Shown: one piece after another, positions 1 to 64,000 of the stretch
Layout: the number at the start of each line of letters is the position of its first letter
Position numbering within the stretch: the stretch's first letter is position 1
Origin: Ignavibacteria bacterium
GTDB lineage: Bacteria > Bacteroidota > Ignavibacteria > Kapaibacteriales > UBA4661
Direction of reading: 5' to 3'
Length of the DNA: 64,000 nt
Assembly (NCBI GenBank): GCA_013298775.1
Contig: JAAFIV010000021.1
Location: 1 to 64,000, forward strand
Notes under the pieces: generated by a model
The model's input: only the letters and a program-made list of their open reading frames with translations
What the model was told of the DNA's origin: nothing
Database searches by the model: none
Position numbers and translations under genes: made by a program

Positions 1-471
1 CTTTTCATACTGTTCCGCCGCTACGGGGAGTTTATTTTGCGTGTAAAATACCGCGCCTGTGGAGTTCGTCAAAAAGCCTAAACCTCGCTTGTAATCACGC
101 TCCTCGTAGATTTTCCGAGCTTTTGCGTAATATTCCTCCGCGTCTTTGACCTTTGTTTGATTCAAAAGAATTGTCCCCAAAACGTGATACACACGCGCTC
201 CGACAAGTGCCGTGCTGAGATTACTCGTTTGCGCCAGTTTCTCTGCTTCTCGCACATACACAAGAGCAGAATCTGGCTTGCCGAGCGTGTAATTCCAATA
301 CACGCCCAAATCGCAAAGCGCACCAATCCTTGTGCTGTCGTGCTTGGCAGTCGCTATCACTCGCCGCACGGAATCTGCCTGAGTGCGTGTTTGCAGAAAA
401 TTCCACTGCGCCTGAAGGCTTTCAGAATGAAAAGCAGCGAACGTGAGAATGATGAGCAGAGCGCGTTTCAT
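1..471 (-). CDS. Exported TPR protein, 3' part outside window (possible sensor kinase)
   Basis: Partial: 157 codons from the ATG at 471 to the window edge. The N-terminus (MKRALLIILTFAAFHSESLQ) is a signal peptide. It is followed by the opening motif seen in the TPR kinases of this window (QADSVRRVIATAKHDSTRIG) and then by TPR-like helical pairs. The start lies 2 bp after the stop of the REC-kinase upstream, so the two are probably co-transcribed. By analogy with the TPR kinases to the right, the missing part may hold a membrane helix and a kinase core, but that cannot be seen. It could also be a TPR protein without a kinase. Confidence 0.75.
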   Translation of the reverse strand, partial: MKRALLIILTFAAFHSESLQAQWNFLQTRTQADSVRRVIATAKHDSTRIGALCDLGVYWNYTLGKPDSALVYVREAEKLAQTSNLSTALVGARVYHVLGTILLNQTKVKDAEEYYAKARKIYEERDYKRGLGFLTNSTGAVFYTQNKLPVAAEQYEK

Positions 472-473
472 AG

Positions 474-1673
474 CTATTTCCTATCAACATTTGCTTGAAG
501 TTCGACAATAAACGTCGCACCATGCCCTGCTTCCGATTCGCACCACACATTGCCCTTCATTGCCTCCACCATTTTTTTGACAATACTCAAGCCCAGACCG
601 CTACTGTGTTCGCCGCCTGTTGGCTGTGCTGAAAGACGGGCAAATTTTCCGAAGAGTTTTGATTTATCTTCCTCCGTCAAGCCCGGACCTTGGTCTTGAA
701 TTTCAATGCGAATAGTTTGGACATTGGTCATTGGCGGAGTGTGCCGCCGTACCCGCACAAATACGTGCTTCCCCTTGGGCGAGTATTTTACGGCATTTGA
801 AATAAGATTATCCAAGACTTGATGCAGACGGCGTTCATCCGCAAAGGCAAGCATATTCTCAGGCGCGTCAATGCTAAGAGTAATGTTCTTTTCTGAAGCT
901 CGTTGCATATAATCATTAGCAACGAATTGTGCTGCGGTACTAATGTCCATCACGGTTGTTGCAATTTCCATTTTGCCTGATTCCAACCAGTGGTCATCCA
1001 GCAAGCCCTTCACAAGTTCGAGCATATTTTGTGCTGTTTGGCGAATATAGCCGACAAACTTTTGGTAGTCTTCCTGCGAAAGGTGATACCCATTTTCAGG
1101 CAGCATCAACTCGGTCATCCCCAAGACCGCACCAATAGGGTTCTTGAGGTCGTGCGAGACAATTCCCAAAATTTCGTTTTTCTCGTTATTCAGCGCAGAA
1201 ACACGCGCCAATGCTACTTCCAGTGCTGCATTTTGCGTGGAAAGGTCGTACTGTTCAAAGCACAAACGAATTGTTTCCAAGAGTTCGGCATCTTCCCAAG
1301 GCTTACCGATAAAGCGGTAAATCGCACCGTTATTGACGCTATCAACGATTTCCTTGATGTCCGTGTAGCCCGTGAGCGTTACGCGCACAGCATTGGGTAA
1401 GATTTTTCTACTTTCGCCAAGGAATTGCGCCCCAGACATATTTGGCATGCGCTGGTCAGCAATAATGACTTGCGGAGAGAATCCACTTTCCAAAATTGCA
1501 AGAGCCTCTGCGCCTGACTCAGCACTGCGAACTTTGTAATAAGGAGAAAAAAGATTTGTCAGCAAGAGCAAAATACTGGGTTCGTCATCCACGAGAAGCA
1601 AGTATCTACGATGCCTTGGGGAGTTTTGAATATCCTGCACATCTGAGGATTCAACCTTTTTTAATTTGAGCAT
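474..1673 (-). CDS. Response-regulator/histidine-kinase hybrid (REC-HisKA-HATPase), cytoplasmic
   Basis: A soluble kinase of about 399 residues with an N-terminal receiver domain. The receiver has the acidic pair in LLVDDEPSI, the phospho-acceptor Asp in IIADQRMP and the Lys in FIGKPW; its sequence is of the RpfG/HupR type. A short coiled linker leads to the HisKA H-box (GIVSHDLKNPIGAV), then N box (DNLISNAVKYSP), G1 (DQGPG) and G2 (SSGLGLSIV). There is no signal peptide or membrane helix, so it probably acts in a phosphorelay downstream of another kinase. The start is set at the Met (1673) nearest the receiver; an in-frame Met at 1718 is possible. The 3' end carries the shared PTGGEHS-GATFIVEL tail in a slightly diverged form (GHGATFIVEL). 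Confidence 0.9.
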   Translation of the reverse strand: MLKLKKVESSDVQDIQNSPRHRRYLLLVDDEPSILLLLTNLFSPYYKVRSAESGAEALAILESGFSPQVIIADQRMPNMSGAQFLGESRKILPNAVRVTLTGYTDIKEIVDSVNNGAIYRFIGKPWEDAELLETIRLCFEQYDLSTQNAALEVALARVSALNNEKNEILGIVSHDLKNPIGAVLGMTELMLPENGYHLSQEDYQKFVGYIRQTAQNMLELVKGLLDDHWLESGKMEIATTVMDISTAAQFVANDYMQRASEKNITLSIDAPENMLAFADERRLHQVLDNLISNAVKYSPKGKHVFVRVRRHTPPMTNVQTIRIEIQDQGPGLTEEDKSKLFGKFARLSAQPTGGEHSSGLGLSIVKKMVEAMKGNVWCESEAGHGATFIVELQANVDRK

Positions 1674-1788
1674 AACCGAAGAAAAATAATTCAGAAAAAG
1701 TGGTAACCTTGATGGCAAGAAAAATACGATTATTGAAGTAGAAACCCTACAATTTTTCGCCGAAGATTTTCACCAATGAAGCCAGTGT

Positions 1789-3723
1789 TTATGATGCTTT
1801 GGGCAATTCCACAATAAACGTCGCACCCGCCGGAAGACCATCGCCCACTTCCGATTCGCACCACACGCGCCCATTCATCGCCTCGACCATTTTCTTTACA
1901 ATGCTCAAGCCCAGCCCCGTACTGTGTTCGCCGCCTGTTGGTTGAGCAGAAAGACGAGCAAATTTGCCGAAGAGTCTTTTCATATCTTCTTCAGAAATAC
2001 CTGGTCCTTCGTCCTGTACTTCGATGCGAAGCGCACCATTACTTGATTTCAGGCGAATAAACACATTTTTATCAAACGGTGAGTATTTCACAGCATTCGA
2101 GATAATATTGTCCAAAACCTGCATCATTGCTTGTTCATCAGCATACATTAGGCTCTCTTTTGCTTCATTGGCAAAATGCAGTGTAATTCTTTTTGCTGCA
2201 GCTGATGGTCGGAATTGCTCAATCGTGCTTGCGAGCATCGGTACAATATCAAACGCAATCATGGTAAATTGCATCCCCCCCGATTCCAAGCGATTAACAT
2301 TGAGAAGATTTTTTACCAACTCAAGCATCCTATCTGAGGTAACGACGATTTGCCCCGTGATTTCAGGCACTTGTTCTTGTTCCACAAAACCAAGATGGAC
2401 AAGTTCTGCCAAGCCACGTACCGCACCAATAGGGTTTTTCAAGTCGTGGGCAACAATTCCCATGAGTTCATTTTTTTCAGAATTGAGGGTTGTGAGCTGT
2501 TCATTTTGTTCATGAAGGGCTGTATTGGTAAGCTGAATTTCTACTGCTTGGCGTTCAAGAATTTCTTTTTGATAATTGATGTGACTATTGGCATCGCGCT
2601 GGCGTTTATACAGGAGCCAAATGACAAAACCGACAATCATGGACACGCCAAATCCAAGTGCGATGAGATTCACCTTCATTCTTTGAGATGCAATTTCCAA
2701 TTCACTTTTTGCCGTTTCACGGCTTGTTTCCAAAGCAGCTATGGCTTGTAACATTCTCCCCGAAAAAATAGAGTCTTTTTTCACGGCATATCGTTCAAAA
2801 AACATATTGGATTGGCGAAAATCTCCCCTCAAAGCGTGTATATCTGCGAGTATTTTGAAAATAAAGGGCTGATGAAATTGAATGCCATATTGTTCCGAAA
2901 GTTTGAGCGCAGAGTCAGCGAGTTGTAGTCCTTTTGCGGTATCTCCACAGCGAAAATATATCCACCCCAAAAGCCCTGTAATTTCAGTTCTATTGGAATA
3001 CTCCCGAACACCAGTAAGTCTCACGAGTGATTCTTCCGCCAAAGGTCGTGCTTTCGTGAATTCTCCTTGTTTGGAGAGTACCCGCGCCAGCCCGAGCAAA
3101 CTCCTTCCCACAAGAGCGTTATTGTTCAGTGTTCGTCTCAGCACAAGGGACGTATCAAGGTTCGTGTAGGCATTCTGCAAATCCCCGTCTAGCTCTAATG
3201 CCCATGCCATACTTGCGTGTGCTTGTGCAATGAGCTTCGGATTATTGAGTTTTCGACCAATTTCTTGCGTTGCTCGGTGATGCCTGAGCGAAATGTTAAT
3301 CTGCCTCAAATCCGCATAATTACTGCCAATCCGCATATTTGCCCACGCCATATCTATACTATCACCCAATGCTTCTGCAACAGAAAGTGCCTTAAATGCT
3401 GCGGCTACCGATTCAGCATAGAGACCGCGTATCTGAAGGACGGATGCGTTCTCGAGCAAAAGCTCGCAGTGCAGTTTGCTTTTGGGCAAGGTTTCCACGT
3501 GCCGCACAGCCAAAAGCAGCGTAGAAAGCTGCTTGTCTGGCTGCTCATTTCGCTCATAGGCTTTCGAGAGTTCCAGCATCGTGCGAATGCGCGTGGTGTC
3601 TGGTATGGCTGATGATAATACGGCACGGAGCGAGTCAATCTGCGTTCCTTGAGAAAATACGGGTAATACCGACATCAGTACGCACAAAGCTACCGGAGCA
3701 AATTGCTTGATATTGCGCTGCAT
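1789..3723 (-). CDS. TPR-domain sensor histidine kinase
   Basis: About 644 residues. Signal peptide (ending near VFSQ), TPR-like repeats over roughly residues 40-330, one membrane helix near 365-390 (LIALGFGVSMIVGFVIWLLY), a short coiled coil, then HisKA (GIVAHDLKNPIGAVRG) and HATPase (NIISNAVKYSP; DEGPG; STGLGLSIV). The likely topology is periplasmic TPRs sensing a peptide or envelope signal with a cytoplasmic kinase; the ligand is unknown. The start at 3723 puts the Met directly before the signal peptide; the ORF opens further upstream at 3768. The C-terminal tail carries four extra residues (VGDGLPAGATF in place of LGKGATF), a variant shared only with the 7TMR-DISM kinase at 6013-8109. No response regulator is adjacent. 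Confidence 0.9.
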   Translation of the reverse strand: MQRNIKQFAPVALCVLMSVLPVFSQGTQIDSLRAVLSSAIPDTTRIRTMLELSKAYERNEQPDKQLSTLLLAVRHVETLPKSKLHCELLLENASVLQIRGLYAESVAAAFKALSVAEALGDSIDMAWANMRIGSNYADLRQINISLRHHRATQEIGRKLNNPKLIAQAHASMAWALELDGDLQNAYTNLDTSLVLRRTLNNNALVGRSLLGLARVLSKQGEFTKARPLAEESLVRLTGVREYSNRTEITGLLGWIYFRCGDTAKGLQLADSALKLSEQYGIQFHQPFIFKILADIHALRGDFRQSNMFFERYAVKKDSIFSGRMLQAIAALETSRETAKSELEIASQRMKVNLIALGFGVSMIVGFVIWLLYKRQRDANSHINYQKEILERQAVEIQLTNTALHEQNEQLTTLNSEKNELMGIVAHDLKNPIGAVRGLAELVHLGFVEQEQVPEITGQIVVTSDRMLELVKNLLNVNRLESGGMQFTMIAFDIVPMLASTIEQFRPSAAAKRITLHFANEAKESLMYADEQAMMQVLDNIISNAVKYSPFDKNVFIRLKSSNGALRIEVQDEGPGISEEDMKRLFGKFARLSAQPTGGEHSTGLGLSIVKKMVEAMNGRVWCESEVGDGLPAGATFIVELPKAS

Positions 3724-3782
3724 AAATATCAGTAAAAAAGTTGTTTCCGATGAGTTATCATCCAGCATGAAATGTGGACGTT

Positions 3783-5957
3783 CTACACTTCAACTCGTGG
3801 TAATTCCACCATAAACGTCGCGCCTTTGCCTAGCTCCGATTCGCACCACACCTTGCCATTCATTGCTTCCACCATTTTCTTTACGATGCTGAGTCCTAGC
3901 CCCGTACTATGCTCGCCACCTGTTGGCTGGGCAGACAGACGTGCGAATTTGCCAAAAAGTTTGGACATATCACTGGGCGAAATACCTGGTCCTGCGTCCT
4001 GCACCTCGAAACGAAGGTGATGATTGCTTGGTTGTACACGAACAATAATTTTTTTTCCTTGTGGTGAAAACTTAATTGCATTGGAAATGAGATTTTCCAA
4101 TACTTGCTGAAGCGCATTACGGTCGGCAAGAAACGCTGCGCCGGCAGCACCTTGTTCGACGTTGAGGGCAATATCTTTCTCGGCAGCGCGGTAATCGTAC
4201 GCATCAGCGATAAACTCCACAATGTTTGTATCAACGCTTTCTAGTACCATTTCGAGTTTGCCAGACTCTATTTTATTGATGTCCAGTAAATTCCCGATGA
4301 TATTCAGCATAAAGTCGGCGGAGCGCGTGATACCTTGCGTCCACTTTTGTACTTTCTCAGCAGTAGCGTTCAAATACTGGTCTTCAATGAGCTGCGCAAC
4401 CAGCACAATGTTCGTGAGAGGATTTTTCAAATCGTGCGCAGCAATACCCAAAAACTCGCTTTTTTCTGCGTTCAATTCTCGTAGCTCGCCGTTTATTTCG
4501 CTGAGGCTTTTGTTTACTTGTTGTAAATGCTCATTCGTTTGGGAAATTTCCAACGATTGCGCTTGTAACAGTTCTTTCTGCTGTCGTATTTCCTCGTTTT
4601 GCTGACGAAGCAACCCCTCAGATGAACGTTTTATGCGGTATCCGTTGAGAACCAAGCCCAGAACGATGACGAGCACGAAGACAGCAATGACAAACGTCCT
4701 GCGAAGCGACACAGCATTCATGTTCTCAACCATGCGCTGATGCTCTACGGCTTGTATTTCCCTATCTTTCCGCGCAATCTGGTAACGTCCTTGCAAATCT
4801 GCTACACGCTGCGAATTTTGCATTGCACTCACGGAATCTTTCAAGACAACATATCGGCGAAATGCCGCATAACTACTTGCTTCCTTGCCCGTTGCAGCAT
4901 AAATATCAACAATATACTTCATTGCATCGCGCTCCTCGACAAGCGCACCGATGGACGTGGCGAGAAATAAGGCACTGTTAGCATGGAATAATGCTTTGGA
5001 ATAGTTTTTTTGCTGAATAAATCCACGAGCGAGACTGTTATGCACCACCGCAAGTCCGCGCCTGTCGCCAAGTTTTTCGTATATCGGAATCACTTTGAAA
5101 TGAGCCTGCCGCGCTTTTTCAATATCGCCCGCACGCTCCCATGTGCTGCCTAGCCCACCATTGCTAAGGGCAATTCCTTGAACATCACCAATTTTTTCAA
5201 ACTGCTCAAGAGCCTGTTGATACCAATGCGAGGCTGAATCCGTGAGCTTCATCTGTTCATAGAGCATTCCGAAATTGAGCGCGGAGTGCGCCATAGCGAA
5301 CGTATCGGCAAGATGTATCCGAAGCTGGAATGCTTTCCATTGATAGTCCAGAGCTTTTGGAAATTCCTCTTTGAGCGCGTAGGCAAAGCCAAAGGTAACA
5401 TACACCCGTGCGAAAATGCGCTGCAATTCACGCTGCTCGCTTTGAGATTGATTTTTAGACTGGGTGTTATTTTCACTGAGCGAAAGACTATACTTCTCGC
5501 ATAAAGACTGGGCTTGTAGGCAATTCCCCATCGCACCTTCATAATCACCACGACTTTGATAAATAGCGGCGATATTCAGCAGCACATCGGCAAGTGGTAA
5601 CGTATCGTGAAGTTGCCCAAAGAGAACACTAGCGCGAGTTTGCGTGGCAAGCGCAGAATCATATTGGTCTTGATTCCGCAGCACGATGCCAATAGTAGCG
5701 TATGCCCGTGCCTGTTCGCGTACGTTTCCCTCTTTTTCCGCTCGAAGCAAGGTAGCTTGCGCCTCGCGCAGGGCATCGGCAGGAGCAATAGTTGTCAGCA
5801 AAAAAGCATGGCGATTGAGTTCGGAAAGAGACGGAAGAGAATCTTTTTGAGGCAAGGCAAATACCCCCGAAGACATGCCAATACTGACAAGCAGCAATAC
5901 ACTTTCGCTCAGGAAGAGAGCAAAATGCCGATAAGAATGAAAAAAGAAAAAATTCAT
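3783..5957 (-). CDS. TPR-domain sensor histidine kinase
   Basis: About 724 residues from the Met at 5957; the reading frame continues upstream to 6104 but that part overlaps the tail of the neighbouring kinase and is unlikely to be translated. N-terminal hydrophobic signal (SVLLLVSIGMSSGVFA), TPR repeats over about residues 70-390, a membrane helix (FVIAVFVLVIVLGLVLNGY) and a long coiled coil rich in Gln/Glu/Leu, then the kinase core. The H-box is GIAAHDLKNPLTNIVLVA, so the DHp specificity stretch differs from the GAVR class in most neighbours. N box (NLISNAIKFSP), G1 (DAGPG) and G2 are intact. It ends with the shared tail (GKGATFMVELP). It is spaced 59 bp from the downstream kinase gene. Confidence 0.9.
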   Translation of the reverse strand: MNFFFFHSYRHFALFLSESVLLLVSIGMSSGVFALPQKDSLPSLSELNRHAFLLTTIAPADALREAQATLLRAEKEGNVREQARAYATIGIVLRNQDQYDSALATQTRASVLFGQLHDTLPLADVLLNIAAIYQSRGDYEGAMGNCLQAQSLCEKYSLSLSENNTQSKNQSQSEQRELQRIFARVYVTFGFAYALKEEFPKALDYQWKAFQLRIHLADTFAMAHSALNFGMLYEQMKLTDSASHWYQQALEQFEKIGDVQGIALSNGGLGSTWERAGDIEKARQAHFKVIPIYEKLGDRRGLAVVHNSLARGFIQQKNYSKALFHANSALFLATSIGALVEERDAMKYIVDIYAATGKEASSYAAFRRYVVLKDSVSAMQNSQRVADLQGRYQIARKDREIQAVEHQRMVENMNAVSLRRTFVIAVFVLVIVLGLVLNGYRIKRSSEGLLRQQNEEIRQQKELLQAQSLEISQTNEHLQQVNKSLSEINGELRELNAEKSEFLGIAAHDLKNPLTNIVLVAQLIEDQYLNATAEKVQKWTQGITRSADFMLNIIGNLLDINKIESGKLEMVLESVDTNIVEFIADAYDYRAAEKDIALNVEQGAAGAAFLADRNALQQVLENLISNAIKFSPQGKKIIVRVQPSNHHLRFEVQDAGPGISPSDMSKLFGKFARLSAQPTGGEHSTGLGLSIVKKMVEAMNGKVWCESELGKGATFMVELPRVEV

Positions 5958-6012
5958 ATAAAAGCAATAGAAAATTGGAAAACGCGAACACTTCAAACGC
6001 ACATTCAATGTA

Positions 6013-8109
6013 CTACGGAATTGTCGTTGCAGGCAATTCCACAATAAATGTCGCGCCCGTCGGAAGACCGTCGCCCACTTCCGATTCACACCAAACTCTT
6101 CCATTCATTGCTTCCACCATTTTTTTAACAATGCTCAAGCCCAGACCGGTACTGTGTTCGCCGCCTGTCGGACGGGCAGACAGACGTGCGAATTTACCAA
6201 AGAGTTTTTTCATATCCTCTTCGGAAATACCTTGCCCTTCGTCCTGTACTTCCACACGCACCGCATCACCACTGGTTTTTATGCGTACAACGACATTCTT
6301 GCCGTGTGGCGAGTATTTCACGGCGTTGGAAATGATATTATCAAAAACTTGCTGAACGGCTTGCTCATCGGCAAATACTCGTGTTTCTGATGTCTCAGTG
6401 GAAAAATGAAGGGTTATGTTTTTTGCAGTGGCTTGTGAATGATAGCCCGCAACAATCATGTTGAGAATTGGCTTTACATCAATCTGCACAATCGTAAACT
6501 GCGCCGCGCCTGATTCTAAGCGGTTTATATCCAAAAGATTCGTTACCAAATCCAGCATTCTGTCGGATGTATTCACAATTTTACGAGAAATATGAGGAAC
6601 TTCTTCGTGAGGAATAAAGCCATCTTGCATAAGCTCAGCAAAGCTCCGCACCGCACCAATAGGGTTCTTCAGGTCATGCGCGACAATGCCCATGAGTTCA
6701 TTTTTTTCGGTGTTCAGTTCGGAAAGAGTTATGTTTTGTTCTTGAAGTTGAGAATTGATGACTCCAATCTCAATTGCCTGATGTTCAAGCATCATTTGCC
6801 GTTGTTGAAGTTCGGCAGTGCGCTCCTCCACTGCTGTTTGGAGGATGATGTTTTGGTCGCGTTGTAATCGTAAGGTTTCATCCTGAGCAGCAATCTTGTC
6901 CTGACGAAGCCTCTGGAAACGTTGTGCCAAAGCAAGTGAGAACATTATGCCGTCAAACAAGATGGAAATTTGTGTGCTACTGCGCGTTAATGCAGAATTG
7001 TTAATAACACCAATGTTTGTAAACATGGTGATAAGCCCTGAAATCAATGCGCCATAAAATGCAAGATTGACAAAAAGAAAATACTCATTTTTACTGTTAC
7101 TTTTCTTCTGCACACGAAAGGAAATGAACGCAAATAAAATAAAACATGGCACCATAGCCAACGCCTGCATCATGTTTACCGTCAAATAATCAAAAAACAA
7201 TCCTGCCATCATCGTTGCTATCCAATACAACACCACACCATTCAACATACGGTGCAAGCGAGGAAAATTCTTTGTTTGCAGAAACTCTTGAAGAAGAAGC
7301 GTAAGCCCTAAGCACACCACTCCTACCGAAAACAACGTTGCATATTGCAGGAGAAACCCGCTTTGAGGAAAGATATATTCTGCCGTAATGCCATTGTAGG
7401 TAAGGATAAACAACACCGCACCAAACATATAAACGAGATAGCGCAGATATATCTGCTCACGTGATATGAAGAATGGCAGCAAATTGTACAGCGTCAGCAC
7501 AATCACAACGCCTATGAAAATACCAAATACCAGCAAAGAAGCAATACTGGTCTCAATAAAGGCTTCACGCTTATAGAGCGTCATGGGTAGATTGAAGCTG
7601 CTCGTGGTGTGAACACGCAGATACACGGTTTGAGGCGTAGAATCAGGAAGTTGCAAGGGAACAACAAACGTGCGGAAACGTATTTCCCGCTCATGGAACG
7701 GCACGTGGTCTCCCAAGTGAAATATCCTCATTGTGCTATTGCTTTGTGGAACGTACACATCTATGCTATCAAGCGGCGGGAAGGCTATTTCAAACAGCCA
7801 GTTGTTGTAGTTTGGCGAGGTAGTGTTTCGCACTGCAAACCGAAACCAATATGGCGACTGAGTGAATCCAAAAGAAATCGAATGGTCTTTGGAATATGTC
7901 TTCCAAGCAGTTTGCGAAGCCGAAGAGACAGCCGCAAACGTCAGCGTACGCGATACATCCTCAATATACTGCACTCCCGAATGAACCTCCTGTTTGTCCA
8001 GACCATTGTGCAAGTGATACACAACCGGCATAGATACTTGCGCCTGAGCAATAACCTCGAAACAAGACGATAATGCGACAAAAACAAACATGCCGCACCA
8101 ACAACGCAT
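6013..8109 (-). CDS. 7TMR-DISM sensor histidine kinase
   Basis: About 698 residues. After a signal sequence (CGMFVFVALSSCFEVIAQ) comes a periplasmic beta-rich 7TMR-DISM extracellular-2 type domain (about residues 30-180, with YWFRFAVRNTT and LFEIAFPPLDSIDVYV). A seven-helix membrane region follows (about 185-385, including YLRYLVYMFGAVLFILTYN), then a coiled coil, HisKA (GIVAHDLKNPIGAVRS) and HATPase with intact N, G1 and G2 boxes. 7TMR-DISM receptors are thought to sense carbohydrate or other small ligands; none can be named here. It is a close paralogue of the kinase at 14199-16268. The tail has the VGDGLPTGATF insertion shared with the TPR kinase at 1789-3723. The start is at the Met immediately before the signal sequence. 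Confidence 0.92.
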   Translation of the reverse strand: MRCWCGMFVFVALSSCFEVIAQAQVSMPVVYHLHNGLDKQEVHSGVQYIEDVSRTLTFAAVSSASQTAWKTYSKDHSISFGFTQSPYWFRFAVRNTTSPNYNNWLFEIAFPPLDSIDVYVPQSNSTMRIFHLGDHVPFHEREIRFRTFVVPLQLPDSTPQTVYLRVHTTSSFNLPMTLYKREAFIETSIASLLVFGIFIGVVIVLTLYNLLPFFISREQIYLRYLVYMFGAVLFILTYNGITAEYIFPQSGFLLQYATLFSVGVVCLGLTLLLQEFLQTKNFPRLHRMLNGVVLYWIATMMAGLFFDYLTVNMMQALAMVPCFILFAFISFRVQKKSNSKNEYFLFVNLAFYGALISGLITMFTNIGVINNSALTRSSTQISILFDGIMFSLALAQRFQRLRQDKIAAQDETLRLQRDQNIILQTAVEERTAELQQRQMMLEHQAIEIGVINSQLQEQNITLSELNTEKNELMGIVAHDLKNPIGAVRSFAELMQDGFIPHEEVPHISRKIVNTSDRMLDLVTNLLDINRLESGAAQFTIVQIDVKPILNMIVAGYHSQATAKNITLHFSTETSETRVFADEQAVQQVFDNIISNAVKYSPHGKNVVVRIKTSGDAVRVEVQDEGQGISEEDMKKLFGKFARLSARPTGGEHSTGLGLSIVKKMVEAMNGRVWCESEVGDGLPTGATFIVELPATTIP

Positions 8110-8249
8110 GAAGAACCAATTTCTGCTGCACATAAGCGTACAATTCAAGTTTTACGACACCATACATTTCATTCGGCAATATACGCATCTTGGGAAAATT
8201 CCTTACAGAGAAAGCTGGATTCAATCATCGAAAAGCCATTTCATTCGCG

Positions 8250-9455
8250 CTATTTCCCCCAAAGCTCACGTGCTATGCGGCTTTTCAGAAAAACGTGTGC
8301 CTCGGCTTCTTGCCTACGTAGCTCAAGAATGTGATTATTACTCATACCTAAATAGCCTGAATCGCCCGCCAAATCTTGCTCTTGAACGAACTCCAAGAGA
8401 TTTTTTGTTTCTGTCCATTGTATGCTTGCATTGGTGAATTCTTTTTTTCCTTCGGCATTTGTTTGATACTCTTTCGTTGGAATTTCTGCTAATTCCGCAA
8501 ACGTCATTGTCCCCGTTTCAGGCGGGTTTTGGAGCATATTCCGTAGGAAATTTCTATCGCTGTGTTCTGGCGATGAGGACACGCGAATACCTACCGAGCC
8601 TAGAAATGATGCACTCTTTGAGGATGGTTGCCGAGTCCGCGACGGAGGTATCTGCGCCGAAAAGATATTTTTTTGTTCATAGACCAGCACCGCACTTTCT
8701 ATGCGATTGGTATCGTAGGTGTGTGCGTAAAAATTCCTCACCGTCTCACACTCTTTCTCTTCCAGCATTTCTGCTGGTATTGGGCGTTTTTGCGCAATGC
8801 GCTGAATTATGCCGTAGGTATTTGGACACAAGGTTTCAGCATTGAATAACTCATCTGTTCGCTGCAAGGCAGGTGAGAGTTTTTCTGCAATGCGCCGCCC
8901 GACGCTGTGCGAGGAAATGATGTGAATATTAGCATATGCAAAGTCGGAAATACGCATCAGTGCTTGCTTCAAGGTTAGCTCTTCTGGAAATGAAGAGCCT
9001 TGCATTCTGCGAATTGCTTCTAGTCGTTCCAAGCCAGACATTGGCTCGTATGAGTATATATCCTTGCGAGCAAGTTTGTCTTGTTGTGAAAAATACGCAA
9101 ACGGTATTGCTACGCGCTGTTGCAATGTTGGGCGAAAGTTCAAGGAAATATGCGGCTTTGCAAAGACCTTTTTTCCAATGCTCAACCACACAAGTTCAAA
9201 AAGTGCGGGGTTATTTTTGTCCTCTCTTTGCAGAGCGAAAACAACGACTTCACTTCCCTTCTTCTCCTTAGCAATGGTGCAAAGGGAATCGCGCAAAGCA
9301 GACTCACACACGCGCCAGCACGTGAACGCGACATTTGGGTCGGGTGTTTTGAAAGCTACCGGAGCAAGTATTGGTGAGCTTTTTGCTGGTATCTGACAAT
9401 AAAGTTCATTGTGCAACAACAGCATTAGAATAAAAGTAGCAAGAAATTTCATCAT
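8250..9455 (-). CDS. Exported protein of unknown function, paralogue of the C-terminal half of its neighbour
   Basis: 401 residues with a signal peptide (MMKFLATFILMLLLHNELYC, then QIPA). No family is recognised. Residues about 215-260 (GIIQRIAQKRPIPAEMLEEK and the following CETV..FY..TY...RI) align with residues about 640-688 of the 807-residue product of the gene immediately upstream. Weaker similarity extends on both sides, including W+V..SAL.D near the start and a T.E+..+A segment near the end. The start codon overlaps the upstream stop by 4 bp (ATGA), so the two are translationally coupled. Sequence between the conserved blocks is Ser/Pro-rich (PPSRTRQPSSKSAS). It lies between two 7TMR-DISM kinases on the same strand, so a link with their signal is possible but unproven. 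Confidence 0.8.
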   Translation of the reverse strand: MMKFLATFILMLLLHNELYCQIPAKSSPILAPVAFKTPDPNVAFTCWRVCESALRDSLCTIAKEKKGSEVVVFALQREDKNNPALFELVWLSIGKKVFAKPHISLNFRPTLQQRVAIPFAYFSQQDKLARKDIYSYEPMSGLERLEAIRRMQGSSFPEELTLKQALMRISDFAYANIHIISSHSVGRRIAEKLSPALQRTDELFNAETLCPNTYGIIQRIAQKRPIPAEMLEEKECETVRNFYAHTYDTNRIESAVLVYEQKNIFSAQIPPSRTRQPSSKSASFLGSVGIRVSSSPEHSDRNFLRNMLQNPPETGTMTFAELAEIPTKEYQTNAEGKKEFTNASIQWTETKNLLEFVQEQDLAGDSGYLGMSNNHILELRRQEAEAHVFLKSRIARELWGK

Positions 9456-11875
9456 CGTTTTCCTTGAAGTCGGTTCGAGGGTCTATATATATTCATCGCC
9501 GGAAGCGGCATCACATCTAATGTTCTCTCGCGTAAACGTCCTTGTTTTAGCTTATCAAAGAGATGCTCATACATTGTGGAGTGCTGTGATTGAGTAATTG
9601 CGCCTTTTACAGCAATCATCTCCCCTGTTTTTGCGTCTTTTTCAAACTCTGTTGTTGTGAATTGGCGCAAATCTTCGCCCAGCAAACAACCAGTGGAAAG
9701 CGGTGCCAGCAAGCAATCATGCAGTATTGTGGATTCAAGGCTATCGCAGATATTCTTTGGCATTGAAACAGAAACGGCAGCAAGAATCTCTGGCTTGTTG
9801 GCACGAACATTCACCAGAAGCATCACTTTATCAATACGCACCAGTGAATACGAAGTGGTATGGTATAATTTCACCACCTCGCAGTCCTGCGGGCTGCCGC
9901 CTTCATCAATCCACGCCTGTGGAACGCGCTGCCCAGCTTCTATCTGGGCGATGATACGCTTTGTTGTGAGGCACATTTTTTCTGCTTCCTCCAAACCTTG
10001 CGTTCTAGGAAGGCTTGGCGTAAAGGTCTCACGAAAACGGGCGACACTCACACTATCTGCCTCGAAGAGCGCGAATCCACCAAGTTCGTAGTTTCTGATG
10101 CTGCGGAGATTTTGCCTTAGATTTGCACATGTTTCTTTGAATATCGCTTCACGTGCAGCAGCGAGCATCGTGCTTTGCTCACCTTCAGAAAGTACGCCAT
10201 ACAAATAGCCTTTTTTTGTTCCTACAACGCTATCCTCAGCTTCACTCAAGCGAGCAATAATCGGGCTTCGTAAGAGTGTCTGAATGCTGGAAGGTACATA
10301 CATTTGTATTTCACGCGGTGTAAGAACATGCTCACCAAAGCGCAGAGCCACAAGGCTATAAGGGAATTGTGCATTTTTTTTTGCAATGACAACTAAAGGA
10401 ACGCTGCTTGGCAATGGCTTCATTACTGACATCTTTCCAGCTTGTACAAATATCGCTTGAATTTCATCATGCAAGGCAGGACTAAGTACCTTCCAAGCGT
10501 GATAAACACTTGCTTTTTTGGCATTCGTGGCAATTGTACTTTTTTCTTCTGAGCAATGTGCGCATATCTCTTCTGCGGGCAGGTTTGGTGTTTTTTCTTC
10601 TGGCGGACGCGCAGCACCAATACTCGACCAGCAATTCACCCATTCTACCTTGCTGGTATTTCTATCGTAGGGAATGGCAATTTTTACAAAACATGGTGTC
10701 ACATAACTCGGCGCACTCACACCTGCCTTGCGATTCACCACTTGTATTTGTTGTTGAAACTCCAACACGCCTTTCAGGATGCGGGTTTCGGGTATGGGAA
10801 AAGTTGGAACAATTACCGCCACAACAGCATATAATTCTTTCTCATTCGGCAGAAAACCAGCATCCACACAGCGTGTACTCGTCGTGGTGATTGCAAATGG
10901 GCGCGTTTCTCCGCCAGAATAGTCTGCGCTAATGCTAAGATTGCTCGACGGCGATTGGTGCTGTATGCTGGGAAGCCGCATAATTTCTACATTTTCAGCT
11001 TGTGCAAATAATACTTTTTGTGCAATCGGGTCGCGGGAATCAGCATCAATCGGCACTTCTTTGTGCATGCGAATACCTTTCACCGTAAAGAAAATCTCCT
11101 GCAAGCGGCTTGAATCTAGCATTGCTAAACGTTCTTTGCTTCGTGAAATTTTCCCTTTTTTCTCAAGGTCTCTCAGCGTTGAATCATTCGCAAAACTTGC
11201 TTGCGCGTTGATGCAATCAAGCTCTGGCGGCTCTTGTATGGGAATCATTGTTTTGCTGAGAAGCGGCACACGCTCGCCCGTCGGCGGATACACCCAAACA
11301 ACATCTATTCGTACCGTTTTCGCGCTTGCCGGAATTCTTGGACCAAACCACGACTCGGCATAAGCAGCATCCACCATGCTTGGTCCGTCACCAATTGTAA
11401 CGTTGATTTTGAACTGCTCTCGAGGTAATTCTGCTTCCACAGGCAAACGAGAACGAAGACTACAACGACACCCAAAGTAGCATTGTAACGTTGATATTGA
11501 ACTCCAGTTTTGTTCATGTAATTGACTGCGAAGCACCTTCCAAACACACTCTTTGGTCTCTGTGCCGCTTGAAACCTTGATGGAGTACGTTCCTGCACCG
11601 ATGCGTGATTCAAAGTGTAGTTCATATCGCCCATTACCCAGAGCCTTGATAGAATAAGGGCTGCGTGGCAATGGCGTTACCGAAATGTGCGGCTCTTCGG
11701 GCGAGGAAAAGGAGATAATGGTTTTTGTTAAGCGGTCAAATGTACAAAGACGCTCATCAAGGGCAAGTCTTGGAGGGATAGTTTGTGAAAGCAAGGTGTA
11801 TCCACTGGTACAGGGCAGAAACATTACCCCACCAATTACAATAAACAGAACAAAAAGACACAATGTTCGTTGCAT
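9452..11875 (-). CDS. Large exported protein of unknown function
   Basis: 807 residues with a signal peptide (MQRTLCLFVLFIVIGGVMFL). The N-terminal half is predicted beta-rich: residues 50-115 read like an Ig- or GldM-like sandwich (SISVT-type strands, GNGRYELHF, GAGTYSIKVSSG). There are many cysteines (for example CYFGCRC near 132-138, ICAHC near 438), unusual for an exported protein unless disulphide-bonded or metal-binding. The C-terminal third (about 455-800) resembles the whole of the following 401-residue protein (RIIAQIEAGQRVPQAWIDEG near 640). The gene is separated by 92 bp from the upstream kinase and overlaps the downstream gene by 4 bp. Function unknown; the GldM-like impression is too weak to use as a name. 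Confidence 0.8.
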   Translation of the reverse strand: MQRTLCLFVLFIVIGGVMFLPCTSGYTLLSQTIPPRLALDERLCTFDRLTKTIISFSSPEEPHISVTPLPRSPYSIKALGNGRYELHFESRIGAGTYSIKVSSGTETKECVWKVLRSQLHEQNWSSISTLQCYFGCRCSLRSRLPVEAELPREQFKINVTIGDGPSMVDAAYAESWFGPRIPASAKTVRIDVVWVYPPTGERVPLLSKTMIPIQEPPELDCINAQASFANDSTLRDLEKKGKISRSKERLAMLDSSRLQEIFFTVKGIRMHKEVPIDADSRDPIAQKVLFAQAENVEIMRLPSIQHQSPSSNLSISADYSGGETRPFAITTTSTRCVDAGFLPNEKELYAVVAVIVPTFPIPETRILKGVLEFQQQIQVVNRKAGVSAPSYVTPCFVKIAIPYDRNTSKVEWVNCWSSIGAARPPEEKTPNLPAEEICAHCSEEKSTIATNAKKASVYHAWKVLSPALHDEIQAIFVQAGKMSVMKPLPSSVPLVVIAKKNAQFPYSLVALRFGEHVLTPREIQMYVPSSIQTLLRSPIIARLSEAEDSVVGTKKGYLYGVLSEGEQSTMLAAAREAIFKETCANLRQNLRSIRNYELGGFALFEADSVSVARFRETFTPSLPRTQGLEEAEKMCLTTKRIIAQIEAGQRVPQAWIDEGGSPQDCEVVKLYHTTSYSLVRIDKVMLLVNVRANKPEILAAVSVSMPKNICDSLESTILHDCLLAPLSTGCLLGEDLRQFTTTEFEKDAKTGEMIAVKGAITQSQHSTMYEHLFDKLKQGRLRERTLDVMPLPAMNIYRPSNRLQGKR

Positions 11876-11967
11876 AGTGTTTAGAACGGTAAAAACAGGT
11901 TTTTCTTACAAGTATTACTCTTGAGATTGAATACGACCACCTATTCACTTTGAAATGACAAAGTGAA

Positions 11968-14094
11968 TCATATCTGTAAACTGCTTGGCAATTCCACAAT
12001 AAACGTCGTACCTTTGCCTAATTCCGACTCGCACCAGACGCGCCCATTCATTGCTTCCACCATTTTTTTGACGATGCTCAAGCCCAGTCCTGTACTGTGT
12101 TCGCCACCTGTTGGTCGGGCGGAAAGGCGAGCGAATTTGCCAAAGAGTTTTTTCATATCGTCGGTCGAAATCCCCTGCCCTTCGTCCCTCACTTCCACAC
12201 GAACCGCAGCATTATCGGCTTTTATGGTTACAAAAACATGCTTTCCTTGAGGTGAATATTTCACGGCATTAGAAATAATGTTGTCGAGAATATGTACCAA
12301 CACCTGTTCATCTATATAAATATTCGTGTTCAAAGATTCTGAACTGTAATGTATCGTAATATTTTTTGCATTTGCTGAAGTATAATACTGGTCGACGATG
12401 AGTTTTGCAAATTGAGAGATGTCAATATGTACTGGATGAAACTTCATTCCACCTTGTTCTATTGCATTTAAATCCAAAAGATTTTTAATCAATGCCAACA
12501 TCCTGGTAACATTTTTAATGATCACTTCACTAAAATCTTTGGCGATACGATTTCCAGATAATTTCCGTTCCATGAGTTCGGCACTAATCATAATGACCGC
12601 AAGGGGATTTCGTAAGTCATGTGCCACTATCCCTAAGAACTCATTTTTCTCTTTATCTCTACCTTCCAATTCTTCATTCAGTATTCGTATTTTTTCTTGC
12701 TCTTTTTGAAGTTGTGTGTGGGCTTGTTGAAGTTCTAAAAATGCTTCTGTAAGCTGAGTATTGGATTCTTCCAGATAGATATTTTTCTTTCGTTCATATT
12801 CTTCCTGTTGGACGAGAAAGCGGTGTTCGCTCCATATCTTTCCATAGCGAATAACAAGTGCAAAAAAGTAAATCACAGATTCAAATACCATTGCACCTGA
12901 TAATACAGCAAACGATTGATGTTGGTCGAGAATGTTCAGAATACCGTTACTAACTAATACCATAAGGAGAGCAACAGAAGTTAACGGTACCCAGCCAACA
13001 ATGTAATACCAATACTCTTTATTGCCTTTGCGGACACCAAGATATGCTGTCAGAGGTAGTAGAAAATTTGGTAAAAGGGAATAATTGGCGACAAATCCTA
13101 ATAGGGGAAAAATGCCGCTGAAAATTGTTGAAAGAGCAACAAATACTGTTACAATAGCCAATGAATAGGTATATTTCCGCGAGATAATTTGTTGGGCTTG
13201 TAGAAATTCTTGCCCAAACAGCCATACAAAAAAACAAATAAGCCCAAGGCTAATATTGGAAAACTGACCCAAACACGGCAGAAGTACAGATGCAAAGATT
13301 CTGTAAGGTGCGCCCCAAACAGATGTGAGGAAAATTATGGTCGAAAACGCATAGAGACAATAAAAGAGGAATACCCGCTTTCGTGTGCGGAATGCAATAA
13401 CCAGATGAAATATCAATGTCGCAAAAATAACACTCACACAACCGCTAATGACAATATCATACCTCTGCATGCGTTCCCTCAACTCAGTATGAGAATACAC
13501 CGTCATCGCCAGTACGATGGTTGTTTTTGAGACAACTCGAACAAATATTGTAACTGTCGTATCTGCGGGGAGAACTAATGGAAACGTTGTATTTTCAAAC
13601 TTTTCTTCCTGTATTCGCAGCTCAACACCTGACCCTGAAAGGCTTTCTCTCCATTTCCCCTCGGAGGTTTCTGAAGGATAATAGACAAAAAGTGTTGCCG
13701 AATCCAACGTAAGATTGCCAACAGTGAGATAATGTTTATATGGAAGGTCGGTCATTGGTGTTTCCTCTTTGCGTAAGCGCAGTTTACAACGAAGCCAGAT
13801 AGCATCATGTGTCCAGGTAAAACCCAAAGAGGAATTTTTGTTTTTTTTGAAAGAAGAATTGTATCTCTCACTCAGTATATCTTTCAGTGTGAGTTTGCGC
13901 GAGGTATCAACAAAAAATTCAATAGAATCAGCAAGTTCAATTTTCTTTTGTTGTTGGGTAATTGTATGCGTAAATGTTTGTGAGAAGAGGGGAGTTGTGA
14001 GGATATTGTGACAAAGTACAAAGCAAGATACCACCAGAAAAGCGCATTTTATCTGGTTTGCAAGAGTAGTGATAAAGGCTTCTTTTTTGGGCAT
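11968..14094 (-). CDS. 7TMR-DISM sensor histidine kinase
   Basis: About 708 residues from the Met at 14094; the ORF opens at 14262 but that part runs into the tail of the kinase upstream. Signal/anchor (CAFLVVSCFVLCHNILTT), a periplasmic 7TMR-DISM extracellular-2 type domain (about 35-190, with IWLRCKLRLRKEE and LDSATLFVYYPSE), seven membrane helices (about 210-420), a Gln/Glu-rich coiled coil, then HisKA with the H-box variant GIVAHDLRNPLAVIMISA (Arg in place of the usual Lys). HATPase boxes are intact (NIISNAVKYSP; DEGQG; STGLGLSIV). The shared tail ends LGKGTTFIVELP. The DHp specificity stretch differs from the GAVR group, suggesting a different partner. Confidence 0.9.
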   Translation of the reverse strand: MPKKEAFITTLANQIKCAFLVVSCFVLCHNILTTPLFSQTFTHTITQQQKKIELADSIEFFVDTSRKLTLKDILSERYNSSFKKNKNSSLGFTWTHDAIWLRCKLRLRKEETPMTDLPYKHYLTVGNLTLDSATLFVYYPSETSEGKWRESLSGSGVELRIQEEKFENTTFPLVLPADTTVTIFVRVVSKTTIVLAMTVYSHTELRERMQRYDIVISGCVSVIFATLIFHLVIAFRTRKRVFLFYCLYAFSTIIFLTSVWGAPYRIFASVLLPCLGQFSNISLGLICFFVWLFGQEFLQAQQIISRKYTYSLAIVTVFVALSTIFSGIFPLLGFVANYSLLPNFLLPLTAYLGVRKGNKEYWYYIVGWVPLTSVALLMVLVSNGILNILDQHQSFAVLSGAMVFESVIYFFALVIRYGKIWSEHRFLVQQEEYERKKNIYLEESNTQLTEAFLELQQAHTQLQKEQEKIRILNEELEGRDKEKNEFLGIVAHDLRNPLAVIMISAELMERKLSGNRIAKDFSEVIIKNVTRMLALIKNLLDLNAIEQGGMKFHPVHIDISQFAKLIVDQYYTSANAKNITIHYSSESLNTNIYIDEQVLVHILDNIISNAVKYSPQGKHVFVTIKADNAAVRVEVRDEGQGISTDDMKKLFGKFARLSARPTGGEHSTGLGLSIVKKMVEAMNGRVWCESELGKGTTFIVELPSSLQI

Positions 14095-14198
14095 AACAAT
14101 CGGCACAAAATGAAATACATCACAAGAGATTTTTTTTTCAATGAAGAAGATACATTTTTTTTGAAGAAAAAAATAATTGATTTCAAGGTGTTGAAATT

Positions 14199-16268
14199 TC
14201 AAGATGTTGAACGCGGCAATTCCACGATAAACGTCGCACCTTTGCCAAGCTCCGACTCGCACCAGACGCGCCCATTCATTGCTTCCACCATTTTTTTGAC
14301 AATGCTCAAGCCCAGTCCTGTACTGTGTTCTCCGCCTGTCGGACGAGCGGACAATCGTGCAAATTTGCCAAAGAGTTTTTGCATATCTTGAGAAGAAATG
14401 CCAGGTCCTTCGTCTTGAACTTCCACGCGAACCGCATCGTTGCTGGACTTTATTCGCAAAAAAATATTCTTGCCGTGCGGTGAATATTTGACGGCATTCG
14501 AGATAATATTGTCTAGCACCTGCACCGTTGCTTGCTCATCCGCAGAAACGACACTGTATGTGGCTTCTGAGGAATAGTGCAGCATGATATGCTTTTCCTT
14601 TGCGGGCGCACGGTATTGTTCAACGATAATGGCTGCAAGCGGCGCAATATCGAATGCGACGGTGTTAAAACCCATCTTGCCCTCTTCCAAGCGATTGATG
14701 TCCAGAAGGTTTGTTACCAAATCCAGCATTCTGTCGGCGGTGTTCACTATTTTCCCCGTAATTTCGGGTGCTTCTGCAAGCTCTACGTAACCACTTTGTA
14801 CGAGGTCAGCAAGGCTGCGCATCGCACCAATAGGGTTCTTCAGGTCGTGGGCGACGATACCCATGAGTTCTGTTTTTTCGTCATTGAGCGCGGCAAGCTG
14901 AGTGTTGCGCTGTTGCAATTCCGCCGTGCGCTCGTCCACCGCCTGTTGGAGCATTTTGTTCTGATTTTGCTGCAACAGCAAGGTTTCTTCTTGTGCCTGA
15001 GCCTTTTCTAATCGAAGCACTTGAAACCGTTGCGCCAGAGCGAGAGAAAACATCAGCGCATCCACTATGAGCGAAGCCTGTGTACTACTGCGGGTCAGAG
15101 CGGTGTTGGAAATAATACCGAGATTAGAGAGCGTTGTAACAATCGCCGTGAACATACTGAAATACAGCGCAAGATTGACAAAGAGGTAGTAATTACTCTC
15201 CCGCTTGCGCTTGAACTGTACCCGCGTCGCCACAAACGCAATAAATATCAGGAACGGCAGGAACGATGTTACTTGGATGATATTGACAGTCAAATAATCC
15301 GCGAAAAGACCTGCAATCATCACCGCAAGCCAGTAAAACGTAATCCCCGTGAGTATGCGGTGCAGTATCGGCACAAAGGTTTTGGTACTCAAGAGTTCTT
15401 GTATCAAAATCGTAAAACCGATAAAGCAAAGCCCAATGGAAAACAGCGTACAATACTGCAACCAAAAACCACTTTGCGGAAAAAGAAACTCCGCCGAAAA
15501 CCCATTGAACGTAAAGACAAACAGCACCGCTCCGACCATGTAGATAAGATACCGCAGATAAATCTGCTCCCGCGAAACAAGGTACGGAACAAGATTATAC
15601 AAGGATAACACGATAACAATGCCAAGAACAATACCGAAAATCAGCACGGAAGCTATTCCTTTTTCAATAGTTGCTTCGCGGGTATAAATGTCAAATGGCA
15701 GATTCATCGTGCTTGTTGTTCGGACACGTACATAGACCGTTTTGGGCAATGAATCCGGCAGCGCAAGCGGCACCAAAAACGTGCGGAAACGTATCTCCCG
15801 CTCGGCAAACGGCACGTGGTCGCCTGTCCGAAAAAGGTGCATTGAGCCATCTGCCTGAGGAACATAAATATCCAGACTGTCAAGCGGCGGAAATGCTACC
15901 TCGAAGAGCCAATTATTATAGTTTGGAAGAGTAGTATTGCGGACGGTAAAACGCAGCCAGTAGGCAGAGCGCGTAAAGCCAAACGACAGTGCAGAATTTC
16001 GCTGAAACGTTTTCCATTTCCCTTCAAAATTCGGCGAGGTAACATCGCCCAAATGCAAGGTTTTGTCAGCATCTTCAAAATACTGCACTCCTGCATGAAG
16101 GTCTTTGTAGTCGGCTTCAGAACTAAGATCGAATACGACAGGAGCTTGAGCGGTTTGTGCAAATGCCGAGTGATACGCCGCGACGGTGGAACATATCACC
16201 AGAATCCACGCAACAAATAGAGAAGCATGGCGGAAATAAACGCTGTATGGATGCGGCGTTTGGGGCAT
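14199..16268 (-). CDS. 7TMR-DISM sensor histidine kinase
   Basis: 689 residues. Signal peptide (SLFVAWILVICSTVAAYHS, ending near FAQT), 7TMR-DISM extracellular-2 type domain (about 43-185; YWLRFTVRNTT, LFEVAFPPLDSLDIYV), seven membrane helices (about 195-395), coiled coil (LLLQQNQNKMLQQAVDERTA), HisKA (GIVAHDLKNPIGAMRS) and HATPase (NIISNAVKYSP; DEGPG; STGLGLSIV), then the shared tail GKGATFIVELP. Its sensor half is nearly collinear with the kinase at 6013-8109 (same ALTRSSTQ and HVPF.EREIRFRTF motifs), so the two are recent duplicates whose tails nevertheless differ in length. No receiver domain or adjacent regulator. Confidence 0.92.
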   Translation of the reverse strand: MPQTPHPYSVYFRHASLFVAWILVICSTVAAYHSAFAQTAQAPVVFDLSSEADYKDLHAGVQYFEDADKTLHLGDVTSPNFEGKWKTFQRNSALSFGFTRSAYWLRFTVRNTTLPNYNNWLFEVAFPPLDSLDIYVPQADGSMHLFRTGDHVPFAEREIRFRTFLVPLALPDSLPKTVYVRVRTTSTMNLPFDIYTREATIEKGIASVLIFGIVLGIVIVLSLYNLVPYLVSREQIYLRYLIYMVGAVLFVFTFNGFSAEFLFPQSGFWLQYCTLFSIGLCFIGFTILIQELLSTKTFVPILHRILTGITFYWLAVMIAGLFADYLTVNIIQVTSFLPFLIFIAFVATRVQFKRKRESNYYLFVNLALYFSMFTAIVTTLSNLGIISNTALTRSSTQASLIVDALMFSLALAQRFQVLRLEKAQAQEETLLLQQNQNKMLQQAVDERTAELQQRNTQLAALNDEKTELMGIVAHDLKNPIGAMRSLADLVQSGYVELAEAPEITGKIVNTADRMLDLVTNLLDINRLEEGKMGFNTVAFDIAPLAAIIVEQYRAPAKEKHIMLHYSSEATYSVVSADEQATVQVLDNIISNAVKYSPHGKNIFLRIKSSNDAVRVEVQDEGPGISSQDMQKLFGKFARLSARPTGGEHSTGLGLSIVKKMVEAMNGRVWCESELGKGATFIVELPRSTS

Positions 16269-16333
16269 GAGCAGTAATGATAAAAGAGAAGAAATTTTCT
16301 AGCGTGAGCGACAATATACCAAGCCTGTTTCAC

Positions 16334-17515
16334 TCAACCCGCAATAAATTTTTGAATCTCATCGGCAGCTTTGTGAAAGCCTCCCGCATCTCTCAGCGAT
16401 TGCCCAATACGGCGGCTTATTTCCTTGTGCGAGGCGGATGAAAGGAGCGTTTCTACGGCGGTGCGAATGCGATTCACACTCACGTCGTCATTGGTCATAC
16501 AAATCCCCGCCCCGACAGATTCTACGCGATTGGCAACAAACATTTGGTCGGCAGCTTGCGGCACAACCACCATCGGAACGCCATACCACAACGATTCATG
16601 GACGCTATTCATACCGCCATGCGTGATAAATACGTCGCTTTGGCGCAAAACATCCAGTTGCGGCACAAAGCTGTGAACACTGATGTTCGGCGGGATTGTG
16701 CCTAAATCGTCAATCGCAATTTTTTTACCTACCGACATTACCACGTGTGCATCCAGCCCGGAGAGCGCATCAAAACAGGTCTTGAAGAACGGAAGGTTGT
16801 TGTTGAAGAGTGTTCCCAGCGACACATAGACCCGTTTTTTTGCCGGAGGAAGCGGGAAATCGCTTGGCGGAGGCTCTTCAATGCTTGCGCCTATGAACCG
16901 ATAATGTTTTGGAAACGAGTCGGAAAAGGGTTGAAACGCGGATGAGGTGTAAACGATATTGAGGTCGGAATCATTGCGAAACATATCGGCTTGAACACGA
17001 GGAGCGACGCGGTATTTGCGGCGAAGGTGATTAGCGATACGCCGAAAATGAAAGATACTTCCCGGAGCAGCCATAATCATCCTCAGAAACCGCATCACAT
17101 CAGCTGCCGACGAGACCGCCACTTGAGAACTGATAGCAAACGTTGTCGTGGAACAGATTGCCCGCACCTTCAGTATTCGTGCGATGTACAGCCCCCATGA
17201 GGAAAGCGAATCGTGAATAATGACATCGGGGTTATCTGCTTTGACACGCGGCAAAAGCTGAGGAACGAGTATTTGTGCGGTTTCCAGAAGTTGTGTCGCA
17301 AAGCGAAATATATTCGGGTCGGGCGCGTCGGGGTCTATGGAAAGCGTCTGGTCATAGCTGCGAAACTCTGCTCCAGTGGCTTCAATGGCGGCTTTGAACT
17401 CATTGAAGGAGTAATAAATCACCGTTTCGCCGCGCTGAACGAGTTCTTTCACGAGCGCGAGTGTCGGATTGGTGTGTCCTCGTGCGGGTATGTTGATGAA
17501 AACGATTCTTGCCAT
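16334..17515 (-). CDS. UDP-glycosyltransferase of the MGT/YjiC type (GT1)
   Basis: 393 residues from the Met at 17515 (MARIVFINIPARGHTNPTLA), typical of the glycosyltransferase family 1 start with the catalytic-region His of ARGHTNP. The C-terminal half has the nucleotide-sugar binding signature FITHGGMNSVHESLWYGVP followed by PQAADQMFVANRVE. The length fits macrolide-, flavonoid- and carotenoid-type glucosyltransferases. It transfers a sugar from a UDP donor to a small acceptor, probably a lipophilic metabolite; the acceptor cannot be read from sequence. It lies alone between two kinase genes (64 and 76 bp gaps) on the same strand. A terpene-cyclase-like membrane protein lies 11 kb away, but a shared pathway is only a guess. 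The ORF reaches upstream to 17566, but the Rossmann start fits 17515. Confidence 0.9.
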   Translation of the reverse strand: MARIVFINIPARGHTNPTLALVKELVQRGETVIYYSFNEFKAAIEATGAEFRSYDQTLSIDPDAPDPNIFRFATQLLETAQILVPQLLPRVKADNPDVIIHDSLSSWGLYIARILKVRAICSTTTFAISSQVAVSSAADVMRFLRMIMAAPGSIFHFRRIANHLRRKYRVAPRVQADMFRNDSDLNIVYTSSAFQPFSDSFPKHYRFIGASIEEPPPSDFPLPPAKKRVYVSLGTLFNNNLPFFKTCFDALSGLDAHVVMSVGKKIAIDDLGTIPPNISVHSFVPQLDVLRQSDVFITHGGMNSVHESLWYGVPMVVVPQAADQMFVANRVESVGAGICMTNDDVSVNRIRTAVETLLSSASHKEISRRIGQSLRDAGGFHKAADEIQKFIAG

Positions 17516-17591
17516 AGAACATTTTTTTGTGAAGTTCCCGAAAATAGAATGATGCGTGAGTAACAAACTTCCTTACCGACAAGCCCAGTAT

Positions 17592-19028
17592 TCATGACGT
17601 AATGGGCAATTCCACAATAAACGTCGCACCTTTGCCCAATTCCGACTCGCACCACACCTTACCATTCATTGCCTCGACAATACGTTTGGTGATAGCAAGC
17701 CCTAACCCTAAACCACCATGCTCACGATTTTTCCCACCATCAAACTGATGAAATGCTTCATAGAGTTTGCTTTGAAACTCAGCAGCAATGCCGATTCCTG
17801 TATCGCTTACGGAAAAACGCACTGCGGAATTTTCTAGGAGTTCTCCGCGAAGGATAACCGTACCTTTCTGCGTGAACTTAAACGCATTATTCAAAAGATG
17901 ACGCAATACTTGGCGAAGAAGCGACGCATCAGCCAATATCCACTCTTCACCGCTTTTGCTTTCCCATTCATAGCGGAAATCAATGCCCATAAGATTCGCA
18001 GTTGTGAGAAAGGCGCGATGTTTTTCTTCGAGGAGATCTGAAAGATGAATGCGTGAAGGTGTGACCGGAATTTTGTCGGAATCAAACTTGGTGAGCGTAA
18101 GAATATTATCGAAAATATCCATGAGATTTTGTCCTGCTATGGATATTTGGCTTAGTGAATCGCGGGCAAATTTGTTGTCTGCTGGCACGAAATCCGTCAG
18201 AATTTCGGAGAAACCAAGAACCGATGAAAGCGGAGTTCGTACTTCATGGCTAATATTTCTAATAAAATCTGCCTGAAATTTCTGTGCGTTTTCGGCGACA
18301 GTAATTGCCTCTTGCAACGATGTATTGCGCTCTTCAAGGTCATGATTGATGCGCGTAATGTTATCTTGTTGGTCTTGTAAATGCTGCGTTGCCTCGTGAA
18401 TGCGGACTTGCACGGTATCGCGCTCTTCCTGCAATTCCAAATACGCTTCTTGACGAATGGCATCCGAAAGGTAAAATGTGCCAGTCGTTGCAAACAGCAT
18501 CAATATCTCTATACTGCCAAATATTACACTATTAGTGGTAAACAAAAAAACAGGGGGAGGAGTTTTTCCCACAAGCTCAAGAAGAACGAACCCAATCATA
18601 ATAAGCACACTCACTTGTAATACCCTTATCATTGCTCGGCGGTCAAAGAAAAATAAGCCGAGTGCAGCAGGCATAAAAAAGTTTGCAGACAACATCGAAT
18701 AGATGCCTCCGGTGATACACATTGCTCCGGTAATAATCGTCATCAAACCAACAATAAGAAACAGCACTGAGGCATAGACATTTTTTCGCCAATACAACAT
18801 TCCAAAAGGAATGCCACACATCAGGCAAATAAACACAGAATACAACGCCATGAGAATTTCTCCAATCAAGAGATAAACAATAATGCTTACACTCGAAGCG
18901 GCGAAAACGATACTAAACGATAAGAAGAGGAAAAATGCACGTTGGTATTCTATTGAACTTTTATTAGCATTCAATTTTTCGGGAATAAAAGGAGCAGCGA
19001 TGCGCCGCAGAGTTTCAATAGCATTCAT
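17592..19028 (-). CDS. Membrane sensor histidine kinase with BarA-type core and transplanted-looking tail
   Basis: 478 residues. About six membrane helices over residues 30-195 with no extracytoplasmic domain, a coiled coil (about 205-260), then HisKA (RNISHEVRTPLSSVLGFS) and HATPase (LLNNAFKFTQKG; SDTGIGIA; GGLGLGLAITKRIVEAMN). The core is of the SHEVRTPL group, unlike the HDLKNP kinases around it, and lacks the PTGGEHS loop. Its last 25 or so codons nevertheless read VEAMNGKVWCESELGKGATF and on to IVELP, as in the unrelated neighbours, and the DNA is equally close. The start overlaps the stop of the upstream kinase by 4 bp (ATGA), so both are translated together. Confidence 0.92.
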   Translation of the reverse strand: MNAIETLRRIAAPFIPEKLNANKSSIEYQRAFFLFLSFSIVFAASSVSIIVYLLIGEILMALYSVFICLMCGIPFGMLYWRKNVYASVLFLIVGLMTIITGAMCITGGIYSMLSANFFMPAALGLFFFDRRAMIRVLQVSVLIMIGFVLLELVGKTPPPVFLFTTNSVIFGSIEILMLFATTGTFYLSDAIRQEAYLELQEERDTVQVRIHEATQHLQDQQDNITRINHDLEERNTSLQEAITVAENAQKFQADFIRNISHEVRTPLSSVLGFSEILTDFVPADNKFARDSLSQISIAGQNLMDIFDNILTLTKFDSDKIPVTPSRIHLSDLLEEKHRAFLTTANLMGIDFRYEWESKSGEEWILADASLLRQVLRHLLNNAFKFTQKGTVILRGELLENSAVRFSVSDTGIGIAAEFQSKLYEAFHQFDGGKNREHGGLGLGLAITKRIVEAMNGKVWCESELGKGATFIVELPITS

Positions 19029-20551
19029 GCGCTCTCTCCTTTGGCGTTATAGATTGGCAGTTCCACAAAAAAAGTAGAGCCGGAAACCCCGTTATCTGCA
19101 TCGCTTTCAGCCCACACTTTTCCGCCATGTTCATCAATAATCTGCTTAACAATCGCAAGCCCCACGCCGTGCGATGATTCGCCATCGGTAGGCTGCGCGG
19201 TGAGGCGTGTAAAAAAACCGAAGAGTTGTTGTTTATCTTCTGTTGTCAAGCCGATACCTTCATCTTGCACCGAAAAACGCACCGTATCGAATGTTTGCGT
19301 CAATGCGACACGGATAGTACCACCCTTGGGTGAGTATTTGACGGCATTGGAGACCAGATTGTCCAACACTTGAAATAAGCGACTTGCATCGCCCATCACC
19401 CAGTATTCATGCTTTGCATCCAGGAGTAAGGTTTGTTGTTTGGAGGCAATTTTGGGACTGTAATTGACCAGCACACCGTCCAAAATACCTGTAAGTTCTG
19501 TGGGGTGAAGTTGTAATTCAATTTTCCCCATTTTCCGAGCTGCCGTATCCAGCAAATCGCGGACAAGAATGTCCATCTGCTGCCCATCTGCCTGAATTTG
19601 CAGGAGCAGTTCTCGCGTAAAATCACTGTGTTCATCCAAGTCCAAAAGCACTTCGGTCAGCCCGCCAATGCCGGTTATTGGATTTTTCAAATCGTGTGAA
19701 ACGATACTGAGCATATTCAAACGAAACTGCTCAGTATCAACAAGTTCTTGATTTTTGAGTGATAATTCTTTCGTTGTTTGTTGCAATTCATCATTCACCA
19801 ATGCGAGATTATTGCTGGCTTGCTGGAGCTGAGAAAAAGCAATTTCGCGCTCTTCTTCAGAGGTTTTCAGCTCTTGCAGTGTACTTTTTAATTGTTCTTG
19901 TTCTTTGACGTGAGAATGGTAATAAAAAAATAATTGCTTGTCTGTTTGGATAAGAATGAAACGCATGAGGCAAGCAGCACCGATTCCTAACGTCAGTTGA
20001 GAAATAAAGAAATACTGAAACAGTTCTATCTGACTGGGCGACCACTCAAGAGGGCGAAAAACAACATACATACTCCAATGAACCACAACGAGTGCAACAC
20101 TAAGAAAGAGTGTTTTTCTCATTGGCAGAACGCAGATGATGATCGCGAAAAACGTAGCAAAGCCAAGCTGAGTTTTAACATACTCATCGAAAGGAATGCT
20201 AAAAGGCAATATTGCCTGAACAATCTGTCCTAGTACCGTCGTAACTATTGCTACATTCTGATGATACCGCTCAAATATGACGGTATTGCGAATGACAACA
20301 AAAATAACCGCAGGAATTAGCATCAATACAAAGCGGAGTAGGAAAAACTGCGTCTGATTGTGAAAATGAAAAATACTTCCGAGATTTTCAAACAACAGAA
20401 GTCCACAGATAATACCAAGACAAATCCACACCATTTTATGCTTGTAGAGTTCAAGCGTCCTACGGCGTACATCGGCTTCATATTCCTGCTGCATCGGCTC
20501 AGTGAGTTTTGTCCCGATGCGCGAAAAAAATTGCGATATGGAATTATCCAT
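19025..20551 (-). CDS. Membrane sensor histidine kinase
   Basis: 508 residues from the Met at 20551 (MDNSISQFFSRIGTKLTEPM); the ORF opens at 20602. Six membrane helices over about residues 40-205, a long coiled coil (about 215-290), HisKA (SIVSHDLKNPITGIGGLTEV) and HATPase (NLVSNAVKYSPKGG; DEGIG; GVGLAIVKQIIDEHGGKVWA). Its end (VSGSTFFVELPIYNAKGESA) is clearly diverged from the shared tail of the other kinases, so it is a useful outgroup. It is the first gene of an overlapping two-kinase operon with 17592-19028. The two products might work as a pair or relay; neither has a receiver domain. Confidence 0.9.
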   Translation of the reverse strand: MDNSISQFFSRIGTKLTEPMQQEYEADVRRRTLELYKHKMVWICLGIICGLLLFENLGSIFHFHNQTQFFLLRFVLMLIPAVIFVVIRNTVIFERYHQNVAIVTTVLGQIVQAILPFSIPFDEYVKTQLGFATFFAIIICVLPMRKTLFLSVALVVVHWSMYVVFRPLEWSPSQIELFQYFFISQLTLGIGAACLMRFILIQTDKQLFFYYHSHVKEQEQLKSTLQELKTSEEEREIAFSQLQQASNNLALVNDELQQTTKELSLKNQELVDTEQFRLNMLSIVSHDLKNPITGIGGLTEVLLDLDEHSDFTRELLLQIQADGQQMDILVRDLLDTAARKMGKIELQLHPTELTGILDGVLVNYSPKIASKQQTLLLDAKHEYWVMGDASRLFQVLDNLVSNAVKYSPKGGTIRVALTQTFDTVRFSVQDEGIGLTTEDKQQLFGFFTRLTAQPTDGESSHGVGLAIVKQIIDEHGGKVWAESDADNGVSGSTFFVELPIYNAKGESA

Positions 20552-20708
20552 AAAAAAAAGAATAGAGTGAAAACCTGAACCGGAAAAATCCGGTTTCACC
20601 ATTGAAATTACGCGATTTGATAACCTGTTCTAAGCACGAGGATTCTTTCAAACGAAATTCATTACCGGAGGATATACCTCGTCCGTTTGATTGGTGGGAA
20701 CAACCTTA

Positions 20709-20852
20709 GTACACGACAAAACTTCTTCAGCAGTGGCACAGACATTCTTGTCTGTGAGTGTTGGTGCGGGATTCAGATGAGAAACACAGACAGAAAGTCT
20801 CAAGCCACTGAAGCCTGACTCTACGAGCTTTTCAGAGGTTTTGTCGTGTACA
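20709..20852. repeat. Nested palindromic repeat filling the 20552-21012 gap
   Basis: About 144 bp bounded by the inverted pair GTACACGACAAAAC / GTTTTGTCGTGTAC, with a second palindrome inside (GACATTCTTGTCTGTG on one arm and a partner arm with CACAGACAGAAAGTC). A relative lies at 41335-41478 and an inner-core copy at 43154-43231. The rest of the 461-bp gap shows no gene. Transcription on the minus strand enters the 19025-20551 kinase from this gap, so a promoter for that operon is expected here, but no convincing one was seen. Confidence 0.8.
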
Positions 20853-21012
20853 AAGGGTAACAACATCAATAACATCCATCTATAATCCCACTTCGGGACG
20901 AAATTCTAGCACACCTATTGCACAAAACAATGTACACACTCCTCTCTTTATACGTTACTCCCAAAATACCATTTTCTCGTTCAGTTTGAAAATTGTTTCA
21001 CATTGTGAATAC

Positions 21013-23001
21013 TCAATAACGCGGCAATTCTACAATAAACGTCGCCCCTTTACCAAGCTCCGATTCGCACCACACCGTACCGTTCATCGCTTCCACCATT
21101 TTTTTCACAATGCTCAAACCCAGACCCGTACTGTGTTCGCCACCCGTCGGACGGGCTGTCAATCGTGCGAATTTGCCGAAAAGTTTTTTCCTGTCATCTT
21201 GCGAAATTCCCTGACCTTCATCTTGTACTTCCACACGAACCCCTCCATTGCTGGCTTTCAAGCGAACAAAAATGTTTTTCCCGTGTGGGGAATATTTTAC
21301 CGCATTCGAGATGAGATTATCCAAAACCTGCGTCACTGATTGCTCATCAGCGAGAACAACGGAAGAATCCATTTCGATAGAGAGATGGAGTGCTATCTGC
21401 TTGGCTTCGGCGGGTGCGCGATATTGTTGCACGGCGGCTTCTACCAATGGGGCAATATCGAAATTACGGATGACAAACTGTATTCCTCGCCGCTCTAGGG
21501 TATTGATGTCCAGAAGATTGGTGATAATCGTCATCATCCGCTCGACAACGAGGAGAATCCTTTCCAATGACTCATGCTGCTTTTCGGGAGTAACTTGTCC
21601 GCCATAGCGTTGGAGCATACTGGCAGTGACACGAATTGAGGCAAGTGGATTTTTTAAGTCGTGAGCGGCAATACCAAGAAATTCATTTTTCTCTCGGTCA
21701 AGTTCTTCAAGGAGTACATTGCGCTCGTGCAGTGTGGTATTGGCAAGTTCAATTTCCATGGCTTGGTTTTCAAGGGTCTGTTGCTGCCGAAGAATTTCAG
21801 CATTTGCACGATTTTTATTTTGATACAACGACCGAAACCAAAAAGCAAGACCCACAGCCGCTACAAGGATGCCAATGAGAATAAGTTGAATAATAGTTTT
21901 ACGGCTGAGTTCGCTTTGTTGCAAGGCAATCTGCTGTTCGCGTTTTTCGGCTTCATACAATTCTTTGAGCTGCGAGGTTTTATTAAGATTTTCAAGATTA
22001 ATAAGCGAGTCCTTGACCGCAATAGAACGCTGTAAATACCGCAGGGATTCTTTGTGCCGCCCGAGAGAATCCATGATGATTGCAAGTTCATTCAAGGCTT
22101 CTTTGATAGCCAGTTGTTCACCCAAAGAATCAGCCAATACCAAGGAGCGCGAGGAGAATTGTAGTGCCGAATCGAACTTGCTCTGACCGCGATATGAAAG
22201 AGCAAGAAGGTTCAAGGTCTCTGGTAATAAGCCAATAAAGCCAAACTCTGTTGAAAGTTGCAGCGATTGACCAAGATACGGTTGTGCCTCATCGAACTTC
22301 CCCTGCTTGTTCAAAATTGAACCGATATTATTGAGCGAACTCGCAATACCGCTTTGATTGCCAAGTTCTTTGTCTATTTGGACTGATTTGAAATGATAGG
22401 TGAGCGCATTCGGATAATTGCCTAAGGCTTCGTACACAATTGCAATATTACTGAGCGAGCCAGCAATAGCCTCTTTATTGCCAAGTTTTTCACGGATGTG
22501 GAGCGATTGAGTAAAATACTGTAAGGCTTCTGCATATTTGCCAAAAGAGTAATACACATTCGCAATATTATTGAGCGAGCCAGCAATACCCTTTTTATCA
22601 CCGAGTTCTTCAAACATACGAAGCGACTGTAAATTGTACTCCAAAGCCTCGACATATTTCCCCTGTCGAAATAAAACGAGACCAATGTTCTTGAGCGCAG
22701 CAGCAATGCCCATACGGAAATTCCCGCGCTCTGCTATTTCCCGCGCTCCGTGTGCCTGAACCAACGCCGCAGCGTTGTCGCCTTTTACTTCCGATAAGTA
22801 CCACGCCAACTCGTTCATTGCCCTGACGCGCGTGGTGTCGTGCGTGGCGGCAGCTATCACGCGGCGCAGAGAGTCTGCCTGTTCTGGTGTTTGTATAATA
22901 GTTTGCGCAGAGAGGTGTGTGCTGGCGCATAGAGCGCATACAAGCAGCAATGCGAGGTGGGAGTAGTAGAAGGAAGCACCATTGGTAGTCGTCCGATTCA
23001 T
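21013..23001 (-). CDS. TPR-domain sensor histidine kinase
   Basis: 662 residues from the Met at 23001. Signal peptide (LALLLVCALCASTHLSAQT), the ADSLRRVIAAATHDTTR opening motif, then six to eight regular TPRs of about 40 residues with GIAGSLNNIANVY, AIAGSLSNIAIVYE and GIASSLNNIGSIL at the helix-A positions, the clearest TPR array in the window. One membrane helix (IIQLILIGILVAAVGLAFWF), coiled coil, HisKA (GIAAHDLKNPLASIRVTA) and HATPase (NLISNAVKYSP; DEGQG). It ends in the shared tail (GKGATFIVELPRY). The TPR type resembles periplasmic peptide- or partner-binding arrays; the ligand is unknown. Confidence 0.92.
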   Translation of the reverse strand: MNRTTTNGASFYYSHLALLLVCALCASTHLSAQTIIQTPEQADSLRRVIAAATHDTTRVRAMNELAWYLSEVKGDNAAALVQAHGAREIAERGNFRMGIAAALKNIGLVLFRQGKYVEALEYNLQSLRMFEELGDKKGIAGSLNNIANVYYSFGKYAEALQYFTQSLHIREKLGNKEAIAGSLSNIAIVYEALGNYPNALTYHFKSVQIDKELGNQSGIASSLNNIGSILNKQGKFDEAQPYLGQSLQLSTEFGFIGLLPETLNLLALSYRGQSKFDSALQFSSRSLVLADSLGEQLAIKEALNELAIIMDSLGRHKESLRYLQRSIAVKDSLINLENLNKTSQLKELYEAEKREQQIALQQSELSRKTIIQLILIGILVAAVGLAFWFRSLYQNKNRANAEILRQQQTLENQAMEIELANTTLHERNVLLEELDREKNEFLGIAAHDLKNPLASIRVTASMLQRYGGQVTPEKQHESLERILLVVERMMTIITNLLDINTLERRGIQFVIRNFDIAPLVEAAVQQYRAPAEAKQIALHLSIEMDSSVVLADEQSVTQVLDNLISNAVKYSPHGKNIFVRLKASNGGVRVEVQDEGQGISQDDRKKLFGKFARLTARPTGGEHSTGLGLSIVKKMVEAMNGTVWCESELGKGATFIVELPRY

Positions 23002-23077
23002 GGTAGCATTTGTGGAAAATGATTCGTAAATGTACTGGCGTTCTATTCCGCTCAACATACACAATATTCACGGAACA

Positions 23078-26000
23078 TCACCCTTTTGCACGAGGCAATT
23101 CTACAATAAACGTTGCGCCCTTGCCAAGCTCCGATTCGCACCACACCCTGCCGTTCATTGCTTCGACCATTTTTTTGACAATGCTCAAGCCCAGACCTGT
23201 ACTGTGTTCGCCGCCTGTTGGACGTGCAGAAAGACGGGCGAATTTCCCGAACATTTTTTTCATATCTGCTTCAGATATTCCAGGTCCTTCATCCTGCACT
23301 TCCACGCGCACGGCTTCAGTGCTTGATTTCAAACGAATAAAGACACTCTTTTCGTGCGGTGAATATTTCACAGCATTCGAGATAAGATTATCCACAACCT
23401 GCATGAATGCTTGCTCATCAGCAAGAACGGTGACATCTTGATTGGGAAACTCTGTATGAAGAGTAATTTTTTTTGATGATGCTTGGTATGCAAATACTTC
23501 TACAATACTGACAAGCATTGGCTTCGGCTGAATTGTCGTAATGTGTATTTTCAATGCTCCTGATTCAATCGTATTGAGTTCCAAGAGATTTTTTATCAGT
23601 GCAAACATCCGCTCTGTTGAGTTAAAAATCTGCTTTCCTACTTCTTGAGCCATTTCGTTCTCTACCCCTCCTGCAATCACTTCTGCTAATCCCTGAATAC
23701 CCGAAAGCGGACTTTTGAGATCATGCACGACAATGCCCATAATTTCATTTTTTTCTCGATTTGATTCTGCTAACTGGTCATTCAACTGCGTAAGTTTTTG
23801 GTGTCTCGACCAAAGCTCTTGTTGAGCTACTTCTATGTCGGCGTATGCGGCTGAAAGTTTATTATTGGTAGCAGAGAGTTGTACTGTTTGCTCTTGTAAT
23901 TCTTGTGTTCGGACAGTAACTCTTTCCTCCAGCCAATGATTCATTTGCTCAATCTGAAGTTGCGCGATACGGCGATTGGTGATGTTATGCGCAACAAAAC
24001 ACACCGCTACTATCTCTCCTTGTACATTTCGCACAGGATTGTAGCTTATTTCCCAAAATATTGGAGATTCGGAAGAAAAAGGATTCGGCAGTTCAATATC
24101 AAATTCTAAGGAATTTCCCTGCATTACTGTTGCAAAATCTCGCTCCACATCAGCAATACGCTGACCTGCATACTGACGGACATCAAGACCTATCACGGGT
24201 TCAACATCAGGCTTCATTGCAAGCATTGATTGATATGCTGATTTATTGAACCTGAGCAGTTTGAAATCCGCACTGACAAGAGTCATCACATCCCCTGACG
24301 CATCAAGCATACTTTGGGTTGTCAAATCCGTCGTTAATCGCTCCTCTTCTTGTGTGCGCAGTTCTTCTGTTATGTCGTATTCAATAGCCACAAACGATAT
24401 GCAACTACCGTTATCATCGAATACAGGCGTTATCGCTAAACGAAGCCAATACTCTCGCCCTTCTTTGGTATAGTTCAAAATATTGCATTCGATGGGCTGA
24501 TACGCCTGAAGTGCTTGGGAAATGTGTTGTACCGTTTCTCGGTTGGTATTTTTTCCCTGAAGCACGGAACCAGGTTTTTTGCCCTGCATATCGGCAAGCG
24601 AATAACCAGTCAATCGCTCAAATGCTTGATTGACGAATTTTGTACGCCCCAGAACGTCGGTAATAACAACAACTTGCGAGGTTGTATCGGCAACTAACGC
24701 CAATAAAGCCTTCTCTTCCAGCAATGCACGCCGAATTTGGTCATTTTCAATCAAAGAAGCATTTTGACTTTCAACTTCTTCTTTCAGGTCTTGAGATTTT
24801 TTCAGAAGGTCTTGCAAATGCTCTTCGTACCGAGCTTGCTGACGGCTTCGTTGCACAAGAATAATGACAATAATCACACCGGCAAGAACAAGAACTCCCA
24901 GAAGAATAGTTATGGCGGTTCTTCGTTCGTTTTTTTCCGTGAGCAACTGTATTTCTGCTTCTTGTTCGGCAAGCCTCCCTCTCTCCTGCACTTCAATAAT
25001 TCTGGTATTCACGTTATCGTTGATAATAGAATCCTTCATTGTAACGAGTAAACGTAACACCGCCACTACTTCATCATTTCGCTTCCATGCCTCATAAATA
25101 CGTGCTTGAACGGAATACAACTCAAGTTTTTCCTTTTTGCGAACAAGCGGATGCGCAAGCCCTCGTTCCGTGTACGCAAAGGCTTGGTCGAGAAAGGATG
25201 TTGTCTTGCTCTTCAAAGCATTATCATTGCTCAATGCTGCCTGAACAAGAGCATCAGCAATTAGCACACACACCGAAGGACGTATGCGTTCACCGAAGGC
25301 AAGTGTATCGAAGCGAACAAGGGAATCAATGAGTGGAATAGCTTCTCGAAAGCGCGACAGTGAAGAAAGAGCTTGGACTTCCTGACCAAGTAAATTCACG
25401 ATATGCAACGTATCACGCAGAGACCACGCCAACTCTACCCCTTCGCGTGCAGACAAGTAGGCAGAATCAGGCTTTTCCAATGACCGATACAGAGAAGCCA
25501 TTGATTTCAGCCATTCTATACGAAAAGACTTTCTCCCATCTCTGCGCATATACGTTTCAGCAGCATAAAGGAAATGCTTTGCCTTTTCGGGTTGGTTCAT
25601 GGCGAGAGAAATCTCGGCGACATTGAGACGAGCAAGGAAGGAGTTACGATTATCGTGCATTGCATCCCCAAGGGCAATCTCACGCTCATAATACTGCAAG
25701 GCAGTAGAAAACATCTCTTGTTGCTGGTACATCAATCCTATCAGCCCAGAAAGTGCAGCGATATTGAAGGAATCTTTGAGAGCCTCAAAGGTGTGCAACG
25801 CAAGGTGCAATGTATCGGAGGCTACCGAGAATCGGCGTTCTAAACGCAGGATATTGCCGACATTTTCGTATAAACGGGCTTGTAAATATTTGTTGTTCAG
25901 TGAAGCGACGATAGGACGCACTTCTTCCACAAAAAGACGCATTTGTGCGGTATTCGGACGATAATTTCTGGCTGTCATAAAAACAAGATGCACGTAGCCA

Positions 26001-26152
26001 GAATCATTCGTCAATCCTTGTGAACGCCGTGTTTGGAGTTCTTTCAATAAGGAATCACGTGAGAGGAATTGAGCAACAAGGGGAGGTGTCTGCCAGCACG
26101 CCAGAGCAATAGACAATAAGCACGTAATAATGTTCACGTTGAAGCGTATCAT
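23078..26152 (-). CDS. TPR-PAS-PAS sensor histidine kinase
   Basis: 1024 residues, the largest kinase here. Signal peptide (about 1-28), TPR-like repeats (about 50-370), membrane helix near 395-425 (LLGVLVLAGVIIVIILV), coiled coil, a first PAS domain (about 475-600; FVNQAFERLTGYSLADMQGK and the PAC end AIEYDITEELRTQ), a second, more diverged PAS (about 605-730; AVCFVAHNITNRR), another coiled coil, then HisKA (GIVVHDLKSPLSGIQGLA) and HATPase (NLISNAVKYSP; DEGPG). The H-box has Ser in place of the usual Asn and a specificity stretch unlike the GAVR group. It combines an envelope-side TPR input with cytoplasmic PAS inputs. It ends in the shared tail (GKGATFIVELPRAKG). Confidence 0.92.
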   Translation of the reverse strand: MIRFNVNIITCLLSIALACWQTPPLVAQFLSRDSLLKELQTRRSQGLTNDSGYVHLVFMTARNYRPNTAQMRLFVEEVRPIVASLNNKYLQARLYENVGNILRLERRFSVASDTLHLALHTFEALKDSFNIAALSGLIGLMYQQQEMFSTALQYYEREIALGDAMHDNRNSFLARLNVAEISLAMNQPEKAKHFLYAAETYMRRDGRKSFRIEWLKSMASLYRSLEKPDSAYLSAREGVELAWSLRDTLHIVNLLGQEVQALSSLSRFREAIPLIDSLVRFDTLAFGERIRPSVCVLIADALVQAALSNDNALKSKTTSFLDQAFAYTERGLAHPLVRKKEKLELYSVQARIYEAWKRNDEVVAVLRLLVTMKDSIINDNVNTRIIEVQERGRLAEQEAEIQLLTEKNERRTAITILLGVLVLAGVIIVIILVQRSRQQARYEEHLQDLLKKSQDLKEEVESQNASLIENDQIRRALLEEKALLALVADTTSQVVVITDVLGRTKFVNQAFERLTGYSLADMQGKKPGSVLQGKNTNRETVQHISQALQAYQPIECNILNYTKEGREYWLRLAITPVFDDNGSCISFVAIEYDITEELRTQEEERLTTDLTTQSMLDASGDVMTLVSADFKLLRFNKSAYQSMLAMKPDVEPVIGLDVRQYAGQRIADVERDFATVMQGNSLEFDIELPNPFSSESPIFWEISYNPVRNVQGEIVAVCFVAHNITNRRIAQLQIEQMNHWLEERVTVRTQELQEQTVQLSATNNKLSAAYADIEVAQQELWSRHQKLTQLNDQLAESNREKNEIMGIVVHDLKSPLSGIQGLAEVIAGGVENEMAQEVGKQIFNSTERMFALIKNLLELNTIESGALKIHITTIQPKPMLVSIVEVFAYQASSKKITLHTEFPNQDVTVLADEQAFMQVVDNLISNAVKYSPHEKSVFIRLKSSTEAVRVEVQDEGPGISEADMKKMFGKFARLSARPTGGEHSTGLGLSIVKKMVEAMNGRVWCESELGKGATFIVELPRAKG

Positions 26153-26244
26153 TCTAACCTTTTATATCTTTTCAGAACCGAACAGAGTTTATACTATCCT
26201 GAAATTTACCAATTTTTTCTACAAAAAGAAAGTTTTCTTCGCCA

Positions 26245-28074
26245 TTATGCAGTTGGCAATTCCACAATAAACGTCGCGCCCTTACCAAGCTCCGATTCGC
26301 ACCAGACCTTGCCGTTCATTGCTTCCACCATTTTCTTTACAATGCTCAAACCCAGACCTGAACTGTGTTCGCCGCCTGTTGGTTGCGCAGAAAGCCTAGC
26401 AAATTTACCAAAGAGTTTTTTCATATCTTCTTCGGAAATACCAGGTCCTTCGTCTTGCACTTCAACGCGCATAGCACTCTCCATTGCACGAAGACGAATG
26501 ATAATGTTTGTCTCAAAGGGCGAATACTTTAGCGCATTAGAAACAAGATTATCAAGGACTTGCGTAATGGCTTGCTCATCCACTGCTACGTGAAATTCCT
26601 CTCCAATTTTCTCCAGATGCAGGGTAATATTTTTTTTCTCGGCATTGGCGTGATATTCAAACATTAAGGAATCAAGAATGGAATACAGTGAGGCAGAAAT
26701 CATCTTGTACTGCATTGAGCCTTGCTCCATGCGGTTCAAATCCAGAAGATTGGTCACCAATTCCAACATCCTTTCGGTCGTCGTAATAATTTTAGTCGCA
26801 ATATCAGGAATATTTTGTGCTTGAACGTACCCTTGCAAAATCATATCGGCAAAGAGGCGGACCGCACCAATAGGGTTCTTCAGGTCGTGTGAAACAATGC
26901 CCATTATCTCGTTTTTCTCTGTGTTCAAGGTGTTGAGTTCCACATTTTGCTCGGAGAGCTTCGTATTGGCAAGCTGAATGGCAATAGATTGTTCCTCAAG
27001 TTCGCGGTTTTGCTCTTCGAGTTTGTTGTTGGCAAGCTGAATTTCTGCCGCTTGACGCGCCAATTCTTCGGTTTGTTCTCGCGCCTTTTGAAGCTGTGTG
27101 CGCTTATCTTCCAAAACCATTTCGAGTGCCTTGAAAATATCTGCATACAAATCATTATTGGGAATGCTCGGCATGGGAATATCATCAACGTCACTTGACT
27201 CAATACGGGCAAGAATCGTGTACATTTGGTCGAGGCGTTCTTGGTGAATATCCTTTCTGCCAACAAGTTCGGCTCCCCTTGTCGCGGCATACGCCGTAGC
27301 GTTTTGTAGCACACTTGAAGCAGATGGCTGTTTCATAAAATAGGTTTGCAAGATTGCCCGAAACGCATCGTCAAACGAACCAAAAATCCGCCATGTTGAA
27401 TACGCATGCGGCAGTGCTTTTTGGGTAATGGCAAAGCTAATGCGCAGCACATCACCAGCTATCAGGAAGACAGTTTCTCGCTCACCGCGTTCCCATTTCT
27501 CTGCGAGAATTTGCCGTGTCCGCCGAGAGGCGTATTTATCCACCTTTCCCGTATGCAACGTGTTATTGATGGTCCTTTGCTCATGCCAGCCCATGCAGCT
27601 TTTGATGCTATCTGCCGTTTCGACAATTCGCTCAAATGCTTCTTCGGAAATATCGCCCCGCGATTCTGTGTAAGCAAATGCTCCTTCCACAACAAATGCC
27701 CGATAGCTCATTGCCCCAGCAGTGTACACCCATTCTTCTTTTTCTACGATACGGAAATTCATGCCCAAAACAGTGAGATATGCTTTTTTTTCATCCCAAA
27801 GAGCGTCAAAAAGCGGATTTGCTGGAAAGCGGAGTTCACTTTCCAGCAGAGATGCTTTCTGCATCCGTGCAGATGAGAATCGAACAAGAAGAAGGATATT
27901 GAGCGCGAGAAAAATTGCTCCCACGATAAGGGGAAAGACTCGGTTGCTACTGCTGTTCAACAGAAACAAGCACACTCCCACACCGATAATATTGACACTT
28001 ATCAGCACTATCCAGAGTGTTTTTTTTTGCCAACGAAAGCTCGCCGTTGGTGAGTTCTGGAGTTCGTGGTTCAT
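26245..28074 (-). CDS. Sensor histidine kinase with unrecognised cytoplasmic sensor region
   Basis: 609 residues. Two membrane helices near 18-68 with a very short loop, then about 220 residues (about 75-300) that match no family known to me; they contain VYTAGAMSYRAFVVEGAFAY and RETVFLIAGDVLRISFA. A heptad coiled coil with repeated QLANTKLSEQN-type units (about 310-370) leads to HisKA (GIVSHDLKNPIGAVRL) and HATPase (NLVSNALKYSP; DEGPG; SSGLGLSIV) and the shared tail. It starts 16 bp after the stop of the terpene-cyclase-like membrane gene, so the two are probably in one operon with the TPR kinase further upstream. Confidence 0.9.
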   Translation of the reverse strand: MNHELQNSPTASFRWQKKTLWIVLISVNIIGVGVCLFLLNSSSNRVFPLIVGAIFLALNILLLVRFSSARMQKASLLESELRFPANPLFDALWDEKKAYLTVLGMNFRIVEKEEWVYTAGAMSYRAFVVEGAFAYTESRGDISEEAFERIVETADSIKSCMGWHEQRTINNTLHTGKVDKYASRRTRQILAEKWERGERETVFLIAGDVLRISFAITQKALPHAYSTWRIFGSFDDAFRAILQTYFMKQPSASSVLQNATAYAATRGAELVGRKDIHQERLDQMYTILARIESSDVDDIPMPSIPNNDLYADIFKALEMVLEDKRTQLQKAREQTEELARQAAEIQLANNKLEEQNRELEEQSIAIQLANTKLSEQNVELNTLNTEKNEIMGIVSHDLKNPIGAVRLFADMILQGYVQAQNIPDIATKIITTTERMLELVTNLLDLNRMEQGSMQYKMISASLYSILDSLMFEYHANAEKKNITLHLEKIGEEFHVAVDEQAITQVLDNLVSNALKYSPFETNIIIRLRAMESAMRVEVQDEGPGISEEDMKKLFGKFARLSAQPTGGEHSSGLGLSIVKKMVEAMNGKVWCESELGKGATFIVELPTA

Positions 28075-28090
28075 AAAGACAGATTTGTTG

Positions 28091-28786
28091 CTATGACTGA
28101 ATTTTATTGGGAAGAATTTTTAGAAGAATAAGATAGGCAATATCGCCAACAAAAACCAACACTCCCATTGTAAACAAAAAGAGGTTAAAGGGCGCATTAA
28201 AAAACACCGCAACCGTCGTAAATGCTGTCCCCAACATTTTCAACCATGCTACTGAAGGAAGAAAAACACGCTGATTATACAAACGGAGGTACTGATAAAG
28301 GTAAATAATGGAAATAACGATATTCAGAAGATATGCCGACATTGCTTCGCGGATAAGGTCGTCATTGGTGGTCATGGCAGTTTCGCCCATTCCCGCATCA
28401 GCGATAACCCACACAAATACCCCCCAAAAAATCATCAATGCGAGGGTGATTGGTTTGATATATTGAAGGATAAGTGGTGTGCTTATCTCGTTCTTTGCAT
28501 ACTTCACGGCAAAATACATATTCACGCAATCAATCAAAAACCAAATGCGTACTCCCCATTGAATGATAGGATTCAAGGTAGGGTCGTACGGAAAAACGAA
28601 TCCGTACAAGCCTTCCCATACCAAATCCCCCGTGATGATAAATATCGGGATTTCGATAAACTGATTTTTTCGCGCATGGAAAATCAGAATAATGTACACC
28701 GCAATCCACGCAATATTACCAATAAGCGCGGGAAGAACAACATTGAGCGGAAGTCCGTTGGGAGAAAAAATATGGAGCGAGTGCAT
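28091..28786 (-). CDS. Seven-helix membrane protein resembling Pyr4/PaxB-type transmembrane terpene cyclases
   Basis: 231 residues, almost entirely hydrophobic, with about seven membrane helices. The pattern is that of the fungal meroterpenoid/indole-diterpene cyclases: a helix ending in DLVWEGLYGFVFP (Glu58), a following helix with VNMYFAVKYAKNE, a WLKMLGT motif near 181-187 and a final helix with VFVGDIAYLILL (Asp215). In Pyr4, as I recall, two acidic residues at equivalent places (Glu63, Asp218) are needed for cyclisation. A ribosome-binding site (AAAGGAA) lies 7 bp before the ATG. It sits between two kinase genes, 45 and 16 bp away, so its role could be enzymatic or sensory. The assignment rests on motif and topology read by eye. 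Confidence 0.6.
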   Translation of the reverse strand: MHSLHIFSPNGLPLNVVLPALIGNIAWIAVYIILIFHARKNQFIEIPIFIITGDLVWEGLYGFVFPYDPTLNPIIQWGVRIWFLIDCVNMYFAVKYAKNEISTPLILQYIKPITLALMIFWGVFVWVIADAGMGETAMTTNDDLIREAMSAYLLNIVISIIYLYQYLRLYNQRVFLPSVAWLKMLGTAFTTVAVFFNAPFNLFLFTMGVLVFVGDIAYLILLKILPNKIQS

Positions 28787-28831
28787 GAGCGTGTTCCTTT
28801 CTTTTTGAAAATTGTGCGATGCGTGAATGTA

Positions 28832-30805
28832 TCATTTTGTCGGCAATTCCACAATAAACGTCGCACCTTTACCGAGTTCCGACTCACACCACACCTTGCC
28901 ATTCATAGCCTCGACCATTTTTTTGACAATGCTGAGACCCAGACCAGTACTGTGTTCGCCGCCTGTGGGCTGGGCGGAGAGGCGAGCGAATTTACCGAAA
29001 AGCTTTTGCATATCGTCTGCCGAAATACCTGGACCTTCATCGCGAATTTCAACGCGAACCGCTTTCATACTAGCATTTACGCTCACAGCAATATTTTTGT
29101 TATGCGGCGAATATTTCACGGCATTCGAGATGAGATTATCCAGAACCTCAATAAACGCTTGCTCATCGGCATAAATATCAATGGTATCCTTCTCTGATGT
29201 ATAATGAATAGTAATGTTTTTCGCTTGTGCAAGAGATTGATACCCCATCGCAATATTGTGGACAACAGGAACGGCATCGAAATTGACACAGGAAAACAGC
29301 ACACCACCTTGTTCTAAACGATTGATATCCAAGAGACGAGTGACCAATTCAAGCATTCTGTTCGATATACTGACAATTTTTTCTGCCATGCCAGAAACAT
29401 CTTCTGGATTCACGTGCCCTTCTTGTATCAATTCCGCAAAATTCCGAACAGCACCAATAGGATTTTTCAGGTCGTGCGAAACGATTCCCATGAACTCATT
29501 TTTCTCGGTATCCAATGCAAGCAACACCTGATTCTGTTCTTGAAGTTGCGTATTGGCAATTTCAATTTCGGTTGCCTGCTCTTCCAAAATACTTTTTTGG
29601 CTCTGAATCTCGATGTTGGCTTCCTGAAGTTCGGTATTCTTCCGTTGTGTCGTTTGCATTGATTTTATCATAAACCCAATAATGAACAGAAGAAGAATAC
29701 TGCCACCAATCACTCCAAAACTCGTCATTCGTTCACGCTGAATTTGTATATCCTGAATACGTTTATCTCGCAGCAATAGTTGTTTCTCCGCTTCAGAACG
29801 CTCAATGTTCAATCGCGCTTGAAAGGCTGCGATATTGTTCTGTGCTTCAATCACATCGGCAGAATCTTTAATTGCCAAAAAACTCCTGTACGCCAGCAAT
29901 TCCTGGCGCGTGTCGCCCATATCTTTACAGATACTCGCCAGCAGCCGGTAACTATCTACTTTGATGATAAATAATCCTTCATGATATTTACACTTTTCGA
30001 TACCACGCTGAATGGCTTGCAATGCCTCAGCATACTTTTTTTGCCGATAGTAGAGAAGCCCAATCAGTCGCAACGAAACCGCCTCGCCGAATGCCTGACG
30101 CGCAGCAACCCGTATTTCCAATGCGCGACGCGCACAGACCAACGCCGAATCATACTGTTTGCGCGCTTCATAAATCACGCCAATACTATGCAATGCCCAG
30201 CTTTCTTGCTCCGCGTTGTGTATTGCCTTTGCCTGACGGAGAGCAGATTCGTGAAGCGATAATGCTGCATCAAAATTCTTTTCCACTCTGTATAATCGTC
30301 CGAGCGCGTTCAGACAGGAGGCTTCGAGCAGCGTATCGCCGAAGGAGTGAGCCGTCGCTAATGCCTTGCTCAGTTGGTTTCGTGCCTGCTGACGCGAGAG
30401 AGAATCACTTTTGGTCTGCTGCCCAGCTGCAAAGCCAATGTTTCTGAGCGCGTGAGCAATCAAGAGTGGATTTCCGATACTCTCAGCCAAACGAAGTTGA
30501 CGAAAACCAAGCCCCAGTGCCGCTTCTATTTTGCCGACGATAATTGTCCAGTACGTCAGCATATCCAAGGCTTCGACCATTCCTTCTTTATAGTCAATCT
30601 TTTCGGCTAATGCAAGAGCTTCGGATGCGTAGCGGTAGGTTGTGTTACGAGAGTTTTCCTGAAAGAACGAATATTGGCGAGCGAGCGCATTCAAGCTGTC
30701 CGCCTGTGCTTTTACGCTGCGTTCGTTGCTGCTTTGAACTGCGACACCTTCTGAAGTAAACAAACACAACAGAACGCCAAGAACAAGTATTCTGCAAAAT
30801 CCCAT
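28832..30805 (-). CDS. TPR-domain sensor histidine kinase
   Basis: 657 residues from the ATG at 30805, which begins a signal peptide (MGFCRILVLGVLLCLF). An in-frame GTG at 30835 would add ten residues. TPR-like repeats over about 45-350, a membrane helix (GVIGGSILLLFIIGFMI), coiled coil, HisKA (GIVSHDLKNPIGAVRNFA) and HATPase (NLISNAVKYSP; DEGPG; STGLGLSIV), ending in the shared tail (GKGATFIVELPTK). It appears to be the first gene of an operon with the terpene-cyclase-like protein and the kinase at 26245-28074. The gap upstream contains only repeats. Confidence 0.9.
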   Translation of the reverse strand: MGFCRILVLGVLLCLFTSEGVAVQSSNERSVKAQADSLNALARQYSFFQENSRNTTYRYASEALALAEKIDYKEGMVEALDMLTYWTIIVGKIEAALGLGFRQLRLAESIGNPLLIAHALRNIGFAAGQQTKSDSLSRQQARNQLSKALATAHSFGDTLLEASCLNALGRLYRVEKNFDAALSLHESALRQAKAIHNAEQESWALHSIGVIYEARKQYDSALVCARRALEIRVAARQAFGEAVSLRLIGLLYYRQKKYAEALQAIQRGIEKCKYHEGLFIIKVDSYRLLASICKDMGDTRQELLAYRSFLAIKDSADVIEAQNNIAAFQARLNIERSEAEKQLLLRDKRIQDIQIQRERMTSFGVIGGSILLLFIIGFMIKSMQTTQRKNTELQEANIEIQSQKSILEEQATEIEIANTQLQEQNQVLLALDTEKNEFMGIVSHDLKNPIGAVRNFAELIQEGHVNPEDVSGMAEKIVSISNRMLELVTRLLDINRLEQGGVLFSCVNFDAVPVVHNIAMGYQSLAQAKNITIHYTSEKDTIDIYADEQAFIEVLDNLISNAVKYSPHNKNIAVSVNASMKAVRVEIRDEGPGISADDMQKLFGKFARLSAQPTGGEHSTGLGLSIVKKMVEAMNGKVWCESELGKGATFIVELPTK

Positions 30806-30978
30806 ACACGCTCTGGAAAGTGGTCGTGAAATCACACACTATCAAGTGGTGGTGAAATCACAAAATACAAAATCAAAGCAAATATTGAGCATTCGATACT
30901 TCTTTTCATGCAGGTAGAACCAGCATTTTTTGCTGTAATGCCCACTGTCGCGCCTCCACCAGCGCGAGGCGGGCAATA

Positions 30979-31119
30979 CTTGTCATCAACTTAAGCCCTC
31001 ACCCCGCTCTGCGAGCGACCCTCTCCCAGAGGTAGAGGGTTTGGAGATAGCTCTATATCTTGCCCTTCTCCTTCTGGGAGAAGGGTTGGGATGAGGGAAA
31101 AATCCTTACGTTGATGACA
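30979..31119. repeat. CCCTCTCCC-type palindromic repeat in the 30806-31196 gap
   Basis: Bounded by TGTCATCAAC and GTTGATGACA. Inside are GACCCTCTCCCAGAGG and its partner TTCTCCTTCTGGGAGAAGGG. Short direct repeats (GCGGGCAATACTT) flank it at about 30969 and 31125, which could be a duplication made on insertion. Similar repeats lie at 41164-41304, 57926-58016 and 62719-62818. No gene was seen in this 391-bp gap; the promoter of the kinase at 28832-30805 should lie in its left part. Confidence 0.7.
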
Positions 31120-31196
31120 TTGGGCGGGCAATACTTATCCCACTGAACAGGAATATAACGTGAACGCCCAGAGCTGTCAATATACAAAGCGTATCG

Positions 31197-33077
31197 TCAC
31201 TGCGGCACATCCTCCAAAGCCCGCAGAAATGCTATGATTGCTTGCTGTTCGGAAGGCGTGAGGCGAAGCGGGTCGGGTGATAATGTTTGATGCTCCACGC
31301 CGCGAACACCAATTCCCACGCCGCCGCCACGATTGTAAAAATCCATCACTTGTTCAAGCGTCTCGTACACGCCGTTGTGCATATACGGTGCTGTGAGCGA
31401 GGAATTACGCACGGTTGGGGTTTTGAAGGCGTATTTATGCGCCGCGTAGGCATTGATGGCAAAACGCCCCACATCTGCATCAATGCTCGCGTTTACGGTT
31501 TTTGCTTCACGCGGAACGCCAATCACTTCCTGCTCGGTGCGCAAATACACTGGCGGAACCGTTCCGTTGAAAAGCGGCGCGAAATGGCACGTTCCGCATT
31601 TTGCTTTGCCCATGTAGAGATTAAAACCGTGCTTTTCTGTTGCCGAAAGGATAGACGTATCGCCGCGCATAAAGCGGTCGAAGCGTGAATTAAGCGCAAC
31701 GAGCGACCGCTCGAATGCAGCAATCGCTTGTTTGATGCGGAGTTCGTTCACAGGCGTTTGCGATGAATCGCTGAATGACCGCATAAATGCTTGCGTGTAG
31801 GATTTGTTCGCACTCAACCGCTTCACTGCTTCTGCGAGCGAGCCGTGCATTTCATCCACGTTTTGCACAACATCGCTAGCTTGGTCTTCCAAAAAAGCAA
31901 CACGCAAATCAAGGAATTGTGAGGTTTGCAGGGCAGCATTGAGCAAGGTCGGCGCGTTGCGTTGCACTTTGCCGGCGGGCGTAAGCGCGGCACTTGTCCG
32001 CAAGCCGTCGGTGAATGCTTTGTCAGGCTGATGACAGCTTGCGCAAGCGCGTGTACCATTGCCAGAAAGTACGGGGTCGGTGAAAAGCTGCTTGCCAAGC
32101 GCGATTTGAGCGTTTCGCTGCTCGGCAGTAAAGTCACGCGCAAAGACGGGCGCGAAGTGCAGAACATTAAACGCGGCGGAATCGAAAATATGCCGTGCTT
32201 CCGCCCGAAATGCCGACGAAAACGGCAAAGGAGCAATATTCAGTGCGGCTTGTAAGGACTTCAACTGTGCGGCTAAAGGATTGACGCTGCCTACAAACCA
32301 TGCAGCGCGGTCAAACGCCAGAAAATCTGTACTTGCGCGGCATTCAGCGATTGCCCGTGTGAACAAGGTTTGAAGCGACTTCCACGCCTTATCCAGTGAA
32401 TCCGATGTTTTCCGAGCAGGTGCATACTGCTGTACGACTTCTTGCAATTCTTCCAGCACCAATGCGGCATCCGCAACACCTGTGAGCAAAACAGGCGCGT
32501 CAAAACCCGACACGCCAAGCGTTTGTACACGAGCAATTTCGAGCCAGAGCGCGTCGAAAACGTGCGCATCGGTAAGTTCTTGCGATTTCACGACTTGCTG
32601 CGCTCTTGTTGTCAGCGAAACAATCGTGCGCGTGTTGAAGCGAATAGTGGTGCTGTCTGCAAGGTTTATCTTCGGAAAGAGACTTTCTTCCAGCACTTGA
32701 AATCCCGTTGCGGGAACGACAATTTTATCATTTTCCTCAAATTCATCAATCGGCGCACCGTTGATTTCGTGCGCTGTTTGGGCGGCAAAGTATTCGATTG
32801 CCCATTCGGCACGTTTGTAGGCGGCGTGGGATTCGTGAAACGCCTGTTGTAGTGCGCGCCCACGGCTTGTATCGGTGATTTCACCCGCAGTGAGAGAGTC
32901 CAAACGCTGTGCTGCACTCTGCATGGTCTGAAGGTGGCTTTGTAGGCGGGTTTTGATGGTGGTCAATCGCTGCGTAGAGCTTGTCGATGCTTGCTCCGAT
33001 GGTGGATTTTTTGCAGAATTGCATGATACACAGCAGAGAACAACACAAAGAAACAATAGTGCAATATTTGGGCGCAT
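31197..33077 (-). CDS. Lipoprotein with imelysin-like domain fused to dihaem cytochrome c peroxidase/MauG domain
   Basis: 626 residues from the Met at 33077; lipobox LCCVSC then N. The N-terminal 270 residues are helical and imelysin-like (AYKRAEWAIEYFAAQ, INGAPIDEFEEND, GFQVLEESLFP). The rest is a dihaem peroxidase of the CCP/MauG family with haem-binding CASCH (about 345-349) and CGTCH (about 494-498), plus conserved RNAPTLLNAA and KTPTVRNSSLTAPYMHNG. It probably reduces peroxide or oxidises a periplasmic partner using cytochrome c. The imelysin-like part may bind metal, but no clear GxHxxE motif was seen. This fused layout is known in Bacteroidota. The ORF opens at 33113, but the lipobox fits the start at 33077. 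Confidence 0.88.
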   Translation of the reverse strand: MRPNIALLFLCVVLCCVSCNSAKNPPSEQASTSSTQRLTTIKTRLQSHLQTMQSAAQRLDSLTAGEITDTSRGRALQQAFHESHAAYKRAEWAIEYFAAQTAHEINGAPIDEFEENDKIVVPATGFQVLEESLFPKINLADSTTIRFNTRTIVSLTTRAQQVVKSQELTDAHVFDALWLEIARVQTLGVSGFDAPVLLTGVADAALVLEELQEVVQQYAPARKTSDSLDKAWKSLQTLFTRAIAECRASTDFLAFDRAAWFVGSVNPLAAQLKSLQAALNIAPLPFSSAFRAEARHIFDSAAFNVLHFAPVFARDFTAEQRNAQIALGKQLFTDPVLSGNGTRACASCHQPDKAFTDGLRTSAALTPAGKVQRNAPTLLNAALQTSQFLDLRVAFLEDQASDVVQNVDEMHGSLAEAVKRLSANKSYTQAFMRSFSDSSQTPVNELRIKQAIAAFERSLVALNSRFDRFMRGDTSILSATEKHGFNLYMGKAKCGTCHFAPLFNGTVPPVYLRTEQEVIGVPREAKTVNASIDADVGRFAINAYAAHKYAFKTPTVRNSSLTAPYMHNGVYETLEQVMDFYNRGGGVGIGVRGVEHQTLSPDPLRLTPSEQQAIIAFLRALEDVPQ

Positions 33078-33117
33078 ATCAACGGTAAATTTTGGTAAAA
33101 ATATAGACAACATAAAA

Positions 33118-33267
33118 GGTAACTGGTCAGGTGATGTTCTCGTCGGGCGGCTGTTATCACGAGCGCAGTAGCCGTCCGGCGAGTGTTACAACGGGACGCT
33201 TTATTGAGCGGAGAACCCGCCGGACGGTCAAGAAACCGCCCGACGGGGTAGTACCTGACCAGTTACC
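33118..33267. mobile_element. 150-bp GC-rich nested palindrome (MITE-like)
   Basis: Perfect 15-bp ends GGTAACTGGTCAGGT and ACCTGACCAGTTACC enclose two further paired blocks (CGTCGGGCGG / CCGCCCGACG and GCCGTCCGGCG / CGCCGGACGG). The element is much richer in G+C than its flanks. ATAAAA occurs directly on both sides, within a longer near-duplicate (AAAAATATAGACAACATAAA on the left, AAAAATATGAACAACATAAA on the right). No ORF. The flanking duplication suggests insertion of a non-autonomous element; a large transcriptional or recombination hairpin is the alternative. Confidence 0.7.
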
Positions 33268-33285
33268 ATAAAAATATGAACAACA

Positions 33286-33322
33286 TAAAAATCCCCTGCA
33301 CGGATAAACGCATACAGGGGAT
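33286..33322 (-). terminator. Rho-independent terminator after the PhoX-like gene
   Basis: On the minus strand the 8-bp stem ATCCCCTG / CAGGGGAT encloses a 16-base loop and is followed by TTTTAT. It lies about 50 bp downstream of the stop of 33371-34828, with the correct orientation. Confidence 0.75.
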
Positions 33323-33370
33323 ACCATTTGCAAACAAAATCAAAGATTTTTACAAAGTAACGACAGTAGT

Positions 33371-34828
33371 TTATCGCGGTAAACCTTTGACGATAATAAG
33401 CTGGCTCGCTTGATTTTCATTCGGGCGAAGCATACCGCCATCCACACCTTTGTATTTATCGCCTGTCCAGCTATGTGGCTGTACACAAATCATGAATGTA
33501 TTCGCAATGCCAATCGTTGAGGAAATATCAACCATTGCGCCGTATTCCCACTGACCAAAGCGCGATGTGCCGCCAACGTTGTAAATAGCAGCATCAGAAG
33601 CCGTGCGGCGGTGGTCGAGTTCAATGATAGGCTTGAGTTCTTTGCTGCTAATGGTGTACTGATAAATGTAGGAATCATGTGTCTCATCGCTATAGTTGTT
33701 CGGGTCTTCCTGAATATACACGTAGTTCTCGGTAACGCAGATATTATCTGGGTTTTGGAAGGCTTTCGCTGGACCGTTGCGGTCGTCACCGTCCAAAATT
33801 ACTTCCAAGGTACCTTTAAGCGGGTTTGTAGCGTCCATCATGAGGCGATACACACGACCGTATTTTGAACGACCATAATCAGCGTTTACGCCTGTATTTC
33901 CTTGACCCGTAGCATTGAAATATACTTCCCGTGAAGCCGACGCACTGCCTTTGCGGTAATCAATATCTTCCACACGACCAAACGGCATAGCTCGCAACGC
34001 TGTTGAACGCTCGTTAATCTGGCGACCAGTCAGTGTTTTTTGATTTTCGATTTGGCGGAATTCAATATCATATTTTTGCCCAACAGCCATATCGCGCTCA
34101 CGAATATTGTTGTCAGTGCGAGCCATAACGTAGAGTCTGCCATTTTGGAATTCGCCTGGAGTGCTGATGTAGAGCGCGAGCTGACCGCCGTGTGTGCCAG
34201 AATCATCATCACCCAAAATCACGACCATTTGTCCAGCATACGCATTCGAGGGAAGTGGAACGGCATTTTCCGCACTCCATTTGCCCAAGCCTTCAGCAAT
34301 AACCGACGTATTCGGCGCACCTGATGGATTGACGATGTGCGTTTGTGATTCTTCGCCACTTTCGCCACAGATCAGGAAGCTCGTAAAACCATGCTCGGCT
34401 TGCGTGGTGAGCGTAGCCGAACACAAACGCCAGCGACCTGCAGTAGAATTCAGCACATACTCGCCACCTGTCGGCTTGAAGGTTTTGTCAAACGTGATGC
34501 GCGAAACAGCGAAGTTATCTTCGTGATTGACGAGTGCGGTAAAAGTGCTGTCAGCATTTCGGAGCAACCCCGCGCCATCAGCAGAGCCGCCAAACACGAA
34601 GTTTGGCGTTGAAGCGAGTTTGTCATCGCTGCCCAAAAGCGAGAAAATTTCCAAACCAGTAGTAAGCGACTTCGCCAATGCCGGCGTTACGGAATGATTC
34701 GCCAGAACAACAGGATTGACGGGCGTTACGGGCGTAATCGGCGTGGTACACGATGATACCACGAGCGTCAAAACACAAACGGCACATGAAATTGTGCGCA
34801 GAGGAAAACGGTGAAGAAGAGGTTTCAT
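33371..34828 (-). CDS. PhoX-like (DUF839) exported lipoprotein
   Basis: 485 residues from the second Met (34828), with a lipobox-like LTLVVSSC then TT and a Pro/Val/Thr linker. The body fits the DUF839/PhoX beta-propeller family: TALVNHEDNF, GRVEDIDYRKGS, AFQNPDNICVTENYVYIQED and QWEYGAMVDIS occur in the usual order. PhoX proteins are Ca/Fe alkaline phosphatases; the acidic and Asn residues are suggestive, but phosphatase activity cannot be confirmed by eye and many DUF839 proteins are uncharacterised. It is a single-gene unit with its own terminator. A phosphate-binding-like protein and porin occur 22 kb away. Confidence 0.75.
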   Translation of the reverse strand: MKPLLHRFPLRTISCAVCVLTLVVSSCTTPITPVTPVNPVVLANHSVTPALAKSLTTGLEIFSLLGSDDKLASTPNFVFGGSADGAGLLRNADSTFTALVNHEDNFAVSRITFDKTFKPTGGEYVLNSTAGRWRLCSATLTTQAEHGFTSFLICGESGEESQTHIVNPSGAPNTSVIAEGLGKWSAENAVPLPSNAYAGQMVVILGDDDSGTHGGQLALYISTPGEFQNGRLYVMARTDNNIRERDMAVGQKYDIEFRQIENQKTLTGRQINERSTALRAMPFGRVEDIDYRKGSASASREVYFNATGQGNTGVNADYGRSKYGRVYRLMMDATNPLKGTLEVILDGDDRNGPAKAFQNPDNICVTENYVYIQEDPNNYSDETHDSYIYQYTISSKELKPIIELDHRRTASDAAIYNVGGTSRFGQWEYGAMVDISSTIGIANTFMICVQPHSWTGDKYKGVDGGMLRPNENQASQLIIVKGLPR

Positions 34829-35003
34829 ACACAATCGGAAAAAATTTGGTGTGGGATTGAATTACAGGACGCAAGATAAGATGCGGATGTCAGGCAGGTG
34901 TTACGCGAAGATTAGGTTTTCGTAACCTTGGAAGATTGTGTTTTGCCTTTTGGTTACAATGCGATGATGCTGAAAAAATAATTGTACTTGTTGAATTGTG
35001 GAG

Positions 35004-35257
35004 CTAAGAAGCGGCAGGCAATTCCACAATAAACGTCGCACCTTTGCCGAGTTCAGATTCGCACCAAACGCGCCCGTTCATTGCTTCCACCATTTTCTTT
35101 ACAATAGAGTTTATCTCGAATAAGGTTTTTAGAGTTTTGGAGCAAGGCAGCATGCTGCCTTGTTTAGTAAAAAAGTCTATTCGGAATAAAGTCTAATGCT
35201 CAAGCCCAGACCTGAACTGTGTTCGCCGCCTGTTGGACGATTAGAAAGACGGGCGAA
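35004..35257 (-). pseudogene. Remnant of a kinase 3' end, split by a MITE
   Basis: Only the last 55 or so codons of a histidine kinase of the local family survive: RLSNRPTGGEHSSGLGLSI, then the insertion, then VKKMVEAMNGRVWCESELGK and on to IVELPAAS and a TAG stop. The 89-bp insertion (35106-35194) carries stops in frame. Nothing kinase-like is found upstream of 35257, where the sequence changes abruptly. Removing the insertion and one AAT restores the DNA found in the intact paralogues (TTTACAATGCTCAAGCC), so the kinase tail was present before the element inserted. The rest of the 34829-35371 gap shows no gene. Confidence 0.9.
35106..35194. mobile_element. 89-bp MITE, copy 1
   Basis: Imperfect terminal inverted repeats: AGAGTTTATCTCGAATA on one end against AGACTTTATTCCGAATA on the other, 14 of 17 matching. 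A perfect 20-bp palindrome (CAAGGCAGCATGCTGCCTTG) lies at the centre. Flanked by AAT on both sides. An apparently identical copy is at 48131-48219. It has no coding capacity and must have been moved by a transposase elsewhere in the genome. The empty site is known from paralogous kinase tails. Confidence 0.88.
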
Positions 35258-35303
35258 TCCAGCATCGTCTTCAACTTCCCCATCTATTGCTTCAAAACGA
35301 GTT

Positions 35304-35339
35304 GAGAGCCTTACTACCAAGGTCAGTGGCAAGGCTCTC
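35304..35339 (-). terminator. Probable terminator after the TonB-dependent receptor
   Basis: A 9-bp stem GAGAGCCTT / AAGGCTCTC with an 18-base loop, about 30 bp beyond the receptor stop. On the minus strand a weak T-rich stretch (CGTTTTG) follows, so it could be a partial terminator or a transcript-stabilising hairpin. Confidence 0.5.
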
Positions 35340-35371
35340 AAACTGTAAAACTACATTGAAACTGAAGAGAT

Positions 35372-38347
35372 TTACTGAAACGTGTAAGTCGCCCGTGCAA
35401 TAACCATGCGCCCGATAGCTGGTGCGCCGATGTATTGCCGTTGGCGATTGTCAAGCGCGTTTTGTACCGTTACGTCCAAACGCAAGCCTTTGAGAATCGC
35501 ATCAAAATCATACCCAATACTTGCATCTACAAGCGTCATTTCGTTCACAAAGCTCGTTAAATCCTCGCGTTTGGTGGGATTGGTGATGGGCGACGTGTAC
35601 ACACCCGACGCAACCGGAAACGCATTCTGATAACGAGCTGTGACACCTGCTGTGATGCCCTTTGGAACAGAATAGCTCACACCACCACGAATTTTCAAAG
35701 TCGGAGAATTCATCGAAACAAACAAGCGATTATCCGAAAGTCCTAAATCCTTTGCCGTAAAGAAATCTGTGCTGATGTAACCAACATTTGCAAACATATT
35801 CAAACCTTCAACTGCCACGTCTTGCGCATCCACGCTTGCTTCAAAGCCCCAATATTGCAAACGACCGTAGTTGCGGTACGCCAGCATCAACTCACGCCCC
35901 AAACGACTGCCACTTGGAACAACATCCGACGGTGACGATAGCGGCATCAATGCATACGGCGCGGCGGCAATCGAATTCGCTGTCGGGCGCAAGACCGCAT
36001 CCACAAAGCCTTGTGGGGTGCGATAGGGTGTTTGCTGAAGTGCTGCCAGAGCTTGAGGATTGTTCTGCAAGGCAGTTAGTGAAGTTTGAAATTGCGGTGT
36101 AAGTGCAGTAATTAAGCCAGCTCCAGGCGTAATAAGTGGCGTTTCCAAAATAAGCGGCGCAATAAAATTCTCCCGAATTGCAAAATATCCATCAACCGAA
36201 AAAACTACTTTTTTTGCAATCAGAGTCTGGAAGCCGAGTTCAAACATTTCTTGCGTAGTTGCTTTCAAAGGAGGAATATCCGTGAATGAATTCGCCTGTT
36301 CAGCCGAAAAACCTGATGTGTACTCTCCTGTGGGTGCAGGAGTCGTGCGAAGTGCAGCCACCATCGGTGCATTCTGCGGATTTGCGGCTAGGCTTCCCAA
36401 AATTGTATTCCAATAATTTGCAAGCGGTAATCTAAGCTGTGTGGAAACGGTATCACCCTGACGCGGAAAGCCTGTCGCACTAGGAAGTAAGCCAGTTCCA
36501 ACAGCTACGCGCTGTCCAGCAGCATTTCTCGCAAACTGCAAACCATCAACCGAGCCGCGTGCGCGGAGGTCGAAGGCTGCGGTGGAATTTGCATTGATAT
36601 CGAGAAAAAGCTGTGTAACGGGCGGCGCGGAAAAAGCACGGTTATACGAAAGGCGCAAACCTGTTTCTGGCGTAAGTTTCAGAACAGCCGCCAAACGAGG
36701 CGACAACTGGCTTTGTTGCAACACAGTGTGGTAATCGTACCGCAAAGAAGCATTCAGCGTCAATGTTTCACCAAATCGCTTTTCTGCTTGTACATACGCG
36801 CCAAGCTCCAATACTTGGTCTTTCAGTTCATTGCGACCATTGGTGCGTCCTACTATCGTTCCAAATGCCGTGTCAGTTGGCGCATTGGAAATAGGATTTG
36901 TCCAACGCGAATCTAAACCAACAATCAGATTTATTCCCGCTTCCTCGAAGGCGATACTTTGCTGCGCTTGGGCAATGAGCATCGTGGAAAAATCAGCGAT
37001 GGGTGCGGGTGCGTCGGTTGTATTTCCGGCTGGGCGCAATGAGCGAATGCCGTTCGCGCCTTGAATGCGCGGGTCGGAATAGTTATAGCTTGTTCCAGGA
37101 GTTATATTTTGAGTAAAGGAAACTTGACCAAAAAATCCGCCAGACTCCGCGCGAATCTGACCGAACCAGTTCGTGAAATCTCGTATCTGCACCGTTCCTG
37201 TATTTGCCAAGCCCGTGAACGAAGCCTGTCCGATACCGAAATTCCCAACGATTGCGGTTTCATCACTAATTTTATATTTCCCCATTGCATTCAAGGATGC
37301 ACTGCGAGTATTGGGGTCGCGTTTCCAGTTGTTCAAAAGAGGAATAGAATCCCCGCGAACACCAACAACCACCGATGCGCCTGGGACTCGTGCTGAGGGA
37401 TTACGCGGGTCGAGAGGTGAGTAACGGTTCAATTCTCTGCGGTCAGAGTAATCGTTTGCAGGGTCATTGGGGTCGAGAAGAAAGTCCTGTGCTTGGTTGT
37501 ATTGTGCGTTGATTTTATACGCAAAGTTATCGCTCACAATGTTTGCATGGCGAAGATTGACTGCGATAAGCGATTGATTACCACCAGCAAGTGATATTGC
37601 GGTTCCGGGATGCAAAAAGGGGTCTTTTGTAAGGAAGTGAATAACGCCAACATCTGCGCCGCTTCCAAACAGCGCAGAACTTGGTCCCCGCACAACTTCG
37701 ATATGGTCAATATCAAGGTGAGAAATCGGCATAAATTGGAACGCATTTACGCCACTTGCAGGCAATGAGGCTTGGCGAAAATCCACCATTGCAAACGCAG
37801 AAGCGAAAAACGGTTGGTTGAAACCCCGCACCGATACTTGTTGCCGATTCACCCCAACAGAAATGACATCCACACCTGCAACATTGCGCAAGACTTGTTC
37901 GGGAGAAAGCACTGCGTCTCGCTCTATGGACTTAGCACTCACAAGTGAAATAGCGGCTGGTGCGTCGAGTGCTTTTTCCTGCTTGCGCGAGGCAGTTACA
38001 ACAAGTTGCTCAAGACTAATATCGGCTTGAATGAGGGAAATATCGGAGAGCGTTGTTTCGCCGTCCTTGATGGTGATATTTGCCGTAAAATCCTCGTAGC
38101 CGATATACTTCGCAGCAAGCGTATAAGAGCCTGCGGGGACATTTTGAACGGAATATTCACCTTTTGCTTTCGACACCGTTCCCGAAATAATTTTCCCATT
38201 TTCACCGAGAATTTGAATTTTTACCCCAACAAGAGCTTGCTGCGTCAAAACATCAACGACTTTTCCTTTGATATCACCCGCAAAAACCTGTGAACACGCC
38301 GCAGCAACAAGCAATGGAGTACAAAGAGAGAGAAACAATTTTTTCAT
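35372..38347 (-). CDS. TonB-dependent outer-membrane receptor with carboxypeptidase-regulatory-like domain
   Basis: 991 residues from the Met at 38347 (MKKLFLSLCTPLLVAAACSQ, signal peptide). A CarboxypepD_reg-like beta-sandwich follows (about 25-105; KGKVVDVLTQQALVGVKI), then a TonB box/plug start (LEQLVVTASRKQEKALDAPA) and plug motifs (SPEQVLRNVAGVDVISVGVN, VRGPSSALFGSGADVGVIHF), then a long barrel ending in an aromatic/polar strand (VIARATYTFQ). It imports a large ligand such as a siderophore, cobalamin or oligomer, powered by TonB; the substrate is unknown. It is monocistronic, with no SusD or DUF4249 partner. The start is at the Met of the signal peptide; the frame opens at 38401. Confidence 0.92.
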   Translation of the reverse strand: MKKLFLSLCTPLLVAAACSQVFAGDIKGKVVDVLTQQALVGVKIQILGENGKIISGTVSKAKGEYSVQNVPAGSYTLAAKYIGYEDFTANITIKDGETTLSDISLIQADISLEQLVVTASRKQEKALDAPAAISLVSAKSIERDAVLSPEQVLRNVAGVDVISVGVNRQQVSVRGFNQPFFASAFAMVDFRQASLPASGVNAFQFMPISHLDIDHIEVVRGPSSALFGSGADVGVIHFLTKDPFLHPGTAISLAGGNQSLIAVNLRHANIVSDNFAYKINAQYNQAQDFLLDPNDPANDYSDRRELNRYSPLDPRNPSARVPGASVVVGVRGDSIPLLNNWKRDPNTRSASLNAMGKYKISDETAIVGNFGIGQASFTGLANTGTVQIRDFTNWFGQIRAESGGFFGQVSFTQNITPGTSYNYSDPRIQGANGIRSLRPAGNTTDAPAPIADFSTMLIAQAQQSIAFEEAGINLIVGLDSRWTNPISNAPTDTAFGTIVGRTNGRNELKDQVLELGAYVQAEKRFGETLTLNASLRYDYHTVLQQSQLSPRLAAVLKLTPETGLRLSYNRAFSAPPVTQLFLDINANSTAAFDLRARGSVDGLQFARNAAGQRVAVGTGLLPSATGFPRQGDTVSTQLRLPLANYWNTILGSLAANPQNAPMVAALRTTPAPTGEYTSGFSAEQANSFTDIPPLKATTQEMFELGFQTLIAKKVVFSVDGYFAIRENFIAPLILETPLITPGAGLITALTPQFQTSLTALQNNPQALAALQQTPYRTPQGFVDAVLRPTANSIAAAPYALMPLSSPSDVVPSGSRLGRELMLAYRNYGRLQYWGFEASVDAQDVAVEGLNMFANVGYISTDFFTAKDLGLSDNRLFVSMNSPTLKIRGGVSYSVPKGITAGVTARYQNAFPVASGVYTSPITNPTKREDLTSFVNEMTLVDASIGYDFDAILKGLRLDVTVQNALDNRQRQYIGAPAIGRMVIARATYTFQ

Positions 38348-38471
38348 ACTTACTCCTGAACAAAAAACTGTGAGAATACGTGATTGTGGAACACACTTCA
38401 TAAAATAGAAAAGTTTTGTTGAACTCCAAAAAAATCAGCGTACTAAGGTTATGGACACAGTACATGAGCGT

Positions 38472-38549
38472 CTTGTGGCGAAGACAAGAGTGGTCTGCGC
38501 TACCGATAAATACTGGCTTCGGCACCAACAGACACTCTTATCTGCACAA
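38472..38549. repeat. GACAAGAGTG-type palindromic repeat
   Basis: An interrupted palindrome with arms CTTGTGGCGAAGACAAGAGT and ACTCTTATCTGCACAA around GATAAATACTGG. Relatives are at 46744-46807 and 46923-47000, and half-copies near 48000 and 51450. It lies in the gap between two minus-strand genes (receptor start 38347 and kinase stop 38638). Confidence 0.7.
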
Positions 38550-38637
38550 TGGAATGTCATTGTATCCACAACCTTATCCTCAAAAACAAAGAATTACCTA
38601 ACGCGGAACTCTCCAGTTTCTCCCTCAGAAAAACATA

Positions 38638-41019
38638 TCAACGTGATGGTAACTCGACAATAAACGTTGTGCCTTTGCCTAACTCCGACTCGCACCATAC
38701 CTGACCATTCATTGCTTCCACTATTTTTTTAACAATACTCAACCCCAACCCTGTACTGTGTTCCCCACCCGTTGGACGTGCCGAAAGACGTGCGAATTTT
38801 CCGAAGAGTTTTTTCATATCTTCAGATGAAATACCAGGTCCTTCGTCTTGAACTGCCACATGGAGAACCGATTTTAAAGAGAGAAGGCGGACGAAAACTC
38901 TTTTTCCATACGGAGAGTATTTAATAGCATTTGAGATGAGATTATCGAACACCTGAACAATAGCGGATTCATCAACAAGTGCTATGTACGGCATATCCTC
39001 AGCAATACATTCTACTATAATTCTTTTTGTGGCGGCAGATGCTGTATATCGCTGAATGACGCTCTCAAGACTAGCTTTCACGTCCATTTCAACAAGAAAG
39101 AAACTCATTGCGCCTGCTTCTAGACGATTATTATCCAAAAGATTGATAACCAAATCCAACATTTGACTGGAAGTTCGGACAATCATTGAAGAAATTTTCT
39201 TTGTTTCATCGTGGTCTATGGCATCTGCTACAATAAGGTTTGCTAAGTTTCGGACTGCGCCTATCGGGTTTTTTAAGTCGTGAGCAACAATACCCATGAT
39301 GGTTGTCTTTTCCGAATTCAGGCTTTCTAGCTCGTTGTTTTTTAGGTGCAATAGTTGATTTTTCTCTTCCAAAAGCAATGATGCTCTTTTTCGTTCCTTA
39401 TTGCTTCTATAAAGCAAACCCGCAAAGAGGACGAATGCAAGCAGGACAATACCAATAACAACGACGATTGACTTCTGCAATCTATCCTGCGCTTCGAGCG
39501 TTTCTACTTTGGCTTGCGCGGCATCCACGACTGCACGTGAGTCCATTGCCGCAATTTCCAGTGTTTTAGAAGTCGCAAAAACCGATTTTTCCCACGTGCG
39601 AGCCAGCTCAAGGTAGTGCAGGGCAGTATCTTGTTGTCCACGCTTTTTACCAATTTCATACAACAAGGCATACGCCCCGAGAAGCTGCTCTGGCGTTGGT
39701 GCGGAGGGTGTTCCTGCCATCACAAATGCCAAATTCCGCCGTGCGTGAGCGAAAGCCGCGTCGAGGTGTTGGAAATACAGCGCACGTCTGCCATTGGTAG
39801 TGTCGAGTGCTTTTGCGAGAGCTTGGTAGGTGAGCGCGAGTTCAAAGCAGAAATCAGCTATGGGCTTGTTTGCCGCGCCTTGTTCGGCAATGATTTTTCC
39901 GCGCTCCAATTCTCGCAAGGAAATGTCTAGCTTATTCATTTGCCGATACAGCTGCCCTGAAAGAAAAAGAGTATGTAAGCCGTATCCCGCATCGTTATTG
40001 AGTGCGAGAGCCTTTTCGAGATAGACGTGCGCTTTTTCACGCTCCCCGCGCTGCAGATACACCGTTCCGATTTGTTGCAGAAGCTCAATGCGATTTGTTT
40101 TCACATCGTACTTTTCTGTAAAGGGTTCTGCACGATGATAATACTCCAACGCCTTGTTGGTATCAATCAGTTTCGCGTAAATATCGCCAATAGCGTGGTA
40201 TGATATGCCAAGACTTCGCGGCAAGTTGTTTTCGCGAGCAATCTGTACAACCCGCTTGTATGCTTCCATTGCGCGAGCATCGTCGCTGATAATTTGAGAA
40301 AAAAAGCCCACAAACGAGAGGATGTAGGCTAATCCTTCCATGTCGGACGATTGCTCGTATAGCCGTGCAGCTTGGAGTGCTAAAATGTTTTTTTGCGAAA
40401 TGTCGGTCGTGAGAATGAAGGCGCGGCACAGCAGGATTTGCCCACGAAGCGCGTTACTATTCAGCTTCTCGGCAATTGCTTGTTGGGATTCCAACAGCGT
40501 GCGCACGTCTTGGCGTAATTGCTGGAGAGGTCGGTCTGTATTGGAATGGTCATCAATTCTAAAGCGCAAACTCGTGAACCAACCGTGCTGTATCAAGGCT
40601 TGTGTTTGCAAGGCGCGGCGCGGTTCGGGAATAGATTTTGCCTGCTGCAATGCCAACTGAAAATATTTTTCAGCGACAGGTCGTAAATCATGCTGTGTAT
40701 AGCGAAAGGAAATTCCAAACATATTCAACGCCAATGCCTGATAATATGAGGCATTCAGCTCTGGGTTTCGATTCTGAAGCTGCTTGGCTGCTTGCAATGC
40801 TTCTCCGGCAATAAGACGAGCGAGGCTATCCTTCTGTTCATACACCGCATACGCATTTGCCAGCTTGCACAGCGCACTGATGCGAGCTGTGTCGTGCATT
40901 GCCGTGCGCACATTTCGCTTCAGACTATCCAAAATGTAGGAAGACTGCGCGAATGCAGCCTCGGAGCAACAAAGAATACTCGAAAGAAGAAGGTACAGTA
41001 TGTAACGTGATATTTTCAT
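38638..41019 (-). CDS. TPR-domain sensor histidine kinase
   Basis: 793 residues from the Met at 41019 (MKISRYILYLLLSSILCCSE), a signal peptide. The opening motif ILDSLKRNVRTAMHDTARIS matches the other TPR kinases. TPRs extend over about 40-480, with a membrane helix near 525-550 (IVVVIGIVLLAFVLFAGLLY), coiled coil, HisKA (GIVAHDLKNPIGAVRNLA) and HATPase (NLISNAIKYSP; DEGPG; STGLGLSIV), ending in the shared tail (GKGTTFIVELPSR). It stands outside the main kinase block, between a receptor and repeats, and is probably monocistronic. The DHp stretch is of the GAVR class. Confidence 0.92.
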   Translation of the reverse strand: MKISRYILYLLLSSILCCSEAAFAQSSYILDSLKRNVRTAMHDTARISALCKLANAYAVYEQKDSLARLIAGEALQAAKQLQNRNPELNASYYQALALNMFGISFRYTQHDLRPVAEKYFQLALQQAKSIPEPRRALQTQALIQHGWFTSLRFRIDDHSNTDRPLQQLRQDVRTLLESQQAIAEKLNSNALRGQILLCRAFILTTDISQKNILALQAARLYEQSSDMEGLAYILSFVGFFSQIISDDARAMEAYKRVVQIARENNLPRSLGISYHAIGDIYAKLIDTNKALEYYHRAEPFTEKYDVKTNRIELLQQIGTVYLQRGEREKAHVYLEKALALNNDAGYGLHTLFLSGQLYRQMNKLDISLRELERGKIIAEQGAANKPIADFCFELALTYQALAKALDTTNGRRALYFQHLDAAFAHARRNLAFVMAGTPSAPTPEQLLGAYALLYEIGKKRGQQDTALHYLELARTWEKSVFATSKTLEIAAMDSRAVVDAAQAKVETLEAQDRLQKSIVVVIGIVLLAFVLFAGLLYRSNKERKRASLLLEEKNQLLHLKNNELESLNSEKTTIMGIVAHDLKNPIGAVRNLANLIVADAIDHDETKKISSMIVRTSSQMLDLVINLLDNNRLEAGAMSFFLVEMDVKASLESVIQRYTASAATKRIIVECIAEDMPYIALVDESAIVQVFDNLISNAIKYSPYGKRVFVRLLSLKSVLHVAVQDEGPGISSEDMKKLFGKFARLSARPTGGEHSTGLGLSIVKKIVEAMNGQVWCESELGKGTTFIVELPSR

Positions 41020-41053
41020 AATTTCCAAAACTACCACTCTTCACCATTTTCAC

Positions 41054-41099
41054 AACAAAAAAAGCCTAAATGCCGCAATAGAGCGAGCATTCAGGCTTT
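41054..41099 (-). terminator. Rho-independent terminator
   Basis: On the minus strand AAAGCCTGAATGC pairs with GCATTTAGGCTTT (one mismatch) around a 13-base loop and is followed by a T-run. It would stop transcripts coming from 41598-42374 before they enter the kinase at 38638-41019, about 35 bp ahead of that kinase's start. Confidence 0.85.
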
Positions 41100-41240
41100 A
41101 TCATTATTCACAAGCAAGCAATTTTATATCTCGTTTATATTTCTGGAAGTTTAGATAAAATTGCCCGCTCTCGCCCTCATCCCCCGCCTTCTCCCAGAGG
41201 AGGAAGGAGCTAAGACGAAGAATATCAAATGCTTCTGAAG

Positions 41241-41280
<40 letters not shown>

Positions 41281-41334
41281 GAGAAGGTTGGGTGAGGGCA
41301 AGCGCAGAAGTAAGGTTTTATGAGGTTCGCCTCT

Positions 41335-41478
41335 GTACACGACAAAACCTCTAAAAAGCATGTCAAATCAGGCTTCAGTGGCACAGACATTCTTGTCTGT
41401 GTATTTCCACCTGAATCCCGCACGAACACTCACAGACAAGAATGTCTGTGCCACTGTTGAAGCAGTTTTGTCATGTAC
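41335..41478. repeat. Nested palindromic repeat, second copy
   Basis: Bounded by GTACACGACAAAAC and GTTTTGTCATGTAC, with inner arms GACATTCTTGTCTGTG and CACAGACAAGAATGTC. It is related to 20709-20852, apparently in the opposite orientation, and its core to 43154-43231. Confidence 0.8.
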
Positions 41479-41597
41479 AAAGGAGGTTCGCAGAATTTTA
41501 TCTAAACTTCAATCTCTCTCAAGGCGTAGAGAATCGTTGTTCAACGATGTTCGTTGAAAAGAACTGCGCCTTCGTGTCCCCCCAATATAGCACAATA

Positions 41598-42374
41598 TCA
41601 CATTTTCATGCGCCACATCGTGCCGGCTTCGATACAGTACAAATAACCATCCAAAGCAAACATATCATCAACATTGCTCATTGAGCCTTTTGGACCTACT
41701 TGGTCTTCTGCGCCAGTTTTGGTATTGGTTTTATGGAGCGTACCATCTCTTTCCACACTCCACAGCATACCATTGGCACCGACCAGAGCTACTGTTTGTT
41801 CCCAACCATTCTTATCAACGGTTTCCCAGCGCATTGAACGAGGATTAGTTTTGTAGAGCGCACCTTGCTCAACTGTCCAGAGGAAACCATCCATACCTTC
41901 AAACAATTTTGTATTGCGGAAATCTCCTTTGTCGCCCAAGCGGCGGTAGTTTCCTTGTTTGTCGGTTTCATACACCGTTCCATCGGATTCGATAGTATAA
42001 ATCATCCCATTCAGACCAACCATTGCTTGGGTATCGCCATAATCAGTGCTAACTTTTTCCCAGCGACCTGTTTTAGGATTGCTCTTGTACAAAATGCCAC
42101 CTTCCACTGTCCAGAGCCAACCATCAAGAGCAGCGAAATTATCGACATTACTAAATTCCCCAGAAGCACCTATTTGCTCATACTTTCCATTTTTATCTGT
42201 TTTATAGAGCGTACCATTTTTTTCGATACTATAGATAAAACCATCCATACCAAGGACTTCAACAGTATTCGCCCAATCACCTTTTTTACCTACCTGCTCC
42301 CATTTCTGGGCGTGTACATTCACCACAAAAGTAAATGCGAGAATAAGCGAGACAAAAAATGTTTTTGTTTTCAT
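41598..42374 (-). CDS. Exported repeat protein, probable six-unit beta-propeller
   Basis: 258 residues with a signal peptide (MKTKTFFVSLILAFTFVVNV, cleavage after HAQ). The mature part is six repeats of about 38 residues, each with a core like GMDGFIYSIEKNGTLYKTDK followed by a Gly-rich turn and W or Y. The alternation of LDGWLWTVEGG.LYKSN and LNGMIYTIESDGTVYETD units suggests a tachylectin- or tectonin-like propeller, which binds sugars or envelope components. This is inferred from the repeat pattern only. It is transcribed alone or with the upstream small lipoprotein gene (41 bp apart). Confidence 0.8.
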   Translation of the reverse strand: MKTKTFFVSLILAFTFVVNVHAQKWEQVGKKGDWANTVEVLGMDGFIYSIEKNGTLYKTDKNGKYEQIGASGEFSNVDNFAALDGWLWTVEGGILYKSNPKTGRWEKVSTDYGDTQAMVGLNGMIYTIESDGTVYETDKQGNYRRLGDKGDFRNTKLFEGMDGFLWTVEQGALYKTNPRSMRWETVDKNGWEQTVALVGANGMLWSVERDGTLHKTNTKTGAEDQVGPKGSMSNVDDMFALDGYLYCIEAGTMWRMKM

Positions 42375-42415
42375 AGTTTTTTTTGAAGAATGTGAAATAA
42401 TACAACAATTAGTAG

Positions 42416-43084
42416 TTACAAATTGCCAACGACAAACTTTGTTACCTTCAGTTCGTTCTGCATAATAAACTTCTCTTCATTTGTCAGTACCTCGTTTTTA
42501 GCGTTGTGCATGGTGGTTTCAATATCGCGGAAGCGTTTGTCGATATTCATTCCTTCGAGTTGCTTCAATAATTCCACTTTACGCTCTTCGGAAAGACTAT
42601 TGTCATTGTCCTCTTCATCCGCCTGCGCTTGCTGCTCTTTTGCTTCAATGTCTGCAAAACCTTTCATAATGCTATTCAATTCCACAAACGCCGCCTTCAT
42701 ATCCGCTGTTCCTTGTATCTGAACGTCAAACCACCTTTCAGTAGAATTTTTCAGACTGAAATCCTCAAATTTCGGAGTTGATACCTTCGCTAATTCGCTT
42801 TTTGCTATTTTCAAATCAGCACTGAATTTATCAAGTGCCTCTACTCCTGCCGTGAGGTTTGCGATTTGCGTAGCGAGACTTTCAGCATTTGACGCATTTT
42901 CATTCAGAAGTTTTGCCACAAACTCCGCATTTCGCTCGGCTTTATCCACCACAACTTTTATTTCGCTGTGATATTTTTCCTTATCCTGCTTCAGTTGTCC
43001 GCACGAAGAAAACACGATGCCGAGCAGCACCATGAGCGTGGGCAGAACAAAGGAATGAGGGTTTATTGTGAATAGCTTTTTCAT
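42416..43084 (-). CDS. Small lipoprotein with coiled-coil/helical body
   Basis: 222 residues from the Met at 43084 (MKKLFTINPHSFVLPTLMVL); lipobox GIVFSSC then GQ. The mature part is charged and helical, with an acidic stretch (AQADEEDNDNSLSEE). No family recognised. The open frame extends upstream to 43303 only because it reads through a palindromic repeat, so the lipoprotein start is the right one. The propeller-like gene lies 41 bp downstream on the same strand. Confidence 0.75.
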   Translation of the reverse strand: MKKLFTINPHSFVLPTLMVLLGIVFSSCGQLKQDKEKYHSEIKVVVDKAERNAEFVAKLLNENASNAESLATQIANLTAGVEALDKFSADLKIAKSELAKVSTPKFEDFSLKNSTERWFDVQIQGTADMKAAFVELNSIMKGFADIEAKEQQAQADEEDNDNSLSEERKVELLKQLEGMNIDKRFRDIETTMHNAKNEVLTNEEKFIMQNELKVTKFVVGNL

Positions 43085-43153
43085 TGAAATTCTTGGTAGA
43101 AATGAATAAAAGGGTACTAAATGATTGTAATTGGAAAGAGTCCTTGACCCATT

Positions 43154-43231
43154 AGTGGCGCAGACATTCTTGTCTGTGAGTGTTGGTGCGGTATTCAGGT
43201 GAACAACACAGACAAGAATGTCTGTACCACT
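43154..43231. repeat. Palindromic repeat core, third copy
   Basis: Arms AGTGGCGCAGACATTCTTGT and CAGACAAGAATGTCTGTACC; the inner core of the repeats at 20709 and 41335, without their outer ends. It lies in the divergent gap 43085-43518. The rest of that gap (43240-43505) shows no convincing gene, though short ORFs occur on both strands; promoters for both flanking genes must be here. Confidence 0.75.
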
Positions 43232-43508
43232 ATTGTTGTTGTTTACCTTTTCAACCCAATACTGCTCAGCCCAATACTGCGCTTGATTTCCAACTGAAAT
43301 CATGTAGCACCTGTGAGAGCATTGTTGATACGAATCGGTACAAAAATACTGTTTCTGAGGGGCGCAGGAAACCGTCTGCGAGGTGGTATAGGCATAGAAC
43401 CACGCAGTTCTATTTCAATCGTACTTTGGAGGTGGTTGTTGCGGGAGACAGTGCGCAGTAAGTTTGTACAAAAAACGAACAGAATTTTTACGAAACCACT
43501 CAACACAC

Positions 43509-43512
43509 GGAG
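43509..43512 (+). promoter_or_regulatory. Ribosome-binding site of the DUF4436 gene
   Basis: GGAG, six bases before the ATG at 43519, one of the few clear Shine-Dalgarno sequences in the window. It fixes the start of the gene. Confidence 0.6.
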
Positions 43513-43518
43513 ACAACA

Positions 43519-44478
43519 ATGGAAATCACGAAACAACGTCGCATTATAGAAATAGTCGTGGGACTGGTTGTGCTAGGAATTATCGGCAGCCTCTTTACGG
43601 TTGCGCTTCGCACGTATCAGAGCGAAACGACCAAGCGCACTGCCTTAGCGACCATGCAAGAACCAGCAACAGGGAATTTTGTCAGCGCAGATGCGCGTGT
43701 GCTGGGCATAGACCCAATCAAGGGCGAAGCAACCGTGCGGATTAGCTTTACGCCCAACGGTGATTTAGTGGATGATGGCGAACTCACGCAGGAACTGGTG
43801 CTGTACGTCAATTCCGCAACGGGCGGACAAAACCGCACCTTTGCAAAGGGAAAAACCATGAGTCCGATTGACGTAACGCTTGATTTGGACGGCATTGTAA
43901 CGGATTATCCCTTCGACGAACACGATGCCTTTTTGGAAATGTATCTGACGAAAGCAGAGAAAAAAGAAGATGCGCAGAAAATAGTCATTCCCGCTCCGCA
44001 GACGGTAGATACGGCTATTTCGGATTCGCTAGCAGTAGCCGCACCAGTGAAAGTAGAGGAAGAATCGCTGGATGTGAGTGTGTACACCGAGTTCTACGGC
44101 TCACTGCCTGGCTTCAAGCTGGATGCGAGCATTGATAAGCAATCGAAGGGAAATTACAATCTCATCAATATCTCAATAGAGCGTTCTTCAACGATTGAAA
44201 TCATCGTCATTTTTGCGATGTCGCTTATGTGGCTTATTACGCTGACGGTAGTATTTATGCTGCTTTCGGTGCTGTTCAGGGAACGTAAGATTGAGTTTGG
44301 TATGTTTGGATTTATGGCAGGATTTCTCTTCTCTTTTGTGGCATTCCGGAATGCGATGCCAGGCGTACCGCCCATCGGCACTCTCAGCGATTACCTTGCC
44401 TTTTTCTGGGGCTACGCGCTGATTTCATTGTCGCTGATTATTTTGACCATTACGTGGCTTATTCGTCCAGCGAAATAA
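43519..44478 (+). CDS. DUF4436 membrane protein
   Basis: 319 residues. One N-terminal membrane helix (IIEIVVGLVVLGIIGSLFTV), an extracytoplasmic beta-rich domain (about 40-220; LDLDGIVTDYPFDEHDAFLE), then three C-terminal helices. The motif FRNAMPGVPPIGTLSDYLAF before the last helix is the hallmark of DUF4436, a family of unknown function best known from actinobacteria. A clear Shine-Dalgarno precedes it. The amine oxidase gene follows 44 bp downstream on the same strand, so the two are probably co-transcribed. Confidence 0.88.
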   Translation: MEITKQRRIIEIVVGLVVLGIIGSLFTVALRTYQSETTKRTALATMQEPATGNFVSADARVLGIDPIKGEATVRISFTPNGDLVDDGELTQELVLYVNSATGGQNRTFAKGKTMSPIDVTLDLDGIVTDYPFDEHDAFLEMYLTKAEKKEDAQKIVIPAPQTVDTAISDSLAVAAPVKVEEESLDVSVYTEFYGSLPGFKLDASIDKQSKGNYNLINISIERSSTIEIIVIFAMSLMWLITLTVVFMLLSVLFRERKIEFGMFGFMAGFLFSFVAFRNAMPGVPPIGTLSDYLAFFWGYALISLSLIILTITWLIRPAK

Positions 44479-44522
44479 GGAATGCCCTATTTACGAACAT
44501 TCACATCTTTTCTCTCGCTCAG

Positions 44523-45878
44523 ATGAACCGACGGAATTTTACTCAAATGATGCTCACCATTCCTACGTTTCTGGGAATGCTGGGCAAAGCTCAAAGCCTT
44601 CAGCGCGGCGGCAAGGTTATTGTGATAGGCGCAGGAATGTCTGGTCTAGCAGCCGCGCGAACACTCGTTGCGGCTGGCTATACTGTTCAGGTCTTGGAAG
44701 GACGCGACCGCATTGGTGGGCGCACGTGGACAAGCGAGTATTGGCGGGATGCGCCGCTTGATATGGGTGCATCCTGGATAGAAGGCACGGAGAAAAATCC
44801 TCTTTCGGCATTAGCAGACAAATTCGGTGCGAAGCGGGTTGCGACGGATGAGGACAACATGATATTGTATGGACCAAACAGGCAAGCATTTTCTGAAAGC
44901 CGCGTAGAATCTCTTGAGGCACGGTGTGAGGAAATTCTGAAACGAGTCAGAAAATTAGCCAGAAAATCAGATAAGGATATTTCCATACAAGACGCAATCG
45001 CCGCAACGCTTGATTTGAAGAGCCTTTCCACGTCCGACCGTCAGCAATTAGATTTTTATCTGAACAATACATTGGAGCAAGATTACGCTGGCGATACGTC
45101 GGAACTATCCGCGCAATCCTACGACGACCAAGGCGAATTTGAAGGAGACAGCGTGATGTTCGTGGATGGCTACAAAACCATCGTGGATAGGCTTGCAAAG
45201 GGCTTGGATATTCGCCTTCGGCAGGTTGTCAAGCAAATTTCACACACACAAAACGGCGTAACGATAACAACCTCGCAAGGCGTGTTTACTGCCGATAAAG
45301 TCATTGTAACGCTGCCGCTTGGCGTTTTGAAGAAAAACATTGTACAGTTCGTTCCGCCATTGCCAGAAGAAAAGCAACGAGCGATTTCGCTTCTTGGAAT
45401 GGGTGTTTTGAATAAACTCTATCTCCGATTTCCGAAGGTTTTTTGGGATGCCGACTACGATTGGCTTGGCTACATTGACGAGCAAAAAGGTCGCTGGTCA
45501 GGCTGGGTAAATTGTTTTAAACTTACCCAAAAGCCGATTTTACTGGGCTTTAATTCCGCCGTGTTTGCAAAGGAAACCGAGCGTTGGTCGGATAAAGACA
45601 TCGTGAGTAGCGGGATGAAGGTGTTGCGCAGCATGTATGGCAATAGCATTCCTGCACCCATTGACACACAGATTACACGTTGGGCATCCGACCCTTTTAC
45701 GTTTGGTTCATATTCGTTTATTGCGGTGGGAGCAACGCATACAACCCACGAACAGCTTGCAAAGCCTGTGGGTAATACGTTATTTTTTGCTGGAGAAGCT
45801 ACAAATGCGGTACACCCCGCATCAGCACACGGTGCGTATTTGTCGGGCGTGCGGGCTGCTAGGGAAATTATTGGATGA
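44523..45878 (+). CDS. Flavin-dependent amine oxidase (exported or membrane-associated)
   Basis: 451 residues from the Met at 44523. The N-terminus NRRNFTQMMLTIPTFLGMLG has an Arg pair and a hydrophobic stretch like a Tat or lipid-anchor signal. The FAD-binding Rossmann motif VIGAGMSGLAAARTL follows, then GGRTWTSEYW and the C-terminal FAD signature LFFAGEATNAVHPASAHGAY. The family (polyamine/monoamine oxidase) oxidises amines to aldehydes with H2O2 release. The substrate is not readable. The ORF opens at 44454 but that part overlaps the end of the DUF4436 gene. The stop codon lies inside the first unit of a 13-bp tandem repeat. Confidence 0.9.
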   Translation: MNRRNFTQMMLTIPTFLGMLGKAQSLQRGGKVIVIGAGMSGLAAARTLVAAGYTVQVLEGRDRIGGRTWTSEYWRDAPLDMGASWIEGTEKNPLSALADKFGAKRVATDEDNMILYGPNRQAFSESRVESLEARCEEILKRVRKLARKSDKDISIQDAIAATLDLKSLSTSDRQQLDFYLNNTLEQDYAGDTSELSAQSYDDQGEFEGDSVMFVDGYKTIVDRLAKGLDIRLRQVVKQISHTQNGVTITTSQGVFTADKVIVTLPLGVLKKNIVQFVPPLPEEKQRAISLLGMGVLNKLYLRFPKVFWDADYDWLGYIDEQKGRWSGWVNCFKLTQKPILLGFNSAVFAKETERWSDKDIVSSGMKVLRSMYGNSIPAPIDTQITRWASDPFTFGSYSFIAVGATHTTHEQLAKPVGNTLFFAGEATNAVHPASAHGAYLSGVRAAREIIG

Positions 45879-45986
45879 GCAAATTAGATGAGCAAATTAG
45901 ATGAGCAAATTAGATGAGCAAATTAGATGAGCAAATTAGATGAGCAAATTAGATGAGCAAATTAGATAAGCAAATTAGATAAGCAA
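45875..45986. repeat. 13-bp tandem repeat between convergent genes
   Basis: Seven copies of ATGAGCAAATTAG, one ATAAGCAAATTAG and a partial unit. The array begins at the stop codon of the amine oxidase and ends before the stop of the response regulator. The unit is not a multiple of three; since the stop lies in the first unit, copy-number change would not alter the oxidase. Confidence 0.95.
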
Positions 45987-45998
45987 AAATGAAGGAAT

Positions 45999-46667
45999 CT
46001 ATCGGCGCGGCATTTCAATAAGTTGTGCAGAAACCGCGAAAGTATGCGCTTCTTGACGAGATTCTATCCCCAGTTTTTGAAAAATACTCCACAGATGCTT
46101 TTTTACCGTACTTTCGGTAATAGCGAGTTTATCAGCAATATCTTTATTTGATTGTGCAATGAATCGAAGTACATTCCGCTCGGCATGCGTAATTCCGCTC
46201 TTTTGGAGTATCGTATTGGAATAGAGCATACGCCGTTGCAAGGTTGGCGGAAGCCAGATTTCCCTAGGATGCTCCAACAACCACGTCACCGCTTCGGTAA
46301 AAACAGTATGCTCCGCTTCCTTTGAAACAAAGCCATTCGCACCACTATCCAAAATATCGTAAATATCCACGTGATTCGAGCCAGACACCACAAGTATTGT
46401 TCCCCCAAAACCAGTGCTGCGTAAAATTCTGACTACCTCAATACCAAGCATATCCGGAAGGTCAATATCAAGAACCAGCATGGTTACAGGATATGGCGTA
46501 TCGTGTGCAGCACGTACTATTGTCAGTGCTTCCTCGCCTGTGCCTGTATCGCTAAAATGTGTGTCTGGTTTATCATTTTTCAGAGAAACCTTTATCCACT
46601 GCATCAAGCCAAAGCGTGTAACTTCGTGGTCATCAATGATGAGAATATGATGCTGAAATTCATTCAC
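45999..46667 (-). CDS. NarL/FixJ-type response regulator (REC-LuxR HTH), orphan
   Basis: 222 residues. Receiver domain with acidic pair in LIIDDHEVTRFGLM, phospho-acceptor Asp67 (LVLDIDLPDMLG), Ser95 and Lys116 (FVSKEAE). The LuxR-type helix-turn-helix (about 158-215; ITHAERNVLRFIAQSNKDIA, then LAITESTVKKHL) is at the C-terminus. It binds DNA when phosphorylated. No kinase is adjacent, and it is one of two stand-alone response regulators in the window, so it is a candidate target for one or more of the orphan kinases. Confidence 0.93.
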   Translation of the reverse strand: MNEFQHHILIIDDHEVTRFGLMQWIKVSLKNDKPDTHFSDTGTGEEALTIVRAAHDTPYPVTMLVLDIDLPDMLGIEVVRILRSTGFGGTILVVSGSNHVDIYDILDSGANGFVSKEAEHTVFTEAVTWLLEHPREIWLPPTLQRRMLYSNTILQKSGITHAERNVLRFIAQSNKDIADKLAITESTVKKHLWSIFQKLGIESRQEAHTFAVSAQLIEMPRR

Positions 46668-46743
46668 AAATAATACTCACAAATTGAAATGAAAACTAGA
46701 ATGGAACTGCTCGTCCGCCAAATGAGTTTTGCGGTTCTTATGG

Positions 46744-46807
46744 AACAGACAAGAGTGGCTGCACTACTGATAAATACTGGTTTCGGTAGCACAAACACTC
46801 TTGTTTC
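46744..46807. repeat. GACAAGAGTG-type palindromic repeat
   Basis: Arms AACAGACAAGAGTGGCTGCA and TAGCACAAACACTCTTGTTT around GATAAATACTGG, as at 38472-38549. It is part of a 604-bp gap (46668-47271) between divergent genes that holds only repeats and presumably the two promoters. Confidence 0.75.
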
Positions 46808-46835
46808 AAGCCTCTTCAAATACATTTGACGGACT

Positions 46836-46895
46836 ACTACTGAACAAGAGAACTACTGAATAAGAGAACTACTGAATAAGAGAACTACTGACCAA
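46836..46895. repeat. 16-bp tandem repeat
   Basis: Between three and four units of ACTACTGAATAAGAGA, directly after the palindrome at 46744-46807 and following TTTGACGGACTACT, which recurs near 47022. No coding function seen. Confidence 0.85.
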
Positions 46896-46922
46896 GAAGA
46901 TGAACCGTTACAAATGCCTCAT

Positions 46923-47000
46923 TTGCGGCACAGACAAGAGTGTCTGTGCTACCGAAGCCAGTATTGTGCGGTAGCGCGTAACACTCTTGTCTGCGCCACA
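46923..47000. repeat. GACAAGAGTG-type palindromic repeat
   Basis: Arms GCACAGACAAGAGTGTCTGT and ACACTCTTGTCTGCGCCACA around CTACCGAAGCCAGTATTG, the best-preserved copy of this family in the window. Confidence 0.8.
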
Positions 47001-47271
47001 AGACGCTAAACATTTGTTTGACGGACTACTAGAGTGTTTTCGACCGCAGTCTGAAGACGTTTGTCCACCTCATTTTTGCGCGTTCCTCAAACATTGTACA
47101 TCATTTATTCATTTGCAATGATGTTGTAGTTGCGAATGTATTGAAAAATTTTGACAATCCCTGCACACAGGATGCAGTTGAAGGAAAATTGTTTTACTAT
47201 TCGTCAGAGCCGAATATATTTGCTTTCGGTACAGAATCTCTTTCACTATTCTTCACAAATACATGTCATCC

Positions 47272-47982
47272 ATGAAAAATTCATCTCTCCTCTTTCTCGT
47301 GATTATATGCGCTCTTCAAGCAGATTTTCTATCTGCGCAATTGCATCAAAACCACACAGGACAGCTCACCATCAATGGCAAAAACTCTCATTCGTACACG
47401 GTACAGTTTTCTGAACAAGGCGACACCGTGCGTCGTATAACTTCGTACTTGGATGCCGCACAAAAGCTCGTGCGTATGGAAATCACGAAATTTCAGACGA
47501 AACCTCTTTCGCTTATTTCCAATAAAATTGACGATTATAGAACGGGAGAATATCTTGCACAGGAAATGCACGGAAACCGCTTCACAACACGCCGCAGGGA
47601 GCGACAAGGAGAAGAAATCAAGGAAAAAAGTGTAACGGCAGAAAATGCTATCGTGGCAACGCTGGTAAGCGAAAAAGCGCGTCAAAACGTGGAATTGCTG
47701 GACAAAGGGCAGGAAGTCTCTTTTACACTCGCCCTGCCCGCTTTGGGAATTGTTACGGAAATGAAATTTGTCAAGACTGGAAGCCGCACCGTTAATGGCA
47801 TTTCATGCGTGACAGTCAAAACAGAACCCACGAATATCTTCCTCAAAGCCGCAATGGGCGAAGCATCATATTTCTCCTTTGAACGCGCCGCGCCGCACCG
47901 TTTCATGCACTACGAAGGAGTGTTAGGCTTGCCAAACGATGAAGGCAAGCAGCAGAGCGGGAGTGTGGTGATGAAGTATTGA
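47272..47982 (+). CDS. Exported protein of unknown function
   Basis: 236 residues from the Met at 47272 (MKNSSLLFLVIICALQADFL, signal peptide ending near LSAQ); a Met three codons upstream is possible. The mature part is predicted as beta-rich with paired strands (HSYTVQFSEQGDTVRRITSY; GISCVTVKTEP), reminiscent of small outer-membrane lipoprotein-like folds, but no family is recognised. It stands alone, convergent to the secreted protein at 48298-49464. Confidence 0.7.
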   Translation: MKNSSLLFLVIICALQADFLSAQLHQNHTGQLTINGKNSHSYTVQFSEQGDTVRRITSYLDAAQKLVRMEITKFQTKPLSLISNKIDDYRTGEYLAQEMHGNRFTTRRRERQGEEIKEKSVTAENAIVATLVSEKARQNVELLDKGQEVSFTLALPALGIVTEMKFVKTGSRTVNGISCVTVKTEPTNIFLKAAMGEASYFSFERAAPHRFMHYEGVLGLPNDEGKQQSGSVVMKY

Positions 47983-48092
47983 AACAAGAACTTTCGTGCA
48001 GAGCGCAAACACGAGTTGTCTGCGCTCCTACCGAAAAGAATGTGATCGAATTCCTTCACTGGTATCTTTCTCTGAGCCAGTTTCGACGGGAA

Positions 48093-48313
48093 TATATCGT
48101 ATAACAAATTTATCGTACATCAGATTTATTAGAGTTTATCTCGAATAAGGTTTTTAGAGTTTTGGAGCAAGGCAGCATGCTGCCTTGTTTAGTAAAAAAG
48201 TCTATTCGGAATAAAGTCTATTGTACAACAGATTTATCGTACAACAGATTTATCGTACAACAGATTTATCGTATAACAGATTTATCGTATAACAGATTTA
48301 TCGTACAACAGAC
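48093..48313. repeat. 16-bp tandem array interrupted by a MITE
   Basis: Units of CAGATTTATCGTACAA, some with GTATAA; a few degenerate copies lie left of the MITE and five or six lie right of it. The array runs into the stop codon of the secreted protein gene, which ends CGATAA in the unit. The MITE at 48131-48219 entered one unit (CAGATTTATT, then the insertion, then ATTGTACAAC). It spans most of the 315-bp gap, which has no gene. Confidence 0.9.
48131..48219. mobile_element. 89-bp MITE, copy 2
   Basis: Same sequence as 35106-35194, with the same termini and central palindrome, flanked by ATT on both sides (48128-48130 and 48220-48222). The 16-bp tandem unit gives the empty-site form. That the two copies are apparently identical suggests recent movement. 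Confidence 0.88.
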
Positions 48314-49464
48314 AAACGCACCACCGCACGCTCCAACGAACCATCTGCACTGCGCATCACAAGAAACACCAAATACCTGCCAGACGAAAGCTGTTGCGTG
48401 TTTACAGCAAGATTTTTCGCACCTGCCGCTTGGAATGTTGCTGGCGTTGTAAACATCACGCGACCAAGCATATCCAGCACTTCAATATGCACATTCGCTG
48501 CCTGAGAAAGTGTGTATGTGAGAGCAACATTATCTTGAGTGGGATTCGGACTGGCAACAAGTTCCATTGTGGAGAACATTTCTTGTCCGCGAATGCCCGT
48601 AGAAGTAAGATTCTGCAACAAAGTAGCTGTTGTCGCAAGACGCATATTCCCCGTCGTCGCCATAATGCCGCCCATGCCACCGCCCAAAGCACCTTGCGGT
48701 AAAGCTGGCACGGGCGTAATCGTCAAAACGGGATAACGATTTATTCCATCATAGAATTCAAAGCGAACCGTATTGGTAACAATCGTGCGGATGCCTGGAA
48801 TAGAATCCATTGAGGTTGCAGCACGCCGTACACAGAGCGCGTTTTCGATAATTACGTTATTGGGAAGGAGCAATCGTCCGCTTGCCCACGCGGAAATCGT
48901 GTCAAATTCCATAACTGTCGTGGTGATGCTCATTCCAGCACCCATGCCGCCTGGTCGCCCGCCGCCGATAGTGCGCGTAAAACTATGCGTCCCGACCGTT
49001 GGTGCGGAGGAAATGGAAAATGGGAACGTGAAAAAAATTTGATTTGGGGAATACACCGTTGCAGCTTGTATGCGGTTTGCCGTGCCGAGAATACTCAATC
49101 TATTGTCGGCAGCTTGGTAAAACACATAGCTTGAATCACGTTCATTAAAGAGCGCACTTGTCGCGGTAGAAGAAAACACTGTGTGCGGCGTTGCTGATGG
49201 AGCGAGGATACGCAGATTGTATGCTGGACGCACTTGTGTTGTCCACGAGGAGAAATTCCACGCTTGACTTGCACCCGCTTGCGGAAGCGTGAGGCGCAGA
49301 ATGGCGGCAGAATCAGCATCGCGCAGAACAAATGTTGTCCCGATTGCGGGAACGCTGTTTGCCGACGTGAGAATAGGTTGCGCCATTACGTGAGTTTGGA
49401 GCAATGCGTTCGCGCAAAGAGCGCAGAGAATCAACATCGTAGCAGAAAAAACATTTTTTTTCAT
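48298..49464 (-). CDS. Secreted protein with type IX (Por) C-terminal sorting domain
   Basis: 388 residues. Signal peptide (NVFSATMLILCALCANALLQ), a beta-rich body of unknown function (about 30-300; Gly/Met-rich turns such as GGGRPGGMGAGM), then a T9SS type A sorting domain over about the last 80 residues (VASPNPTQDNVALTYTLSQA, VLDMLGRVMF, LSSGRYLVFLVMR). It is exported by Sec and then the type IX system to the cell surface. Its presence argues for a T9SS-bearing Bacteroidota-like host. The function of the body cannot be read. Confidence 0.85.
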   Translation of the reverse strand: MKKNVFSATMLILCALCANALLQTHVMAQPILTSANSVPAIGTTFVLRDADSAAILRLTLPQAGASQAWNFSSWTTQVRPAYNLRILAPSATPHTVFSSTATSALFNERDSSYVFYQAADNRLSILGTANRIQAATVYSPNQIFFTFPFSISSAPTVGTHSFTRTIGGGRPGGMGAGMSITTTVMEFDTISAWASGRLLLPNNVIIENALCVRRAATSMDSIPGIRTIVTNTVRFEFYDGINRYPVLTITPVPALPQGALGGGMGGIMATTGNMRLATTATLLQNLTSTGIRGQEMFSTMELVASPNPTQDNVALTYTLSQAANVHIEVLDMLGRVMFTTPATFQAAGAKNLAVNTQQLSSGRYLVFLVMRSADGSLERAVVRLSVVR

Positions 49465-49533
49465 GGTATAATCCTTGATAAAAAAGAAGAGTTGAATTCA
49501 AACTATAAAAAAACAGACAACTTCGCAACCTCA

Positions 49534-51378
49534 TTACACCGTCAGGCGCAGCGCGGAGCGTGACGGAAGGCGTTGCGCGGAACTTGTTTGCAAAATAAAC
49601 CGCGACAACGAAGCCTGCAAGCGGCTCATCTGCTCACGAAGCTGCGACGCGGAAGCCGCGATATTGCTCACTCCGCTTGATGATTCTTCCGAAATAGCCA
49701 CAATCGCCTCCACGTTCACCGAAATATGCTTGCTCGTGATAGATTGCTCCTCCGTCGCACCCGCAATCGTTGAAATCATCGTGAGTGCGGAATTGGAACT
49801 GGCAACGATATTACCGAGCGACGTACCCGCCGCATCCGCCAGTTCCACGCCGCGTGTGGCTTGCGTGTTGCCGTTGTGCATGATGTGAACTGCTTCGTCG
49901 GTTTCTTTGCGAATCATGTTCACCACGCCCGCAATCTGCTTTGTGGCTTGTTGGGTGCGCTCGGCGAGTTTGCGTACTTCATCGGCAACAACCGCAAAGC
50001 CGCGTCCTGACTCGCCCGCACGAGCCGCTTCGATGGCTGCGTTCAGCGCGAGAAGATTTGTTTGGTCGGCAATTTCATTGATAACCGAGATAATATCGCC
50101 AATCTCCGCGCTGGACTCGCCCAAACGCTCAATCGTAGCGGCAGATTTCGCCACCGCGCTGGCAATATCGCGGATTTTCTGCACAGCTTCCTGCACAATA
50201 AAACCACCCTGTTCGGCAACATTTTTATTTTTCTTCGCCACATCCGCCGCATTCGATGAATGCTCGGCGTTGATGTGAATCGCGCTCGTCATTTCTTCGA
50301 TAGATTGGTAAATCTGCCGCGCTTGCAAGGATTGGTCGTGCATCCCGCTTGAAAGCTGCTCCGACGACGAACCGATAAGTTCCGCCACCGCCAATGCTTC
50401 TTCAGCCGATTGCCGCACATCCAGCATCAATGCTTGAACGCCTTCCAGCGCAGTATTGAAGCCGTGCGCAAGCTGCCCAATAGCATCATCGTTTTCAACG
50501 GCAATGCGCGTTGTGAGGTCGCCTTTTGCAAACTTTGTAATTTCCTGCAACATCGCTTCCACACTTGCTTGCAGGTATTCTTGCTGCTCCACTGCCACGC
50601 GCTGCGCTTCGGTGGCACGCATTTCGCCTTCATGCGCGGCAACGGTCTGCCGCGTAACTTCCTCATTCGCACTCACCAAACTCCGCACCATTGCGCCAAA
50701 TGCCCGCATGAGTTCGTCAATTTCGCTGCGCGAATTGTGTTTGCTATTCGCCGTATCAAGCCGTTCCAGCGTGGTTTCATGCGCTATTGCGGTGTTCAGA
50801 TTACCCGCGCCAATTTCCACCGCCGCATCACGAAGACGTATAATTGGCTCTGCAACGCTTTTCGCCACAAAGTATGCCGCAACACTGCCCAGAACCAGCA
50901 TAAACACTAGCACTCCAATTATTGTCAGCATCCTCGTCAGAATCGTTTGAACAATGCGCCCCGTCGAAGTGCCAACAACGACGTAGCCTTTCAAGGTTTC
51001 AGACTCGACGGGAGAGCGCATCACCACAAGCGACTGCTTGGTCGCTGAATCAATCACGCCATTCACCATCGTTTTTTCGTTGAACTCAAATTTTTCGGGA
51101 AATGCCGCCACCGTCGCACCATCGCTCACGATTGCGACAAAACGGACATCGGGATTGCGCTTCACGTAGTCAATGGCTCGCTGCGCACTTTGCAAATCCT
51201 GATTTTGCAAACCAATCGAAACCCCCAGCGCGACGGTCTCGGCGAGTGCCTGCACCTCGCGCGTGAAGGATTCAAGCAGAGTTTGGCGGGTTTGCATCGG
51301 GAAATACACGCCGACAAAGACGAGAATTGCGACGATGAGAGCATTCGTCAGGAGTTGGATTTTTGTTCTTAGGCGCAT
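49534..51378 (-). CDS. Methyl-accepting chemotaxis protein
   Basis: 614 residues. N-terminal helix (about 10-28), periplasmic sensing domain of about 110 residues ([34 protein letters not shown]), second helix (about 150-173), HAMP ([20 protein letters not shown]), a second helical stretch with a HAMP-like [20 protein letters not shown], and an MA signalling domain with the hairpin tip [20 protein letters not shown]. It signals through CheA/CheW, but no che gene is present in the window. Ligand unknown. Confidence 0.92.
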
Positions 51379-51393
51379 AGTTAATGGTGTTTA

Positions 51394-51470
51394 GTGGTCA
51401 TTGGTCATTGGTGCATTAGTCATTGGTACTTGGTCATTGGTAGCGCGGAACGCTCTTGTCTGCGCAATTA
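51394..51470. repeat. Short TCATTGGT direct repeats and half palindrome
   Basis: Several TGGTCATTGGT-like units upstream of the chemoreceptor start, followed by GTAGCGCGGAACGCTCTTGT, a half copy of the GACAAGAGTG palindrome. It ends at the stop of the neighbouring lipoprotein gene. Confidence 0.55.
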
Positions 51471-52529
51471 CTTCGGTCGAACCGTGAAACTGGCTGGCTT
51501 TGAACGCCCAACAAACACGCCAATTCCATCACCCGTTACATTCCAAATCGGATTTTGTCCGCTTCCGCCAAAGGCATTGGTGGTAGGCGTATTGCGGTTT
51601 GCAGAGGTTTGGTAACGTTCAAAGGCAGCATCCATCGCCTCCACCGAAACAATGCTGACGGTGTTGGATGTTACGAGGCGAAAGGGCGCATTGGGCGTAA
51701 TCTGAAACCGCGCTGTGTAGCCCAGCGCGAAGTCCGCAACACCGCTCAAGGGCAGGCTGAGTGTGGCATTGGTAATCACCGCATCGGGCAGAGTAACAGA
51801 GCGTACCGTATCGCGGAAACCAACCCGCGTGTAGCGATAGCCCTCATTCGGGCGGGCTTGCAGACCAAGATTTATCTGTGTGGAAAGCTCTTGCACTCTC
51901 GTCAAAGCTGGCATCATGTTCATTCCGCCTGGTCTTCCGCCCGCAGGTGGCATTCCGCCCATTCCGGGGCGACCGGGCAGTACTGTTACCGAATCCGTGC
52001 GCCAAACAAGATTGTTACTCGTTTGCACCATAGGCGTTTCGGGAACAAAGGTGCTTGCTGTTGCGCGTTTGCCGTTCCAATTTACGGTGAGTGTGTAGCT
52101 TTTTCCGCTTTCGACAATCAGCCCAGAAGCCTCGTATTTACTTGCTTCTGCGTCGTAGCCAGCAATCGGCAACCCTTCGGCAGTTTTCGGGATAATTCCT
52201 GTGGAGGCTTGCAATGTGAGTGGAACTGCACGACCATCCACCGTCAGCGTTACTTCTGCGTTTTTGACCAATGTTTTGGAAACAAGAAACGTGTCCAAAG
52301 GCGGCAAAGTGCGCGTAATTTCTATGTTTCTGACAGGTTGTCCTGCTGTTAAAATGCCCGAAATAACGAGTTTTTCCGTTGCCGGAAGTGTCGCGCCTTC
52401 AATGACGCTGGTGGCGCAACTTTGCAACAACCACGAAGCCATGAACAGCGCACTAACGCTTATTCCTGCGGCAATGAGAGAACGTAACGTTTTCGAGGTT
52501 GGTGATGAAATTTTCGATGAAGTTTGCAT
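51468..52529 (-). CDS. DUF4249-type lipoprotein, partner of the upstream TonB receptor
   Basis: 353 residues from the Met at 52529 (MQTSSKISSPTSKTLRSLIA); lipobox SWLLQSC then AT. The first half has the DUF4249 pattern: TEKLVISGILTAGQPVRNIE, PPLDTF, then NAEVTLTVDG. A Met/Gly/Pro-rich insert follows (LPGRPGMGGMPPAGGRPGGM). DUF4249 lipoproteins are usually encoded with TonB-dependent receptors, as here. The frame opens upstream at 52646 by reading through a palindromic element; the lipobox fixes the start at 52529. Confidence 0.82.
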   Translation of the reverse strand: MQTSSKISSPTSKTLRSLIAAGISVSALFMASWLLQSCATSVIEGATLPATEKLVISGILTAGQPVRNIEITRTLPPLDTFLVSKTLVKNAEVTLTVDGRAVPLTLQASTGIIPKTAEGLPIAGYDAEASKYEASGLIVESGKSYTLTVNWNGKRATASTFVPETPMVQTSNNLVWRTDSVTVLPGRPGMGGMPPAGGRPGGMNMMPALTRVQELSTQINLGLQARPNEGYRYTRVGFRDTVRSVTLPDAVITNATLSLPLSGVADFALGYTARFQITPNAPFRLVTSNTVSIVSVEAMDAAFERYQTSANRNTPTTNAFGGSGQNPIWNVTGDGIGVFVGRSKPASFTVRPK

Positions 52530-52592
52530 GATTTTTTTGATTGATGTGAACTGATGAATTGAGGCAAATTGCCAAGAATAAAAAGTGTCGCA

Positions 52593-52708
52593 TTCGCCCC
52601 CTTGATAAAGGGGGAACGGGGGATTTTTTCGCCTATGCGTGAGCAAGGGTGTGCGAGCAACCGCATAGAACCTTAAATCCCCCGTTCCCCCTTTATCAAG
52701 GGGGCGAA
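52593..52708. repeat. Palindromic element in the TonB receptor/DUF4249 junction
   Basis: Perfect 31-bp inverted arms (52593-52623 and 52678-52708; core CCCTTGATAAAGGGGGAACG) with an inner pair CGCCTATGCG / CGCATAG. Each arm also folds on itself (CCCCCTTGATAAAGGGGG). It lies between the receptor stop and the lipoprotein start, so it forms a strong hairpin in the mRNA. Confidence 0.9.
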
Positions 52709-52726
52709 GGATTGTAGCACCAATCC

Positions 52727-55072
52727 TTAAAACTTGAACCCAATAAACACCGTCGGAATAATCGGAAACAGCGCGGTTTGCGTAACTGCGCCTGAAAGCA
52801 CACCTGTTTTCGGGTCTGCGGTGTAGCTGACAGCAACCGAAAACGGATTCTGCCGATTATAGGTGTTGTAAATGCTCAAACCGCCATTAAACGGGAGATT
52901 GAACCACGTAAAATAGTGCGTGATGTTCACGCCTAAATTGTGGAAATCAGGCGCAGTGAAGCCGTTGCGCTGGGTGTAGTTGATGCGCTGCGACGGAATG
53001 AGCGTTTGGGAATCGAAATTTGGAAAAGAGTATTGCCCTGAAGGCATTGTAAATGCTTGTCCGGTGGCAAATTGCCATGTTACGCCGAAGTCCCACAATT
53101 CGTTCAATTTGTAATTCAAGACCACCGAAATATCGTGCCGACGGTCGTAGCGCGGGTAAAAAGGTTTGCCGTCGTTCAGTTCAGCAAAGGTGCGCGTTGT
53201 CCACGAAAGCGTGTACCCAAGCCATCCCGTGAGTGCGCCGATACGTTTTTGCAGGAAAAATTCCACGCCGTATGCTTCGCCATTGCCCGCTGTGAGTTGT
53301 GATTCCGCCGGCGCGAATAGCCCAAAGGTCGCATTATCCTTGAATTCGTAAAGGTTTTGCATCGCTTTGTAATAGCCTTCCACGCTCACCATCCATTCTT
53401 TGTCGAAGAGGTACGTTTCCGCGCCAAGCACGTATTGAACGCCGTTTGCGGGCTTGATGGTTTCTGTTGCGGGAAACCACGTGTCCGTCGGCAGCGAAAT
53501 ATCATTGCGCACGATGAGGTGCATAAATTGGTTCGCAATCGCAAACGCGCCCTTCAGCGTAACATCCTCCGTAAGCGCGTAACTAAGCGATGCGCGGGGT
53601 TCGGGCAAAATACGATTGCCTAATTGAAAATATGCCAAGCGGAAACCCAGATTTGCCGCCAGTTGTGGGGTGATTTGCCACTCATCCTGCACGTATGCTG
53701 CCGCCTCAAGCGCGTTGATAGTCGCATTGCCGCCCGCTTCATCCAAAATGTTTGAAAGGGTGCGGTTGCTGGATTCGGCAATGGTATTGAAGCGGTGATA
53801 GGTCGCTTCCACGCCCGCTTTGATGGTGTGTTCTTGGGTTGGGAAATACTGCACGTCGCCTTTGACGGTAATATCACGAATTTGCGAAAAGGTGTTGAAA
53901 CCGAAGCCGCCGCTTGTTGCAGCGTCGCCCGCGCCAAGATTAAACCCAAAGCGGTAGTCGGTGTAAATCGCCGAAAAATTGGTGAATAACGTTGGTGAAA
54001 CAATGTGCGACCAACGCAGATTTCCCGTCGCATTGCCCCAATCTAAGCCAAAGTTGAAGGCAGAACCGGCGGGCTGTGCCAGTACGTCGTTGCCGAAATA
54101 TCCGCTCACGAAAATGCGGTCATTTTCACCGATTTTGTAATTCAGTTTCGCGTTCAGGTCATAAAAATAATAGCTTGGAATGCCGCCCAGACCTGATATT
54201 GCGGTCAGCAAATCAAAATACGTGCGCCGCCCAGACACCATAAAACTTGCATCCTCGCCGATAGGACCTTCCAGCGTCAGGCGTGATGCAATCAGGCTCA
54301 GGTTTGCCGAACCCGAAAATTTTTCTTTCGAGCCTTCTTTCATCGTCAAATCCACCACGCTCGACAAACGCCCGCCGTACTCGGCAGGAAACGCGCCCTT
54401 GATGACGCGCACGTCGCGGATAGCGTCGTTATTGAAGGTGCTGAGAATGCCGCCCAAGTGCGACGGATTATAGACCGTTACGCCGTCGAGCAGAATCAAG
54501 TTTTGGTCGGGCGAGCCGCCGCGCACGTACAAGCCGCTTGAAGCCTCGCCGCCAGACTTGATGCCGGGCATAAGTTGCAACACGCGAAAAATATCCGTTT
54601 CACCGCCCAAGGACGGCATTTTGCTGATAAAATCCGATTTCAATTCCACAGAACTAATGTTGCTCGTTGGCGAACTTGACTGCCGCTCTGCCTGCACCGT
54701 TACTTGCTCCGAGCGGACATTTTGCATTTGCATTGCCACGTTTTGACGCACGGCTTCGTCGGCTTTATCAACAACAATTTTTTTGAGGAATTTTTTATAG
54801 CCAATTCCCTGCACAACAAGATAGAATGTGCCTTGCGGGACATTTGGCAAGGAATAAAATCCAAATTTGTTCGTCCGCGCACCACGCACAACATTCGCGC
54901 TGGAAGTGGACGCGCTATCTTTGGAAAGAACGACGTTTACGCCGATGACAAACTCGCCCGAAGCCGCTTCGCTCACAACTCCAGATATGACGGCGTTTTG
55001 GGCAAATGCGGGCGTTTGCAAGAGAGCAAAACACAAGAGAAAAAGGCTCGAAAGCCGCTTGAATACGTGCAT
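52727..55072 (-). CDS. TonB-dependent receptor with carboxypeptidase-regulatory-like domain
   Basis: 781 residues. Signal peptide (LSSLFLLCFALLQTPAFAQ), regulatory-like sandwich (about 27-115; GFYSLPNVPQGTFYLVVQGI), plug (SDFISKMPSLGGETDIFRVL, SSGLYVRGGSPDQNLILLDG, GAFPAEYGGRLSSVVDLTMK) and a barrel ending in an aromatic strand (IIPTVFIGFKF). It belongs to the group whose plug reads VRGG.PDQNL..LDG..VYNP.H, generally paired with DUF4249 lipoproteins, as here. Substrate unknown. First gene of a two-gene unit with 51468-52529. Confidence 0.92.
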   Translation of the reverse strand: MHVFKRLSSLFLLCFALLQTPAFAQNAVISGVVSEAASGEFVIGVNVVLSKDSASTSSANVVRGARTNKFGFYSLPNVPQGTFYLVVQGIGYKKFLKKIVVDKADEAVRQNVAMQMQNVRSEQVTVQAERQSSSPTSNISSVELKSDFISKMPSLGGETDIFRVLQLMPGIKSGGEASSGLYVRGGSPDQNLILLDGVTVYNPSHLGGILSTFNNDAIRDVRVIKGAFPAEYGGRLSSVVDLTMKEGSKEKFSGSANLSLIASRLTLEGPIGEDASFMVSGRRTYFDLLTAISGLGGIPSYYFYDLNAKLNYKIGENDRIFVSGYFGNDVLAQPAGSAFNFGLDWGNATGNLRWSHIVSPTLFTNFSAIYTDYRFGFNLGAGDAATSGGFGFNTFSQIRDITVKGDVQYFPTQEHTIKAGVEATYHRFNTIAESSNRTLSNILDEAGGNATINALEAAAYVQDEWQITPQLAANLGFRLAYFQLGNRILPEPRASLSYALTEDVTLKGAFAIANQFMHLIVRNDISLPTDTWFPATETIKPANGVQYVLGAETYLFDKEWMVSVEGYYKAMQNLYEFKDNATFGLFAPAESQLTAGNGEAYGVEFFLQKRIGALTGWLGYTLSWTTRTFAELNDGKPFYPRYDRRHDISVVLNYKLNELWDFGVTWQFATGQAFTMPSGQYSFPNFDSQTLIPSQRINYTQRNGFTAPDFHNLGVNITHYFTWFNLPFNGGLSIYNTYNRQNPFSVAVSYTADPKTGVLSGAVTQTALFPIIPTVFIGFKF

Positions 55073-55173
55073 TGTAGATATTGAAAAGTTTGTAAAATTA
55101 TTTCAACAGTGGCAGATATGTCATTACGTCAGCGTACCAGCATGATTTGGAATACTGAAAACTGGCTCTCTAC

Positions 55174-55287
55174 GTGAGGGTCTGACTTCTTAGTCAGGCT
55201 CTCACTTCTGCTCAAGCTGAAGGAAGAAGTAAGTGAGGGAAGAAGGAGGGAAGAAGTGAGAGCCTCAATAGGAATTGAGACCCTCAC
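55174..55287. repeat. Palindromic repeat downstream of the phosphate-binding-like gene
   Basis: Outer pair GTGAGGGTCT / GACCCTCAC and inner pair GGCTCTCACTT / AAGTGAGAGCC, with a purine-rich centre (AGGAAGAAGTAAGTGAGGGA). It is a sixth palindrome family, not seen elsewhere in the window. Confidence 0.7.
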
Positions 55288-55306
55288 AACCCGTGTAAGC
55301 AAGCAC

Positions 55307-55765
55307 CTACTTTATCGTCGCCAGCACTTTCACGTTTTTGTTTACGCTTTCGGCGTTCACGTAAGCGATTGCACCTGGCGTATTTGCTACCTTTTCGAGT
55401 AGTTCTTGTTCGGAATTAACGGCAATGGGCGGTAAGCCTTTCCCGGAGAATTGCTTTTTGAGCCAGAGTTTTTGCATTTCCGTAAAAGCGGTGTTCAATG
55501 AGGCATAAAATCTGGATTTGATTGGTGAATCGCCTTTTACTTCAAAGACCGTAATTTTGCTGCCGTCCGCCCAGTTACGCGTGTTCAGCGTATAAATATC
55601 CAAGATTTTATCTGCTTCCAAGGTCTGCGCAGATGAGGATTTATGCGCTATCACGGCGACACTTTGCGCAAACATGGACGCGCTTGATGCGGTGAAGAAA
55701 AACAGCCCAACAATAAGGATTGATGCGGCATTCAGGGATATGATTTTTTTTGTAGTGATGTTCAT
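55307..55765 (-). CDS. Small phosphate-type periplasmic binding protein
   Basis: 152 residues from the Met at 55765 (MNITTKKIISLNAASILIVG), a signal peptide. The mature part matches the PstS/PBP-like class: LEADKILDIYTLNTRNWADG, TVFEVKGDSPIKSRFYASLN and ELLEKVANTPGAIAYVNAES are typical of the short phosphate ABC substrate-binding-like proteins that lack the second lobe. No ABC permease or ATPase is present. It lies 13 bp after the porin gene, so the two form an operon and may handle phosphate or another oxyanion. The frame opens at 55957 but the upstream part is antisense overlap with the porin. Confidence 0.85.
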   Translation of the reverse strand: MNITTKKIISLNAASILIVGLFFFTASSASMFAQSVAVIAHKSSSAQTLEADKILDIYTLNTRNWADGSKITVFEVKGDSPIKSRFYASLNTAFTEMQKLWLKKQFSGKGLPPIAVNSEQELLEKVANTPGAIAYVNAESVNKNVKVLATIK

Positions 55766-55778
55766 GGTGCAATTCTCC

Positions 55779-56975
55779 TTAAAAAATGACGCTGAGACCG
55801 AGGTAAATAAAATTGATGGTGATAGCATTCGTAGAACGCGACTGAATGCGCTGGTACTGCGCTTTTGCCACCAAACCATCGGTAATACGGTAGCCCGCAC
55901 CGCCGCCGAATGCTTCCAAGCCACCTGCTCCTGCATCGTCGGGATTGATAACATCACCTTTCAAATAATTGTAATTGCCATACGCAAAAAATTTGTCGGT
56001 AAAATTGTACAACAAATGCCCGTAGTAGAAGGTTTTATCAAGTGTACCGCGAAAATTGGTGGGATATTTTGCATCGTGAAAAACGCCAATGTATTCGCCC
56101 TCGAACTCGAAATTGGCAACCGAAAACGACAAGTCCGCCCCAACACGAACACGCGGCACATCGCCAATCGGCGCGAGAAATTCACGCCGCACACCTGGTA
56201 ATCCCGCAGCAGCGAATGTCCCAAAGGTCGTATCGGTGCGCTTGTCGCGGTCGTAGGTGCCGGAAACGCCTACTTTGAAGGTTTCTGCCGCATTGCGAAC
56301 ACCAATGCGCCCGCCAACGGACTTGAACGGAGAAGTGTCCTCGCCCGTCAAGCCGCCTCCTGCCTGTCCCGCAGTATTCCGCGAAGCAATGTATGAGGTT
56401 TCAGAATTGCCCGTGTGCAGCGCGTAATCGAAGCGCATTCCGCCAATCGGCAGCGAGCCGTACACCTGTAAGAATGCCCGTTCTGGCAAGAAATCTTCCG
56501 CATTCAAAAGACTGGCAATACTCGTTTCATACACGAATGGACGAAACAAATACGGCAAAAGCGGCGTACGGTTTTTGAGTTCGTTCAAATTGTTAAATGT
56601 CGGCAACAAGAGACCAGCCTTGACGTTCAGGGCTTCGCTGTTCGCATAATTTGCCCACGCTTCCTCGACGCTGAAACTTCCCCACCCGCGCTGGGAAGCG
56701 TAGGAAAGCGAAAATTCCAAATTCACAAACGCGCTAAAGTAGTCGCCAAGCGGCTTGGAAAGGAAGATATTCATTTGCTGCAAAGAAAACGTGTTGCGCT
56801 CGGCGGTGTTGGTAATCGTGCCGCGTGGCGTAGTGATGACGTTTTCGGTGCGTTGGTTATAGCCCAAGACCTGCATATAGCCGTAAATGCGGAGGTCTTC
56901 AAGCTGCGCGAATGCTGGCTTTACAAGGAAGCAGCTCAGGAGCAAGACCCAAAAAGTACGTTGAAAGAGCTTCAT
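55779..56975 (-). CDS. Outer-membrane porin (phosphate-selective-like)
   Basis: 398 residues. Signal peptide (TFWVLLLSCFLVKPAFAQ), then a beta-barrel starting LEDLRIYGYMQVLGYNQRTE and ending in a classical strand with terminal Phe (FIYLGLSVIF). Motifs such as FLSKPLGDYFSAFVNLEFSL, AGLLLPTFNNLNELKNRTPL and FEGEYIGVFHDAKYPTNFRG fit the O/P porin superfamily. It forms an operon with the small periplasmic binding protein. Phosphate specificity is only suggested by the neighbour. Confidence 0.82.
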   Translation of the reverse strand: MKLFQRTFWVLLLSCFLVKPAFAQLEDLRIYGYMQVLGYNQRTENVITTPRGTITNTAERNTFSLQQMNIFLSKPLGDYFSAFVNLEFSLSYASQRGWGSFSVEEAWANYANSEALNVKAGLLLPTFNNLNELKNRTPLLPYLFRPFVYETSIASLLNAEDFLPERAFLQVYGSLPIGGMRFDYALHTGNSETSYIASRNTAGQAGGGLTGEDTSPFKSVGGRIGVRNAAETFKVGVSGTYDRDKRTDTTFGTFAAAGLPGVRREFLAPIGDVPRVRVGADLSFSVANFEFEGEYIGVFHDAKYPTNFRGTLDKTFYYGHLLYNFTDKFFAYGNYNYLKGDVINPDDAGAGGLEAFGGGAGYRITDGLVAKAQYQRIQSRSTNAITINFIYLGLSVIF

Positions 56976-57008
56976 AATCGGAAGGGAAAAGTGTAAAAAA
57001 TTGCGTTG

Positions 57009-57839
57009 TTATTGAACTTTAAGAACTGTAAAGGTTGCAGTATCGCTTGCAAAGGCAGTAAATATGCCAAGTCCGCCGCGAACATTGGAAAGCGGCTCAG
57101 AAAGCGTGCGTGAATCCTGCGAGCGAGATTTGTACAAATCCGCATATTCCTTATTGATGCGATACACGTTCACTTGATGCAAACCTGTGTAGCGAATATC
57201 GAAGTCGCGCACGTTGTAGCTTGTGCCTGTTGCAGGTTCGGAAATAATGAAATTAAAGCGAAGAGAATCTGCACGGAGTGAAACCCTCGCCGTATCTATG
57301 CTGGTGAGCGTTGTGTAGAAATACTCCGTGTTCGGATTCTGCCACGAAACCTGCACAGGGTCTTCCAAGCGAGGCGTGGTAAGCGCACCAAATGGCGTGT
57401 TGCGCGTTTCCAGCAACACATACGCACTACGCCGAGAAATACTCACGCCGACGGGCTTGCGCGGAACAGCCGTGCGGGCAGTGGCAGTTTGCTTGAGCGC
57501 AGTTACTTCCAGAAGCAAGGAATCACCGACGTTTGCGAACCATGTGGAGTCGGGAGTTTCATAGTACCCAGCTTTCTGACGAATCGGACGAAGCGTTACG
57601 CGCTCAGTATTTGCGCCACGTTTACGTGTGAGCAGCACCGTTGCATCGCTGATGGGCGCATTCGTGGAATCGTCGCTGCCAACAGCAAAACTTGAAGAAA
57701 TGTACACGTCACGAATCGGCATACCATCGAAGATATACGCTTGCACGACGATTTGCTCGCGCCCCAAAATTGCCGTGGGAGTTTCGGAACATGACACAAG
57801 AACACAGAGCGCGAGAATAAGGATTGATGCAGTTTTCAT
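57009..57839 (-). CDS. DUF4249-type lipoprotein
   Basis: 276 residues. Lipobox ILALCVLVSC then SE. The body fits DUF4249: GREQIVVQAYIFDGMPIRDV, then NAPISDATVLLTRK, YYETPDSTWFANVGDSLLLE and a C-terminal domain with VNVYRINKEYADLYKSRSQD and LSNVRGGLGIFTAFASD. It is the partner lipoprotein of the receptor at 58063-60597 on the same strand, separated by a palindromic element. Confidence 0.85.
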   Translation of the reverse strand: MKTASILILALCVLVSCSETPTAILGREQIVVQAYIFDGMPIRDVYISSSFAVGSDDSTNAPISDATVLLTRKRGANTERVTLRPIRQKAGYYETPDSTWFANVGDSLLLEVTALKQTATARTAVPRKPVGVSISRRSAYVLLETRNTPFGALTTPRLEDPVQVSWQNPNTEYFYTTLTSIDTARVSLRADSLRFNFIISEPATGTSYNVRDFDIRYTGLHQVNVYRINKEYADLYKSRSQDSRTLSEPLSNVRGGLGIFTAFASDTATFTVLKVQ

Positions 57840-57876
57840 GGTTGTTTGATTGTTTAATTGCTTGGTTGTTGAGGTT

Positions 57877-58042
57877 GAAGTTTAGATAAAATTTTGTGAG
57901 CCGCATAAAACCTCACCTTGCACTAAGCCCTCACCCAACCCTCTCCCAGAGGGAGAGGGCTTCAGAACTCGCATAGAATCTTGCGCTTCTCCCTCTGGGA
58001 GAAGGGTTGGGATGAGGGGGCGCAAGAGTTTATCTAAACTTC
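57877..58042. mobile_element. 166-bp palindromic element (MITE-like) in the TonB receptor/DUF4249 junction
   Basis: Ends GAAGTTTAGATAAA and TTTATCTAAACTTC, the same as the composite element at 41146-41510, around a CCCTCTCCC-type core (CCCTCTCCCAGAGGGAGAGG, with partner CTTCTCCCTCTGGGAGAAGG). TGAGGT occurs just outside both ends, possibly a target duplication. No coding capacity. Confidence 0.75.
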
Positions 58043-58062
58043 AATGAGGTCTTGTTGGTATT

Positions 58063-60597
58063 CTAAAACTCAATCTGCACGAACAACGTCGGTGTAATTC
58101 CTAAGCTCGTAACTTCTGTAATCAGCACGGGCGACGTTGAAAAATCATATCGGTAATAGCTCACATTTTTGCGATTGTACACGTTAAAAACCGACAGCCC
58201 CGCCAGCATTTGCAATGCCTCTCCGGGTTCGGAGATTTTTTTTGTGAGGCTCACATCCAAGCGGTGAAAGGCAGGAAGCCGATTACCATTTTTCTCGCCA
58301 ACGTGAACATAGCTTTCGCTCATATCACCCAATAAACCAAGCGTATATTGGCTGACGGGCGCAGTAAATGGTCGTCCAGAGCCATAAATGAACGTGCTGG
58401 AAAGTTTCCAATCATCCCCCAAATCCGCACTCAAAATCGCCTTCAGTTCATGTGTTTGGTCTTGCGCGGCGGGAAAGGGATTGGCATTGATTTCGGGGAA
58501 ATAGCTTTCGGTGCGCGAAAGTGTGTAGCTTATCCAGCCTGTCAGCCAGCCTGTTTTCTTCTGCAACAGCACTTCCAGACCGCGTGCAGAGCCATTTCCT
58601 TTGAAGAAACTGTACTGTTCATCGGCATTGCGGCGAAGGCGTTGGCTAAATTCTACTACGTCGTATAATTGCTTGTAATAGGCTTCCACATCCAAGAGCC
58701 AGCCGCCGTTTTGGAGCGTAAATCCAGCAATAAAGTGATTGGCTGAAGATGGCGTAAGCACTGCATCGGAGAGCTTCCAAAAGTCGCGGCTCCCTTCGGT
58801 TAAATTCTCATTCACAATCCGATTCACATACTGATAATACCGCCCTACTGCACCTTTCACGGCAAATTCTGGCGAAATTTCATAGCGAATAGAAGCACGA
58901 GGCTCAAGGTACGCCTGCCCCGTGATGGTGTAGTGCGAAAGACGCAGACCGCCCGTAATATCAAGGTTCGGGAGTGCTTGCCACGTATCTTGCGCGTACA
59001 ACGACGTTTGCAACCCTTCATCATTCACGCGAAACGTGTCGGCGGTCGAGCGAAAAGGCGTGCTGAAAAGGCGCGAATAACTCGACCCAAGCATGGAAGA
59101 TTGCAAGCCGAACTTCAACTGATGATTTTGCTCAATTTGCCATTCGTTATCAATCCGCAAAGACGCATCGTAGGTGAGGTTCTGCTCATTCGAGCCGATG
59201 CGAGGCTGGTTTGCATCGGTGGAAGCACGTTCATTTTTGAAAACATAACTGCTGGAATACTGCGAAAATGAGCCAACAACCGTTGTGTACAAGCCTTCGA
59301 CGTTATCCCACGAATGAAACCATTTTGCACTTGCACCGAGATTTCCTTGCAAATTTTTATCGGTAATTTTCGGAAGATTTGCGGGATTAAATCGCCCACT
59401 TCCAGCACCCGGAAATCCCGCCGGAAGCTGGATATTGCTGAAGTCGAGCGAGTTATCAATTTCATCGGAACTGGAAAACCACGAGACCGAGAGAATATCA
59501 CGTGGCGTGATATTGTAGGTAAATTTTGCATTCAAATCGTAGAAGTAGGAATCAGGAGTGCTTTGTGCGATAAAGGCTGGAAGACCGCGCCCAGTGCCGC
59601 CTCCAAGCGTTCTGGATGATTGCTGCTGGTCAGTAATTGCCTTCGAGAGCGCGTCGTAGCTGAAAAGTTTGTACGAGCGGCGAAAAGCTACCAGCAAATT
59701 TCCTTTGTCCGTAATCGGTGCTTCGATAGTGCCAGAAAGACTGATGAGGTTCGCATTGATAGAGCCGTGAATCCCATCGCTCCGCCCTGTCTTGCCCGTC
59801 AATTCTACCACGCTGGAGAGTCGCCCGCCATACATTGCGGGAAATCCACCTTTGTAAAACTGCACATCTTTCACGGCATCGGGATTGAACGCGCTGAAAA
59901 ATCCAAAGAAATGGTCCACGTGATAAATGGTCATTCCATCGAAGAGAACCAAGTTTTGGTCGGGTGTTCCGCCACGCACGAATAGCCCCGACGTGCCGTC
60001 GTTTGTGCCACTAATGCCTGGAAGCAGTTGCAACGAGCGAAAAACATCAGGCTGCCCGATACTTGGCAAAGATTGAAATTGTTTCGGTGAAATGGTTGTC
60101 AAACTCGGTGTTTTCTCGGCTTTCACAAAGGTTTCTTGTTCGGCAGTTACTTCCACACGTTTTGTTTTGATGTCGGCTGAAAGCATGGTAACAACAAGGT
60201 TTTGCATTTTTGTCGTGCGGGGATTTACATCCAGAACCGCTTGTTTATAGCCCAAATGCTGGACAACAAGTGTACACGCGGAGTCTGGCAAGCCCATTAC
60301 GGTAAACAACCCTTCAGCATTAGTGCGGGTTCCGAGCTTTGTTCCCTTTACAGAAACACTTGCAAATGGAATCCGCTCGCCGCCTTGGTCTTTCACTACA
60401 CCGCTCACGCGCACAGTATTGATGCCAGCTTTCGGCATTTCTGTTTGTGCCATTGCGAGAGAGGAAAGTGCAAAAAAGAGAAAAAAGGAATGGAACAAGA
60501 GCGAGCGAAAAAATGACAAGCGCACGAGAAACGAAAACTGTCTCAAAGGCTCATAAAATCTTGCTTGCACGGCGTTCAATGCGTGAATTTTATTCAT
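58063..60597 (-). CDS. TonB-dependent receptor with carboxypeptidase-regulatory-like domain
   Basis: About 844 residues from the Met at 60597, which precedes a long charged leader and a hydrophobic stretch (FHSFFLFFALSSLAMAQ); a later start near the signal sequence is possible. The regulatory-like domain (about 65-145; FASVSVKGTKLGTRTNAEGL), plug (GLFVRGGTPDQNLVLFDGMT, GGFPAMYGGRLSSVVELTGK) and barrel with an aromatic end (LGITPTLFVQIEF) are complete. It is of the same PDQNL class as 52727-55072. First gene of a unit with the DUF4249 lipoprotein at 57009-57839. Confidence 0.92.
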   Translation of the reverse strand: MNKIHALNAVQARFYEPLRQFSFLVRLSFFRSLLFHSFFLFFALSSLAMAQTEMPKAGINTVRVSGVVKDQGGERIPFASVSVKGTKLGTRTNAEGLFTVMGLPDSACTLVVQHLGYKQAVLDVNPRTTKMQNLVVTMLSADIKTKRVEVTAEQETFVKAEKTPSLTTISPKQFQSLPSIGQPDVFRSLQLLPGISGTNDGTSGLFVRGGTPDQNLVLFDGMTIYHVDHFFGFFSAFNPDAVKDVQFYKGGFPAMYGGRLSSVVELTGKTGRSDGIHGSINANLISLSGTIEAPITDKGNLLVAFRRSYKLFSYDALSKAITDQQQSSRTLGGGTGRGLPAFIAQSTPDSYFYDLNAKFTYNITPRDILSVSWFSSSDEIDNSLDFSNIQLPAGFPGAGSGRFNPANLPKITDKNLQGNLGASAKWFHSWDNVEGLYTTVVGSFSQYSSSYVFKNERASTDANQPRIGSNEQNLTYDASLRIDNEWQIEQNHQLKFGLQSSMLGSSYSRLFSTPFRSTADTFRVNDEGLQTSLYAQDTWQALPNLDITGGLRLSHYTITGQAYLEPRASIRYEISPEFAVKGAVGRYYQYVNRIVNENLTEGSRDFWKLSDAVLTPSSANHFIAGFTLQNGGWLLDVEAYYKQLYDVVEFSQRLRRNADEQYSFFKGNGSARGLEVLLQKKTGWLTGWISYTLSRTESYFPEINANPFPAAQDQTHELKAILSADLGDDWKLSSTFIYGSGRPFTAPVSQYTLGLLGDMSESYVHVGEKNGNRLPAFHRLDVSLTKKISEPGEALQMLAGLSVFNVYNRKNVSYYRYDFSTSPVLITEVTSLGITPTLFVQIEF

Positions 60598-60824
60598 AAC
60601 GAACAATGAAAAATGAAGTATTCTAAAATTGTCTGATGCAAAACTACGTCGTAAAGCAAAGCAAGTTGTTAAGAGCTTGTTAAGGACTTGTCAATTTGGT
60701 GTTAAATGCGAAAATGGCTTGGTTATGCGGTTTTGAAGAGATATTTTCGTGCAGGTGAAAGTAATCTTTCAAGCAGGAGTTGAAAGGTTCTTTGGTTACA
60801 GAATCATTTTTTGCTCGGAGTTGT

Positions 60825-62690
60825 ATGCCCAAAACCCTGATAAAATCACGCCTTGTCTGGCTCACGCTGTTGTTACTCGGTATCGTCCCCGTGCTAGCAG
60901 TGCTGCAATGGCAATGGATTGACGACCTGACAAAGCGAGAAGAAGAACGCCTCCAAAGCACACTACAAGTGGCTTCGGTACAACTTTCGTTCAGTTTTAA
61001 TCAACGATTGATACAGGTACAACAGGCATTTTCATCAGTAGAGCCATCATGGAATACTACTGATGAAGCCCGTAAAAACTCGCGTTCAGACCTTGTTGTG
61101 TTTTCTGAACTTGCACGAAATGAATGGGAAGCATGGAAAGAAAATCCTGATGTTGCGCTTGTAGAAGGTCTGTACTACGCGCTTCCGCCGAAAAGTTTGG
61201 AAGAAAACTGGCGTGTAACCCGCTTTGATACAGCAACTGGAAAGCTCGTGCTATCGGAAGAAAATCTTGCAGAACGCTTCGACCTTGATTTTGACTTCAT
61301 GCCGCCGATATCCCGCGTGGTTGGTGGCTTACAGGCAATAGTCATTCCGATTGTTTTCTCGGATGCGGATGGTGAACACTCGCCCAAAGCCTCATCAATT
61401 CAAGATGTAGAAGACTTTGACGACCCAATGATGTCCATGATGATGAATGAAACCGTATATGCAATCGTCATTCTGAACAAAAACTATCTTCAAACCCAGC
61501 TTTTTTCCGCCCTCTTGAACGACCATTTTACGCCACATGGTGTACAAGGTATAGAATACGACTGTGGCATTCTTTGGAAGAAAAACTCTGAAAGCCCGTC
61601 AAAACTTGTGTGCAGTAGCCATCCTGCGCTCAAGGCAGAAGAATTGCAACAGAATTCATTTATTTTGCCAGTTGGTTTTTTACCACCGCGACCGAATAGT
61701 CGCTTTGCACGCATGATGAACTCACGTGGAGCATCCATGCCGCCTGCAAGTCTTTTTATTGCCGGAAAAATGACGATGAGCAATGTCGTGGGAATGTTGG
61801 CTTCGGCGGGTGTAGATTCAACAATTGCACGCAAACTTTTCGGCGGAATGGAGCTGCGAGCGCAGTATAAACCCAATGCGTTGCAAAACGAGATTTCACG
61901 CCTTCGCTGGCGAAATTTAGCACTCAGTTTCGGTGCGCTTGTCCTCTTGGGAGCGGGATTGGTGCTGGTTGTGATGACCGTTTCACATTCGGAACGCCTC
62001 CAACGCCAGCAAATGCAGTTCGTGGCAGGGATTTCGCATGAATTTCGCACACCGCTTGCTGTCCTCAGTTCCGCCAGCGAAAACCTTGCAGACGGCATTG
62101 TGACAAGTCCCGAACAAGCGCAACGCTACGGAAAGGTGATGAAGCAAGAAATTACGCGCCTGACGGGCATGGTCGAGCAGACGCTGAGTTTTGCAGGGAT
62201 TCAAGCAGGACGGCACACGATAGAACCTAAGCCAATATCGGTGCAAATGCTCGTAGAACAAGCAATCACGCGGCATCGGGGTTTGCTGAAGGATGAAGCA
62301 TTTTTGCTTACCGTACAGATTCCTCCCAAAACCGCACAAATGCTCGTTCTTGCAGATGCCACGGCGTTAATGACGGTGTTCGATAATTTGATGACGAATG
62401 CGGTGAAATACACGGAGAATCACCGAGAAATACGAATTGATGCGGTCTTGCAGGATGAGGTGATTCAATTTTCCATTCAAGATTTTGGGCGCGGTATAGC
62501 ACCCAATGAAATTGCACACATTTTTGAACCTTTTTTCCGCGCTCAAAGCGTGGTGGATGCTCAAATCCACGGCAATGGCTTAGGTCTGGCGATTGTGCAG
62601 CATATCATCACACAGCACGGCGGCACGATTTCTGCCAAAAGTGAGATTGGAAGCGGTACAACATTTTTATTCACCCTCAAACGCGCATAA
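60825..62690 (+). CDS. Classical two-helix sensor histidine kinase
   Basis: 621 residues from the ATG at 60825 (a GGAG lies 5 bases upstream). N-terminal helix (VWLTLLLLGIVPVLAVL), a periplasmic sensor of about 330 residues, second helix (LSFGALVLLGAGLVLVVMTV), no visible HAMP, HisKA (VAGISHEFRTPLAVLSSASE) and HATPase (NLMTNAVKYTENH; DFGRG; GLGLAIVQHIITQHGGTISA). Unlike the kinases in the left part it does not carry the PTGGEHS tail and ends EIGSGTTFLFTLKRA. It is the partner of the OmpR regulator 162 bp downstream and faces the other direction from the TonB receptor gene. Confidence 0.93.
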   Translation: MPKTLIKSRLVWLTLLLLGIVPVLAVLQWQWIDDLTKREEERLQSTLQVASVQLSFSFNQRLIQVQQAFSSVEPSWNTTDEARKNSRSDLVVFSELARNEWEAWKENPDVALVEGLYYALPPKSLEENWRVTRFDTATGKLVLSEENLAERFDLDFDFMPPISRVVGGLQAIVIPIVFSDADGEHSPKASSIQDVEDFDDPMMSMMMNETVYAIVILNKNYLQTQLFSALLNDHFTPHGVQGIEYDCGILWKKNSESPSKLVCSSHPALKAEELQQNSFILPVGFLPPRPNSRFARMMNSRGASMPPASLFIAGKMTMSNVVGMLASAGVDSTIARKLFGGMELRAQYKPNALQNEISRLRWRNLALSFGALVLLGAGLVLVVMTVSHSERLQRQQMQFVAGISHEFRTPLAVLSSASENLADGIVTSPEQAQRYGKVMKQEITRLTGMVEQTLSFAGIQAGRHTIEPKPISVQMLVEQAITRHRGLLKDEAFLLTVQIPPKTAQMLVLADATALMTVFDNLMTNAVKYTENHREIRIDAVLQDEVIQFSIQDFGRGIAPNEIAHIFEPFFRAQSVVDAQIHGNGLGLAIVQHIITQHGGTISAKSEIGSGTTFLFTLKRA

Positions 62691-62718
62691 AATCAAGAAA
62701 CTTTACCTTACACAAATC

Positions 62719-62818
62719 ACCCTCACCCAACCCTCTCCCAGAGGGAGAGGGCTTCAGAACTATCTCCAATTAACCCTCGCCCTTTGGGAGAGGGTCTCGC
62801 GGAGCGAGGGGTGAGGGC
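62719..62818. repeat. CCCTCTCCC-type palindromic repeat
   Basis: Arms CTCACCCAACCCTCTCCCAG and CTTTGGGAGAGGGTCTCGCG, between the kinase stop and the regulator start. It probably forms a hairpin in the shared transcript. Confidence 0.7.
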
Positions 62819-62852
62819 GGCTTAGAAGTGTACATCACGTAACCAAACAACC

Positions 62853-63539
62853 ATGAAAAAACTTCTCCTCATTGAAGACGACGCGGGACTCGTGTTCACG
62901 CTCACCGACCGCTTTCTTTCGGCTGGATACAGCGTAGAGACTGCCTTAGACGGCAATGCTGGTCTCGCACAAGGCTTGCAGAATATCGTTGATTGCATCA
63001 TTCTGGACGTGATGATGCCCGGCAAAAATGGCTTCGATGTGTGCCGCGAACTGCGTCAGAAGGGCGTATTTACGCCAATCCTGATGCTGACAGCACGCGG
63101 ACAAACCGACGACAAAGTAACGGGCTTAAAACTCGGCGCAGATGATTATTTGACAAAGCCTTTTGAAGCGGCGGAACTCCTCGCTCGGATAGAAGCTCTC
63201 ATGCGACGTGCCGAGCAGAAAGCTCAGAAAGCGCATCCCATTTACGAATTTGGTGATGTGCGTGTGGATGTGCGTGGAATGACCGTTTTCAGGAATGGTA
63301 CAGCATTGGAGATGTCGGCAAAAGAATTTCAATTGCTGCAATACCTCATTGAGCAAGAAGGTAAGACGCTTTCACGGGATGAGATTTTGAATAATGTGTG
63401 GGGCTACGATTCTACGCCGACCACCCGCACGGTGGATACACACGTGGCATGGCTGCGTCAGAAACTCGAACCCAATCCGCCAGAGCCGCGCTATATCTTG
63501 ACGGCGTATGGTGTGGGATATAAATTTGCAGGGGAATAA
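62853..63539 (+). CDS. OmpR/PhoB-type response regulator
   Basis: 228 residues. Receiver with LLLIEDDAGLV, phospho-acceptor Asp52 (ILDVMMPGKNG), Thr80 and Lys102 (YLTKPFEAAEL). A winged-helix DNA-binding domain (about 130-226; LEMSAKEFQLLQYLIEQEGK, TRTVDTHVAWLRQKLEP, YILTAYGVGYKF) is complete. Partner of the sensor kinase just upstream. It is a normal two-component pair, in contrast with the orphan kinases of the left region. Confidence 0.95.
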   Translation: MKKLLLIEDDAGLVFTLTDRFLSAGYSVETALDGNAGLAQGLQNIVDCIILDVMMPGKNGFDVCRELRQKGVFTPILMLTARGQTDDKVTGLKLGADDYLTKPFEAAELLARIEALMRRAEQKAQKAHPIYEFGDVRVDVRGMTVFRNGTALEMSAKEFQLLQYLIEQEGKTLSRDEILNNVWGYDSTPTTRTVDTHVAWLRQKLEPNPPEPRYILTAYGVGYKFAGE

Positions 63540-63555
63540 GACAAGAATATATTCA

Positions 63556-64000
63556 ATGAAGAAGCGTATGCACAATTCTGAATCTTTCAACGCAAACAAC
63601 CACGAAGACCGTAAAACCCGCATCAATGCTCTCAAAGAAGCACACAAGCAGCGTACAATGGTAGGTAGTATTCAATCAGTAACAGATAAACTGTCGAGCC
63701 TGAATGCCGCATATTCACTTCTGTTGCCGAGTGAGACAGGGTACGATGCGCCATTATCTTGGATTGAAGAGCATTTCACAACAAATTCATCGCACATTCT
63801 CTGGGATAATGTTGAACACGCGCAGTTGTATTCATGGGACAATGATGTGAGTTTGCAGCAAGTATTGGTCAGGCTTACAGAAGATGCACGATTAGAGAAA
63901 AGCGAGGAAGTAATGATTGTTTTCGGGAACGGTAAGCCACACGTTTACTTGGTGTTCGGCGCGGTTGTTTCTGTTATTTGCGAGGTAAGCGAACTTGAGA
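63556..64000 (+). CDS. Protein of unknown function, 3' part outside window
   Basis: Open from the ATG at 63556 for 148 codons to the window edge, with the start 16 bp after the regulator stop. It begins MKKRMHNSESFNANNHEDRK and contains LSWIEEHFTTNSSHILWDNV and MIVFGNGKPHVYLVFGAVVS. No signal peptide or membrane helix; no family recognised. The position suggests co-transcription with the two-component pair. Confidence 0.6.
   Translation, partial: MKKRMHNSESFNANNHEDRKTRINALKEAHKQRTMVGSIQSVTDKLSSLNAAYSLLLPSETGYDAPLSWIEEHFTTNSSHILWDNVEHAQLYSWDNDVSLQQVLVRLTEDARLEKSEEVMIVFGNGKPHVYLVFGAVVSVICEVSELE

Follow-up and report, generated by a model that had tools for sequence, protein, structure and literature searches.

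What is a homologue of the membrane-embedded terpene cyclases doing between two histidine kinase genes? This question is raised by the window analyzed here, that is, the whole 64,000-nucleotide stretch at positions 1 to 64,000 of contig JAAFIV010000021.1 (Ignavibacteria bacterium, assembly GCA_013298775.1), in which a first-pass annotation had described a 231-residue protein resembling Pyr4 and PaxB that could either make a terpenoid signal or use this fold for sensing at the membrane. The features of the window on which our analysis centers are as follows:

28091–28786, minus strand: gene for the transmembrane terpene cyclase (TMTC) homologue, a Pyr4-type 7-TM protein, assigned by PF25129 match, 7-TM model, and topology by the positive-inside rule
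26245–28074, minus strand: partner histidine kinase, 609 aa, assigned by Pfam and by its alignment with the kinase portion of the fusions L013 and L014
27085–27834, minus strand: MID domain of the partner kinase, common to the fused kinases
28832–30835, minus strand: upstream TPR-histidine kinase (Pfam), a possible operon partner
23078–26152, minus strand: TPR-PAS-histidine kinase (Pfam) located downstream within this run, a candidate member of the unit

A Pyr4-Type Homologue with a Predicted Seven-Helix Fold

The 231-residue open reading frame at 28091–28786 was confirmed and lies on the minus strand (the strand had not been given before), with stop codons on the plus strand, and it contains all four of the motifs previously quoted for it (VWEGLYGFVFP, FVGDIAYLI, MYFAVKYAKNE, and WLKMLGT). 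We take this to be a real gene, as homologues are found in congeners at 63% and 54% identity and a purine-rich ribosome-binding site precedes its ATG. The proposed membership of the Pyr4/PaxB family was borne out by profile search, with the Pfam profile for Pyr4-TMTC (PF25129) matching at E = 1e-15 and 58.5 bits against a cut-off of 27, and both the length of 231 aa and the seven helices agree with the size of this family (seven transmembrane helices, about 220–250 aa). Judged by its sequence, the window protein is a true Pyr4-type TMTC homologue. Sequence and profile searches of the PDB with this protein matched zero chains up to E = 10.

The AlphaFold2 model, built from an input of 40 homologues (mean pLDDT 88, pTM 0.85), has seven long helices, spanning residues 14–41, 48–64, 73–95, 110–130, 140–169, 177–197, and 202–224, in line with the layout that the first-pass annotation had read from the letters. 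Across the homologues found in a signaling context, the mean number of lysine and arginine residues is 1.9–3.7 in loops 1–2, 3–4, and 5–6 and at the C-terminus, compared to 0.1–0.7 at the N-terminus and in the remaining loops; by the positive-inside rule, this distribution argues for an N-out/C-in topology, such that the C-terminus is predicted to be cytoplasmic, which is the orientation needed for driving a kinase. When the model was compared with solved structures by VIA-align, the KDEL receptor ranked first (Z 14.1 over 193 residues, 4.1 Å), followed by cystinosin (Z 12.4) and the SWEET sugar transporters (Z 11.6), with the next unrelated folds at Z 7.3. Foldseek placed the same families at the top with weak E-values (0.02 for the KDEL receptor), and the likeness is thus based on the VIA-align Z-scores and not on the Foldseek E-values. 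We read this modeled resemblance as one of fold only, which makes no claim to superfamily membership and is by itself silent on function. No paper in the open-access literature searched mentions "terpene cyclase" together with "KDEL receptor", and the resemblance predicted here between the Pyr4 fold and that of the KDEL receptor and SWEET is unreported there.

Kinase Neighbors in the Window and Kinase Fusions in Congeners

Read along the minus strand, the TPR-histidine kinase, TMTC, and partner kinase genes follow one another with gaps of 45 and 16 bases, which is the gene order originally described. The partner kinase comprises two hydrophobic stretches, a MID domain, a coiled coil, and HisKA (3e-11) and HATPase (1e-29) domains matched by Pfam, with an SHDLKNP motif. 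A promoter-like match lies at 31152–31180, upstream of the TPR kinase, and no terminator-like site was found between the TMTC gene and the next kinase gene in a consensus scan; hits of this sort are at least as frequent in shuffled sequence. Position alone is weak evidence, since HisKA is matched 134 times in the genome (5.19 Mb, 99% complete), with many of these matches on the window contig, which is a kinase island. This island covers 1–41037 of the window, and its numerous histidine kinases, several of which have TPR or 7TMR-DISM sensors, are encoded almost entirely on the minus strand. The upstream TPR kinases of the window and of L012 and L015 belong to a large paralogous set and are not clear orthologues, so a TPR kinase specific to the TMTC is not supported, and from its sequence this gene is a possible operon partner.

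Among the adjacent window genes scanned, we found no prenyltransferase or epoxidase gene. A dihaem cytochrome c peroxidase/MauG family protein is encoded just upstream of the kinase-TMTC run (31197–33113, minus strand); this MauG/RoxA-like cytochrome was considered as a stand-in for the oxygenase described below and dropped, as its match to the rubber oxygenase RoxA reaches 19.7 bits against a cut-off of 26.7 and no recurrence was observed. Large open reading frames with no significant Pfam match also lie near the kinases, at 8250–9455, 9452–11875, and 33371–34834 on the minus strand.

Stronger evidence for a link to signaling is provided by two congeners of the window species, in which a single open reading frame encodes a Pyr4-TMTC followed by MID, HisKA, and HATPase domains (L013:6809–9298, 829 aa, genome G006, and L014:3798–6254, 818 aa, G001). 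The two fused proteins are only 41% identical, and this divergence makes an assembly error an unlikely source of the fusions. In the 609-aa kinase of the window, the part that aligns with the fusions (44% identity to L013 over the aligned positions) takes in MID, the coiled coil, HisKA, and HATPase, and the two hydrophobic stretches stand in place of the TMTC. Because the next-gene kinase is thus homologous to the fused kinase over the cytoplasmic length, the window pair looks from sequence like, at most, a split version of the fusion. The TMTC and MID-kinase genes at L016 (G009) are likewise adjacent but separate. In the family tree, the L013 fusion is the sister (100/97) of a group formed by the window protein and its two closest relatives.

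The MID domain occurs in one or two copies in each of the TMTC-linked kinases (window, L013, L014, and L016) and has neither a PDB match nor a firm match in Pfam. Across ten genomes from this family, it was found only in G000, G001, G006, and G009, all of which bear a TMTC; it was found neither in four relatives lacking a TMTC nor in G002 and G007, fragmented assemblies in which a TMTC is present. In its predicted order of strands and helices, MID is tentatively STAS/SpoIIAA-like, and for one copy a putative resemblance to DUF7793 falls below the cut-off. When the whole fused model was used for fold searches, kinase domains took up the results, which were uninformative on MID.

Oxidase-TMTC-Output Cassettes in Other Genomes

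We surveyed homologues with the Pfam family and with a profile of the signaling-type members, followed by neighborhood reading and Pfam scans. A recurring layout emerged in about 30 other genomes from two classes, in which an oxidase, the TMTC, and a variable signaling output are encoded together, with the TMTC as the constant element and the genes often separated by a few bases or overlapping by 4. The oxidase is usually an MPAB/Lcp-type heme oxygenase (PF09995) that aligns with LcpK30 of Streptomyces K30 over the heme region (E about 1e-34), including the histidine of the K-x-R-x-x-H motif. A flavoprotein oxidase takes its place at L104, L165, L167, and L168; those of L104, L165, and L168, which were scanned, are nearest to HpnE and phytoene desaturase, below the cut-offs of both.

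The outputs, part of which were scanned against Pfam and the rest assigned by local profile or phmmer matches, are as follows:

MID-histidine kinase: L016
SpoIIE phosphatase: L017, L090, L091, L101, L165
7TMR-DISM-SpoIIE: L159, and similarly L160 and L161
Class III nucleotide cyclase: L062, L104, L168
Ser/Thr-kinase-AAA-GAF with cyclase: L018, L092, L097, L099, L103, L162, L166
Ser/Thr-kinase-AAA-GAF with SpoIIE: L058, L093, L094, L095, L098
Ser/Thr-kinase-AAA-GAF with histidine kinase: L100
7TMR-DISM-type kinase-receiver, located upstream: L164

The giant Ser/Thr-kinase-AAA-GAF proteins, such as those at L018:9719–14725, L058:1773–7064, and L100:7286–12631, carry interchangeable C-termini behind the MPAB-TMTC pair.

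The signaling-context sequences of the first survey form one clade (99/96), apart from UbiA-linked cyclases and from lone homologues in family f29, with the exception of L104; the placement of L104, L055, and L062, all on long branches, is unsure. About 33 of the 37 clade members are adjacent to or fused with a signaling gene, a count that includes as probable L163, where the gene is cut by the contig end, and L096, which was read from sequence. No adjacent signaling gene is present at L019, L020, or L167, and L102 is cut. The first-pass annotation had suggested looking for prenyltransferases or kinases beside bacterial homologues; a UbiA query detected no prenyltransferase beside the signaling-clade members examined, and the link to signaling is now supported beyond the window by the fusions and the conserved cassettes.

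In a class-wide survey of 391 genomes, a TMTC was found in 25 and an MPAB protein in 31, with 22 of the 25 TMTC genomes having both (Fisher p = 8e-26, uncorrected for phylogeny). The TMTC genomes without MPAB are only that of the window and those of two congeners; PF09995 has zero matches in the whole window genome, where TMTC and output are present. We also note two genomes with two TMTC copies each: in G006, the copy at L020:7607–9681 is paired with MPAB and the other is the kinase-fused L013, and in G001, L019 accompanies the fused L014. In such genomes, the two copies may act on a common molecule, one as its producer and the other as its sensor.

Other branches of the family differ in context. 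At L057:5739–8508 and L055:6109–7760, a Pyr4-type cyclase lies beside a UbiA prenyltransferase, with an FAD oxidoreductase also present at L057, and we consider these loci, which come from other families of the phylum, to be candidates for meroterpenoid clusters. Family f29, putatively green-sulfur-bacteria-like by gene content, has lone Pyr4-type homologues (L045–L054, L056, and L059–L061), several of them beside a geranylgeranyl-reductase-like or ClpS-like gene, and four f29 homologues lack the catalytic glutamate (WAV instead of WE). For two of the plasmid homologues, from Nostoc and Streptomyces, the annotation within 5 kb shows neither an oxidase nor a kinase.

Conservation of the Active-Site Pocket

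The residues of the pocket can be compared with those of the bacterial cyclase DmtA1, in which activity is abolished by E60A/Q, W29A, W59A, and Y33A/F substitutions and little activity is left in the D214A, Y217A, and N56A variants (PMC6173783). Of these, W29, Y33, W59, and Y217 are conserved positions, for which a strict family-wide requirement is not established. Residues D94 and E133 of DmtA1 are specific to the DmtA proteins and were not required. Three codons of the window gene are of particular interest:

28613–28615, minus strand: Glu58, equivalent of the catalytic E60 of DmtA1
28142–28144, minus strand: Asp215, equivalent of D214 of DmtA1
28625–28627, minus strand: Asp54, equivalent of N56 of DmtA1

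Of the seven family-conserved pocket residues found important by DmtA1 mutagenesis, the window protein retains six (W27, Y31, W57, E58, D215, and Y218). The exception is position 54, which is Asp in this protein alone and Asn in all 49 other aligned homologues. Across the signaling clade, the equivalents of W27, Y31, and E58 are present in 37/37 sequences and that of D215 in all 36 that cover the position, with W57 and Y218 kept in 35/37 and 34/36, respectively. The acidic pair singled out by the first-pass annotation, Glu58 and Asp215, is therefore invariant among the signaling-type relatives and present in all close homologues. As far as the alignment can tell, the signaling clade retains the catalytic pocket, with one pocket change in the window protein.

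A Proposed Membrane Input That Probably Still Handles an Isoprenoid

Taking these observations together, we favor, with moderate confidence, a role for the TMTC as the membrane input of a signaling system, which binds, and probably still cyclizes, an isoprenoid. The seven-helix body (N-out, C-in) would bind an isoprenoid or prenylated lipid in the Glu58/Asp215 pocket and probably still protonate or cyclize it; where a cassette oxidase is present, the ligand would be an isoprenoid oxidized by that enzyme. Occupancy or turnover would then act on the 26245–28074 kinase, altering its MID domain and coiled coil and thereby its autophosphorylation. As the window species has no MPAB oxygenase, its ligand would come from another enzyme or from outside. 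The fusion to a histidine kinase favors a receptor-like role, and the complete active site and linked isoprenoid-type oxidases favor retained substrate handling; both can coexist in one protein.

This input role is consistent with the restriction of MID to TMTC-bearing genomes of the family, and with the homology of the window kinase to the fused kinases. Also in its favor are the two single-frame fusions, the signaling partners of about 33 of 37 clade members, the MPAB-TMTC co-occurrence, the conserved active site, the predicted cytoplasmic C-terminus, and the predicted fold, which is nearest to the KDEL receptor and SWEET. Against it, several outputs already include a membrane sensor (7TMR-DISM in L159 and L164, and the hydrophobic stretches of the window kinase), and because of these may not need the TMTC as a sensor. 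The loci without a signaling neighbor (L019, L020, and L167), the kinase-rich genome, the N54D change, and the absence of MPAB also count against it.

A further proposal, which we advance only tentatively, is that of a reaction-coupled receptor. Here the TMTC would be a working cyclase, and its turnover of an oxidized isoprenoid, for which menaquinone or polyprenyl lipids are possible sources, would in itself constitute the signal to the histidine kinase, phosphatase, or nucleotide cyclase. If true, this would constitute a new bacterial class of isoprenoid or oxygen/redox sensing in at least two classes of one phylum.

Alternatively, the TMTC could be purely an enzyme that, with the oxidase, makes a diffusing cyclized terpenoid sensed by the output's own sensor region. 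Such a circuit would account for the complete active site in the clade, for cassette oxidases from families in which the known enzymes have isoprenoid substrates (MPAB/Lcp, or nearest HpnE/phytoene desaturase), for the 7TMR-DISM sensors of some outputs, and for the output-less MPAB-TMTC pair that G001 and G006 possess besides the fusion. However, L013 and L014 carry the TMTC and the kinase in one covalent chain, the Ser/Thr-kinase-AAA-GAF outputs have no membrane sensor domain in Pfam scans, none of the clade members examined has a prenyltransferase beside it, and the window genome lacks MPAB. We regard this alternative, the main rival to our reading, as rather unlikely.

We consider it improbable that the cyclase fold and pocket were kept only for isoprenoid binding, with catalysis lost. 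The kinase fusion, a receptor (the KDEL receptor) as the nearest solved fold, and the combination of N54D and a missing oxygenase in the window species would all suit such a protein, yet the residues important for catalysis, the tyrosine hydroxyl and both acids included, are all kept in about 37 sequences from two classes, which exceeds the apparent needs of binding.

Finally, an ordinary biosynthetic cyclase among kinases by chance, as might be imagined from the 134 HisKA matches in the genome and the probably biosynthetic UbiA-linked members in the same phylum (L055 and L057), is very improbable in view of the fusions, the matching MID kinase next door, the separate signaling clade, and the lack of a prenyltransferase beside any clade member examined; we note that the fusions and the cassettes elsewhere are the only reason for rejecting chance adjacency to the kinases.

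Significance and Comparison with Known Systems

The first-pass annotation had known of no described bacterial member of this family tied to signaling, and none was found in the open-access literature, where no paper mentions "transmembrane terpene cyclase" together with "histidine kinase" (subscription papers and preprints being outside the scope of this search); our claim to novelty is made within that literature. Of the 1107 bacterial Pyr4-like sequences found in a survey from 2026, the 264 with nearby terpenoid genes were kept and 843 set aside, and the text of that survey mentions neither kinase nor sensor (PMC13307353). Our data suggest a role for some of these 843 sequences, and make isoprenoid sensing by a bacterial cyclase testable. 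They tie a natural-product enzyme family to signal transduction through a modular cassette with exchangeable outputs in dozens of genomes, and the cassettes and fusions point to an undescribed bacterial way of sensing or signaling with isoprenoids.

The described Pyr4-like cyclases, including fungal Pyr4 and PaxB and bacterial DmtA1, XiaE/XiaH, TylF, GroF, and the zig cyclase, share with the window TMTC the PF25129 domain, the seven helices, the acidic pair, and the aromatic pocket residues. Whereas these known members lie beside prenyltransferase and epoxidase or P450 genes, the signaling clade lies beside MPAB or desaturase-like oxidases and signaling proteins, and is kinase-fused in two species. 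The MPAB/Lcp oxygenases, to which the oxygenase of most cassettes belongs and which the window genome lacks, have been described for rubber cleavage and mycophenolic acid, and not for signaling. The predicted fold resembles that of the PQ-loop proteins (KDEL receptor, SWEET, and cystinosin), from which the TMTC differs in giving no sequence match, in being bacterial, and in having no link to trafficking or sugar.

Among sensors, the 7TMR-DISM, LytS-type (5TMR-LYT), and other multi-TM kinases resemble the TMTC fusions in placing a multi-helix membrane domain N-terminal to the kinase, and these systems share modular outputs (kinase, SpoIIE, and cyclase) with the cassettes. The re-use of the S-component transporter fold as a kinase sensor offers a precedent (PMC11109136). 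Unlike the 7TMR-DISM, LytS-type, and other multi-TM sensors, to which it is unrelated in fold, the TMTC is a domain that comes from an enzyme family and has retained its catalytic residues.
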